Positions 1 to 40,959 of a DNA stretch of 40,959 nt are shown piece after piece; within the stretch, counting starts at the first letter, position 1, and the number at the start of each line of letters is the position of its first letter. Position numbers and translations under genes: made by a program. The stretch is from Elusimicrobiales bacterium (GTDB lineage: Bacteria; Elusimicrobiota; Elusimicrobia; Elusimicrobiales; UBA9959). The notes beneath the pieces were generated by a model, which was given only the letters and a program-made list of their open reading frames with translations, made no database searches and had not been told where the DNA came from. The DNA is taken from the NCBI GenBank assembly GCA_023701245.1, contig JAMPXK010000002.1:1-40959 (forward strand), in the 5' to 3' direction.

Positions 1-245
1 CCGGCCCCGACGCCGCCCGCGTTACGGTTGAGGATACCGGCCCCGGCATAGCCGCGGGCCACCTGCCGCACATCTTCGAACGCTTCTACCGCGCCGACAA
101 AGCTCGTTCGCGCGAACTGGGGGGGACCGGCCTTGGCCTCTCCATAGTCAAGCACCTGGTGGAGCTGCACGGCGGCGCCGTGGGCGTGGACAGCGCCGAA
201 GGCCGCGGTTCTTCCTTCTGGTTCACTATTCCCTCAGAGAGGTAA
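1..245 (+). CDS. PhoR-like sensor histidine kinase, C-terminal end (partial)
   Basis: This is the last 80 or so codons of a two-component sensor kinase; the reading frame enters at base 3 and stops with TAA at 243-245. The visible part is the ATP-binding HATPase_c domain: the G1 box reads VEDTGPGIA, the F box is IFERFYRAD, and the G2 box is GGTGLGLSIVKHL, followed by the usual SxxGxGSxFWFTIP ending. The kinase would autophosphorylate and pass phosphate to a response regulator. The sensor and dimerisation parts lie outside the window. Its identity as PhoR, the partner of PhoB, is inferred from the phosphate genes directly downstream and from the Pho-box-like repeats found in this region. A different kinase of the same subfamily cannot be excluded from this fragment. 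Confidence 0.85.
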   Translation, partial: GPDAARVTVEDTGPGIAAGHLPHIFERFYRADKARSRELGGTGLGLSIVKHLVELHGGAVGVDSAEGRGSSFWFTIPSER

Positions 246-250
246 ACAGT

Positions 251-1081
251 ATGAAAGATTTTCTCGTATCCTATATCTGTCATAAGCTCCGCGTCTCCGA
301 TCCGGCCAAAATAGAGATAGAAGCCAAGAAAAAACTCTCTCCGGAGTCCGCGGAGGAACTGCAGAAGTACCTTAACAAGAAAAGAGGCGTTAAACATATA
401 AAGACCGCTTCTTTTATGGACCAGTTCGTGGACACTCCCGACTTCGACATCTTCCACTCGGGGGCCAGCCTGCGTATACGTTACAAAGGCGACGGTTCCA
501 ACGTCTACGTGCAGTATAAGGGGCACGGCTTCTCGCATAAAGGCATTCTTTTCCGCTCCGAGTTCTCCTCAGGTAAGGTGAAAGGTCTGGTGCGCGAAGA
601 GAGCCACCACGACATCATCCACTTCGCCGGTACCGGGCTCAAGGACGTCCTGGACAAATACGTGCCTAAGGAAATGCGCTCCGTTATAACGGACCATCTG
701 GGGCCCACGGTGATAAAAAGGGTGACCACGGCGCCGGTGATCTGTTTCTACCGCAAGGACAAATACCTGGTGGACATGGGCAAGGTGGCGCTGGAACCAT
801 CGCTGGACCACATCAGCGCCTTCCATATAAACAGGGGTTCGTTCCACTCCCTCTCGAACTTCTGGGAATACGAGAACGAGATAAAGAGCGAGGAGAACGA
901 CCTGGCCGCCAAGGTCTCAAAGCTGGACACGATGATGGATTTCGACGCGGAACTCGCCGAGAAATTTTCGCTGCATGCCGAGCCCATGGATAAGTACCAC
1001 AGGGTGATGAGTTGTTTCATGAAGGCTCCCGCCTCCGCGGTCGCGCGTTTTTCCGAACCGCTTGCCGAACTGCCCATCTGA
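251..1081 (+). CDS. CYTH-superfamily protein (triphosphate/polyphosphate-related)
   Basis: The 276-residue product has no signal peptide and is probably cytoplasmic. Near the N terminus it carries the CYTH signature ExExK (E22, E24, K26 in IEIEAKKKL). A strand with alternating basic residues follows (SLRIRYKGDG), and an acidic-alternating strand (EYENEIKS) lies near residue 205, as expected for a triphosphate tunnel with basic and acidic walls. Known CYTH proteins include inorganic triphosphatase, thiamine triphosphatase, class IV adenylyl cyclase and the related VTC4 polyphosphate polymerase. The gene starts 5 bases after the kinase stop with a GAGAGG ribosome site, so it is probably co-transcribed with the kinase. 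It ends exactly where the ppk Pho box begins. A role in polyphosphate or triphosphate turnover is inferred from this position. The substrate cannot be told from sequence. Confidence 0.7.
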   Translation: MKDFLVSYICHKLRVSDPAKIEIEAKKKLSPESAEELQKYLNKKRGVKHIKTASFMDQFVDTPDFDIFHSGASLRIRYKGDGSNVYVQYKGHGFSHKGILFRSEFSSGKVKGLVREESHHDIIHFAGTGLKDVLDKYVPKEMRSVITDHLGPTVIKRVTTAPVICFYRKDKYLVDMGKVALEPSLDHISAFHINRGSFHSLSNFWEYENEIKSEENDLAAKVSKLDTMMDFDAELAEKFSLHAEPMDKYHRVMSCFMKAPASAVARFSEPLAELPI

Positions 1082-1136
1082 TTTTACGCGGATTTTACCG
1101 CGTCTTGACGCGCTTTTAAAGGCGCTGGCGTATACT
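1082..1136 (+). promoter_or_regulatory. Pho-box-like promoter of ppk
   Basis: Four hexamers sit at an exact 11-base period: TTTTAC (1082), TTTTAC (1093), CTTGAC (1104) and TTTAAA (1115). Ten bases later comes the -10 box TATACT (1131-1136). No separate -35 box is needed, as in PhoB-dependent promoters where tandem repeats replace it. The same layout recurs at four other places in this window. The predicted transcript start is near 1143, giving a leader of about 28 bases. Confidence 0.8.
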
Positions 1137-1170
1137 ATTCCCATAACGGCGCGTCGGCCGTGTAAACGCC

Positions 1171-3240
1171 ATGGCAGATATTTTTACGAAAGGGCTCCTG
1201 TTCAACAGGAACCTCAGCTGGCTGAGCTTCAATGAGCGGGTGCTCGGAGAAGCCGCCGACCCGTCCGTGCCGGTGCTGGAGCGCCTGCGCTTCGCCGCCA
1301 TAGTCAGTTCCAATCTAAATGAGTTCTTCATGGTGCGCGTGGCCGCGGCCGCCCGCCTGGCCCGCCGCTCTCCGGGCACGCGCTATCCGGACGGCCTTAG
1401 CGCGGCCCAGGCCGTGATACAGATCCGCGAAGAGGTGCTGCGCCAGAAGTCCAGGCAGGCGGCCGTGCTGGAGGATATCCTTAACGCGCTGCGCCGCAAC
1501 GGCGTTCTTATTCACCACCGTTTCGAGGGGATCTCGCCGCTGCTGGACGCGGAGATCCGCGGCAAGCTCGGCAAACTGAGCATCTCCAGGCGTAAGGCGT
1601 CGGAAACCCTGCCCGAGCTGAAAGGGGACAGGCTGCATGTCTTCGTGCGCTTCCCGGGCGAGTATGCCGTGATCACACTGGACAAGCGGGAGCAGCGTCT
1701 GCTGCGCCTCACCTCCCCGGACGGCACCGCGGCCTTCGCGCTGACGGAGCGCTGGATCTGCGCCAAGGTGCACGAATTGTTCCCCGACAAGGAAGTCATA
1801 GAGGCCTTCCCGTTCAAAGTGATCCGCGAACACGGCCTGCGCTATACTTTCGAGGACGAGGACTTACTCGAGGATTACATTGAACAGGAAGCCGGGCGCC
1901 GCTCGCGGGCGCGGGTGATACGCCTGGAAGTGGACGCGCCCTATTACTCGGAGGGCGCCATGTTCCTGGCTTCGGCGCTGCGCCTGGACTCCGCCTCCCT
2001 CTACCGCTTCGACATGCCTCTGGACCTGCGCTCGCTGTTCGCGGTGTACTCGTTGGAAGGGTTCGGCCGGCTTAAATATCCGCCGGTGGCGCCCGCGGTC
2101 CCTGCGGTGTTCGCGGCAGGCGGCAGCGTTATGAAGGTGATGCTGCGCCACGATGTGATGCTGCACCATCCTTACGATTCTTTCGACATCGTAGTTAATT
2201 TCCTAAGGGAAGCCGCGCGGGACCCTGGGGTGACCGAGGTTTTTCACGTGGTGTACCGCGCCGGGCAGGTGTCGCCCGTGATGGACGCGCTGAAAGAAGC
2301 CGCCGCCAGGGGCAAGCGCGTAACCGTATACGTGGAACTAAAGGCCCGTTTCGACGAGGTCAATAACTTGCGCTGGATGCGCGAGCTGCGCGCCGCGAAG
2401 GTCCGGGTTATCCCGCCTTTCAGCGGTTATAAGGTGCACAGCAAGGTGACGCAGGCGGTAAAGGGGACGGGGAAGGACAGGGTTTTTTATTCCCACCTGG
2501 GCACCGGCAATTATCACTCGGGCACGGCCAAACAGTATACGGACCTGGGTTTGCTTACCTGCGACCAGGCCATCGGGTTGGAGGTCAACGCTTATTTTAC
2601 GGCGCTTTCCCTGCGCCAGCGCCCGCCGCGGCCCCGGCTGCTGATGGCCGCCCCGGTAAATCTGCATTCCCGTTTCCTGCGGCTGATACGCGTCGAGACC
2701 GAACTGCACAGGCAGGACGGCGACGGGCTCATCCGGGCCAAGATGAATTCACTGGTGGACCCGGGCATTATCCGGGCGCTTTACGCGGCGTCCCGGGCCG
2801 GTGTGAAGGTGGAACTGCTGGTGCGGGGCATCTGCTGCCTCAAGCCGGGAATAAAAGGCCTCAGCGAGAACATCAGCGTCATCAGCATCGTGGACCGCTT
2901 TCTGGAACATTCCCGCATCTACTATTTCCGCGCCGGCGGCGAGGAAAAACTTTATCTCTCCAGCGCCGATTGGATGCCGCGCAATTTTCACGACCGCTTC
3001 GAGCTGGCCTTCCCGGTGCTGGACCCGGCGCTTAAACGCTATATCAGCGAGACCATTCTGGAAAAAGGCCTGGCCGACAACGTAAAGGCCCGCCGCCTCA
3101 TGCCCGACGGCAAGTACGAGCGGGTGCCGCATGAGCCCTGGGAAAAACGGGTTCGCTCCCAGTCGTGTTTCGTGGCGCTGGCCCAGCGCTCCTATAAAGG
3201 CACGGCGCTCGAGCACCGCCTCAAGCGGGCCAGGGGCTGA
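1171..3240 (+). CDS. ppk: Polyphosphate kinase 1
   Basis: The 689-residue cytoplasmic enzyme reversibly transfers the ATP gamma-phosphate onto polyphosphate. The N domain opens with the typical NRNLSWLSFNERVL, followed by NLNEFFMVRVA. The two catalytic histidines are in place: H423 in KVHSK, the autophosphorylated residue (H435 in E. coli), and H580 in FLEHSRI (H592 in E. coli). The signature HLGTGNYHSGTAKQYTD lies between them. Length matches the family, with a short basic C-terminal tail. The gene has its own promoter with four 11-base Pho repeats, so it should be induced by phosphate limitation. No clear ribosome site precedes the ATG. Position next to a CYTH protein and alkaline phosphatase supports a polyphosphate-storage role. 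Confidence 0.97.
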   Translation: MADIFTKGLLFNRNLSWLSFNERVLGEAADPSVPVLERLRFAAIVSSNLNEFFMVRVAAAARLARRSPGTRYPDGLSAAQAVIQIREEVLRQKSRQAAVLEDILNALRRNGVLIHHRFEGISPLLDAEIRGKLGKLSISRRKASETLPELKGDRLHVFVRFPGEYAVITLDKREQRLLRLTSPDGTAAFALTERWICAKVHELFPDKEVIEAFPFKVIREHGLRYTFEDEDLLEDYIEQEAGRRSRARVIRLEVDAPYYSEGAMFLASALRLDSASLYRFDMPLDLRSLFAVYSLEGFGRLKYPPVAPAVPAVFAAGGSVMKVMLRHDVMLHHPYDSFDIVVNFLREAARDPGVTEVFHVVYRAGQVSPVMDALKEAAARGKRVTVYVELKARFDEVNNLRWMRELRAAKVRVIPPFSGYKVHSKVTQAVKGTGKDRVFYSHLGTGNYHSGTAKQYTDLGLLTCDQAIGLEVNAYFTALSLRQRPPRPRLLMAAPVNLHSRFLRLIRVETELHRQDGDGLIRAKMNSLVDPGIIRALYAASRAGVKVELLVRGICCLKPGIKGLSENISVISIVDRFLEHSRIYYFRAGGEEKLYLSSADWMPRNFHDRFELAFPVLDPALKRYISETILEKGLADNVKARRLMPDGKYERVPHEPWEKRVRSQSCFVALAQRSYKGTALEHRLKRARG

Positions 3241-3333
3241 ATTTAAGGCCGCGCCGTGACTTACGGAGCCGGGGCCTGCTGTCCGGGGCTCTTGTGGAAT
3301 GTCGCTTAGCGGCCTGTAGTTCGCCCTGATTCG

Positions 3334-3362
3334 TTTTTGTCCCGGGCAGTTTTTCGTAAGAT
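3334..3362 (+). promoter_or_regulatory. Possible promoter of alkaline phosphatase gene
   Basis: TTTTTG (3334-3339) and TAAGAT (3357-3362) are separated by 17 bases, and the ATG follows 6 bases after the -10. This would give a leaderless transcript, as at several other genes in the window. The four-repeat Pho box seen elsewhere in this island is not recognisable here, so control of this gene by phosphate is unproven from sequence. Confidence 0.35.
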
Positions 3363-3368
3363 ATTATC

Positions 3369-4910
3369 ATGACAAAACAGTTGCTAGTTTTTTGTTTTCT
3401 CTCGCTTGTCCCCGCCGCTTATGGCGAGTCCCCCAGGAACGTGGTGTTGCTCATCGGCGACGGCATGGGGCCACAGGCGGTGGGCCTGTTGCTCGAATAC
3501 GCGCGCTACGCCCCGGATTCCGAGTACCGCGGCGCGCCGACCGCGTTCGAAACGGCTTTCGCCTCCGGCAAGGTTTCCTTGCTGCTACCCAAAACCGCGG
3601 GCGGGCTTCTTGGCGATTCTGCCGCGCTGGCTACAGAACTCGCTAGCGGGGTGGAGGCCCGTCCTGCCACGCTGGGGGTGGACAAGAACGGCTATCCGGC
3701 AGAGAACGTAACCGAGCGCGCCCATAAGAAGGGTAAGTCGGTGGGGCTGGTCTCCGATACCCGCATCACGCACGCCACTCCTGCGGGCTTCGCGGTGCAT
3801 GTCCGTCACCGCGACCTGGAGCAGGAGGTCGCCGCTAAACTGCTGGTGGCGGCGCCTGAAGTCATGCTCTCCGGCGGCCTGGATAACTTCATCTCTACGG
3901 CCGGGGCGGCGGGTATTCCGGCCTACCTTAAAGCCAGGGGGAAGCGCAAAGACGGCCGCGATCTGCTGGCCGAGGCCAAGGCGGCCGGCTACGAACTGGC
4001 CTTCGACAGGCAGAGCCTGGCGGCTGCGGGCGGGCCGCGCCTGCTCGGCCTTTTCAGCAATTCCATGATGCCGGACGGGATAACGGCCCTGGCCTCGGCT
4101 TCCGATCCTGCGCGCCGCATTCCGCTGCTGGAGGAATTGACCCTGAAGGCCCTGGATACGCTTTCCAGGGACAAGGACGGTTTCTTCCTTATGGTGGAAG
4201 CGGGGCAGATAGACACGGCGGCCCATCACAACGACGCCGGCCGCCTGCTGCATGAAATGCTGGTCTTCGACCGGACGCTGGGCACCATATTGCGCTGGCT
4301 GGAAGGGCGGGACGACACTCTGCTGCTGGTGACGGCCGACCACGAGACCGGGGGCTTCTCTTTTAATTACTCGCGGGCGGGCATAGATCCGCAACCCGTC
4401 TCCATGATGGGAGAGGTATTTAATGGGGAACCTTACCGGCAGGAGTACAACTTTGCGGCGCCGGAGAACTTGTCGCGGCTGCGCGCGCAGAAGAGTAGTT
4501 TCATCGACCTGCTGAAGGGGTTCGACGCTCTTCCCCAGGCGGAGCGAACGGCCGCCAGGCTGGCGGAGCTGGTCTCCGCCAACGGTCCCGCCGCGATAAC
4601 CGAAGCGGAGGCGGCCGAAGCGCTGGCCATGGAGCCGAACCCCTACCGCATTAAGGGGCATAAGCATCTCGACAGGGATGAAATGCCTAAGATCGGCTAT
4701 TTCAGGGAATTTTACTCCGGCGCAGAGGAGGCGGCCTGCGGCGCGCTCGCTCGCCAGGTCTCGCCGAAACTCAATATTTCCTGGGCCAGCGGCGCCCACA
4801 CCGCCACACCATTCTTTCTGATAGCGCTGGGACATGAAAGTTCCGCTCTATTCTCCGGCGGGGTCCTGGGCTCTGCCGAAGCCGGGGGAAAAATACTTTC
4901 CCTTTTCTAG
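3369..4910 (+). CDS. Secreted alkaline phosphatase (PhoA superfamily)
   Basis: The 513-residue protein begins with a Sec signal peptide ending near AAYG|ES and is expected in the periplasm, where it would release phosphate from organic monoesters. Family motifs are present in order: VLLIGDGMG with metal ligand D31, GDSAALAT with D83 and the nucleophile S84, THATPAGF, EAGQIDTAAHHNDA with metal ligands, TADHETGGF, and a C-terminal GAHTATP. This is the PF00245 fold, closer to the single-domain bacterial and animal type than to PhoX or PhoD. No Shine-Dalgarno site precedes the ATG, which sits 6 bases after a -10-like box. Placement in the Pho island supports phosphate scavenging. The symbol phoA is withheld because the subfamily is not certain. 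Confidence 0.93.
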   Translation: MTKQLLVFCFLSLVPAAYGESPRNVVLLIGDGMGPQAVGLLLEYARYAPDSEYRGAPTAFETAFASGKVSLLLPKTAGGLLGDSAALATELASGVEARPATLGVDKNGYPAENVTERAHKKGKSVGLVSDTRITHATPAGFAVHVRHRDLEQEVAAKLLVAAPEVMLSGGLDNFISTAGAAGIPAYLKARGKRKDGRDLLAEAKAAGYELAFDRQSLAAAGGPRLLGLFSNSMMPDGITALASASDPARRIPLLEELTLKALDTLSRDKDGFFLMVEAGQIDTAAHHNDAGRLLHEMLVFDRTLGTILRWLEGRDDTLLLVTADHETGGFSFNYSRAGIDPQPVSMMGEVFNGEPYRQEYNFAAPENLSRLRAQKSSFIDLLKGFDALPQAERTAARLAELVSANGPAAITEAEAAEALAMEPNPYRIKGHKHLDRDEMPKIGYFREFYSGAEEAACGALARQVSPKLNISWASGAHTATPFFLIALGHESSALFSGGVLGSAEAGGKILSLF

Positions 4911-4971
4911 GCGGCTTAGGAGTTGAAATTGATGGCCTATTGTCCGGCGATTGTGCCCGGCCCTCGCGACT

Positions 4972-5026
4972 CTTTACCCCGATTTTACCCGGACTTTAGC
5001 GCCGTTTTAAACGGCGGGGCTATCAT
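4972..5026 (+). promoter_or_regulatory. Pho-box-like promoter of the duplicated secreted protein gene
   Basis: Hexamers CTTTAC (4972), TTTTAC (4983), CTTTAG (4994) and TTTTAA (5005) lie at exact 11-base steps, followed after 10 bases by the -10 box TATCAT (5021-5026). The geometry is identical to the ppk, porin, pstC and DUF47 promoters. Confidence 0.8.
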
Positions 5027-5065
5027 ATGATCATAGAAGAATGTCGGAACTAATGGAGGAAAGAA

Positions 5066-5977
5066 ATGAAGATATTTTGCTTGCTGTTCTGCGCGGCGGC
5101 CGTATCCGCTCCGGTACCGGCCGCAGCCATGGAACTCGGGGATGTGTATGGGGCGCTCTTGCTCGAACGCCCTGGGGTAGAGGCGCCGTCCGTGCCGCGG
5201 CCTGCCGGCAACTCGTTAAATGGCAGATTCTGCTGGACAGCAAACCCTGACCAGGACGGCGCCGGTCTTGGCATGCCCGTAGCTTTCTGCGTCAATTCCG
5301 CCCGCATTGTAAAAAAGGGCGACGCGTATGAGGCAGAGATCACCGGCCAGCCTTACGGCACCAGGCAACGCAACGCCTGGAAGACAACCAAAGGCTGGAA
5401 AGTCTCTATCTTTCATAACAGTGAGAATAGCGGTGCCTGCGATGAGGCCAGACATGCGGCCGTGAACGTGGAATTTGCCGTGGACGAACTCGGTTACATG
5501 ACCGGAGTTCCGGCCGCCGAGGGCTATTATGAGGAAACTCCTGACACCTGCCATAGCCAGTACGAGCGTAAAGAGATAAAGTTCAGCCGTTCGGGACTTG
5601 GCGCCGCGCGCTATGCCTGGCGCCGCGGTCCCTCCCAGCTGGCGGACGTGCTCGGTATGCCCGCGGAGATCTCGTTCGAGGGAGTATCCCTGCATGAAAA
5701 ACGGCTCGTGATAGAGAAGGGTGCCCCTTTGACGGGCAGTTTTCCCGCGCAGTTCCGCCAGACTGCCGGCGGTCTGCTGGTCGAGGCGGTGCTGTTCTCC
5801 GCGGGCACAGGCGGTGCCTGCACCGAGGGTACCATGGCCGAGGTCAGCGTCGCCTTTCTTGCGGGTCCGGACGGGGCCATACTGGCCGCGCCGGAACTTT
5901 CGGCACGCACCGGGAAGACCTGGGATGTTTGCCATTCGCCATTCGAATACTCGGAGATAGCATTTGACCTGAAGTGA
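5066..5977 (+). CDS. Uncharacterised secreted protein with internal duplication, Pho-box controlled
   Basis: I do not recognise the family. The 303-residue product has a signal peptide (about residues 1-21, ending AAAM) and should be periplasmic or exported. It is built of two copies of a module of roughly 107 residues, 69-175 and 197-303. Each begins with GMP, has a GAC motif (C125, C252), then a second cysteine (C162, C289) in a xTCHSxYE/VCHSPFEY context, and ends EIKF/EIAFD. The cysteine spacing is 37 residues in both copies, suggesting one disulfide per module. The start is fixed by a GGAGG site at 5054-5058. A four-repeat Pho box drives it and a terminator at 6002-6030 ends it, so it is a single-gene Pho transcription unit. 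Binding of phosphate or a phosphorylated compound is only a guess. Confidence 0.85.
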   Translation: MKIFCLLFCAAAVSAPVPAAAMELGDVYGALLLERPGVEAPSVPRPAGNSLNGRFCWTANPDQDGAGLGMPVAFCVNSARIVKKGDAYEAEITGQPYGTRQRNAWKTTKGWKVSIFHNSENSGACDEARHAAVNVEFAVDELGYMTGVPAAEGYYEETPDTCHSQYERKEIKFSRSGLGAARYAWRRGPSQLADVLGMPAEISFEGVSLHEKRLVIEKGAPLTGSFPAQFRQTAGGLLVEAVLFSAGTGGACTEGTMAEVSVAFLAGPDGAILAAPELSARTGKTWDVCHSPFEYSEIAFDLK

Positions 5978-6001
5978 GTCCTGCGCTAAGCCATAGACCG
6001 A

Positions 6002-6030
6002 CGCCGCCGGCCGCCCGGCGGCGTTTCTTT
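6002..6030 (+). terminator. Rho-independent terminator
   Basis: A perfect 9-base stem (6002-6010 with 6015-6023) encloses the loop CCGC and is followed by TTTCTTTT. It closes the transcription unit of the duplicated secreted protein. Confidence 0.9.
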
Positions 6031-6165
6031 TCGCGTAAGGCCCTGAAGTCCCATAAAAGACTGGGTACAAAGACCGCGTCAGACTGGGCCGATGGTTCCT
6101 GTCGACCCGGTTTTTTTAATTATACAGTAACAGTAGTCGACCGACTCTTTAAGGGGACCTTGTCC

Positions 6166-7578
6166 ATGAATATTAAAAAATTGCTTCTGAACCTCCTGGC
6201 CGCGGCGTCGCTTGCGGCGTTCTCGGCCTCGTCCGCCCTGGCCGGCGCTTACGCGCAACTTGGCGATTACGTCGGAGTGGAGACCATTGCGGAAGTGCCG
6301 CAGGTTTCCGCGCAGGAAACTGACCGCGGTGACAGGTACCAGCCGTGGCTTTCTCTGGCCTCTTTCAAAGGTAGTACTTTCCTGCAGTTCCTTTCGGCCC
6401 CCAATGGGCTCAAGGCCGCTTTCGACCGCGACGCCAAGACCCCGTTCAACTTCGTGAACAAGGAGAAGTTCCTGGTTGGCGCCGCGCAGTTCGACCCGGC
6501 CGTCTATGCAAAACTGGCTAAGTCCATTAAGGGGGGAGAGCAAGGCATGGGCGAGCTGGCCGACGCCCTCAACGGAGCCCAGGCCACCTCCATTACCGCC
6601 TCCGGTCCCATTGCCGATAAACTTAAGACGCACAACCTGGCTTCGCCGTCCCGCATAGGCCTCACCGCGGTGATCTTCGCCCCTGTATTCGCGCTGCTCT
6701 CCGGCTCCGGAGTACCGGTGCTGCTGGATAATAACAATTATTTTCTTAATGTGGGCTACAAGTCCGGCGCCAATCCGGCCGAGTTGGAAAAGGACGTTAA
6801 ATCCGGCCGCAGCTACGGCGCCTCGCCCATGCACAAGCCGCTCGACGTCTCCGATAAGTACTATCTGCAGGAACTGCATCAGTACCTGACCTCCGCCCCT
6901 GACGCCGCGCCTTTCTACAAAACCATGATGGAACTCCTGGTTTCCTGCGACCCTTCCGGCCTGGCCGCGCTGCCGGCCCCGGCCCAGGGCGTGCTGACCG
7001 ACTTCACCGCCGTCTACGCCGCCGAACTGGACCGCTACGCTATGACCGGCTTCAAGAAGCATCCCTGGCAGAACGACCTGGCCGAGGCCACGCTGGTGTC
7101 CGCCTTCGCAGCCCCGTCGGAGCGCGTGGTTATAGATGGCAAGTTCGTCAAAGGCGATCCAACCAGTTTCTTCGGAGTGGGCACAAACGGCAGCGGCATC
7201 GGCATCCGCCGCAAGGACCGCCGCACGCTGCAGGCCTCCGTGTTGGAGTACGAGCGCCTCCATCACCCGGAACTGGTGGCCAAAGTGGAAGACCTCATAG
7301 GCCGCAAGGGAGGCGACGTTTTTCACAATGTGATGCTTTTTCTCAATTATCCCTCCAACCAGCCTAAGGTACAGGCCAGGGCCGTCGAACTGGTTCGGGC
7401 TATGACCGCGCTGATGGCGCAGGTGCACGCCGATTCCGTGCAGATCACCGAACATATAGTGCTCGGCGGCCTGCAGAACCAGCAGGAAGCGGATTCGGCC
7501 AACGAGACTTCCGGGCACGCGGACGAAGACGTTCAGGACAAGGACTATGGGCAGTTCCTGGCCCAGTATGCTTTCTGA
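6166..7578 (+). CDS. Uncharacterised secreted protein, coupled to NADAR lipoprotein
   Basis: I do not recognise this 470-residue protein. It starts with a clear Sec signal peptide (MNIKKLLLNLL, alanine-rich core, cleavage near ALA|GAYA), so it acts outside the cytoplasm. The rest is soluble-looking, with a tryptophan-containing early segment (RYQPWLSLASF), several small hydrophobic stretches, a double Cys-poor core and an acidic C-terminal tail. The start at 6166 is chosen because an AAGGGGA site lies 8 bases upstream and the signal peptide begins there; the frame is open further upstream but that stretch crosses the terminator at 6002-6030. A TATACA element at 6121 may be the -10 box. Its 3' end overlaps the start of the NADAR gene by 11 bases, which argues for translational coupling and a joint function. 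Confidence 0.8.
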   Translation: MNIKKLLLNLLAAASLAAFSASSALAGAYAQLGDYVGVETIAEVPQVSAQETDRGDRYQPWLSLASFKGSTFLQFLSAPNGLKAAFDRDAKTPFNFVNKEKFLVGAAQFDPAVYAKLAKSIKGGEQGMGELADALNGAQATSITASGPIADKLKTHNLASPSRIGLTAVIFAPVFALLSGSGVPVLLDNNNYFLNVGYKSGANPAELEKDVKSGRSYGASPMHKPLDVSDKYYLQELHQYLTSAPDAAPFYKTMMELLVSCDPSGLAALPAPAQGVLTDFTAVYAAELDRYAMTGFKKHPWQNDLAEATLVSAFAAPSERVVIDGKFVKGDPTSFFGVGTNGSGIGIRRKDRRTLQASVLEYERLHHPELVAKVEDLIGRKGGDVFHNVMLFLNYPSNQPKVQARAVELVRAMTALMAQVHADSVQITEHIVLGGLQNQQEADSANETSGHADEDVQDKDYGQFLAQYAF

Positions 7579-8248
7579 GCACCGTCCGCTGACCGAGCGG
7601 ATCTTTTTAGCGGCGCTGCTGCTCTGTGGCTGTGCCGGGGTCCGGGCGGCCTATCCCCGCGCCTGGTGGGAACCCCTTCCTCCAGAAAAGACCGCCTCCT
7701 GGGAAGTGCCGCCGCAGGCCGCCGGCCCCGGCGAAGTCATCCTCTCCAAGCGCAACGAACTCGGCCTTCTTTCCAATTTCTCCCACGCGCCTTTCGAACT
7801 GGACGGCGCCCGCTACGCCAGCCTCGAGGGCTTCTGGCAGATGATGCTTTATCCCGAAGGCCCCGAGGACCCCCGGGCGCTTTTTCCCGGCCTGGAGTGG
7901 AAATATACCCGCGAGCAGGTAGCCGGTATGACCGCCTTCGAGGCCAAGTCCGCCGGCGACATGGCCTGGGCCAATATGAAGAAGATGGGGATCAACTGGG
8001 TGACCTACCGCGGCGTACCTATGGATTACTATGTGGCTGAGAAAGGCCCACATTATGACCTCATAGTCCGCGCGACCAGGGCCAAGGTGGAGCAGAACCC
8101 GCAGGTAAAGCGCGTGCTGCTGGCCACCTCCGGGCTGAAGCTGCGCCCGGACCACCGCCAGCCCGCCGATGCCCCGCCGTCCTGGAAATATTTCGACATC
8201 TACATGGAACTCAGGGATACGGAACTGAAAGCTGCTCCCGCGCGCTGA
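7568..8248 (+). CDS. Exported NADAR-domain (YbiA-like) lipoprotein
   Basis: The 226-residue product matches the NADAR/YbiA fold: LSNFSHAPFELDG, then YASLEGFWQ (the S-x-E-x-x-x-Q element), a tryptophan segment INWVTYRG, the helix RATRAKVEQNP, then VLLATSGLKLRPD and a closing DIYMELRD. Known NADAR proteins are cytosolic N-glycosidases acting on early riboflavin intermediates or on ADP-ribosylated guanine bases. Here the N terminus (ERIFLAALLLCGCAG) is a hydrophobic signal with a plausible lipobox LCGC, so the enzyme seems exported, which is unusual. The start at 7568 overlaps the upstream stop; an in-frame ATG at 7547 would add 7 residues. It is followed at once by a terminator. Its exported substrate is unknown. 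Confidence 0.75.
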   Translation: MLSEHRPLTERIFLAALLLCGCAGVRAAYPRAWWEPLPPEKTASWEVPPQAAGPGEVILSKRNELGLLSNFSHAPFELDGARYASLEGFWQMMLYPEGPEDPRALFPGLEWKYTREQVAGMTAFEAKSAGDMAWANMKKMGINWVTYRGVPMDYYVAEKGPHYDLIVRATRAKVEQNPQVKRVLLATSGLKLRPDHRQPADAPPSWKYFDIYMELRDTELKAAPAR

Positions 8249-8271
8249 ATAAAAATCTTGTCCGTGGTATG

Positions 8272-8297
8272 CCGCCGGGTATTGCCCGGCGGTTTTT
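8272..8297 (+). terminator. Rho-independent terminator
   Basis: An 8-base stem (CCGCCGGG at 8272-8279 with its complement at 8285-8292), loop TATTG and a run of five T end the NADAR transcript. The terminator abuts the first Pho hexamer of the porin promoter at 8298. Confidence 0.88.
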
Positions 8298-8352
8298 CTT
8301 TACCGGAATTTTACCGGCCCCTTAAACCGTTTTGACTCGGCCTTTCTATACT
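8298..8352 (+). promoter_or_regulatory. Pho-box-like promoter of porin-pstS
   Basis: Hexamers CTTTAC (8298), TTTTAC (8309), CCTTAA (8320) and TTTGAC (8331) have an 11-base period, and the -10 box TATACT follows after 10 bases (8347-8352). The ATG at 8359 lies 6 bases past the -10, so the mRNA should be leaderless or nearly so. Confidence 0.85.
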
Positions 8353-8358
8353 AGAGGC

Positions 8359-9639
8359 ATGAACCTGACCAAACTCATGCTAGCGGTTATGTTTTTTGCG
8401 GCGGCGGCGCCCGCCCGCGCCGGCGAGCTGGACCTCCTGCTCGACCGGCTGGTGGAAAAGAACGTGATAGACCCCGGAGAGGCGCAGGAGATCCGCGTCG
8501 GCACGCAGGAAGAAGTCAAGAAAGAGATCTCCCAGCAGCGCCACGCCACGCTGCCCATGTGGGTGCAGACGCTGAAGTTCCGCGGCGACGTGCGCTTGCG
8601 CTACCAGTTCAACGACAACGAGAACAAGGCCTATAACCAGCACCGCGGCCGCTACCGTCTGCGCTTCTTCGTGGACGCCAAGGTCAACGAGAAGGTGTAC
8701 ATGGGCTTCGGTTTCGCCAGCGGTTCCAGCGCCGACCCGCGTTCCACCAACCAGACGTTCACCGATAATAACGGCAAGAAGAACTTGTACATCGATTACG
8801 TGTTCGCAGAATACAACGCCAATGATAACCTGGCTTTCAGCGCCGGGCGCACCAAGAACCCGCTGTGGCTGACCAGCGACATGCTCTGGGACACCGACGT
8901 GAACCTGGAAGGCCTTGGCGCCAGGGTGAACGCGCCTCTGAATTACAACTGGCAACTGTTCGCCAATGCCGGCCTGGTGACGCTCAACGAATCCTCCTCC
9001 GACCCGCAGGACCCTTATCTGCTCTATGCCCAGCCCGGCGTGAGCTGGCGCGACAATGACGGCATCTACGACCTCAAGGCCGGGGCGGCCGTGTACGCGT
9101 TCAACCATGTCAGGCATTCTACCGTGTTGAACCACCGGCCTTCCGCCGCGGACGGCTACCAGCTCTCCAATACGCTGGCCGGTACCAAGTACCTCTATAG
9201 TTACGACGCCTTGAGCCCCGAACTGGAACTGAACGCCAATATCCTGGACCCGCTGCCTGTGCCCGGGTTCAACTATCTGTTCGGTTATAACCTGTCCTAT
9301 GCCGGGCTGTTCGGCAACTACATCAAGTCCATAGATCACGGCAGTAACGGCGAAGGCTGGATAGCCGGGCTGAAACTCGGGCAGCGCAAGGTGGAGGACG
9401 CAGGCCAGTGGCAGCTGCGTTGGAGCCTGCGCCGCCTGGAAAGCGACGCCTGGCTGGACAATTACCCGGACTCCGACTTTTACGGCGGTTCCACCAATGT
9501 GAAAGGCCAGGAAGTGCTGCTTACCCTGGGCCTGCTGCGCGACTTCGCCCTGGACCTGGATTATTACGCCGCCCGCCCCATAAAAGGCAACCTCAAGAAG
9601 GAGCGGCTGTTCCAGGCTGACATCAACCTGAAGTTCTGA
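8359..9639 (+). CDS. Outer-membrane porin, Pho-regulated
   Basis: The 426-residue protein has a signal peptide ending APARA|GEL. It then has a short helical segment (ELDLLLDRLVEKNVIDPGEAQEI) and a long run of alternating aromatic and polar strands (FRGDVRLRYQFND, GRYRLRFFVDAKV, YMGFGFASG), ending in FQADINLKF with a terminal phenylalanine, the hallmark of a beta barrel inserted by the BAM complex. It fits the putative porin family Porin_5. The start is placed at 8359; in-frame codons upstream fall inside the Pho box and -10. The four-repeat Pho promoter and the 26-base gap to pstS make it the likely outer-membrane entry for phosphate or phosphate esters, analogous in role to PhoE or OprP but not recognisably homologous. 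Confidence 0.88.
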   Translation: MNLTKLMLAVMFFAAAAPARAGELDLLLDRLVEKNVIDPGEAQEIRVGTQEEVKKEISQQRHATLPMWVQTLKFRGDVRLRYQFNDNENKAYNQHRGRYRLRFFVDAKVNEKVYMGFGFASGSSADPRSTNQTFTDNNGKKNLYIDYVFAEYNANDNLAFSAGRTKNPLWLTSDMLWDTDVNLEGLGARVNAPLNYNWQLFANAGLVTLNESSSDPQDPYLLYAQPGVSWRDNDGIYDLKAGAAVYAFNHVRHSTVLNHRPSAADGYQLSNTLAGTKYLYSYDALSPELELNANILDPLPVPGFNYLFGYNLSYAGLFGNYIKSIDHGSNGEGWIAGLKLGQRKVEDAGQWQLRWSLRRLESDAWLDNYPDSDFYGGSTNVKGQEVLLTLGLLRDFALDLDYYAARPIKGNLKKERLFQADINLKF

Positions 9640-9665
9640 CCGAGAAGAAACATAGGAGAATTAAA

Positions 9666-10466
9666 ATGAAAAAACTGATACTTACCGTAATGGCCCTGGG
9701 CCTCGCAGTCCCTCTCTCAGCCGGGAAAGTGGTGCTGGAAGGCTCCACTACCGTGCTGCCCATAGCCCAGAAGGCCGCCGAGGTCTTCATGAAGAACAAT
9801 CCCGACGCGGACCTGTCCGTGCGCGGCGGCGGCTCCGGGGTGGGCATAGCCTCCATCATAGACGGCACCTGCGACATCGCCAATGCCTCGCGCGCCATAA
9901 AGCCCGCGGAGCTGGAGAAAGCCTCCAAAAAAGGCCGTGACCTGAAGGCCCATGTGATAGCCATGGACGGCATCTCGCATATAGTGCACCCGTCCAACTC
10001 CGTGACCGGCCTCACCCGCGAGCAGATAAAGCAGATCTACACCTCCCGCGTTAAGAACTGGAAGGAGATAGGCGGGCCCGACCTGAAGATAGTGGTGATC
10101 TCCCGCGACAGCGCCAGCGGCACTTTCGAAGCTTTCAGCGAGATGGTGCTCAATAAGAAAAAAGTGCGCCCCGACGCCATCATGCAAGCTTCCAACCAGG
10201 GCATAGCCAGCATCGTGGCGCGCACGCCTGGCGCCATAGGCTACGTGGGCCTGGGCTACGTCACCGACTCCGTCAAGGCGATCTCCGTGGACGGCGTGAT
10301 GCCCGACAAGAACTCCGTGCTGCGCAATAAATATCTCATCAGCCGCCCGCTGTTCATGTACACGGTCGGAGCCCCGCAGGGCACCATAAAGAAGTTCATA
10401 GACTTCCTCAAGAGCCCCGAGGGACAGAAGATAGTTTCCGAAGAAGGTTTCGTCGGGCTGAAATAA
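9666..10466 (+). CDS. pstS: Phosphate-binding periplasmic protein PstS
   Basis: The 266-residue protein carries a signal peptide (cleavage near PLSA|GK) and the PstS phosphate-contact motifs: EGSTTVLPIAQK, SVRGGGSGVGI, ANASRAI, and SRDSASGTFEAF. It delivers phosphate to PstCA. It is shorter than the E. coli protein and resembles the compact PstS form found in many bacteria. A GGAG site precedes the ATG. The gene follows the porin by 26 bases and shares its Pho promoter. A hairpin terminator at 10491-10518 separates it from pstC, which has its own Pho promoter. That arrangement would allow the binding protein to be made in excess over the membrane parts. Confidence 0.95.
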   Translation: MKKLILTVMALGLAVPLSAGKVVLEGSTTVLPIAQKAAEVFMKNNPDADLSVRGGGSGVGIASIIDGTCDIANASRAIKPAELEKASKKGRDLKAHVIAMDGISHIVHPSNSVTGLTREQIKQIYTSRVKNWKEIGGPDLKIVVISRDSASGTFEAFSEMVLNKKKVRPDAIMQASNQGIASIVARTPGAIGYVGLGYVTDSVKAISVDGVMPDKNSVLRNKYLISRPLFMYTVGAPQGTIKKFIDFLKSPEGQKIVSEEGFVGLK

Positions 10467-10490
10467 GGCGCCGCTGCGCCGCGACGGAGG

Positions 10491-10518
10491 AGCCGGCCGC
10501 GGGCCGGCTTCTTCTTTT
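10491..10518 (+). terminator. Rho-independent terminator after pstS
   Basis: An 8-base stem (10491-10498 with 10502-10509), a three-base loop GCG and TCTTCTTTT follow. The T-tract runs into the first Pho hexamer of pstC at 10515. Confidence 0.8.
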
Positions 10519-10569
10519 ACCCGGACTTTACACGCTCTTCACGGGGGTTTGACAGGCCTTTCCTAAACT
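10515..10569 (+). promoter_or_regulatory. Pho-box-like promoter of pstCAB-phoU
   Basis: TTTTAC (10515), CTTTAC (10526), CTTCAC (10537) and TTTGAC (10548) are spaced exactly 11 bases apart. The -10 box TAAACT (10564-10569) follows after 10 bases. The transcript should start near 10576, 20 bases before the pstC ATG. Confidence 0.85.
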
Positions 10570-10595
10570 ATAGGTGCGAAAACAGAGAGAATAAA

Positions 10596-11480
10596 ATGAA
10601 CCGCAGAAAAGAGAAACTGATAAAGTGGCTGTTCACGGTGACGGCTTTCGCCTCGCTGGCTTTCCTCGTCGGTATTGTGCTGGTGCTGTTCAAGGAAGCC
10701 CTGCCGATCTTCAAGACCGTCAGCCCCAAGGCCTTCCTGCTGGGGCAAAGCTGGTACCCGACCGCCGAACCGCCGGAGTTCGGCATACTGCCGCTTATTC
10801 TGGCCTCGCTGTGGGTGACCGCCGGGGCGCTGGTGATCTGCGTGCCGCTCGGTGTGGGCAGCGCCCTCTACCTGCATGAACTGGCCGGCAATAAGCAGCG
10901 CGCGGTGCTCAAACCGGTCATAGAGATCCTGGCCTCCGTGCCTTCCATCGTTTACGGTTTCTTCGGCATGGTGGTGCTGGCGCCTTTCCTGCAGGAAGCG
11001 TTCGACCTGCCTATCGGGCTTACCGCTTTTACCACCAGCGTGATCCTGGGGGTAATGGCTACGCCTACCGTAGCGAGCATAGCGGAGGACGCGCTGAGCT
11101 ATGTGCCGCGCTCTTTCCGTGAAGCTTCTTTCGCAGTGGGCGCGGACCGCTGGCAGACCCTGACCAAAGTTATCATACCGGCGGCCGGTTCCGGCATCTC
11201 CACCGCTGTCATACTCGGCATGAGCCGGGCCATAGGCGAGACCATGACCGTGCTGATGGTTGCCGGCGGGTCGGCCATCATCCCCGAGTCCATCTTCGAC
11301 CCGGTGCGGCCCATGACCGCGGCCATAGCCGCCGAGATGGGCGAGGCCCCGGTGGGCAGCGACCATTACCACGCCCTGTTCGCCATCGCCCTGATACTTT
11401 TCCTTATAACTTTCGCTTTCAACATAGCCGCCGAACTTATCAGCCGGCGCTACCGGCTTAAACTGGGGCTTTCAAGATGA
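10596..11480 (+). CDS. pstC: Phosphate ABC transporter permease PstC
   Basis: The 294-residue inner-membrane protein has about six transmembrane segments, beginning at WLFTVTAFASLAFLVGIVLV. It carries the EAA-type loop that contacts the ATPase (SFREASFAVGADRWQTLTKVIIPAAGSGI). The segment ASVPSIVYGFFGM is typical of PstC/PstA permeases. Together with PstA it forms the channel for phosphate import. It is first in a tight operon behind a four-repeat Pho promoter. The last 4 bases overlap pstA (ATGA), indicating translational coupling. Confidence 0.95.
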   Translation: MNRRKEKLIKWLFTVTAFASLAFLVGIVLVLFKEALPIFKTVSPKAFLLGQSWYPTAEPPEFGILPLILASLWVTAGALVICVPLGVGSALYLHELAGNKQRAVLKPVIEILASVPSIVYGFFGMVVLAPFLQEAFDLPIGLTAFTTSVILGVMATPTVASIAEDALSYVPRSFREASFAVGADRWQTLTKVIIPAAGSGISTAVILGMSRAIGETMTVLMVAGGSAIIPESIFDPVRPMTAAIAAEMGEAPVGSDHYHALFAIALILFLITFAFNIAAELISRRYRLKLGLSR

Positions 11481-12346
11481 GCGCGGCCGGAAAAAATAAC
11501 CGGGGCATATTGCAGAAGGCGGGTTTCGCTTTCCTTGCGGCCTGCATGGGCGCCAACATACTTTTCCTCGGGGCCATACTCTTCTTTATAGCGGCCAAGG
11601 GCCTGGGGACCATAAACTGGGCCTTCCTGACCCAGGTGCCGCGCGATTCCATGACCGCCGGCGGCGTCGCCCCGGCTATACTCGGGACTTTTTACCTTAC
11701 CCTTGGCGCAATTCTCTTTTCGCTGCCGCTGGGGGTGGCCTGCGCGGTGTACCTCACGGAGTATTCACCCAGGGGCTGGATAGTGAACGTGCTGCGCATC
11801 AGCATCAACAACCTCGCCGGCGTGCCGTCGGTGGTTTTCGGCCTGTTCGGCCTGACCGTTTTTGTTAAATATATGGGTTTCGGAGTTTCTATCCTGTCTG
11901 GTTCGCTGACGCTGGGGATACTGGCCCTGCCCGTTATCATTTCCGCCGCGCAGGAGGCCCTGGTGGCGGTGCCGCAGTCCATAAGGGAGGCCTCGCTGGC
12001 CCTGGGCGCCACGCAATGGGAGACCATCCGCAAAGTGGTGCTGCCGGCGGCCCTGCCCGGCATCCTTACGGGAGTGATATTGAGCGTGGGCCGGGTGGCC
12101 GGCGAGACCGCCCCGATACTCTTCACGGCCGCGGCATTTTACGTGAGAGGATATCCCGATTCCATTTTCTCGGAAGTGATGGCGCTGCCCTACCATATCT
12201 ACGCGCTGATGACCGAAGGCACGCACCCGGAGGCGCAGACGCGCATAGCGTACGCTTCCAGCCTGCTGCTGCTGGGGCTGGTGCTGTCGGTGTCCATGCT
12301 GGCCATCTATATACGGCAGCGGCAAAGGAAAGCATACCATGCATGA
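11477..12346 (+). CDS. pstA: Phosphate ABC transporter permease PstA
   Basis: The 289-residue inner-membrane protein is the second channel subunit. It has a first transmembrane helix near residues 16-40, the conserved [16 protein letters not shown] motif and the EAA loop [29 protein letters not shown], followed by [11 protein letters not shown]. It starts inside the pstC stop codon overlap and its own end overlaps pstB by 8 bases. Length and motif order match PstA. Function with PstC, PstB and PstS is high-affinity phosphate uptake under starvation. Confidence 0.95.
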
Positions 12347-13214
12347 CGTGAACATAGACCACGAGAAGCAGATGGGGATGGAGGGTTTTCACCCCTCGCT
12401 GGTTAGAGGCCCCGTTGGGATAAACCTCAATTCCCTGGGCGAGGCCGATCTGTTCGGCTCCGAGCCCAAGGTGACCGCCCGCGGCGTAAATTTTTATTAC
12501 GGTTCAAAACGCGCGCTTAACAACATCAACATCTCCTTTGCGGCCCGCCGGGTCACCGCTATCATAGGCCCTTCCGGCTGCGGCAAATCCACTTTCATCC
12601 GGCTGCTCAACCGCATGCACGAACTGGTGCCCGGCACGCGCCTGGAGGGGGAGATCCTGCTCGACGGGCTGGATATCTTCTCGCCAGCCTGCGACGCGGC
12701 GGAGCTGCGCAAAAGGGTGGGCATGGTGTTCCAGAAGCCCAACCCCTTCCCTAAAACGGTGTTCGAGAACATCGCCTACGGCCTGGAGGTAAACGGCGAA
12801 ACTGATAGACGCCGCATAGAGGAGCGCGTAGTGGATTCCCTGAAGAAAGCCGCGCTCTGGGGCGAAGTGAAGGACCGCCTCAAGGACAGCGCCCTGGGGC
12901 TCTCCGGCGGCCAGCAGCAGCGCCTGTGCATAGCGCGGGCTTTGGCCGTCTCCCCGGAGGTCATACTTTTCGACGAGCCCTGCGCCAGCCTCGACCCCAT
13001 TTCCACCGGGAAGATAGAGGAACTGATACTGGAACTGAAGAAGGAGTATACTATCGTCATCGTGACGCACAATATGCAGCAGGCGGCGCGCGTGTCCGAC
13101 AGGACCGCGTTCTTCCTGATGGGCGACCTGATAGAGGAAGGCCGCACCGACCAGATCTTCAAAGCGCCGCGCGACCGGCGCACCGAGGATTATATAACCG
13201 GGAGGTTCGGATGA
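12339..13214 (+). CDS. pstB: Phosphate ABC transporter ATPase PstB
   Basis: The 291-residue cytoplasmic ATPase powers PstCA. It has the Walker A motif GPSGCGKS (G77-S84), the Q-loop VFQKPNPFP typical of PstB, the signature [15 protein letters not shown], Walker B VILFDEP, D-loop SLDP and the switch histidine in IVTHNM. It is about 34 residues longer than E. coli PstB because of an N-terminal extension ([16 protein letters not shown] onward). An AAAGGA site lies 8 bases before the chosen ATG, supporting the long form, although an internal ATG at 12372 would shorten it. It overlaps pstA by 8 bases and phoU by 4. Confidence 0.96.
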
Positions 13215-13882
13215 TGCAAAGACATTTCGACGAAGAACTTAACCAGCTTAAAGGCCAGCTGGCGCGGCTGGCGGCCATGGCCCAGGAGGCCATCACCGTG
13301 GCGGTGGAAGCGCTGAAGAACCGCGACGCCGCGGCGGCCCAGCGCGTGATAGATTCCGACGTGGGCATGGACAGCCTGGAACTGGTCATAGACGACAAGT
13401 GCCTGGACCTGATAGCGCTGCACCAGCCCATGGCCGGGGACCTGCGCTTCATCACCACCGCCATAAAGCTCAACGCGGAACTGGAGCGCATAGGCGACCT
13501 GGCCGTGGACGTGGCCCAGCGCGCCCTGGACCTGGCCGCCAAACCGGAACTGAAGCCGCTGGTGGATATCCCGCGCCTGGCCGAGACCGCCAAGCGCATG
13601 ACGGGCGACGCCATAAAGGCTTTCCTGGACGGGGATACGGCGCTGGCCAAGAAAGTGATACTTTCCGATTCCGAAGCGGACGAACTGAAGCGCGCCGTGG
13701 AGAAGGAACTCGTCCACGACTACATGATGAAGGACGGTTCCACCGCGGACCGCGCCGTGCCGCTGCTGCTGGCGGCCAGGCACCTGGAAAGGGTCTGCGA
13801 CCACGCCGTCAGCATGGCCGAGGATATTATTTACATGGTCTCGGCCATCGTCGTGCGCCATCACCCGGAAGAGCTGAAATAA
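13211..13882 (+). CDS. phoU: Phosphate signalling protein PhoU
   Basis: The 223-residue all-helical protein contains the two PhoU three-helix repeats, each with its metal-binding E/DxxxD stretch: [16 protein letters not shown] and [17 protein letters not shown]. PhoU links the Pst transporter to the PhoR kinase and keeps the Pho response off when phosphate is plentiful. The start is at ATG 13211, overlapping the pstB stop; the next codon is also ATG and lies at a better distance from the GGGAGG site at 13200-13205. It is last in the pstCAB-phoU operon. Seven of its 13 isoleucine codons are ATA, unusual for GC-rich DNA. Confidence 0.95.
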
Positions 13883-13897
13883 CGGCGGCGCCGGCCG

Positions 13898-13952
13898 CTT
13901 TACACGTATTTTACACGGGCTTTAAACGGCCTTGACCCCCTTTTTCTAAACT
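13898..13952 (+). promoter_or_regulatory. Pho-box-like promoter of DUF47-pit-mgsA
   Basis: CTTTAC (13898), TTTTAC (13909), CTTTAA (13920) and CTTGAC (13931) keep the 11-base period. The -10 box TAAACT (13947-13952) follows after 10 bases. This puts the PiT transporter and probably methylglyoxal synthase under phosphate control. Confidence 0.85.
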
Positions 13953-13982
13953 ATCCCCAAGACAGCATAAAGGAGCGACACT

Positions 13983-14609
13983 ATGGGTATAGGTTTCATG
14001 CCGAAAGAAGAGAAGTTCTTTGATTTCCTGACGCAGCAGGCCGAGAACCTGATGAAGGCGGCCGAATTCTTCAAGGGCGCCATCAAGGACGGCCGGCTGG
14101 ACGAAGAGGAAGTGAAAAAGATCCGCGACCTGGAGCACGAGGGGGACACCCTGGCCCATGAGATCACGGACATGCTCAACCGCACCTTCATCACCCCGAT
14201 AGACCGCGAGGACATTTACGCCCTGGCCAATCAACTCGACGACGTGCTGGACATGCTCAACGCCATGGCCGGCCGCATGAAGCTTTACAAACTGAACCCC
14301 AGCGACGCGCATTTCGCGCAGTTCATAGACCTTATAGACCAGGCCGCCGCGGCCCTGGCCAGCGCGGTGCGTCACATGCCCGACACCAAGCGGCAGCGCC
14401 GTGTGCTGGACTACTGCATAGAGATCAACCGCCTGGAGAACCTGGGCGACGCCGTACGCGAAAAGGCCATCAGCCATCTTTTCGAGACCGAGAAGGATGC
14501 CCTGAACGTGATAAAGTGGAAGGAGATCTACGAAGTGGCCGAAGGCACGCTGGATAAATGCGAACACGTGGCCAAGGTCATCGAGTCCATCCTGGTGAAG
14601 CATGGATAG
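13983..14609 (+). CDS. DUF47 PhoU-like accessory protein of PiT transporter
   Basis: The 208-residue helical protein belongs to the DUF47/PhoU-like family (TIGR00153 type). Motifs include LEHEGDTLAHEITDML, NRTFITPIDREDIYALANQLDDVLD and CIEINRLENLGDAVREKAI, giving two sets of acidic metal-binding residues as in PhoU. Such genes typically sit directly before pit and are thought to modulate the transporter. An AAGGAG site precedes the ATG, and the gene overlaps pit by 8 bases. The Pho-type promoter upstream suggests that the pair is induced by phosphate limitation, although low-affinity PiT systems are often constitutive. Confidence 0.92.
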   Translation: MGIGFMPKEEKFFDFLTQQAENLMKAAEFFKGAIKDGRLDEEEVKKIRDLEHEGDTLAHEITDMLNRTFITPIDREDIYALANQLDDVLDMLNAMAGRMKLYKLNPSDAHFAQFIDLIDQAAAALASAVRHMPDTKRQRRVLDYCIEINRLENLGDAVREKAISHLFETEKDALNVIKWKEIYEVAEGTLDKCEHVAKVIESILVKHG

Positions 14610-15597
14610 CACGCTCATAGCCATAATCTTCCTGGTGGCGCTGGCGCTGTTCTTCGACTTCCTGAACGGCTTCCACGACGCTGCCAATTCCATAGCCACC
14701 ATAGTGGCCACCCGCGTGCTTTCCCCCAGGTACGCGGTCATGTGGGCGGCCTTCTTCAACTTCATCGCCTTCGCCGTCTTCGGCCTGGGCGTGGCCAAGA
14801 TGCTCGGCAAGGGCATCGTGGAATTGTCGCAGGTGGACGCCTACGTGATCTTCGGCACGCTGGTAGGCGCCAGCGCCTGGAACATCATCACCTGGTACTT
14901 CGGCATCCCGTCCTCTTCCTCGCACGCGCTGGTAGGCGGCCTCATAGGCGCCGCGCTGGTAAAAACAGGCCCGGAGGCGCTGGTGATGAGCGGCATCCTC
15001 AAGACCGTGGCGGCCATCTTCATCTCGCCGATCGTCGGCCTGCTGCTGGCCATGATCCTGGGTGTGATAGTTTACAACCTGGTGTCCAAGCAGACGCCGT
15101 CCAAGGTGGACCACTGGTTCCGCAAAGGGCAGCTGCTCAGCGCCGCGGCCTACAGCCTGGGCCACGGCGGCAACGACGCGCAGAAGACCATGGGCATCAT
15201 CGCCGGCCTGCTCTACAGCGCCGGCTACATGCAGACCTTCGACATCCCGCTGTGGATAGTGCTGTCGGCGCACGGGGCCATAGCCCTGGGCACCATGAGC
15301 GGCGGCTGGCGCATAGTAAAGACCATGGGTAACAAACTCAGCAAACTGCGGCCCGTAGACGGCTTCTGCGCCGAGGGCGCGGCCTCTGTGGTGCTGTTCG
15401 GCGCCTCGGCCCTGGGCGTGCCGATAAGCACCACGCATACCATAACGGGCGCCATCATAGGAGTGGGCACGCTCAAGAACATCAAGGCCGTTAAGTGGGG
15501 CGTGGCCGGCAATATCGTCTGGGCCTGGATAATCACCATCCCCGCCGCCGCGGCCATCTCCGCCGCGTTCTATTGGATCGGAGTAAGGGTTTTCTGA
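14602..15597 (+). CDS. pit: Inorganic phosphate transporter, PiT family
   Basis: The 331-residue inner-membrane protein has about ten hydrophobic segments and both PiT signature repeats: [20 protein letters not shown] near the N terminus and [20 protein letters not shown] in the second half. PiT carriers import phosphate, usually as a metal complex with protons or sodium. The length matches the short bacterial form. It overlaps the DUF47 gene by 8 bases and is followed after 7 bases by mgsA, so the three genes form one operon. With Pst in the same island, the cell has both high-affinity and secondary phosphate import. Confidence 0.94.
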
Positions 15598-15604
15598 GGA
15601 AAAG

Positions 15605-16069
15605 ATGAACCCTGTGAAAAAAGAAATCAAGCCCCTGCTGCCGCGGCGCATCGCCCTGGTGGCGCATGACAACAAGAAGGCGGACATGCTGGACTGGGTT
15701 CGTTACAACAAGGGTACCCTGGGCAAGCATCTGCTTTACGCCACCGGCACCACCGGCAAGATGATAGAGGATGAGACGGGGATACATGTGAACCGTCTCC
15801 ACAGCGGCCCGCTCGGCGGGGACCTCCAGATAGGCGCCAAGATCTCCGAGGGGGATATAGACGTGCTGGTGTTCTTCTGGGACCCGCTTGAGCCGCAGCC
15901 GCATGACCCGGATGTGAAGGCCCTGCTGCGCATAGCCGTGGTCTGGAACATTCCGGTCGCCTGCAATCTCAGCTCCGCGGATTATCTCATCTCCTCACCG
16001 CTGATAGGTTCCAATTATGAACGCGCCCTCCCCGACTATGAGGGCTACCTTCGCCGTCCTCGTCCCTGA
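15605..16069 (+). CDS. mgsA: Methylglyoxal synthase
   Basis: The 154-residue cytoplasmic enzyme converts dihydroxyacetone phosphate to methylglyoxal and free phosphate. Catalytic elements are all visible: VAHDNKK (H21), [18 protein letters not shown] (D73), [20 protein letters not shown] (D93, H100, D103) and [20 protein letters not shown]. The final 20 residues are less conserved. It starts 7 bases after the PiT stop and so belongs to the Pho-controlled operon. E. coli MgsA is known to be inhibited by phosphate, and the reaction liberates phosphate from sugar phosphates. Placement behind a phosphate importer therefore makes physiological sense as a starvation bypass. Confidence 0.95.
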
Positions 16070-16085
16070 AAAAAGGGGGGCGCCG

Positions 16086-17348
16086 TTAGTGGGTATCGGG
16101 GGCGGGTTTTGCCGAGTTAAACTGGATCTTGTTCATCCGGGCCGGGGCCTGGAGTTTTTTCCTGCGCGCGGAGTCTGGCCCCGCGCTTTTTTCCTGTATA
16201 AGGCCGGATATCTTCCCGCCCTGCCGTTCGTTGAAAAGGCGAGTAGCGGCCGCCGCCGCGCTTTTTCCCGGTTCCGTCTGCGCCTGGCCGCTTTTGACGG
16301 CGGGCCGTTCAGGCGAAAGCGGCAGCGTCCGTTCGCCGCCGCCCAGCACGGCCAGTACAGGCCAGATCATGGCCACTATCAGGCCAAAAGCCAGCACGGC
16401 CAGGCCGGCCAGGGTGGAAATATTGAAAGCCGTAACCAGCAGTTTCAGCCGGTGCAGGTGCAGGTCGTAGTGGACTTTGCCCCGGCATAGCAGCGTGTCG
16501 TCCAGGCGGCCCGCTTTTTCCGCCACTTCCAGGCTGTGCCTGTCCTCTTGCGGCACCAGGGCGGCCAGGCTCTCGGTAAAGCCGCGGCCCGCGGCCGCCA
16601 GTTCCTCAGCCTTGAAAAACCTCCTCCGGCTTATAAAATCGTCCTGCGAGAACTGCTGCAGTATGGACAGCATGGACCCCAGCGGCAGCCCGGCCTTGAA
16701 CAGCAAACCCATGATGGTATATTGGTAGTACAGCCGCGCCTCCTGCGTGGAGAACCGGAACAGCGGCAGGAAGTGGCCGGCTAGCGAGCCGGCCTTGCGC
16801 CCCAGGGCGGAGCGCACGAAGGCGCGCAGCAGCAGGATGGCGGCCAGGGCCGTCAGCAGCGCCGGCGGCCAGTTGGCGTAAAGCGCCGCGGCCCAACTGG
16901 TTATCAGCAGGGCCTGCGGCGGCAGCGGGACGCCGGCCGAGGCCAGCGGCTCCAGCAGCATAGGCATGACCTTCAGCGCCGTCAGCAGCAGCAGGGCCGC
17001 GGCCGCCAGGGCGGCGAAGGCCGGGTAGACCAGCAGGCGTTCTATGCGGCGCCGGAACTCTATCCTGGTCTGCAGGCAATCGGCGTAGAGTTCCAGAAAT
17101 TCGTCGGTCTTGCCGCTTTCCTCTCCGGCGCGCAGCAGCGCCAGGAAAACCTTGGGGAAGACGCCCTGCGCGGCAAAAGCTTCGTGCAGGGTGGAACCCG
17201 CGGCGGCCAGGGCGCCGGCCCGGCCTATATGGCGGCCGTGCCTGCCCGTCTTGGCCAGCGTGGCGAAAGCGTCGCTGAGCGCCAGGCCGCTCTTCAGCGC
17301 GGCCGTGAGTGCCCTGCAAAAACCAAGCAGGCGTTCATCCTGGATCAT
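16086..17348 (-). CDS. Type II secretion F / PilC-like membrane protein (orphan)
   Basis: The 420-residue protein shows two T2SSF domains, residues about 1-120 and 190-310. The first contains LRAGEESGKTDEFLELYAD, and the second contains SLEVAEKAGRLDDTL. Hydrophobic segments follow at YPAFAALAAAALLLLTAL, PPALLTALAAILLLRAF and LAVLAFGLIVAMIWPVLAVL. GspF/PilC proteins are the inner-membrane platform of type II secretion and type IV pili. No ATPase, pilin or other partner is next to it, so it must work with genes elsewhere or be a remnant. The last 90 residues form a low-complexity, basic tail not usual for the family. An AAGGA site precedes the ATG. It is convergent with mgsA, with 16 bases between stops. 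Confidence 0.85.
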   Translation of the reverse strand: MIQDERLLGFCRALTAALKSGLALSDAFATLAKTGRHGRHIGRAGALAAAGSTLHEAFAAQGVFPKVFLALLRAGEESGKTDEFLELYADCLQTRIEFRRRIERLLVYPAFAALAAAALLLLTALKVMPMLLEPLASAGVPLPPQALLITSWAAALYANWPPALLTALAAILLLRAFVRSALGRKAGSLAGHFLPLFRFSTQEARLYYQYTIMGLLFKAGLPLGSMLSILQQFSQDDFISRRRFFKAEELAAAGRGFTESLAALVPQEDRHSLEVAEKAGRLDDTLLCRGKVHYDLHLHRLKLLVTAFNISTLAGLAVLAFGLIVAMIWPVLAVLGGGERTLPLSPERPAVKSGQAQTEPGKSAAAAATRLFNERQGGKISGLIQEKSAGPDSARRKKLQAPARMNKIQFNSAKPAPDTH

Positions 17349-17453
17349 TTCAAGTCCTTAACTCCTGGTTCAGTCCGCGGAACACTGATATTATAGCGGG
17401 CACGCCGCCGTTTATCAACCCGCGGGGCGCCTGCGGGCGGCGCGGCAAAATTG

Positions 17454-17459
17454 TATAAT
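17454..17459 (+). promoter_or_regulatory. -10 box of alaS promoter
   Basis: A perfect TATAAT lies 39 bases before the alaS ATG. No convincing -35 hexamer is seen 17 bases upstream. Confidence 0.55.
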
Positions 17460-17498
17460 TTCACCATAAGTACAGCGGCATTCAAGGACGCTCACAGT

Positions 17499-20144
17499 AT
17501 GAAAAGCCACCAGATACGCAAAGGTTTTTTGGATTTCTTCGCCAAACAGGGCCACCCCGTGGTCAAATCCAGCCCCCTGATCCCCGAGGGCGACCCCACC
17601 CTGCTGTTCACCTCCGCCGGCATGGTGCAGTTCAAGCCCTATTACCTGGGCCTCAAGACCGACATGAAGCGCGCCGCGTCCTGCCAGAAAAGCTTCCGCA
17701 CCACGGACATAGACAACGTGGGGCGTACCATCCGCCACCTGACCTTCTTCGAAATGCTGGGCAACTTCTCGTTCGGCGACTATTTCAAAAAGGAGTCCAT
17801 AGCCTGGGGCTGGGAATTCCTCACGAAGGACATGGGCCTGGACCCTAAGCGCCTCTACCCGTCCATTTACAAAGGCGGCGTGGCCCCGCGCGACGCCGAA
17901 GCCCGCGGCATCTGGGAGAACATCCTGCCCAAAGAGCTGCATTCCCATATCATAGAGCTGGGCGACAAGGACAATTTCTGGGCCATGGGCGACACCGGCC
18001 CTTCGGGCCCCTGTTCAGAGATCTACTGGGACCGCGGCGAAAAATACGACCATAAAGGCTGCGCCGGCCCCGGCGCCTGCTCCTGCGACCGCTACATAGA
18101 GATCTGGAACCACGTTTTCACGCAGTTCGACAAGCAGCCCGGCGGCGTCTACAACCCGCTGCCCAAGAAGAACATAGATACCGGCATGGGCCTGGAGCGC
18201 CTCACCTTCGTAGTAGAGGGCAAAGAGTCGCCGTTCGAGACCTCGCTGTTCTACCCCATCATAGAGGCGGCTTCCGGCCTGCTCAAGTCCGACTACCAGG
18301 CCTCCGACGAGAACGTGTCGGCCTACCGCATCATCGCCGAGCACCTGCGCGCCTCTTCGTTCCTCATCTCCGAGGGCATCATCCCTTCCAACGAGGGCCG
18401 CGGCTACGTGCTGCGCCGCCTGATACGCCGCGCCAGCCGCTACGGCCGTATCCTGGGCGCCAGGGACCCGTTCCTGCATAAGCTCACGCCGGCCGTGTTC
18501 GGCATCTTCAAGGGCGTCTATCCCGAAGTGGAAGCGGCCGCCAAGCAGGTCAACGAAACGCTGAAGTTCGAAGAGCAGGGCTTCATCGAGACCCTGGAGA
18601 CCGGCGAGAAATTCCTGGCCGACCTGCAGAAAAAATATCCGCAGGGCATTCCCGGCGCGGAAGCCTTCAGCCTTTACGAGACCTACGGGTTCCCTTTCGA
18701 ACTGACGCGCGAACTTGCCGAAAAGAAAGGCGTGCAGGTGGACGAGGCCGGCTTCCACGAGGCCCGCAAGGCCGCGCAGGCCACCGCCAAGGCCGGCTGG
18801 AAGGACTCCGGGGAGAAGAACGCTTTTATTTTCCAGACCGCCGAGGAGAAACTGCCCGCCACCGTTTTCAAAGGCTACGAGGCCACCGAGACCGAGTCCG
18901 CCGTTATCGCCTTGCTGGACAGCAAGGGCCATATGCTGGAGAAGCTGCCGGCAGGCGCAGAAGGTTACGCCGTCCTGGACGCCACGCCTTTTTACGCCCA
19001 GAGCGGCGGCCAGGTGGGGGACACCGGCTCGCTGATGTTCGAAGGGTCGGAATTGGCCTCCGTGACCGACACCCAGAAGCCGGTGGCCAAGGTCTATTTC
19101 CACGCCATCCGCGCCCACGCCGCCCTTAAGACCGGCATGCGGGTCTCAGCGCGCGTTTCCGGCGACCGGTACCGCACCGCCTGCAACCATACCGCCACGC
19201 ACGTCATCAACGCGGCGCTCAAGTCCGTGTTCGGCGACACCACGCGCCAGGCCGGCAGCGAAGTGGACCCCATGCGGTTCCGCTTCGACTACACCATAGC
19301 CAAGGCCCCCACCAAGGAAGAGATCGCCCGCATAGAGGAGATGGCCAACGCCGCCGTGCGCGAGGATTACCGCGTGCACAAGGCCCTGCGCCCGCTCGCC
19401 GACGCCAAGACCTTCGGCGCCACCACCCTGCTGGGCGAGAAATACGCCGACCCCGCGCGCTTTATCCTCATCAACCGCGGCGGCTTCGAAACGGCGAAGG
19501 ACCGTTACAGCCTGGAACTTTGCGGCGGCACCCACATAGACCGCACCGGCGAGCTGCTGGTGATAAAGATCCTGAAAGATTCCTCCGTGTCGCGCGGCGT
19601 GCGCCGCATAGAAGGCGTGGCCGGCCCCGCGGCGGTGAGCTACCTCAGCGGCCTGGCCCGGGTGGCCGAAACCGTGGCCGCCCGCCTCTCCGTGCCCGCC
19701 ACCGAAGTGCCGGCCCGGGTGGAACAGCTGCTGGAGACTATCAAGGAACTCAAGAGCGGTAAGGCCAAGTCCTCCGCGGCCGCCCCCCAGGAAGGCCGCC
19801 GGACGCTCACCGAGGGCATAGACGGCTCCGGCTCCAGTTTCCTGGTGTACGACGCCGGCGCCCTGGAGATGAAGGAACTGCGCGGGCTTTCCGACCAGAT
19901 CAAGAAGGACCTCAAGTCCACGCTGCTGTTCATCTATTCCAGGACTGCGGACAAGTTCGCCTTCATAGTGACGCATACCGGCGACGTTAAAGCCGACGCC
20001 TCCGCCATAGCCAAGCACGTGGCCGAAGTGGTGAACGGCTCCGGCGGCGGCCGCAAGGATTTCGCGCAGGGCGGCGGGGAGATCCCCGCCGACATGCCCG
20101 GGTTCGAGAAGCAGCTGGTGGAGCTGGCCAAAAAGCACATCTAG
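17499..20144 (+). CDS. alaS: Alanyl-tRNA synthetase
   Basis: The 881-residue cytoplasmic enzyme charges tRNA-Ala. The class II catalytic core opens at MKSHQIRKGFLDFFAKQGH and includes FTSAGMVQFKPYYLG and RHLTFFEMLGNFSFGDYFK. The editing domain has HTATH (in CNHTATHVINAAL) and the zinc-type motif CGGTHI, and a C-terminal DHHA1-like glycine-rich region (GSGGGRKDFAQGGG) closes the protein. Length is normal. The start is taken at 17499, where the conserved N terminus begins; the frame is open for 16 codons further upstream but that segment contains the TATAAT box. A tRNA gene follows 34 bases downstream. Confidence 0.97.
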   Translation: MKSHQIRKGFLDFFAKQGHPVVKSSPLIPEGDPTLLFTSAGMVQFKPYYLGLKTDMKRAASCQKSFRTTDIDNVGRTIRHLTFFEMLGNFSFGDYFKKESIAWGWEFLTKDMGLDPKRLYPSIYKGGVAPRDAEARGIWENILPKELHSHIIELGDKDNFWAMGDTGPSGPCSEIYWDRGEKYDHKGCAGPGACSCDRYIEIWNHVFTQFDKQPGGVYNPLPKKNIDTGMGLERLTFVVEGKESPFETSLFYPIIEAASGLLKSDYQASDENVSAYRIIAEHLRASSFLISEGIIPSNEGRGYVLRRLIRRASRYGRILGARDPFLHKLTPAVFGIFKGVYPEVEAAAKQVNETLKFEEQGFIETLETGEKFLADLQKKYPQGIPGAEAFSLYETYGFPFELTRELAEKKGVQVDEAGFHEARKAAQATAKAGWKDSGEKNAFIFQTAEEKLPATVFKGYEATETESAVIALLDSKGHMLEKLPAGAEGYAVLDATPFYAQSGGQVGDTGSLMFEGSELASVTDTQKPVAKVYFHAIRAHAALKTGMRVSARVSGDRYRTACNHTATHVINAALKSVFGDTTRQAGSEVDPMRFRFDYTIAKAPTKEEIARIEEMANAAVREDYRVHKALRPLADAKTFGATTLLGEKYADPARFILINRGGFETAKDRYSLELCGGTHIDRTGELLVIKILKDSSVSRGVRRIEGVAGPAAVSYLSGLARVAETVAARLSVPATEVPARVEQLLETIKELKSGKAKSSAAAPQEGRRTLTEGIDGSGSSFLVYDAGALEMKELRGLSDQIKKDLKSTLLFIYSRTADKFAFIVTHTGDVKADASAIAKHVAEVVNGSGGGRKDFAQGGGEIPADMPGFEKQLVELAKKHI

Positions 20145-20156
20145 GCCGGATTTGGC

Positions 20157-20162
20157 TATAAT
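20157..20162 (+). promoter_or_regulatory. -10 box of tRNA-Arg promoter
   Basis: TATAAT ends 16 bases before the mature tRNA, placing the transcript start about 10 bases upstream of it. No clear -35 element is visible, and read-through from alaS is possible. Confidence 0.5.
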
Positions 20163-20178
20163 ATAGTTCTGGTTTTGC

Positions 20179-20253
20179 GCGCCCGTGGTGAAATGGATAT
20201 CACAGGAGCCTCCGAAGCTTCTAGTGCAGGTTCGATTCCTGCCGGGCGCACCA
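20179..20253 (+). tRNA. tRNA-Arg (anticodon CCG)
   Basis: A full cloverleaf of 75 bases can be drawn. The acceptor stem GCGCCCG pairs with CGGGCGC. The D stem GTGA pairs with TCAC. The anticodon stem GGAGC pairs with GCTTC around the loop CTCCGAA, giving anticodon CCG for codon CGG. The T stem GCAGG pairs with CCTGC around TTCGATT. The discriminator base is A and the terminal CCA is encoded. Confidence 0.95.
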
Positions 20254-20491
20254 AATTCCGTTGTAAAGAACCCGGAGCACGCCGTAATGATGGCGTGCGC
20301 CAGGAATCGAAAGGCGGACGCTCGAGGGCAGCAGCCCGCAGAGCGGAGCCGGGGTCGCGGCCTCGACCGAGCGACGGCGAGGGAGAGAGCTGTGACCGAT
20401 AATTCCGGGCGCAGTAGGGATTTCCTTATAGGCGGATGGAGAAAAGCGACATATCCGCCGCCGCAGTTTCGGGGGTAATTCCGGCCTTTTC
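20254..20491 (+). other. Gene-free stretch with hairpin potential after the tRNA
   Basis: No convincing gene is seen in these 238 bases. A 7-base stem pairs 20277-20283 with 20292-20298. A GGGC-AGCA-GCCC hairpin follows, and GGCGGAT pairs with ATCCGCC further on. This could be tRNA trailer, a small structured RNA or the leader of the next gene. There is no classical T-tract terminator after the tRNA. Confidence 0.3.
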
Positions 20492-21970
20492 ATGAACTTC
20501 GAAGAAGAGATCTCCCTGCTTATAAAATCCCGGTACCCGCTGGTGCTGGTGGACACCATCGACGAAAAATACGTCGCGGACCAGCTTTTCGGGGTGGCCG
20601 GGGACCAGCGCCTCACCTTCTATTCGTGGTCCCTCACCGAAGGCCTGCGCATAGCCAGGAACCAGAACTCCTTCTACAAGACCGGGGACCCCGCGGCCAT
20701 GCTGCGCATCGCCAACGACCTGGTAAAGGACGTCCACCCGGCGGTTTTCGCGCTCTGCGATTTCGACCGCTTCCTGGGCGACGCGGCCGTCTCCCGGCTT
20801 TTCAAGGATCTTCTCAACAAGATCAAGGATACGCCCACCACGGTGGTGCTGCTGGGCGCCGAGATAAAGCTGCCGGCCGACATAGCCCCGCTGGCGGCGC
20901 GCATCTCCGGCGGCTATCCCGACGAGAAACAGATACTGGCCGAGGTCAACCGGGTGGTGGGGGAGTTCCGCCAGACTTCGGCGCGCCTGGTGGTGGACAT
21001 GCCGCCGGAAACCCTGCGGCGCGTGGTGAAGACGCTCAAAGGTCTTTCGCTCCAGCAGGTCCGCAACGCCATGAACCTCTGTCTGCTCAAGGACGGCGCT
21101 TTCGACGGCAGGGACCTGGCCGAAATAGAGCGTTTCAAGAAAGAGGCCTTCGACAGGGACGGGATCCTGGAATATTTCGGCTCGGAGCCGCCCGGCGGCA
21201 TAGCCGGTTTCGACAATTTGAAGCGCTGGATAATGGAGCGCAAAAGTTCTTTCTTCTCCGAAGGCCCGCTGCCGCCGCCCAAGGGCCTGCTGCTGCTGGG
21301 CGTGCAGGGCTGCGGCAAGTCGCTGGCCGCCAAGGTGGCGGCCGGGGAACTGGGCATTCCGCTTTACCGGCTGGACCTGACCCGGCTTTACTCCAAGTAT
21401 ATAGGCGAGACCGAGGAGAACCTGCGCAAGGCCCTCTCTACGGTGGAGCGCCTGGCCCCGGTCTGCCTCTGGATAGACGAGATAGAGAAGATCTTCGCGG
21501 CTTCCGCCGGCGACGTGGACGGCGGCGTCTCCAAGCGCGTGCTGGGCACCATGCTGACCTGGATGCAGGAGCGCAAGGACCGCTCCTTCATAGCGGCCAC
21601 GTCCAACGACATCAACAACCTCCCGCCGGAACTGCTGCGCAAGGGCCGTTTCGACGAGATCTTTTTCGCGGACCTGCCCGAGGCGCCGGCGCGCGAGGGC
21701 ATCCTGCGCATCCACCTGGAGAAGCGCGGCCTGGCGCCGGCCCAGTTCGATGTGCCCGCCCTGGCCGCCGCCTGCGCGGGGTTCAGCGGCGCGGAAATAG
21801 AGCAGGCGGTGATCGCCGCCCTCTACAGCGCCTCCGGCGCCAACGAGAAGATCTGCTCCCGGCACGTCCTGGAGCAGCTCAAACTCACCCGCCCGCTGTC
21901 CGTCATCAAGGCCGAGGCGGTGGAGTTTATCCGCAACTGGGCCAAAGAACGCAATATCCTGCCGGTCTAG
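20492..21970 (+). CDS. Ycf46-like AAA ATPase
   Basis: The 492-residue cytoplasmic ATPase has a divergent N-terminal domain (about 1-230) and a C-terminal AAA+ module. Walker A is GVQGCGKS (G270-S277), Walker B is CLWIDEIEK with D329 and E330, sensor 1 is AATSNDINNLPPELLRKGRFDEIFF, and the lid follows. The layout and the GxQGCGKS form match the Ycf46 group known from cyanobacteria, plastids and scattered bacteria, whose exact task is unclear; a role in photosynthesis regulation is reported only for cyanobacteria. There are no metalloprotease motifs, so it is not FtsH. It stands alone, 238 bases after the tRNA, with no obvious ribosome site before the ATG. Confidence 0.85.
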   Translation: MNFEEEISLLIKSRYPLVLVDTIDEKYVADQLFGVAGDQRLTFYSWSLTEGLRIARNQNSFYKTGDPAAMLRIANDLVKDVHPAVFALCDFDRFLGDAAVSRLFKDLLNKIKDTPTTVVLLGAEIKLPADIAPLAARISGGYPDEKQILAEVNRVVGEFRQTSARLVVDMPPETLRRVVKTLKGLSLQQVRNAMNLCLLKDGAFDGRDLAEIERFKKEAFDRDGILEYFGSEPPGGIAGFDNLKRWIMERKSSFFSEGPLPPPKGLLLLGVQGCGKSLAAKVAAGELGIPLYRLDLTRLYSKYIGETEENLRKALSTVERLAPVCLWIDEIEKIFAASAGDVDGGVSKRVLGTMLTWMQERKDRSFIAATSNDINNLPPELLRKGRFDEIFFADLPEAPAREGILRIHLEKRGLAPAQFDVPALAAACAGFSGAEIEQAVIAALYSASGANEKICSRHVLEQLKLTRPLSVIKAEAVEFIRNWAKERNILPV

Positions 21971-22089
21971 TTCCCAAGGTCCATTTTTGCCTGGGTCCAA
22001 TGCCCGGGCGCGGCTGGGTCCAAAGCCTCTATTTGGCCCCGCCGGATAACCGCTAGTATTCTTCTGTAGACAAGATCAGGAGGATACAG

Positions 22090-22704
22090 ATGAAAAAGAA
22101 TTTATTTTTTGCCGTGATGTTCGCGGTGCCGGCGCTGGGTTTCGCCGGGGCCGATTTTTCTTTCGACGCGCCTTCGCGCCTGCCGGCCCTGCCGGAAGCC
22201 GCGGCCGTGCCCGCCGCCGCGCCGGTCAAGGCCGTGAGCGACTTCCACATAGCCGCTTCGCTGATGGGCGAATACCGCCTGGCGGAGAAAATTTCCGGCA
22301 ACTGTTACGAGCAGGTAGAGGTGGTCCCCGAGGAATTCCTCAACGCCCCGCTGGGCAACAACCTGGGCCTCTACGGCCTGCCCCGCGGCCAGGGTTTCAT
22401 AATCAGCCAGGTGCTGGAGATAAACACCGGGCTGCGCTTCGACAGGGACGAAAACCCCATGCAGATCCTGCCCTTTCCCTTCCAGAGTTCACTTATAGGC
22501 TACCGGCCGCGCCTGGCCGAGTTCGACGGCAGCCGCCTGGTCTACAAGACCGGCGAAGTCCGCAAAATAAAACCCCCGGTCATAAAGAAAGGCGAAATAC
22601 TGGAAGTCGTACTGGACGGCTCGTCCCTTAAGATCTCCGAAGGCACCTTCGAGGGAGAGAACGTTTCTTTCAGGGACGTCTGCCGCTACACCCGCGCCAA
22701 CTAG
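22090..22704 (+). CDS. Uncharacterised secreted protein
   Basis: The family is not recognised. The 204-residue product has a signal peptide (MKKNLFFAVMFAVPALGFA|GAD) followed by an alanine/proline-rich linker to about residue 45 and a folded part with two cysteines (C73 in SGNCYEQ and C199 in RDVCRYT), possibly a disulfide. A basic segment, KTGEVRKIKPPVIKKGE, lies near residue 155. A strong AGGAGG site sits 6 bases before the ATG, and TAGTAT at 22054 may be the -10 box. A bidirectional terminator follows directly. The gene is probably monocistronic. Two copies of CTGGGTCCAA lie in the upstream gap. Confidence 0.75.
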   Translation: MKKNLFFAVMFAVPALGFAGADFSFDAPSRLPALPEAAAVPAAAPVKAVSDFHIAASLMGEYRLAEKISGNCYEQVEVVPEEFLNAPLGNNLGLYGLPRGQGFIISQVLEINTGLRFDRDENPMQILPFPFQSSLIGYRPRLAEFDGSRLVYKTGEVRKIKPPVIKKGEILEVVLDGSSLKISEGTFEGENVSFRDVCRYTRAN

Positions 22705-22720
22705 GCCGCAGGGAATAAAA

Positions 22721-22757
22721 AAAGGCCCCCGCTTTGCAGCGGGGGCCTTTTTTTTGT
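22721..22757. terminator. Bidirectional Rho-independent terminator
   Basis: A 13-base stem (22721-22733 with 22738-22750) with loop TTGC is flanked by A-rich and T-rich tracts, so it can end both the upstream plus-strand gene and the convergent isocitrate dehydrogenase gene. Confidence 0.93.
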
Positions 22758-22767
22758 CCGCGCCGCG

Positions 22768-25032
<2,265 letters not shown>

Positions 25033-25147
25033 TCATGGTGTGGCGCGGCCTGGGCCGCTGCCGTGAATTTGTAACGTTTATCAAAAAGAACGGCCGGGAC
25101 TACTATAAGGTATTTTAATAAAGGGCGGGGCGGCCGGGCAAGCATAG

Positions 25148-25153
25148 TATAAT
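25148..25153 (+). promoter_or_regulatory. -10 box close to the SDR gene start
   Basis: TATAAT ends 12 bases before the ATG at 25166, predicting a leader of only about 6 bases. The following ATATCCTGAACATG resembles the sequence between -10 and ATG of the helicase gene at 38036. Confidence 0.5.
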
Positions 25154-25165
25154 AATATCCTGAAC

Positions 25166-26641
25166 ATGGACGCGCAGGGCATAAAGACCATCCTCGTGAC
25201 CGGCCCCACCGGCTATATAGGCGGGCGCCTTATTCCCCGGCTGCTGGCCGGCGGGTACCGCGTGCGCGCCCTGGCCCGCCACCCGGAGGACCTGGCCGGG
25301 CGGCCCTGGAGCGGCAGCGTGGACGTGCTCAAGGGCGACGTGTTCTGCGGCGCGGGCCTGGCCGAGGCGCTGGCCGGAGCGGACGCCGCTTATTACCTTA
25401 TCCATTCCATGGCCGACACGGCCGACTTCGAGGCCTTCGAGGAGGTTTCCGCCCGCAATTTCGCCGCCGCCGCGAAAGCGGCCGGCGTAAAAAAGATAAT
25501 TTACCTGGGCGGCCTGGGCGGCGACGCCGCCGGTTTGTCCCACCACCTGCATTCCCGCCACCGGGTAGGCGAGATCCTGCGCGCGGCCGGCCTGAACGTG
25601 GCCGAGTTCCGCGCGGCCATCATCGTGGGCTCCGGCAGCATCTCTTTCGAGATGATCCGCTACCTGGTGGAGCGCCTTCCTTTCATCCCCTGCTTCCGCT
25701 ACCTGCGCGACACCCGCTGCCAGCCGGTGGCCATCCGGGACGTGCTGGCCTACCTGGCGGCGGCCCTGGTAAGCGCCGCGGCCGACGGTAAGATAGTGGA
25801 GATAGGCGGCGCCGGCGTGCACACCTACCGCGACATGATGCGGATCTACGCAGAAACCCGCGGCCTTAAACGCAATTTTTTCTCCTGTGTGCTCTGGTCG
25901 CCGGACCTGTCCTCGCGGCTGATAGGACTTATTACGCCGGTGCCGGCCGTGCTGGCGCGGCCCCTGCTGGAAAGCCTGCGAAACGACGTGGTCTGCTCCA
26001 CCGACGCGGCCCTGCGGCTGTTCCCGGAGATCAAACCGCTGGATTACCGCACCGCCGTACAGTACGCGCTGATGCGCATCAATGAGAACAACGTGGAAAC
26101 CTCCTGGACCACGGCCTACGAGCCCCATTACGCCAAGCCCTGCTCCTTTATCGACACCGAGGGCCTCATCCTGCAGGACCATTTTATCACCGTCGAGGCG
26201 CCGGCCGAGAACGTGTTCAAGGTCTTTTCCGGCATAGGCGGCGAACGGGGCTGGTTCTACGCGCAGTGGCTGTGGGACCTGAAAGCCCTGCAGGACCGGC
26301 TGACCGGCGGCGTGGGCATGCGCCGCGGCCGCCGCCACCCCGACGTTATCCACCAGGGCGAAGTGCTGGACTTCTGGCGCGTGGAGCGCGTGGTGGACGG
26401 CCGCATGCTGCTCTTGCGCGCGGAGATGAAACTGCCCGGCAAAGGCTGGCTGCAGTTCGAGGCCAAGCCGAGAGACGAGCGGTCCTCTATCCTGCGCATG
26501 ACGGCCTATTTCGAGCCGCGCGGCTTTTTGGGCAACCTCTACTGGCATTCCCTTTACCCGGTGCATACTTATATCTTCCGGGGCCTGGTGCGCGAGATCC
26601 GCCGCCGGGCCCTGGCCCTGAAGGAGCCTTATGTCCATTAA
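25166..26641 (+). CDS. NAD(P)-binding SDR-type protein with DUF2867 domain
   Basis: The 491-residue protein joins an atypical short-chain-dehydrogenase domain (residues about 5-290) to a C-terminal DUF2867 domain. The nucleotide-binding loop is VTGPTGYIGGRLIPRLL. Further markers are YYLIHSM, IIYLGGLGG, and the DUF2867 part VEAPAENVFKVFSGIGGERGWFYAQWLWDLK, quoted here in parts. Proteins with this pairing are widespread but uncharacterised; they resemble NmrA/NAD-dependent epimerase-like folds with a SRPBCC-like tail. The usual catalytic tyrosine cannot be assigned with confidence. It is the first of three overlapping genes; the next starts 11 bases before its stop. Confidence 0.85.
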   Translation: MDAQGIKTILVTGPTGYIGGRLIPRLLAGGYRVRALARHPEDLAGRPWSGSVDVLKGDVFCGAGLAEALAGADAAYYLIHSMADTADFEAFEEVSARNFAAAAKAAGVKKIIYLGGLGGDAAGLSHHLHSRHRVGEILRAAGLNVAEFRAAIIVGSGSISFEMIRYLVERLPFIPCFRYLRDTRCQPVAIRDVLAYLAAALVSAAADGKIVEIGGAGVHTYRDMMRIYAETRGLKRNFFSCVLWSPDLSSRLIGLITPVPAVLARPLLESLRNDVVCSTDAALRLFPEIKPLDYRTAVQYALMRINENNVETSWTTAYEPHYAKPCSFIDTEGLILQDHFITVEAPAENVFKVFSGIGGERGWFYAQWLWDLKALQDRLTGGVGMRRGRRHPDVIHQGEVLDFWRVERVVDGRMLLLRAEMKLPGKGWLQFEAKPRDERSSILRMTAYFEPRGFLGNLYWHSLYPVHTYIFRGLVREIRRRALALKEPYVH

Positions 26642-27536
26642 TGCCGTCTGCGCCTGCGGCGCCGCCTACAACCTTAAGGACGAATACGCCGGTACCACCC
26701 TGGCCTGCGCCAAATGCGGCGCCCCCGTGGCGGTGCCCCAGCCGCCGCCCCCGCCGCCGGTGCGGCCGCAGGCCGGCGACCCGGCTTTCGCCCGCGACCT
26801 CTTCCTGCTCAACCAGCAGCATCTGGCCATCCGCGAAAAATACACCGTGGCCGACGAAGAAGGCGCCCCGGTGCTGTACGTGGAACGCCCGCGCTACATC
26901 CTGCTCAACGTGCTGGCCATCCTGGGCGGCCTGTTCGCTGGCGGCGTGAACCTGATAATTTTCGGGGTGCTCTACGGCCTGGTGCAGATGTCCGCCCTGG
27001 ACCAGGTCTTGCTCACGCTGCTGGCCCTGTGGCAGAAGCTGGGCAGCCTGTTCGTGGTGGTGGTGGTCTCCATGGCGCTGTCCAAAAAACGCCACGTGAC
27101 CGTGTACCGCGACGAGTCCAGGGGGGAAGTGCTGCTGAGTATCCTGCAGGAGTACAAGGTGCAGCTGCTGGGTTCTTCTTTCACCGTTACGGACCCCCAG
27201 GGGGTCCCGGTGGGCCGCCTGGTGAAAAAATACCTTCACAACATTTTCCGCAAGCGCTGGTACTGCTTCGCGCCCGGCGGAGAACTGCTGTTCACGGCCA
27301 GGGAGGATTCCGTCATCCTCTCCATCCTGCGCCGCTTCCTGGGCAGTTTCTTCGGCCTGCTGCGCACCAATTTCCTTATCTGCGGCCCCCTGGGCAACGT
27401 GCTGGGGGAGTTCAACCGCCGGATGACCCTGCTGGACCGCTACGTGCTGGACATGACGCAGGACCCCACCCGGCAGATAGACCGCCGGCTGGCCCTGGCC
27501 GTGGGCGTAATGCTGGATACCGGGGAGAAGCGCTGA
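26631..27536 (+). CDS. Zinc-ribbon membrane protein, LURP-one/scramblase-like
   Basis: The 301-residue protein starts with a zinc ribbon (CACG at residues 7-10 and CAKC about 21 residues later) and a polyproline linker. It then has LLNQQHLAIREKYTVADEEGAPVLYV, which resembles the opening strands of the LURP-one/phospholipid-scramblase (tubby-like) barrel. Two hydrophobic segments of 25-30 residues (YILLNVLAILGGLFAGGVNL and SLFVVVVVSMAL) interrupt that barrel. The second half returns to barrel-like strands (SFTVTDPQGVPVGRL). The family call rests on pattern similarity only and is moderate. It is coupled by overlap to the SDR gene upstream and the rhomboid downstream (TGATG), so it may be a membrane-associated partner of either. 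Confidence 0.5.
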   Translation: MSINAVCACGAAYNLKDEYAGTTLACAKCGAPVAVPQPPPPPPVRPQAGDPAFARDLFLLNQQHLAIREKYTVADEEGAPVLYVERPRYILLNVLAILGGLFAGGVNLIIFGVLYGLVQMSALDQVLLTLLALWQKLGSLFVVVVVSMALSKKRHVTVYRDESRGEVLLSILQEYKVQLLGSSFTVTDPQGVPVGRLVKKYLHNIFRKRWYCFAPGGELLFTAREDSVILSILRRFLGSFFGLLRTNFLICGPLGNVLGEFNRRMTLLDRYVLDMTQDPTRQIDRRLALAVGVMLDTGEKR

Positions 27537-28216
27537 TGGCGGAGGCTCACCGCCGGATCACCGCGGAGATGCTGGCCGAAGACCCCTTCCGCCCCGGCCC
27601 CGTGGATTTTGAAAAGGACATGAGCGTGGCGCCGGCCTTCGCGCTGGCGCTGATAGGCGCCAACGTGCTGGCCTTTGCCTGGGAGCTGCGTTCCGGCGCG
27701 CTGCAGAGCCCGGAAGCCATAGTGGCCGCCGGCGCCATTTACCGCGACAAGGTTTTTGGCGGGCAGGCCTGGCGCCTGGTCACCGGCATGTTCCTGCACG
27801 GCGGGTACGCCCACCTGATAGGCAACTGCGTGGCGCTGTACGTGCTGGGCCTGGCCGCGCAGCGGGCCTGGGGGCGGTCCCGGGCGCTGCTGATCTATTT
27901 TGCCGGCGGCGCCGCCGCCTCTTTTGTCAGCGCCCTGGCGCAGACCAGGCCCGCCGTGGGCGCTTCCGGGGCCATCTTCGCCCTGATGGGCGCCGTGGTG
28001 GTCTTCTTTTTCCGCAACAGGGGCGCCCTGCTGGCGCGCAGCCGCCGCATAGGCGCCGGCCTGCTGGGCTGGGGCCTGTTCCAGCTGGCCCTGGGCCTGC
28101 TCTCGCCCTACGTGGACAATTGGGCCCACTTCGGCGGGCTGGCCGCCGGCGCCGCGCTTGGCCTGGTGCTGCCGGCCGCGCTCCTGGCCGGGCCGGAGCC
28201 TTCAGTTCAGGGCTGA
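27536..28216 (+). CDS. Rhomboid-family intramembrane serine protease
   Basis: The 226-residue membrane protein carries rhomboid hallmarks: WRLVTGMFLHGGYAHLIGN in the second helix, the nucleophile S144 in VGASGAIFALMG, and H198 in WAHFGGLAAG, forming the Ser-His dyad. Six hydrophobic segments are visible after a cytoplasmic N-terminal tail of about 35 residues. Rhomboids cleave transmembrane substrates within the membrane. The start ATG overlaps the upstream stop (TGATG), so the gene is translationally coupled to the LURP-one-like protein. Its 3' end overlaps a small convergent gene by 15 bases. The substrate is unknown; the coupled membrane protein is one candidate. Confidence 0.92.
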   Translation: MAEAHRRITAEMLAEDPFRPGPVDFEKDMSVAPAFALALIGANVLAFAWELRSGALQSPEAIVAAGAIYRDKVFGGQAWRLVTGMFLHGGYAHLIGNCVALYVLGLAAQRAWGRSRALLIYFAGGAAASFVSALAQTRPAVGASGAIFALMGAVVVFFFRNRGALLARSRRIGAGLLGWGLFQLALGLLSPYVDNWAHFGGLAAGAALGLVLPAALLAGPEPSVQG

Positions 28217-28498
28217 GCCGGCCCCGCGCAGCTTGCTTACCCACAGCGCTATTTCCACCAGGTCCAGTTCCGTTATCTCCGGGAACCGCCCCGCTTCCGC
28301 CAGCGAGCGCACCGTGGCGCCCTTGCCGTCGAAGCGTATAAGCGCTATGGCGGCGCCGGCGTAGCGCACCTCGTAGGCCGGGGCCCCGGTCCGGTAGAAG
28401 TCCGGCCAGTCCAGCGCCTTGTAAACATAGGCCGTAAGCACCCCCGGCTTGCGCGCCCGGTAACCTTCCGAAACCCACCCGTCCACTTTCCATTTCAT
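28202..28498 (-). CDS. Small uncharacterised protein
   Basis: I do not recognise this 98-residue product. The start at 28498 is chosen because a GGGAGGGG ribosome site lies just upstream; the frame stays open further but without a start signal. It is rich in aromatic and charged residues (MKWKVDGWVSEGYRARK) and has a predicted amphipathic helix, ITELDLVEIALWVSKL, near the end. There is no signal peptide or membrane segment. It is convergent with the rhomboid gene, overlapping it by 15 bases, and divergent from the deacetylase. It looks real because of its ribosome site and codon pattern, but there is no further support. Confidence 0.5.
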   Translation of the reverse strand: MKWKVDGWVSEGYRARKPGVLTAYVYKALDWPDFYRTGAPAYEVRYAGAAIALIRFDGKGATVRSLAEAGRFPEITELDLVEIALWVSKLRGAGSALN

Positions 28499-28595
28499 AA
28501 CCCCTCCCGCCAGCTCCCGTGCTCCAATAGCATAGCAGGCGTCCCCGACAGCGTAGTGTCGGGGAGAGGGGCGTAAATTTCCTAGAATATACCTG

Positions 28596-29438
28596 ATGCC
28601 TCTCCACCGTACCGCAGCACTGCTGGCCCTGGCCGCGTTCTTTGCGCTGGCCGGCGCGGCCGCCGCCCGCCTGCGCGGCGACGAGCGCAACGTCTTTACC
28701 TCCTATTACACCCCGGAATACCTGGCCTTCAAGTCGCGCATCGCGGCGGAGTTCTCTAAAGCCGCCCCCGGCCGCTTCAGCGAATTCCTCCGGCGCGGCC
28801 GGCCCGAAAAGCGCGGCCCGGAGCAGAAAGTGCTGGCGCTCACCTTCGACGCCTGCGGCGGCCGCCACAGCGGCTACGATAAGGAACTTATAAATTACCT
28901 GCGCCGCGAGCAGATCCCCGCCACCCTGTTCGTCACCGGCATCTGGATAGAGAAGAACAGGGAAACCTTCGCCGAACTGGCCAAAGACCCCCTGTTCGAA
29001 ATAGAGAACCACGGCCTTATGCACCGGCTCTGCTCTACCGAGGGCCGGACCAAGTACGGCGTGCCCGCCACGCGCGGCCTGGGCGACGTGATAGACGAAA
29101 TGGAGCTGGGCGCGCGCAAGATAGCGGAGCTGACCGGGCGCCGGCCCGTGTTCTTCCGCTCGGCCACCGCCTATACCGACGAACTTTCGCTGAAGGTGGC
29201 CGGCCGCCTGGGGATGGAGGTGGTCAGCTACGACGTGCTCTCCGGAGACGCCATGCACCAGGGCGCTAAAAAGATGAGCCGCAATATCCTGGCCGGGGCG
29301 CGTCACGGCGCCGTGGTGATAATGCATTTCAACCATCCGGAATGGCCCGGCCTGGCGGCCCTGGAGCTGGCCGTGCCCGAACTGCGAAAACGCGGCTACA
29401 GCTTCGGCAAGCTGGAAGATTTTTCCGTAAAGCCCTAG
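28596..29438 (+). CDS. Secreted polysaccharide deacetylase (NodB-like)
   Basis: The 280-residue protein has an N-terminal signal sequence or anchor (MPLHRTAALLALAAFFALAG). It contains a NodB domain from about residue 78: motif 1 is LTFDACGG with D85, motif 2 is ENHGLMHR with H139 and H143, and the later strands include RRPVFFRSATAY and GAVVIMHFNHP. It should remove acetyl groups from a cell-wall or exopolysaccharide sugar. The second aspartate of the usual TFDDG motif is alanine (TFDAC), a variant known in part of the family, so metal binding may differ. TAGAAT at 28583-28588 leaves 7 bases to the ATG, so the mRNA is likely leaderless. It stands alone. Confidence 0.88.
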   Translation: MPLHRTAALLALAAFFALAGAAAARLRGDERNVFTSYYTPEYLAFKSRIAAEFSKAAPGRFSEFLRRGRPEKRGPEQKVLALTFDACGGRHSGYDKELINYLRREQIPATLFVTGIWIEKNRETFAELAKDPLFEIENHGLMHRLCSTEGRTKYGVPATRGLGDVIDEMELGARKIAELTGRRPVFFRSATAYTDELSLKVAGRLGMEVVSYDVLSGDAMHQGAKKMSRNILAGARHGAVVIMHFNHPEWPGLAALELAVPELRKRGYSFGKLEDFSVKP

Positions 29439-29462
29439 TCTCCGACGTAAAAAGGCTCAAGA

Positions 29463-29595
29463 AAAGTATTTTATGCCACACATAAACCGCATTGCGGTTT
29501 TGCGCGGCCCCGCCTCGGCGTTTTCGCTTGCGCAGGAAAACGCCTCCGGCCTTGCGGCCAAATTCGGGGCATAATTATGCCCTGAAAAATACTTT
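29463..29595. repeat. Hairpin-rich element with terminal inverted repeats (MITE-like)
   Basis: AAAGTATTTT (29463-29472) is mirrored by AAAATACTTT (29586-29595). Between them lie AACCGC/GCGGTT, a 9-base stem GGCGTTTTC/GAAAACGCC, GGCC/GGCC, and a perfect 16-base palindrome at 29567-29582 (GGGCATAATTATGCCC). It carries no gene. It may be a small non-autonomous mobile element or a complex terminator after the deacetylase gene. Confidence 0.5.
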
Positions 29596-29606
29596 GGCCT
29601 CACCCC

Positions 29607-29635
29607 TTGACAAGTCAAGGTTCGTCTGTTATACT
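29607..29635 (+). promoter_or_regulatory. Consensus sigma-70 promoter
   Basis: TTGACA (29607-29612) and TATACT (29630-29635) are exactly 17 bases apart. No protein gene starts within 600 bases, so the likely product is an RNA. Confidence 0.75.
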
Positions 29636-29641
29636 TCAAGT

Positions 29642-30004
29642 GTAGTCCTGATCTTTGAAGTGAGCCTGCGGCGCGGTTGGCAGTGCGGTTCGGGGTTCGG
29701 CCCCGGTCAGGCTCGGTTTCTCCCAGGGTTTTAGCGGCCCGCTTTGGTCCGGTGTCTTGCGGCGTCGGAGGGTTTCTCGGTCGCGGTGCCCGCCCCCCTG
29801 GAGTTTCCCGGTACGTCTCCCGCCCTTAGGGCGGCGCGGTTGCCGGGGTCCCGGTTCGGTTGGCCCGCCCTTCGCGGCGGTCTCCCAGCTCCCGGTGGCG
29901 ATCCGCCCCTGAGCCCCTCGGCTTCCAGGGTTCCCGGACAGGCCCTAACGCGGTGTTTTTGCGGTCGCGGTACAAACTAAAGTAACGGCCCCTGGGCCGA
30001 TGAT
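29642..30004 (+). ncRNA. Candidate non-coding RNA, A-poor segment
   Basis: Downstream of a consensus promoter lie about 360 bases with no credible ORF and very few A residues on the plus strand (3, 3, 1 and 6 in successive 60-base lines from 29701 to 29940). Local stems include GAGCCTG with CAGGCTC enclosing CGGGG/CCCCG (about 29652-29714) and CCGCCC/GGGCGG near 29820. Signatures of RNase P RNA, tmRNA and SRP RNA were looked for on both strands and not found. The A-rich loops would be on the minus strand, so the direction of any RNA is uncertain. Confidence 0.35.
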
Positions 30005-30030
30005 AGAGCCCCCTCACTGTAGGGGGCTCT
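30005..30030. repeat. Perfect 10-base inverted repeat
   Basis: AGAGCCCCCT (30005-30014) pairs with AGGGGGCTCT (30021-30030) around CACTGT. No T-run follows, so it is a weak terminator at best. Its right arm is the beginning of the first 52-base tandem repeat. Confidence 0.7.
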
Positions 30031-30190
30031 CTCAATTTATGTCCTTATCTTAGCTCGCTACCGCTCGCTGGCAGGGGGCTCTCTCAATTTACGTCCTTAT
30101 CTTAGCTCGCTACCGCTCGCTGGCAGGGGGCTCTCTCAATTTATGTCCTTATCTTAGCTCGCTGCCGCTCGCTGGCAGGGGGCTCTCTCA
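30022..30190. repeat. 52-base tandem repeat, 3 full copies plus partial
   Basis: Copies begin at 30022, 30074 and 30126, and a fourth, partial copy begins at 30178. Each starts GGGGGCTCTCTCAATTTA and contains CTTATCTTAGCTCGCT. Copies differ only at two sites (ATG/ACG and CTACC/CTGCC). There are no unique spacers, so this is not a CRISPR array. Confidence 0.93.
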
Positions 30191-30245
30191 TTGTGTGCGC
30201 AGATTTTGTAAAATATAGAGGCAGTTTAAATATCGGGGGAAAACA

Positions 30246-30839
30246 ATGATAAAGATATTCTTCAGCCTTATTCTGATAACCGCCGGCCAGGCTTATGCCT
30301 TCGACCTGCCTCAGATGGACGCCGCCGCGGTCAGGACCGTGGAATTCGCCGCCCCTGCGCCGGAGGCCAAGGGCCTGGGCCAGAACGTCTGGCTGAGCGT
30401 CACCAATAACGCCTCTTTCCGCGAGGCCCGTGCCAGCGACTGGAACAACCGCATAGAGGCCGAGGTGCGCGGCAACTTCCCGGACCGCTTTGACGTTAAC
30501 TTGCGCGCCGACTACGCCAATACCTGGGGCACTATCAGCAAGTCGGGTTCCTCGTATAACTTCTTCGGCTCCGGCATGAACCTCTACATGAGCGGTTCCA
30601 ACGGCCATTACTTCGTCAACGGCAGCTTCTTTGAGAACGGCAAGAACTACACCGTCAGCGTCAATATCAGCGGCGCGGACGCCTTCAGCGGCAACGCCTA
30701 CGGCAGCGGGCTGAACCTTTTCATTTCCCGCGGCAGCATCAATGGCTGGTTCGAAGCGGAACGCCTGCCCAAGAAGGCCGTGGCCGCGGTAACCGCCTTC
30801 ATCCTGGCCCTGCAGCTGCAGGACGCGCCGGCGAAATAA
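30246..30839 (+). CDS. Uncharacterised secreted protein
   Basis: I do not recognise the 197-residue product. It has a clear signal peptide (MIKIFFSLILITAGQAYA|FD) and no cysteines. The middle is rich in Asn, Gly, Ser and aromatic residues in an alternating pattern (SSYNFFGSGMNLYMSGSNGH, SGLNLFISRGSINGWFE), which suggests beta strands, perhaps a short beta-sheet surface protein. The C terminus is a hydrophobic helix, KKAVAAVTAFILALQL. A GGGG site precedes the ATG, TAAAAT at 30209 may be the -10 box, and a strong terminator follows. The promoter region directly abuts the 52-base repeats. Confidence 0.75.
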   Translation: MIKIFFSLILITAGQAYAFDLPQMDAAAVRTVEFAAPAPEAKGLGQNVWLSVTNNASFREARASDWNNRIEAEVRGNFPDRFDVNLRADYANTWGTISKSGSSYNFFGSGMNLYMSGSNGHYFVNGSFFENGKNYTVSVNISGADAFSGNAYGSGLNLFISRGSINGWFEAERLPKKAVAAVTAFILALQLQDAPAK

Positions 30840-30860
30840 CCAGCGCCTGGCCGCAAAAAA

Positions 30861-30898
30861 ACCGGGGCCCCTTAAAGGCCCCGGTTCTTTTTTTTTTG
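30861..30898. terminator. Rho-independent terminator
   Basis: ACCGGGGCC (30861-30869) pairs with GGCCCCGGT (30877-30885), followed by TCTTTTTTTTT. A-rich sequence on the other side lets it also serve mscL on the minus strand. Confidence 0.93.
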
Positions 30899-30907
30899 CG
30901 GCTCCGC

Positions 30908-31351
30908 TTATTTAAGGTCGGAGGCGCAGTGGGCGCATTTTACGGCTTTGAGCGGGATCACCGACAGGCACAGCGGGCATTCCTTGGTGTTGGGCGTGGC
31001 CGCCGGGGGCGGCGCGTCGAAACGCGCCTTAAGCCGGTTAAGCTGGCTGATCATGATGAAGATGGCCCCGGCCACTATCAGGAAGTTGATGACGGTGTTG
31101 AGGAACAGCCCGTAGTTGACGGTGGCGGCCCCGGCCTTCTGCGCTTCGGCCAGGCTGGCGTACGCCGTGCCGGAGAGGTTAATGTAGAGGTTGGAGAAGT
31201 CCACCCCGCCGGTGAGCCGGCCTATGGGCGGCATCAGCACGTCGTTGACGAGCGATGCGACAATCTTGCCGAAAGCCCCGCCTATGATCACGCCCACGGC
31301 CATGTCCACCACGTTGCCCCGCATTATGAAGTCTTTGAAGTCTTTAAGCAT
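30908..31351 (-). CDS. mscL: Large-conductance mechanosensitive channel with C-terminal zinc ribbon
   Basis: The 147-residue inner-membrane protein opens with the MscL amphipathic helix and first transmembrane segment ([20 protein letters not shown], then [22 protein letters not shown]). The second helix is [20 protein letters not shown]. The channel opens under membrane tension to release solutes on osmotic downshock. After a proline-rich linker there is an added CPLC...CAHC zinc ribbon, replacing the usual C-terminal helix bundle; such fusions occur in several bacterial groups. The gene starts 9 bases after the DUF481 gene stop with an AAGGGGG site, so the two form an operon. Confidence 0.95.
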
Positions 31352-31360
31352 GGGGCCCCC

Positions 31361-32086
31361 TTAATAGTTCACTATGATGGCCACCGAGTTGATAGTGTCC
31401 GTTTTCCTGAACCCGGCCGACGGGCTGTTGGCGAACTTCCACACGTAGGAGGCCTTGAGCGAGAAGTGGGTGGAGATGGACGTTACTATGGCCGTCTCGG
31501 CGTTCATGCGGTAGCCTTCTGAGTCTTTGAGGTTGCCCAGGTATTCCAGGTCCTGGCTGGCGTTGGCCGAGGCTGACAGCGTGCGGATATACTTGGCGTA
31601 GCCGCGGTACGTGCCGAAGCTCTGGTTCTCGGCGCCGGGCATGCGGTCCTCGAAAATGTAGCCGCCGCCGATTTCGGCGAAGAGGTTGTCGTTGCCCTTT
31701 TCCAGGATGTGGCGCCCGACGCCCAGGCCCAGGTCCCAGCGGTCCTTGAAGCCGGCGAAGCGGTTCTTGTCCCAGCCGGTCTTCTGGAAGGCGTAATTCT
31801 TGCCGGTCAGTTTAAAGCTAACTTTTTCGGAGGCGTTGTACTGCTCCGCGGTGACGGTATTCCTGCTCCTGGTGCCCAGGCCGCCGGCGGTCATCTCCAG
31901 CGCGGTCTTGCCCCAGTCGTAGTTGAAGAGGTTCTTGGCCGCCGTTGTGGCGGTCTTGGAGTTGCCGGACGTCTGCACGTAGCTGAGCTCGGCGGTGTCC
32001 TTCCATTTTTTTGGCGCGGCGGCTTCCTGCGCCAGGGCCGGCGCGGCCAGACCCAGTACAACGGCTGCGGTAATAAATATTCTCAT
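31361..32086 (-). CDS. DUF481 outer-membrane protein (YdiY-like)
   Basis: The 241-residue protein has a signal peptide (MRIFITAAVVLGLAAPALA|QEA). It then shows DUF481 beta-barrel features: WKDTAELSYVQTSGNSKTAT, GRHILEKGNDNLFAEIGGGY and a C-terminal strand, TINSVAIIVNY, with a terminal aromatic residue. E. coli YdiY is described as an acid- or salt-responsive outer-membrane protein of unknown mechanism. Co-transcription with mscL suggests an envelope or osmotic-stress unit. A GGGAGG-like site precedes the ATG at 32086. Confidence 0.88.
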   Translation of the reverse strand: MRIFITAAVVLGLAAPALAQEAAAPKKWKDTAELSYVQTSGNSKTATTAAKNLFNYDWGKTALEMTAGGLGTRSRNTVTAEQYNASEKVSFKLTGKNYAFQKTGWDKNRFAGFKDRWDLGLGVGRHILEKGNDNLFAEIGGGYIFEDRMPGAENQSFGTYRGYAKYIRTLSASANASQDLEYLGNLKDSEGYRMNAETAIVTSISTHFSLKASYVWKFANSPSAGFRKTDTINSVAIIVNY

Positions 32087-32231
32087 GATCCTCCCTGTCG
32101 CTCCGGAAATTCTTCCCTCACTTGTAATTATATAAAACCCGGATGGCCCAGAAAGCGCTGGGTCTTTTAACCGGGGCCCGTTGCCTTTATGGCCCTATGG
32201 CCGGCGCCCCCGGAGTTATTAAAATACAGGT

Positions 32232-33314
32232 ATGCTGAAAACCCGAGCCCTGTTGACTCTTCTGCCGCTGCTGCTGCCTTCCGTGCTGACGGCCTACAAT
32301 ACCCGGGAGCATAAAGAATTCGCCGCCGCAGCAGCGCTGGCCGCCTGCCCGGCCGATACCCCTCTCTGCGCCGAACTGAACGCCAACCTGCCTTTTTTCC
32401 TCTACGGCTCCATCCACGAGGACGAGGCCGTTAAGGGCCACAAGGCGGTCTTCAACGGCGTGGAGTTCCGCGAAGAAGAGCCGGAGCGCTACGGCCCCTG
32501 CAGCGAGTACGTGGTGGCGGGCAAGAAGCACATGTACTGCAACCATTACTTTTTTCTCGACAGCTTCCTGGCCGGCAAGGAAGAGGGCAGCTGCGGCGGC
32601 AACATGCTGGGCGCCACCGACCCGGATTGCGGCCCCGGCGGCTTCCGGTGGGAGAGCGCCCGCCAGCGCGGCCTGCGCCTGTGGGCGGAAAAAGTGATGC
32701 CCCATTATAATTCCGGCAAGCCGGAAGGCAAAGCCCGGGCCTATTACTGGCTGGGCCGCGTGGCCCATTTGCTGGCGGATGTGGCCGTGCCCGCGCACGA
32801 TATCCCCCACAAGATGGGCCACGTAGAGTTCGAACACCGCTGCTTCGAGTACGAGGCCTCCCGCATGGAGGCCGGCCCGCTGCCGGCTTTGCCGCGGGAC
32901 GAAAACATCAGCTCCCTTTATGTGGAACTGGCCCGCAACACCCTCTCCGTGCACGACGCCGTGCGCGCCGAAGAATGCCGCTTCTCCCCGCTGCTTAAGG
33001 GCTGCGAGCGGCTGCGCGCCACTCCCACCCTGCCGCTGGAGTCGGGCAGCTTGATCCGCGACTCCCTGCTTACCGACGCTATCATGAAGTCTAAATCTTC
33101 CGCCCTCAATAAGCCGGAGATAATCGCCGAACGCCAGCTGGCGCGCCGCCAGCTTGAACTTATAAGGCCGCTGACCGTCGCCTATACCGCCCGCCTGCTG
33201 GAACTGTTCGGCGCCCAGGCTGGACTCGCGGTCAAAGATCTGGAAGTCCCCGCTGAAGCGCCCGCCTGCGCCTTCGAAGGCCGCGTTGTGCGCTTTGACG
33301 GCGCACCGCGCTGA
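32232..33314 (+). CDS. Secreted zinc-dependent phospholipase C / nuclease-like protein
   Basis: The 360-residue protein has a signal peptide (MLKTRALLTLLPLLLPSVLT|AYN). It resembles the zinc-dependent phospholipase C/P1 nuclease superfamily, with an early histidine near the mature N terminus (NTREHKEFA), IHEDEAVKGHK, and the core YYWLGRVAHLLADVAVPAHD followed by HKMGHVEFEH. These supply the His/Asp/Glu ligands expected for a trinuclear zinc site. Six or so cysteines (CSEY, MYCNH, SCGG, DCGP) suggest disulfides. It would cleave phospholipids or another phosphodiester outside the cell. TAAAAT at 32220-32225 lies 6 bases before the ATG, so the mRNA is probably leaderless. It is not close to the Pho island. 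Confidence 0.65.
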   Translation: MLKTRALLTLLPLLLPSVLTAYNTREHKEFAAAAALAACPADTPLCAELNANLPFFLYGSIHEDEAVKGHKAVFNGVEFREEEPERYGPCSEYVVAGKKHMYCNHYFFLDSFLAGKEEGSCGGNMLGATDPDCGPGGFRWESARQRGLRLWAEKVMPHYNSGKPEGKARAYYWLGRVAHLLADVAVPAHDIPHKMGHVEFEHRCFEYEASRMEAGPLPALPRDENISSLYVELARNTLSVHDAVRAEECRFSPLLKGCERLRATPTLPLESGSLIRDSLLTDAIMKSKSSALNKPEIIAERQLARRQLELIRPLTVAYTARLLELFGAQAGLAVKDLEVPAEAPACAFEGRVVRFDGAPR

Positions 33315-33358
33315 ACAGGCGCCGCCCCTCCCGCGGCATTTTAAGTGAATACTCTCCA

Positions 33359-33387
33359 TTGACAGACGGCGGAACGTGCCTTATACT
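33359..33387 (+). promoter_or_regulatory. Consensus sigma-70 promoter
   Basis: TTGACA (33359-33364) and TATACT (33382-33387) with a 17-base spacer precede the next gene; the predicted start is near 33394. Confidence 0.8.
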
Positions 33388-33427
33388 ATTGAGGTCGTTG
33401 CGCAAATCCGTTCTCTGGGGGATGAAA

Positions 33428-34441
33428 ATGCCCGCTAAAATCCAGTTCAACAGTTTCCTGGCCGCGCTGCTGGCGGTCTGTTTAGTCGCCTCCGCGCAGG
33501 CTTTCGAACCTTCGCAGGGCCGCGCCTCCGGGCGCGGTACCGTAAAGGCCAAGGCCCGGTCTACCGGCCTGGCCAATACCGCCGCCCCGGCCCAGCAGGA
33601 GGCCGCGGAGATGGACGAGGACGAGGGTGAAGAATTGACCGAGACCGGCGAAGAGCAGGCGCAGGAAGCCCCCGCCGCGCCTACCGGCGGCAGCGGTTTC
33701 CAGGGCGCTGCCGGCCCCAAACCAGTGCTGGGCCAGGGTTCGGGCAACGTTAAAGGCGGCGGCGGTTCCGGGCTCGGGGCGGGCGAGAGCCAGCCCAAGG
33801 CCCAGGGCAAGACCGGCCCTATAGGCAACTACGCCGCCCTTATGAACCGCCCGCCCTACGTGGGTTCGGCGGAAATGCCCTGCCGCTGGGGCCCGCCGCA
33901 GGGCCGCTGCACGCACGAAGGCAAACCGCTGGCCCCGCCGCCCACCCCCGACGGCTTCGAGGTGCTCAACATAAACAGGGTGCCGCTGTATCCGGGCACC
34001 AATCACCACGCCTTCCCGCTGCGCGGGCATAAGCTCGCCCTTAAGTTCAAGGCCGTGCCCAGCCCCAAGCGCTTCCGGGTGCATTTCGACAGCCCCAACG
34101 GCTTTGTGGCGCGCTCGGCCATGGATATGTGGGTGGCCATCTCCGACCGCCCAGGGGATTATGACGTTCCCAAGGAGTGCATAGTGCTGCCCGACATGCT
34201 CAGCAACGGCTGGGCCGGCGGCGCCGCGCATTCCGTGGCGCAGATAGAGGTGTCCATAGGCCCCACCACCGAGCGCGGCGTCTGCGCGCTGAAGGCGGAC
34301 GGCAGCCATTATTACGTTAACGTGGCGGGGGACTGCTCGCGCTATTGGAGCAGCGCCACGGAATATAATAACGCCGTGGCCGCCGGCTGCGTGACCGACC
34401 TCATCAACATCAACGGCTGGATGACCTACCTGGCGCCCTAA
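33428..34441 (+). CDS. Uncharacterised secreted protein with low-complexity linker
   Basis: I do not recognise the family. The 337-residue product has a signal peptide (FNSFLAALLAVCLVASAQA|FE) and an acidic Glu/Asp-rich stretch (EMDEDEGEELTETGEEQAQE). A Gly-rich linker to about residue 130 follows, then a folded C-terminal domain of about 200 residues with six cysteines (MPCRWG, GRCTHE, KECIVL, GVCALK, GDCSRY, AGCVTD), probably disulfide-bonded. Start 33428 is chosen because GGGGG lies 6 bases upstream; ATG 33422 would touch that site. It has a consensus promoter and a strong terminator, so it forms a single-gene unit. The domain might bind a surface ligand, but nothing shows which. Confidence 0.8.
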   Translation: MPAKIQFNSFLAALLAVCLVASAQAFEPSQGRASGRGTVKAKARSTGLANTAAPAQQEAAEMDEDEGEELTETGEEQAQEAPAAPTGGSGFQGAAGPKPVLGQGSGNVKGGGGSGLGAGESQPKAQGKTGPIGNYAALMNRPPYVGSAEMPCRWGPPQGRCTHEGKPLAPPPTPDGFEVLNINRVPLYPGTNHHAFPLRGHKLALKFKAVPSPKRFRVHFDSPNGFVARSAMDMWVAISDRPGDYDVPKECIVLPDMLSNGWAGGAAHSVAQIEVSIGPTTERGVCALKADGSHYYVNVAGDCSRYWSSATEYNNAVAAGCVTDLININGWMTYLAP

Positions 34442-34461
34442 GCCGCGCCGGCGCAAAAAAA

Positions 34462-34490
34462 AGAGCCCCCGTAAGGGGGTTCTTTTTTTA
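34462..34490 (+). terminator. Rho-independent terminator
   Basis: AGAGCCCCC pairs with GGGGGTTCT around GTAA, followed by seven T. Confidence 0.92.
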
Positions 34491-34543
34491 TCCCGACACC
34501 AGGTTGTCGGGGTAGTCTGCTAGGCTATTGGGTAAGGAGGCGG

Positions 34544-34891
34544 TTATTTTCTGCGGCCGGGGTAAGGGCGCAGGGCTTCCCGGAGTATCATGTAGGTCTT
34601 TTTCTGCTGCTCCTGCGGGCGGTCCTTTATAATGGCGAGTATGCGCGTTTCCCAGGAGGAGGGGGTCTGGTCCGGGGCCTTTTCGCTCAGCAGGTCGGCG
34701 ATCTTCACCTTTAGTGCAGCGGCCAGTTTTTGCAGCGTAAGCAGGCTTATCTTCTTGGTGCCGCGCTCTATCTGGCCTATGTAGCTGGGGTGCAGGCCGG
34801 CGCGCTCGCCCAGTTCTTCCTGGGACCAGGTCTGTTTCTTGCGGAAAGCCCGCACGGCGGCGCCCAACGCCGAATAAATATCGGTCTTCAT
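34544..34891 (-). CDS. XRE-family HTH transcriptional regulator
   Basis: The 115-residue protein has a Cro/C1-type helix-turn-helix at residues about 8-65: LGAAVRAFRKKQTWSQEELG, then ERAGLHPSYIGQIERGTKKI and LLTLQKLAAALKVKIADLLS. The C-terminal 45 residues are basic and helical (DRPQEQQKKTYMILREAL) and may serve dimerisation. It probably acts as a repressor or small regulator in the cytoplasm. It is divergent from the receiver-domain gene at 35016, with 124 bases between the starts, so it could control that promoter or its own. No operator can be identified with confidence. Confidence 0.9.
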   Translation of the reverse strand: MKTDIYSALGAAVRAFRKKQTWSQEELGERAGLHPSYIGQIERGTKKISLLTLQKLAAALKVKIADLLSEKAPDQTPSSWETRILAIIKDRPQEQQKKTYMILREALRPYPGRRK

Positions 34892-34971
34892 CGTGATGCC
34901 TTATATTCTCGCAATCAACCGCGGCCGCTTTCTAGAGCCTTAAGGGTTTTATTATATTAAACCTTATGGTA

Positions 34972-35000
34972 TTGACAAGAAAAGCCGTATTTAATAGATT
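34972..35000 (+). promoter_or_regulatory. Sigma-70-like promoter of the receiver gene
   Basis: TTGACA (34972-34977) and TAGATT (34995-35000) are 17 bases apart, upstream of the ATG at 35016. The surrounding DNA is AT-rich compared with the rest of the window. Confidence 0.6.
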
Positions 35001-35015
35001 GAAAGCGGGGGGCGT

Positions 35016-35378
35016 ATGGCTGAAAAACGAATATTGATAGTGGACGACGAAGTCGTCTGGCGCAAGCTGCTCTGCAGGCTGTTCCAGGGGCAGGGTTATG
35101 CCGTGCTGCAGGCGGCCTCCTGCAGAACGGCGCTGGAAAAGCTCAGGTCCGCCCGGGTGGATTGCGCTATAGTGGATTACAACCTGCCGGACGGGACCGG
35201 GGCCGTTGTCTGCGCGGCCATCCGCGAAATGGACGGCGGGCTGAAGACCCCGGTAATAATGTTCACGGCGGACCGCGCGGCGGCCGAATACATGTTCGGT
35301 CCGCACCGGGCCGATATGCTGGTCTTCAAGGACAGGCCGGTATTGGCGCTGCCTGGTCTGATGGCCAGCCTTTTTTGA
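35016..35378 (+). CDS. Single-domain response regulator (CheY-like)
   Basis: The 120-residue protein is a stand-alone receiver domain. The acidic pair is D10-D11 in LIVDDE, the phosphoacceptor is D54 in AIVDYNLPDG, the switch threonine is T84 in MFTAD, and the conserved lysine is K105 in VFKD. It has no output domain and would act by protein contact after phosphorylation by a kinase that is not encoded here. A GGGGGG run serves as ribosome site. Its neighbours are an XRE regulator (divergent) and a membrane protein gene (convergent, 3 bases away), neither a known partner. Confidence 0.9.
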   Translation: MAEKRILIVDDEVVWRKLLCRLFQGQGYAVLQAASCRTALEKLRSARVDCAIVDYNLPDGTGAVVCAAIREMDGGLKTPVIMFTADRAAAEYMFGPHRADMLVFKDRPVLALPGLMASLF

Positions 35379-35381
35379 CGT

Positions 35382-36143
35382 TCAGGGGCGTGAGTACCGC
35401 CGCTCCAGGTCGGCGGCAAGGTCGGAAACTATTCCCGCACGGGAACTTTTCGCCGCCGCTATAAGCTGCAGCGCCTGGGCGGCATTGCCGGGGGTGCCGG
35501 CCTGCAGTATCCTTTCGGCGCGCTTAAGCGCCATTATCGCGGGGTAGGAAAGGGTGAGTTCCACACCGGCGCTTACGTGGGCGTCCGGCTCGGTCTTCGC
35601 CTGCCTGGAACAGTCCTCCAGGCTGAGGCACGGCGGCGCTGACGCCACCTCCCGCAGGAAGGCCCAATCCTCGTCGGTCTTCAGGTTCCGGCCCAGCAGG
35701 TAGACTACGGTACCCTGCTCATTGCGCCTTTCGTCCGGCAACTGCCGGAATTTGTTCCGGAACAGGCGTTTGGTCTGGGGGGATAGGTCGTTGAAAGCGG
35801 TGTCCAGCCGCGGGTCATTGTCGTTGCGGGAGAGGAGGATCTCCTCCAGGAGGGCCAGCTTTTGGGCCGGGGTGTCCGCGGCGTAGTTGGCGGAAGGCGC
35901 GGTCTGTTGCGCTGCGCGGCCGCCGGCGGCTTGCCAGGGCTCTTCGGTGGCCTTGCCTGCCTGGGAGGAAGCCTGCTGACCTGATGGTTCCTCCCAGGGG
36001 AGTGCCGTCTGCCGGGTCTCATGCCGCGCCGCTATTGGCGCAAGCGGTTCTGAAAGGCCGTTCTCCGGCCTGGTCCTGGTTGCGCGCCAAAAGAATAGAC
36101 CTGCCGCCGCGAGGACGAGGATAAGGAATACCGCTTTGCTCAT
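35382..36143 (-). CDS. Uncharacterised membrane-anchored protein
   Basis: The family is not recognised. The 253-residue product has one N-terminal transmembrane helix (AVFLILVLAAAGLFFW) followed by a Gln/Ala/Pro-rich, likely disordered region to about residue 90 and a helical C-terminal domain. That domain contains LLEEILLSRNDNDPRLDTAF, DLSPQTKRLFRNKFRQLPDE and a cysteine pair in PPCLSLEDCSR. The helical repeats resemble HEAT- or TPR-like packing, but this is an impression only. It starts inside the stop of the HExxH protein gene (ATGA overlap of 4 bases), so the two are translationally coupled and probably act together at the inner membrane. Confidence 0.75.
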   Translation of the reverse strand: MSKAVFLILVLAAAGLFFWRATRTRPENGLSEPLAPIAARHETRQTALPWEEPSGQQASSQAGKATEEPWQAAGGRAAQQTAPSANYAADTPAQKLALLEEILLSRNDNDPRLDTAFNDLSPQTKRLFRNKFRQLPDERRNEQGTVVYLLGRNLKTDEDWAFLREVASAPPCLSLEDCSRQAKTEPDAHVSAGVELTLSYPAIMALKRAERILQAGTPGNAAQALQLIAAAKSSRAGIVSDLAADLERRYSRP

Positions 36144-36982
36144 TTATAGATGTCGTCCCGGATGGCGTTCCTGGCTTTGGAGTCTACTATGCGGTAGAGC
36201 TGGTCGTCGGCGTAAATGCCGGCGTCCATCCGCACCTTCTCCGTGCAGTTGGTGCAGTAGCGCTGTATGTTCTTGAGCATTATCAGCGAGGCGCCGTAGG
36301 AGCCCAGTTCGGACTCGTCGCAGCCGCGCTTGCCCGCCAGCGGAACTCCGGTCAGGATGCTGACTATGTCCTTGCCGTTGGCGTCGCGGAAGGGTTCGGG
36401 GCAGTTTACGTGGCGCCAGTTCTCGTTCTCCGGGTCGGCGTGCCGGGACTCATGGAACACTGTCATGATCCTGGCTATTTGCGGCTGGTTGACCTTAATA
36501 TAGCTGTCGCTCAGCCACATCTTGGAAGGCTCTATGGACGGGATGACGCAGGCCACCACCGGTTTTTTGTCCCAGTCGTACAGGCCCACCATCTTTATGT
36601 GGGAGGCGAAGAACCGGAGGTAGGAAGGGCCGCCCATCTGGCCGAAGATCTGACCGTGCAGGGGGGAGGTCTTTTTGCCGGTCAAACTGCCCACGAAAGC
36701 TAGGTCCTGGCCCAGTTGCCGCTGGAGTTCGGGCGGCACGTCCTTGTCGAAGACGGGTGCCACGGCGGCCGGGAACTGGTTGTCCACGGGCCTGGGGGCC
36801 GCGGCCGGGGCCGGCGGCGGAGCGTCTACCGGCCCCGCGGAGCGCAGGGCGTCCAGGGCGGAGGCGTCGGCCACGGCGTCGCGCAGGTCCGAAGGCGGGG
36901 CATAGGGGCGCTTATGCGCTACCGCGGCGAATAACGCGATAGCCAAAACAGCCGCCAACCCCGTAATGATCCTGGGTTTCAT
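36140..36982 (-). CDS. Membrane-anchored or secreted protein with HExxH motif
   Basis: The 280-residue product has an N-terminal signal or anchor (MKPRIITGLAAVLAIALFAAV), a proline/alanine-rich linker, and a folded domain from about residue 85. It contains VFHESRHAD, an HExxH motif typical of zinc metalloproteases, followed by conserved-looking cysteines (VNCPEP, RGCDES, RYCTNCTEK). A third metal ligand cannot be assigned with certainty, so protease activity is a hypothesis. The start at 36982 is preferred over 36991: a TTGACA-17-TAAACT promoter on this strand (37015-37020, 36992-36997) would begin transcription near 36985, after the upstream ATG. The message is then nearly leaderless. It overlaps the next gene by 4 bases. 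Confidence 0.7.
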   Translation of the reverse strand: MKPRIITGLAAVLAIALFAAVAHKRPYAPPSDLRDAVADASALDALRSAGPVDAPPPAPAAAPRPVDNQFPAAVAPVFDKDVPPELQRQLGQDLAFVGSLTGKKTSPLHGQIFGQMGGPSYLRFFASHIKMVGLYDWDKKPVVACVIPSIEPSKMWLSDSYIKVNQPQIARIMTVFHESRHADPENENWRHVNCPEPFRDANGKDIVSILTGVPLAGKRGCDESELGSYGASLIMLKNIQRYCTNCTEKVRMDAGIYADDQLYRIVDSKARNAIRDDIYK

Positions 36983-36991
36983 GGATATCAT

Positions 36992-37020
36992 AGTTTACGG
37001 CGGGGGAGGACGTTTGTCAA
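36992..37020 (-). promoter_or_regulatory. Consensus sigma-70 promoter on the minus strand
   Basis: Reading the minus strand, TTGACA (37020-37015) and TAAACT (36997-36992) are 17 bases apart, directly before the HExxH gene. Confidence 0.75.
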
Positions 37021-37034
37021 GGGACCTTGAGGCG

Positions 37035-37064
37035 CAAAAAACCGGGGCCCTTTAAGGGCCCCGG
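37035..37064 (-). terminator. Rho-independent terminator on the minus strand
   Basis: CCGGGGCCC (37042-37050) pairs with GGGCCCCGG (37056-37064). On the minus strand the stem is followed by a T-run, ending the PAPYP-repeat gene. Its sequence is almost the same as that of the terminator at 30861. Confidence 0.88.
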
Positions 37065-37087
37065 CTCTTGTTGACCGGCTGCGCGCT

Positions 37088-37891
37088 TCAGCGGCAGCGG
37101 CCGCTCTTTACGGACTGCGCCTGGCGGTTGCAGGTGCTTATGCTGCAATAGCCGGGTATGCCGTAGTTGGCCTGCGTGCAATTGCGGATGGCGCTGTCTT
37201 CGGCGGAGCGCTGGTCGGGGCGCAGATCGCCGGAGTACAGGCCGGGGCCTGCCTTTACCACATCTTTGTGATGCGGCGGGTGGCCGGGGTTAACCGGCGG
37301 ATAACCGGGGTACGGATTGGGCGGCGGGAACTGCGGATGGCCGGGGTGCCCCGGGTTCCAAGGCTGCGGCGGAGGATAGACGGGATGTCCCGGGTTCCAG
37401 GGCTGCGGCGGCTGCGGGGGATAAGGGGCCGGGGGATACGGAGCCGGCGGGTAAGGAGCCGGAGGGTAGGGCGCCGGCGGATAAGGCTGCGGCGGATACG
37501 GGGGCTGCGGCTGGTTGTACGGGTTAAAGCGCGCCTCGCAGCGCACCATGTCCACCGAGCAGTCGAAGCGGCAGGAGCCGTGCTTGGAAAGGCACTCGCG
37601 GCAGGCGTCCCATTCGTTAGGGCCGCCGCCGTGGCCGCCCCAATGTTCTTCCCAGCCGTAGTCGGAAGCGCGGCAGGTCATGCGCGCGTGCGACGGGGGC
37701 GGGGGCGGGTTGCCGGGCCAGGACCTGTCGGCCGGGATCGCGGCCGCGGGCGTGGGCGCCTTGGCGTCGGCCGCCAGCGCGGCGGCCTGGTCGCAGGACA
37801 GCTGCTGCAGGGCGGCGCCGGTGTCCTGCGCGGCAGCGGCCAGCGTCAGGACGGGAACTAACAGTGAAACCAGTAAGACGATTTTTTTCAT
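37088..37891 (-). CDS. Secreted Cys-rich protein with PAPYP repeats
   Basis: I do not recognise the family. The 267-residue protein has a signal peptide (MKKIVLLVSLLVPVLTLAAA) and an N-terminal Cys-rich part (MTCRASDYGWEEHWG, DACRECLSKHGSCRFDCSVD, VRCEAR). A long Pro/Tyr-rich stretch has five near-identical PPAPYP-type units and two QPWNPGHP units. A second Cys-rich part (RNCTQANYGIPGYCSISTCN) ends the protein. The proline region would be an extended spacer in the envelope or on the surface, with two disulfide-bonded domains at its ends. A GGAGGG site precedes the ATG. The repeat number may vary between strains. Confidence 0.8.
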   Translation of the reverse strand: MKKIVLLVSLLVPVLTLAAAAQDTGAALQQLSCDQAAALAADAKAPTPAAAIPADRSWPGNPPPPPSHARMTCRASDYGWEEHWGGHGGGPNEWDACRECLSKHGSCRFDCSVDMVRCEARFNPYNQPQPPYPPQPYPPAPYPPAPYPPAPYPPAPYPPQPPQPWNPGHPVYPPPQPWNPGHPGHPQFPPPNPYPGYPPVNPGHPPHHKDVVKAGPGLYSGDLRPDQRSAEDSAIRNCTQANYGIPGYCSISTCNRQAQSVKSGRCR

Positions 37892-37940
37892 TATTTAACC
37901 CTCCAGCCCAAATAATATCTTTTACGTAGTTGTGCCCCAT

Positions 37941-37992
37941 GGGGCCAAAGGCCCCCTGTTTGCCGGAAAACGGCCTACCCGCCCCGTAGGCC
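37941..37992. repeat. Cluster of three short hairpins upstream of the helicase gene
   Basis: GGGGCC/GGCCCC (37941-37955), GCCG/CGGC (about 37962-37974) and GGCCTAC/GTAGGCC (37972-37992) lie in the divergent gap. No T-run follows, so these are not ordinary terminators. A TATAAT (38022-38027) follows. Confidence 0.45.
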
Positions 37993-38021
37993 CCGGCACT
38001 ACGCCGGCCGCCTTAATATCT

Positions 38022-38027
38022 TATAAT
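38022..38027 (+). promoter_or_regulatory. -10 box adjoining the helicase start
   Basis: TATAAT ends 8 bases before the ATG at 38036, so the predicted leader is about 2 bases. No good -35 box is seen. Confidence 0.5.
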
Positions 38028-38035
38028 TATCCTGA

Positions 38036-40959
38036 ATGAAGGCCGCCAGACCCGCGCCGGTGCTTGAAGGGGACAAGACCCTCCGGTTCCCGCACGCCCT
38101 GCTGATCAGCGCCAGCGCCGGCTCCGGGAAAACCTATACGCTCACCCAGCGCTACGTGCAGTTCCTGCTGTCGGAGAAAGTGCCCAACAACGACCTCTCC
38201 AATATCCTCGCCGTCACTTTCACCAACAACGCCGCCAAAGAGATGAAGGCCCGCATCCTGGCCTGGCTTAAGGACCTGGCCCTGGAGCGCGACCCCGCCA
38301 AACTGCAGGAGACCCTGGAACTGGTAGCCCTGCCGCGCGCCGAGGTGGTAAAGCGCGCCGGCGTCCTGGTAGAGCGCTTGATAGCGGACTATTCGGATTT
38401 CCACGTGCAGACCATAGACAGCTTCCTGGCCCGGGTGATGACGGCCTCCGCCGACGAGCTGAAGCTGCCGCTGAAGGCCGAGATCACCACGGCCTACGAC
38501 GCGCTGATAGACCTGGCCCTCTACAGCATGTTCGCGCGCATAGGCCGGGACCTGCCGGCGGAAACGGTGGACAAGTTCCTGGCCGTGCTGCCCAAGACCG
38601 GCTCCTATCCGTGGAACCCGGCCCGCCGCGTCAAAGAGAACTTCAACAGTTTCCTCGAGCAGGAAGGCAAGACGGCAGGGCTTGTACAGAATGCTCCCGG
38701 CGACTACGAGGCCCTGCTGAAGGCCAGATTCTCCGCCGCGCTCAAGCACTGCGCGGGGCTTATAAAACATTTCGGGGCGGACTATGTGCGCCCGGGCTGC
38801 GCCGCCGCCATAGAGGCCGCCAACCTGACGGATTTCCTGGCCGCCTATAATTTCAAATTCGGCATCTTTAACGGCGTGAAGAAGGGCAAGTTCCCCGCCA
38901 ACTGGGAAAACGACATAGCCCGCCTTAACGACCTGGTGATAGACCTTACGGAACTCAACGCCGTGGCCTACTACCACCCTTACGTGGGCATTTACGACCG
39001 CTTCAAGGCGGAGCTGGAGCGCGTAAAGCGCGGCAAGACCGACGTGATCCACATCAGCGACATCGCCAAAAAACTGGCGGCCTATATAAACGCGGACAAT
39101 GTGCCCGAGATCTACCTTAAACTGGGCGAACGCATCTCGCATTTCCTCATAGACGAATTCCAGGACACCAACCGCCTGCAATGGGACGTGCTGCGCCCGC
39201 TGGTGGAGGAAGGGCTGGCCAAGACCGGGTCGCTGTTCGTGGTGGGCGACATCAAACAGGCCATCTACATGTTCCGCAACGCGGACTACCGCATAATGCG
39301 GGATTTCCTGGACCTGGCCGAAGGCAAGAAGGCCGCGGCGGCCAATATTTCCCTGGAGCCGCTGGGCAACGAACTGAAGTACGTGAACCTGCCGGTTAAT
39401 TACCGCTCCGACGGCGAGGTGCTGAAGTACGTGGACGGGCTTTTTAAAGAGAAACTCAAACACATGCCCGGCCTGGTAGGGCAGGACATCACGGAACTGA
39501 CCGCCTACAGCCAGAGCGTGCAGGCCGGCCGCGTTAAAGACGGCTACGTAAAGACCAGCGTGCTGCAGCTGGAAGACCTGGCGGACCCGGCGGGCCAGAA
39601 GGAGCGGCTGCTGGCCGCGGTGAACGGCGCGCGGCAGCGCTACCCGCTGGGGGAGATCGCCATCCTGGTAGGCAAGAACAAGCGCATAGAGCCGGTGGTG
39701 GAATGGCTGACGGAGGCGGGCATCCCGGTGGCGTCGCTGAGCTCGCTGGATATCCGCAAGCGCAAGGCGGTGGCGGAGCTGCTGGCCTGGCTGAAGTTCC
39801 TGGAAACGCCGTCGGACGACCTGGCCTTCGCGGAGTTCATAACGGGCGATATCTTTACGCGCCTGACGGGCCTTGCGCGCGCGGAACTGGCCGCTTTCAT
39901 CCTGGAGGCGCGCGCCGCCGACAAGGACGCGCTGCTGTACGCGGCTTTCCGCAAGCATCCGCGCTTCAAAGACGCCTGGGACCGTTTCCTCGACGAGCCC
40001 TTCCGCAAGACCGGCTACCTGCCGCTGTACGAACTGCTGGCGCTGGTCTACGCCAATTTCAAATTATTCGCCAATTTCCCCGGGGAGCAGGCTTTCCTGG
40101 CGCGGTTCCTGGACGCGGTGACGACGCTGGAGGCGCAGGGCGTCACCAGCCCGCGGGCGTTCATAGAGTACGCGGCCCAGGAGGACGAGGACAAGGCCAA
40201 GGTGTTCTCCATCGCCCTGCCGGAGTATATCGACGCGGTGCGGGTGATGACCTTCCACAAGAGCAAGGGCCTGGGCTTTTCCGTGGTGATAAACCTGCTC
40301 TACGAGGAAAAGGGCCAGTCCGACCCGATGTATTTCGAGGAAAAGGACGGGGCCATCCACGTCTACCACATCACCAAGGACGCGGCCGAACACAGCGCCC
40401 GGCTGCGCCCGGTCTACGAGGGCCGCCGCCTGGACGGCAATGTGCAGGACCTCAACGTGCTGTACGTGGTCTCTACCCGCGCCCGGCACGAACTTTACAA
40501 CCTTGTGCTGCGCAAGGCGCGCAAGACCGAGGCCAAAGACGTCCGGCTGCTGGACGTTTTTGAGGAGTACGAGGCCGGCCGCCCGGCGGCGCACAAGCCT
40601 GCGCCGCGCCCGGCCAGCGAGCCGGTGCGCATAACGGCCGCGGCTGGCCGCCCGGAGCGGGCCTTTGAGGCGCAGCAGCCTACTTACGCCGGTTTCTTCG
40701 AGACGGCCGAAGGCGAGCTGGCGCACGCCCTGCTGGCGCGCCTGGCCTCGCTGCCCGAAGAGCCGCGCGCAGCGCTGGAGGCGGCTTTCGACGAGCTGGC
40801 GCCGGAGTATCCGTTCAGGTTCGACAAGGCCCGCCTGGTGAAGGCGCTGGCGGACTTCCTGAATAATTCCGAAGCGGCGGCGCTGTTCTCCGCCGCGCCC
40901 GGCCGCGAGGCGCTGGTAGAGGCGGAATTCGTGGACAAGGAAGGTTCGCTGTTCCGCAT
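38036..40959 (+). CDS. UvrD/RecB-type helicase, AddA-like (3' end outside window)
   Basis: At least 974 residues of a superfamily 1A helicase are present, with no stop before the window edge. Motifs appear in order: I SASAGSGKTYTLTQR (K32, T33), Ia AVTFTNNAAKEMKARI, II FLIDEFQDTNRLQWD, III VVGDIKQAIYMFRNAD, IV LPVNYRSDGEV, V VMTFHKSKGLGFSVVI and VI LYVVSTRARHELY. The spacing, the long insertion between motifs Ia and II, and the large size fit RecB/AddA-type subunits that process double-strand breaks. The nuclease domain expected at the C terminus lies beyond the end. The ATG is immediately behind a TATAAT box, with no ribosome site. An AddB-like partner would be expected downstream. Confidence 0.93.
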   Translation, partial: MKAARPAPVLEGDKTLRFPHALLISASAGSGKTYTLTQRYVQFLLSEKVPNNDLSNILAVTFTNNAAKEMKARILAWLKDLALERDPAKLQETLELVALPRAEVVKRAGVLVERLIADYSDFHVQTIDSFLARVMTASADELKLPLKAEITTAYDALIDLALYSMFARIGRDLPAETVDKFLAVLPKTGSYPWNPARRVKENFNSFLEQEGKTAGLVQNAPGDYEALLKARFSAALKHCAGLIKHFGADYVRPGCAAAIEAANLTDFLAAYNFKFGIFNGVKKGKFPANWENDIARLNDLVIDLTELNAVAYYHPYVGIYDRFKAELERVKRGKTDVIHISDIAKKLAAYINADNVPEIYLKLGERISHFLIDEFQDTNRLQWDVLRPLVEEGLAKTGSLFVVGDIKQAIYMFRNADYRIMRDFLDLAEGKKAAAANISLEPLGNELKYVNLPVNYRSDGEVLKYVDGLFKEKLKHMPGLVGQDITELTAYSQSVQAGRVKDGYVKTSVLQLEDLADPAGQKERLLAAVNGARQRYPLGEIAILVGKNKRIEPVVEWLTEAGIPVASLSSLDIRKRKAVAELLAWLKFLETPSDDLAFAEFITGDIFTRLTGLARAELAAFILEARAADKDALLYAAFRKHPRFKDAWDRFLDEPFRKTGYLPLYELLALVYANFKLFANFPGEQAFLARFLDAVTTLEAQGVTSPRAFIEYAAQEDEDKAKVFSIALPEYIDAVRVMTFHKSKGLGFSVVINLLYEEKGQSDPMYFEEKDGAIHVYHITKDAAEHSARLRPVYEGRRLDGNVQDLNVLYVVSTRARHELYNLVLRKARKTEAKDVRLLDVFEEYEAGRPAAHKPAPRPASEPVRITAAAGRPERAFEAQQPTYAGFFETAEGELAHALLARLASLPEEPRAALEAAFDELAPEYPFRFDKARLVKALADFLNNSEAAALFSAAPGREALVEAEFVDKEGSLFR

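Follow-up and report, generated by a model that had tools for sequence, protein, structure and literature searches.

A divergent, probably exported NADAR protein in an Elusimicrobiales genome and the signal-bearing clade to which it belongs

NADAR proteins hydrolyze ribosyl-nitrogen bonds, with riboflavin intermediates and N2-ADP-ribosyl-guanine as known substrates. Those treated in the papers we found are cytoplasmic or viral and belong to nucleic-acid repair, toxin-antitoxin systems, or riboflavin damage control. As antitoxins they act against DarT1 and YarT and reverse the ADP-ribosylation of guanosine in DNA and RNA (PMC11543638, PMC11125620, PMC11833690), and all tested subtypes, including YbiA and T4 gp30.3, hydrolyze ADP-ribosyl-guanosine (PMC11125620). 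The key residues are Glu43/Glu88, Lys50/Lys95, and Glu125/Asp171 in the P. nicotianae and E. coli C7 proteins, respectively; Lys95 is essential in the characterized DarT1-linked NADAR of E. coli C7, and the third catalytic position can be Glu, Asp, or His depending on the subfamily (PMC11543638). In the open-access papers covered, we found no description of exported NADARs.

The window analyzed here, a stretch of 40,959 nt from an Elusimicrobiales genome, contains an overlapping gene pair (Table 1) that an earlier note had read as an exported NADAR lipoprotein coupled to a secreted protein without a known family. We call the secreted protein P0001 and the NADAR-fold protein P0002.

Table 1. 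Features of the P0001-P0002 gene pair in window coordinates
Feature	Position	Strand	Basis or remark
Intrinsic-terminator-like hairpin between the upstream gene and the pair	6000..6025	+	
P0001, secreted 470-aa protein, family unassigned	6166..7578	+	start ATG 6166
Sec signal peptide of P0001, MNIKKLLLNLLAAASLAAFSASSALA followed by GAY	6166..6243	+	sequence
P0002, predicted exported NADAR-fold protein	7547..8248	+	ATG 7547 (233 aa) or ATG 7568 (226 aa); stop 8248
Signal sequence of P0002 with lipobox L-C-G-C	7568..7633	+	predicted modified Cys, C22 (7631-7633)
NADAR domain, conserved region Y29-D217	7652..8218	+	A1 invariant columns, pLDDT >90
S60-K61-R62-N63-E64 loop, hallmark of the exported clade	7745..7759	+	not in YbiA
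Glu87, equivalent of catalytic Glu43 (P. nicotianae)/Glu88 (E. coli C7)	7826..7828	+	hhalign to YbiA-type set
Leu94, site of phosphate-binding Lys50/Lys95	7847..7849	+	alignment to YbiA-type set
Asp195-His196, region of the third catalytic residue	8150..8155	+	Glu in YbiA, Asp in BC4488-type, His in phage NADARs
Intrinsic-terminator-like hairpin just 3' of the P0002 stop codon	8271..8293	+	

NADAR identity and active site of P0002

By curated HMMs alone, P0002 would be judged a non-NADAR. It scores 14.4 bits against the Pfam NADAR model PF08719 (gathering cut-off 35.1), 20.1 against the riboflavin-intermediate N-glycosidase equivalog TIGR02464 (cut-off 73.7), and 24.9 against PF08010 (Phage_30_3; cut-off 36). 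All 41 sequences of the family alignment A1 show a weak match to PF08719 and some match to PF08010, and a two-NADAR protein from L020, discussed below, reaches 34.5 against PF08719. Profile-profile and fold comparison overturned the negative verdict. With hhalign, the match was 98.7% to a YbiA-type set and 98.6% to a second NADAR type. The AlphaFold model of P0002, for which A1 was the input, has a pLDDT of 92.4 and a pTM of 0.84, with pLDDT above 90 throughout the conserved region, and the only above-noise matches that Foldseek returned from the PDB were E. coli YbiA (2B3W, E 9.9e-5, probability 1.00) and the P. nicotianae NADAR-ADP-ribose complex (8BAU, E 8.9e-3, probability 1.00). Named matches in a viral structure library were mostly NADAR proteins as well. 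P0002 is, by these sequence and model comparisons, a divergent NADAR, weak by curated HMM but firm by profile-profile alignment and fold, and we regard the NADAR fold itself as nearly certain; the domain named in the earlier note thus stands despite the sub-cut-off Pfam score. Because homologs keep 48-80% identity across phyla, P0002 is not a chance open reading frame.

Conservation at the active site is uneven. Across 70 distinct clade sequences, Glu87 is present in every one, as is Asp195, and His196 occurs in 68, with an alignment register in this region, on the last strand, that is uncertain by one residue. Position 94, where the essential lysine would be expected, is Lys in 49 of the 70 sequences, Leu in 16 (P0002 included), and another residue in 5. 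Of the active-site residues, whose loss would have spoken against the earlier note, Glu87 and Asp195-His196 are kept and the lysine is not, a substitution that the note did not notice. Since the Lys95 equivalent is Leu94 in P0002, and is not Lys in 21/70 sequences, the phosphate-binding site as aligned differs from that of the E. coli C7 NADAR. The SKRxE loop, with S, K, and R in 70/70 sequences and E in 69/70, is close to universal in the clade and might substitute for the lysine in binding phosphate. On balance, we predict that P0002 is likely to be catalytically competent.

The clade shares some traits with described NADAR types and differs from them in others. YbiA-type N-glycosidases (COG3236, TIGR02464) have in common with it the NADAR fold, the SNF motif, a first long helix that bears the catalytic Glu, and the acid/His region near the C-terminus. 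YbiA has no signal sequence, however, whereas proteins of the exported clade carry a longer YPxxWW...WEILPQ segment at the N-terminus, the SKRxE loop, and EGFWQMM in place of the EHYFQAQK of YbiA, and they form a separate branch in the tree. With the DarT1-associated antitoxins of E. coli C7 and G. lovleyi, P0002 shares the Glu88 equivalent and an Asp as in Asp171, but it differs in having Leu94 for Lys95, no DarT neighbor, and a predicted export signal. The closest relatives by motif are the phage-type NADARs (T4 gp30.3, PF08010) and the SLEGFLQ type found at loci L055 and L056, a likeness seen in the SLEGF.Q motif, the His at the third site, and a 50.9-bit match to phrog_652. Against this stand the PF08010 score of P0002, which lies below the cut-off, and the absence of a signal sequence from the L055 and L056 proteins.

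Export, ancestry, and the partner gene

Either possible start of P0002 retains the hydrophobic segment IFLAALLLCGC, and an AAGG lies just 5' of ATG 7547. There is no later ATG upstream of the NADAR domain. The next in-frame GTG is codon 48, and initiation there would remove the nearly invariant P30, W33, W45, and E46, so no usable start exists downstream of the signal; the sequence gives no sign of a cytosolic form, and export signals are found clade-wide. The lipobox is of a tolerated but unusual kind, with Cys at −2, and the nearest ortholog, in sister genome G018, has a canonical LGGC. The earlier note's claim of a lipoprotein is thus upheld for the signal and its LCGC lipobox and weakened by the atypical form of that lipobox, as processing by signal peptidase I, with the cut behind VRAA, is conceivable instead of lipidation. 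We consider it very probable that P0002 is exported, and in the window lineage it is probably lipid-anchored, facing the periplasm or the cell surface.

The trait extends well beyond the window. In a scan by simple script, an N-terminal hydrophobic segment was found in 69 of the 70 distinct homologs; the set counts copies internal to fusions as well as L051, which is probably a frame artefact. A permissive lipobox pattern, applied as a simple regular expression, matched 38/70, and nearly all the others have a signal of the signal peptidase I type. Practically every stand-alone member carries a signal peptide or lipobox, and the signal-less members lie C-terminal to a nucleotide pyrophosphatase/phosphodiesterase or to a putative S1/P1-nuclease-like domain. 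Judged by these signals, export is a conserved trait of the whole clade. Two apparent long fusions (L070/L097 and L076/L099) were set aside, since each is just a long open frame in a GC-rich stretch and the lipoprotein has a start of the usual kind.

The clade comprises at least 70 distinct proteins from about ten phyla, among them Verrucomicrobiota, Planctomycetota, Acidobacteriota, Bdellovibrionota, Myxococcota, Ignavibacteriota, Eiseniibacteriota, and the window's own phylum, and single MAGs assigned to Pseudomonadota and Actinomycetota supply further members. Its density varies greatly: 89/291 genomes, one of them a marginal match, were matched in the phylum of a Bdellovibrionota member, and strong matches were found in 3/297, 2/241, and 5/294 genomes of three other sampled phyla. 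In the window's phylum, 1/248 genomes gave a strong match, and a second, marginal match is a canonical NADAR. Of the 121 related genomes sampled, a total that counts the window genome, 2 carry the exported NADAR. In the tree, P0002 and its G018 ortholog (76% identical) fall among sequences from Bdellovibrionota, with supports of 97/85 and 96/87, and the deepest and most diverse branches of the clade also come from Bdellovibrionota. Because the window copy is nested among Bdellovibrionota sequences, its lineage probably gained the gene horizontally. A phage or plasmid source was considered and dropped, as neither phage and plasmid records nor IMG/VR contained a close relative. No canonical NADAR is encoded in the window genome, and among 15 genomes of the exported clade that were checked, a single one carries such a protein above the cut-off.

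P0001 has a plain Sec signal peptide ending in SALA before GAY, and its homologs in G029 and G018 have signal peptides too. Profile searches of Pfam, NCBIfam, PHROGs, and the PDB found no relatives, in agreement with the secreted protein of no known family described in the earlier note, and the AlphaFold model (pLDDT 41) is not usable. P0001 occurs in five genomes of the class, namely the window's own (G000), G018 and G029 at the genus level, and G266 and G268 at the class level, with one further, marginal match. This distribution marks it as a lineage-specific secreted protein by sequence. Distant relatives with long N-terminal extensions are encoded at L113 and L114, in genomes of the same class.

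The two window genes do overlap, by 32 nt if P0002 starts at ATG 7547 or by 11 nt if it starts at ATG 7568. Given the terminator-like hairpins on either side, they look like one short transcription unit; such hairpins as a class number 8 in the window against a shuffled mean of 5.1 (sd 2.5), which is not clearly above expectation. Both genes occur together in two genomes only, G000 and G018, and in the latter they are adjacent but divergent. The proposed pairing is therefore borne out by the overlap in the window and by recurrence in G018 and in no other genome, and a functional coupling between the NADAR and the 470-aa protein is weaker than was first proposed. That P0001 might serve as a cofactor or binding partner of P0002 is a guess.

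Fusions, neighbors, and possible roles

The neighborhoods of exported NADARs are mostly not conserved, and those with nucleotide-related genes are a few among about 38 loci. At L018, a 635-aa protein consists of a PF01663 nucleotide pyrophosphatase/phosphodiesterase (E 2.6e-49) followed by a C-terminal NADAR. In the Acidobacteriota loci L020 and L026, a signal-bearing domain precedes two NADARs; this first domain has the S1/P1-nuclease-like motifs AWGxxGHH and HFIGDQAQPYH, and in L020 it shows a weak match to PF02265 (E 0.005 for the whole protein, 0.19 for the domain alone) and no match in the PDB. Genes for an IU nucleoside hydrolase with a signal sequence (PF01156, 3e-78), for a PfkB kinase, and for a permease lie upstream of the L020 gene. 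At L042, the exported NADAR gene is preceded, 57 nt upstream, by one for an exported protein of the UDG superfamily, and a DeoC-type aldolase lies near the NADAR of L025. The L042 neighbor (5521-7923, 801 aa, PF03167 at 25.8 bits) is itself of interest as a second apparently secreted glycosylase. In L098 (331-1860), NADAR is fused to a second domain without a known family (SIGH...GCSAFG), an apparent homolog of which is the divergent gene next to the NADAR gene in L105 (7020-7718 and 7842-8714). In the Bdellovibrio-like loci L100-L103, a class-V aminotransferase gene begins within about 6 nt after the NADAR lipoprotein gene, which faces a metallo-beta-lactamase-like gene, and a Fic-domain protein is encoded further downstream in L101.

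The phosphodiesterase fusion and the putative S1/P1-nuclease-like fusion, together with the nucleoside-salvage genes beside the latter, make nucleotide or ADP-ribosyl debris our best guess for the new substrate that the earlier note called for. Catalytic activity, substrate, and salvage role of P0002 are all inferred. P0002 would be exported through Sec and held by a lipoprotein anchor facing the periplasm or the cell surface, where it would cleave the ribose-nitrogen bond of ribosyl-phosphate compounds outside the cytoplasm. Its substrates could be ADP-ribosyl adducts, or the nucleotide fragments left by nuclease and pyrophosphatase attack, and its activity would be one step in the breakdown of nucleotides from dead or consumed cells. 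The high frequency of the clade in the phylum of a Bdellovibrionota member and the place of P0002 in the tree fit this reading, as B. bacteriovorus is believed to draw nucleotides from its prey and upregulates a secreted nuclease (PMC12546842). Ecto-nucleotide pyrophosphatases/phosphodiesterases and secreted nucleoside hydrolases likewise take part in extracytoplasmic nucleotide breakdown, but the PF01663 and PF01156 enzymes have folds unrelated to NADAR and are partners here (the L018 fusion and the L020 neighbor), not relatives. We put the chances about even that P0002 is an extracytoplasmic N-ribosyl hydrolase in the salvage of nucleotide or ADP-ribosyl debris. The wider proposition, that a widespread and probably Bdellovibrionota-derived clade cleaves ribosyl-nitrogen bonds in ADP-ribosyl and nucleotide compounds that are extracellular or come from prey, is offered tentatively, somewhat short of an even chance. 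If true, it would give NADARs a substrate and a compartment absent from the papers we found and carry ADP-ribose and nucleotide chemistry beyond the cytoplasm.

A protective role would start from the same chemistry. Exported NADARs could act as immunity or de-modification factors, stripping ADP-ribose set on extracytoplasmic DNA, RNA, or surface molecules by secreted or contact-delivered ADP-ribosyltransferases (ARTs). The antitoxin function of known NADARs and the patchy, horizontally moved distribution of the clade would suit a defense gene. However, Pfam scans of P0001, of the flanking window genes, and of the clade-member neighbors examined detected no ART domain; the known DNA and RNA targets of ARTs are cytoplasmic, and the fusion partners are a phosphodiesterase and a putative nuclease, not ARTs. 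We regard protection as unlikely.

The concentration of the clade in the phylum of a Bdellovibrionota member, against 1-2% of genomes or fewer elsewhere, and the deep Bdellovibrionota branches raise the alternative that these proteins are predation factors, acting in the envelope or cytoplasm of prey, with occasional transfers to other lineages. Members also occur, however, in phyla not known for predation, and lipoprotein anchoring speaks against free release. We regard this role as quite unlikely. A conserved exported clade across about ten phyla would imply either that ADP-ribosylation or ribosylamine chemistry takes place outside the cytoplasm, or that NADARs also scavenge nucleotides, possibly during predation. 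A pure binding protein for nucleotide or ADP-ribose ligands, catalysis having been lost with the essential lysine in P0002 and 15 others of the 70, is distinctly improbable given the Lys94 of most members and the near-invariance of E87, D195, H196, W206, and the K61-R62-E64 loop over about ten phyla, a degree of conservation not expected of proteins that have lost their function.

The phosphate-gene island

The pair sits amid genes for CYTH, PPK1, alkaline phosphatase, a secreted 303-aa protein, Porin_5, PstSCAB, PhoU, DUF47, and PiT, a setting that suggested membership in a local Pho regulon and a role in freeing phosphate from ribosyl phosphates during phosphate starvation. The mid-island position near alkaline phosphatase and the porin fits this, as does the phosphodiesterase fusion of the related L018 protein. 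The island contains TTTACC direct repeats with an 11-nt period at 1083, 4973, 8299, 10516, and 13899, all on the + strand, lying shortly upstream of PPK1, the gene at 5066, the porin, PstC, and DUF47-PiT and nowhere else in the window (three hexamers scoring at least 14 of 18, a pattern noticed and scored in the same window). A plain search for the pattern gave 43 matches against 17.6 expected, and the classical E. coli Pho-box pattern gave chance matches only. With their PhoB-box geometry, the repeats are a candidate Pho box of the window lineage. Five units of the island have them, but the P0001-NADAR promoter region does not (best score 11 of 18), and for this reason we make no case for Pho control of P0001 and P0002. 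The terminator-like hairpins that bound the pair, and the genes shown around it in G018, which are not phosphate genes, also argue against a phosphate-starvation function, which the repeat scan lowered to very unlikely.

Two other genes of the window deserve mention. The secreted 303-aa protein (5066-5977) has no Pfam or NCBIfam match and lies directly behind the strongest candidate Pho box, which makes it a candidate phosphate-starvation protein. At 32232-33314, a signal-bearing protein shows a weak, sub-cut-off match (22.3 bits) to the zinc-dependent phospholipase C family PF00882.
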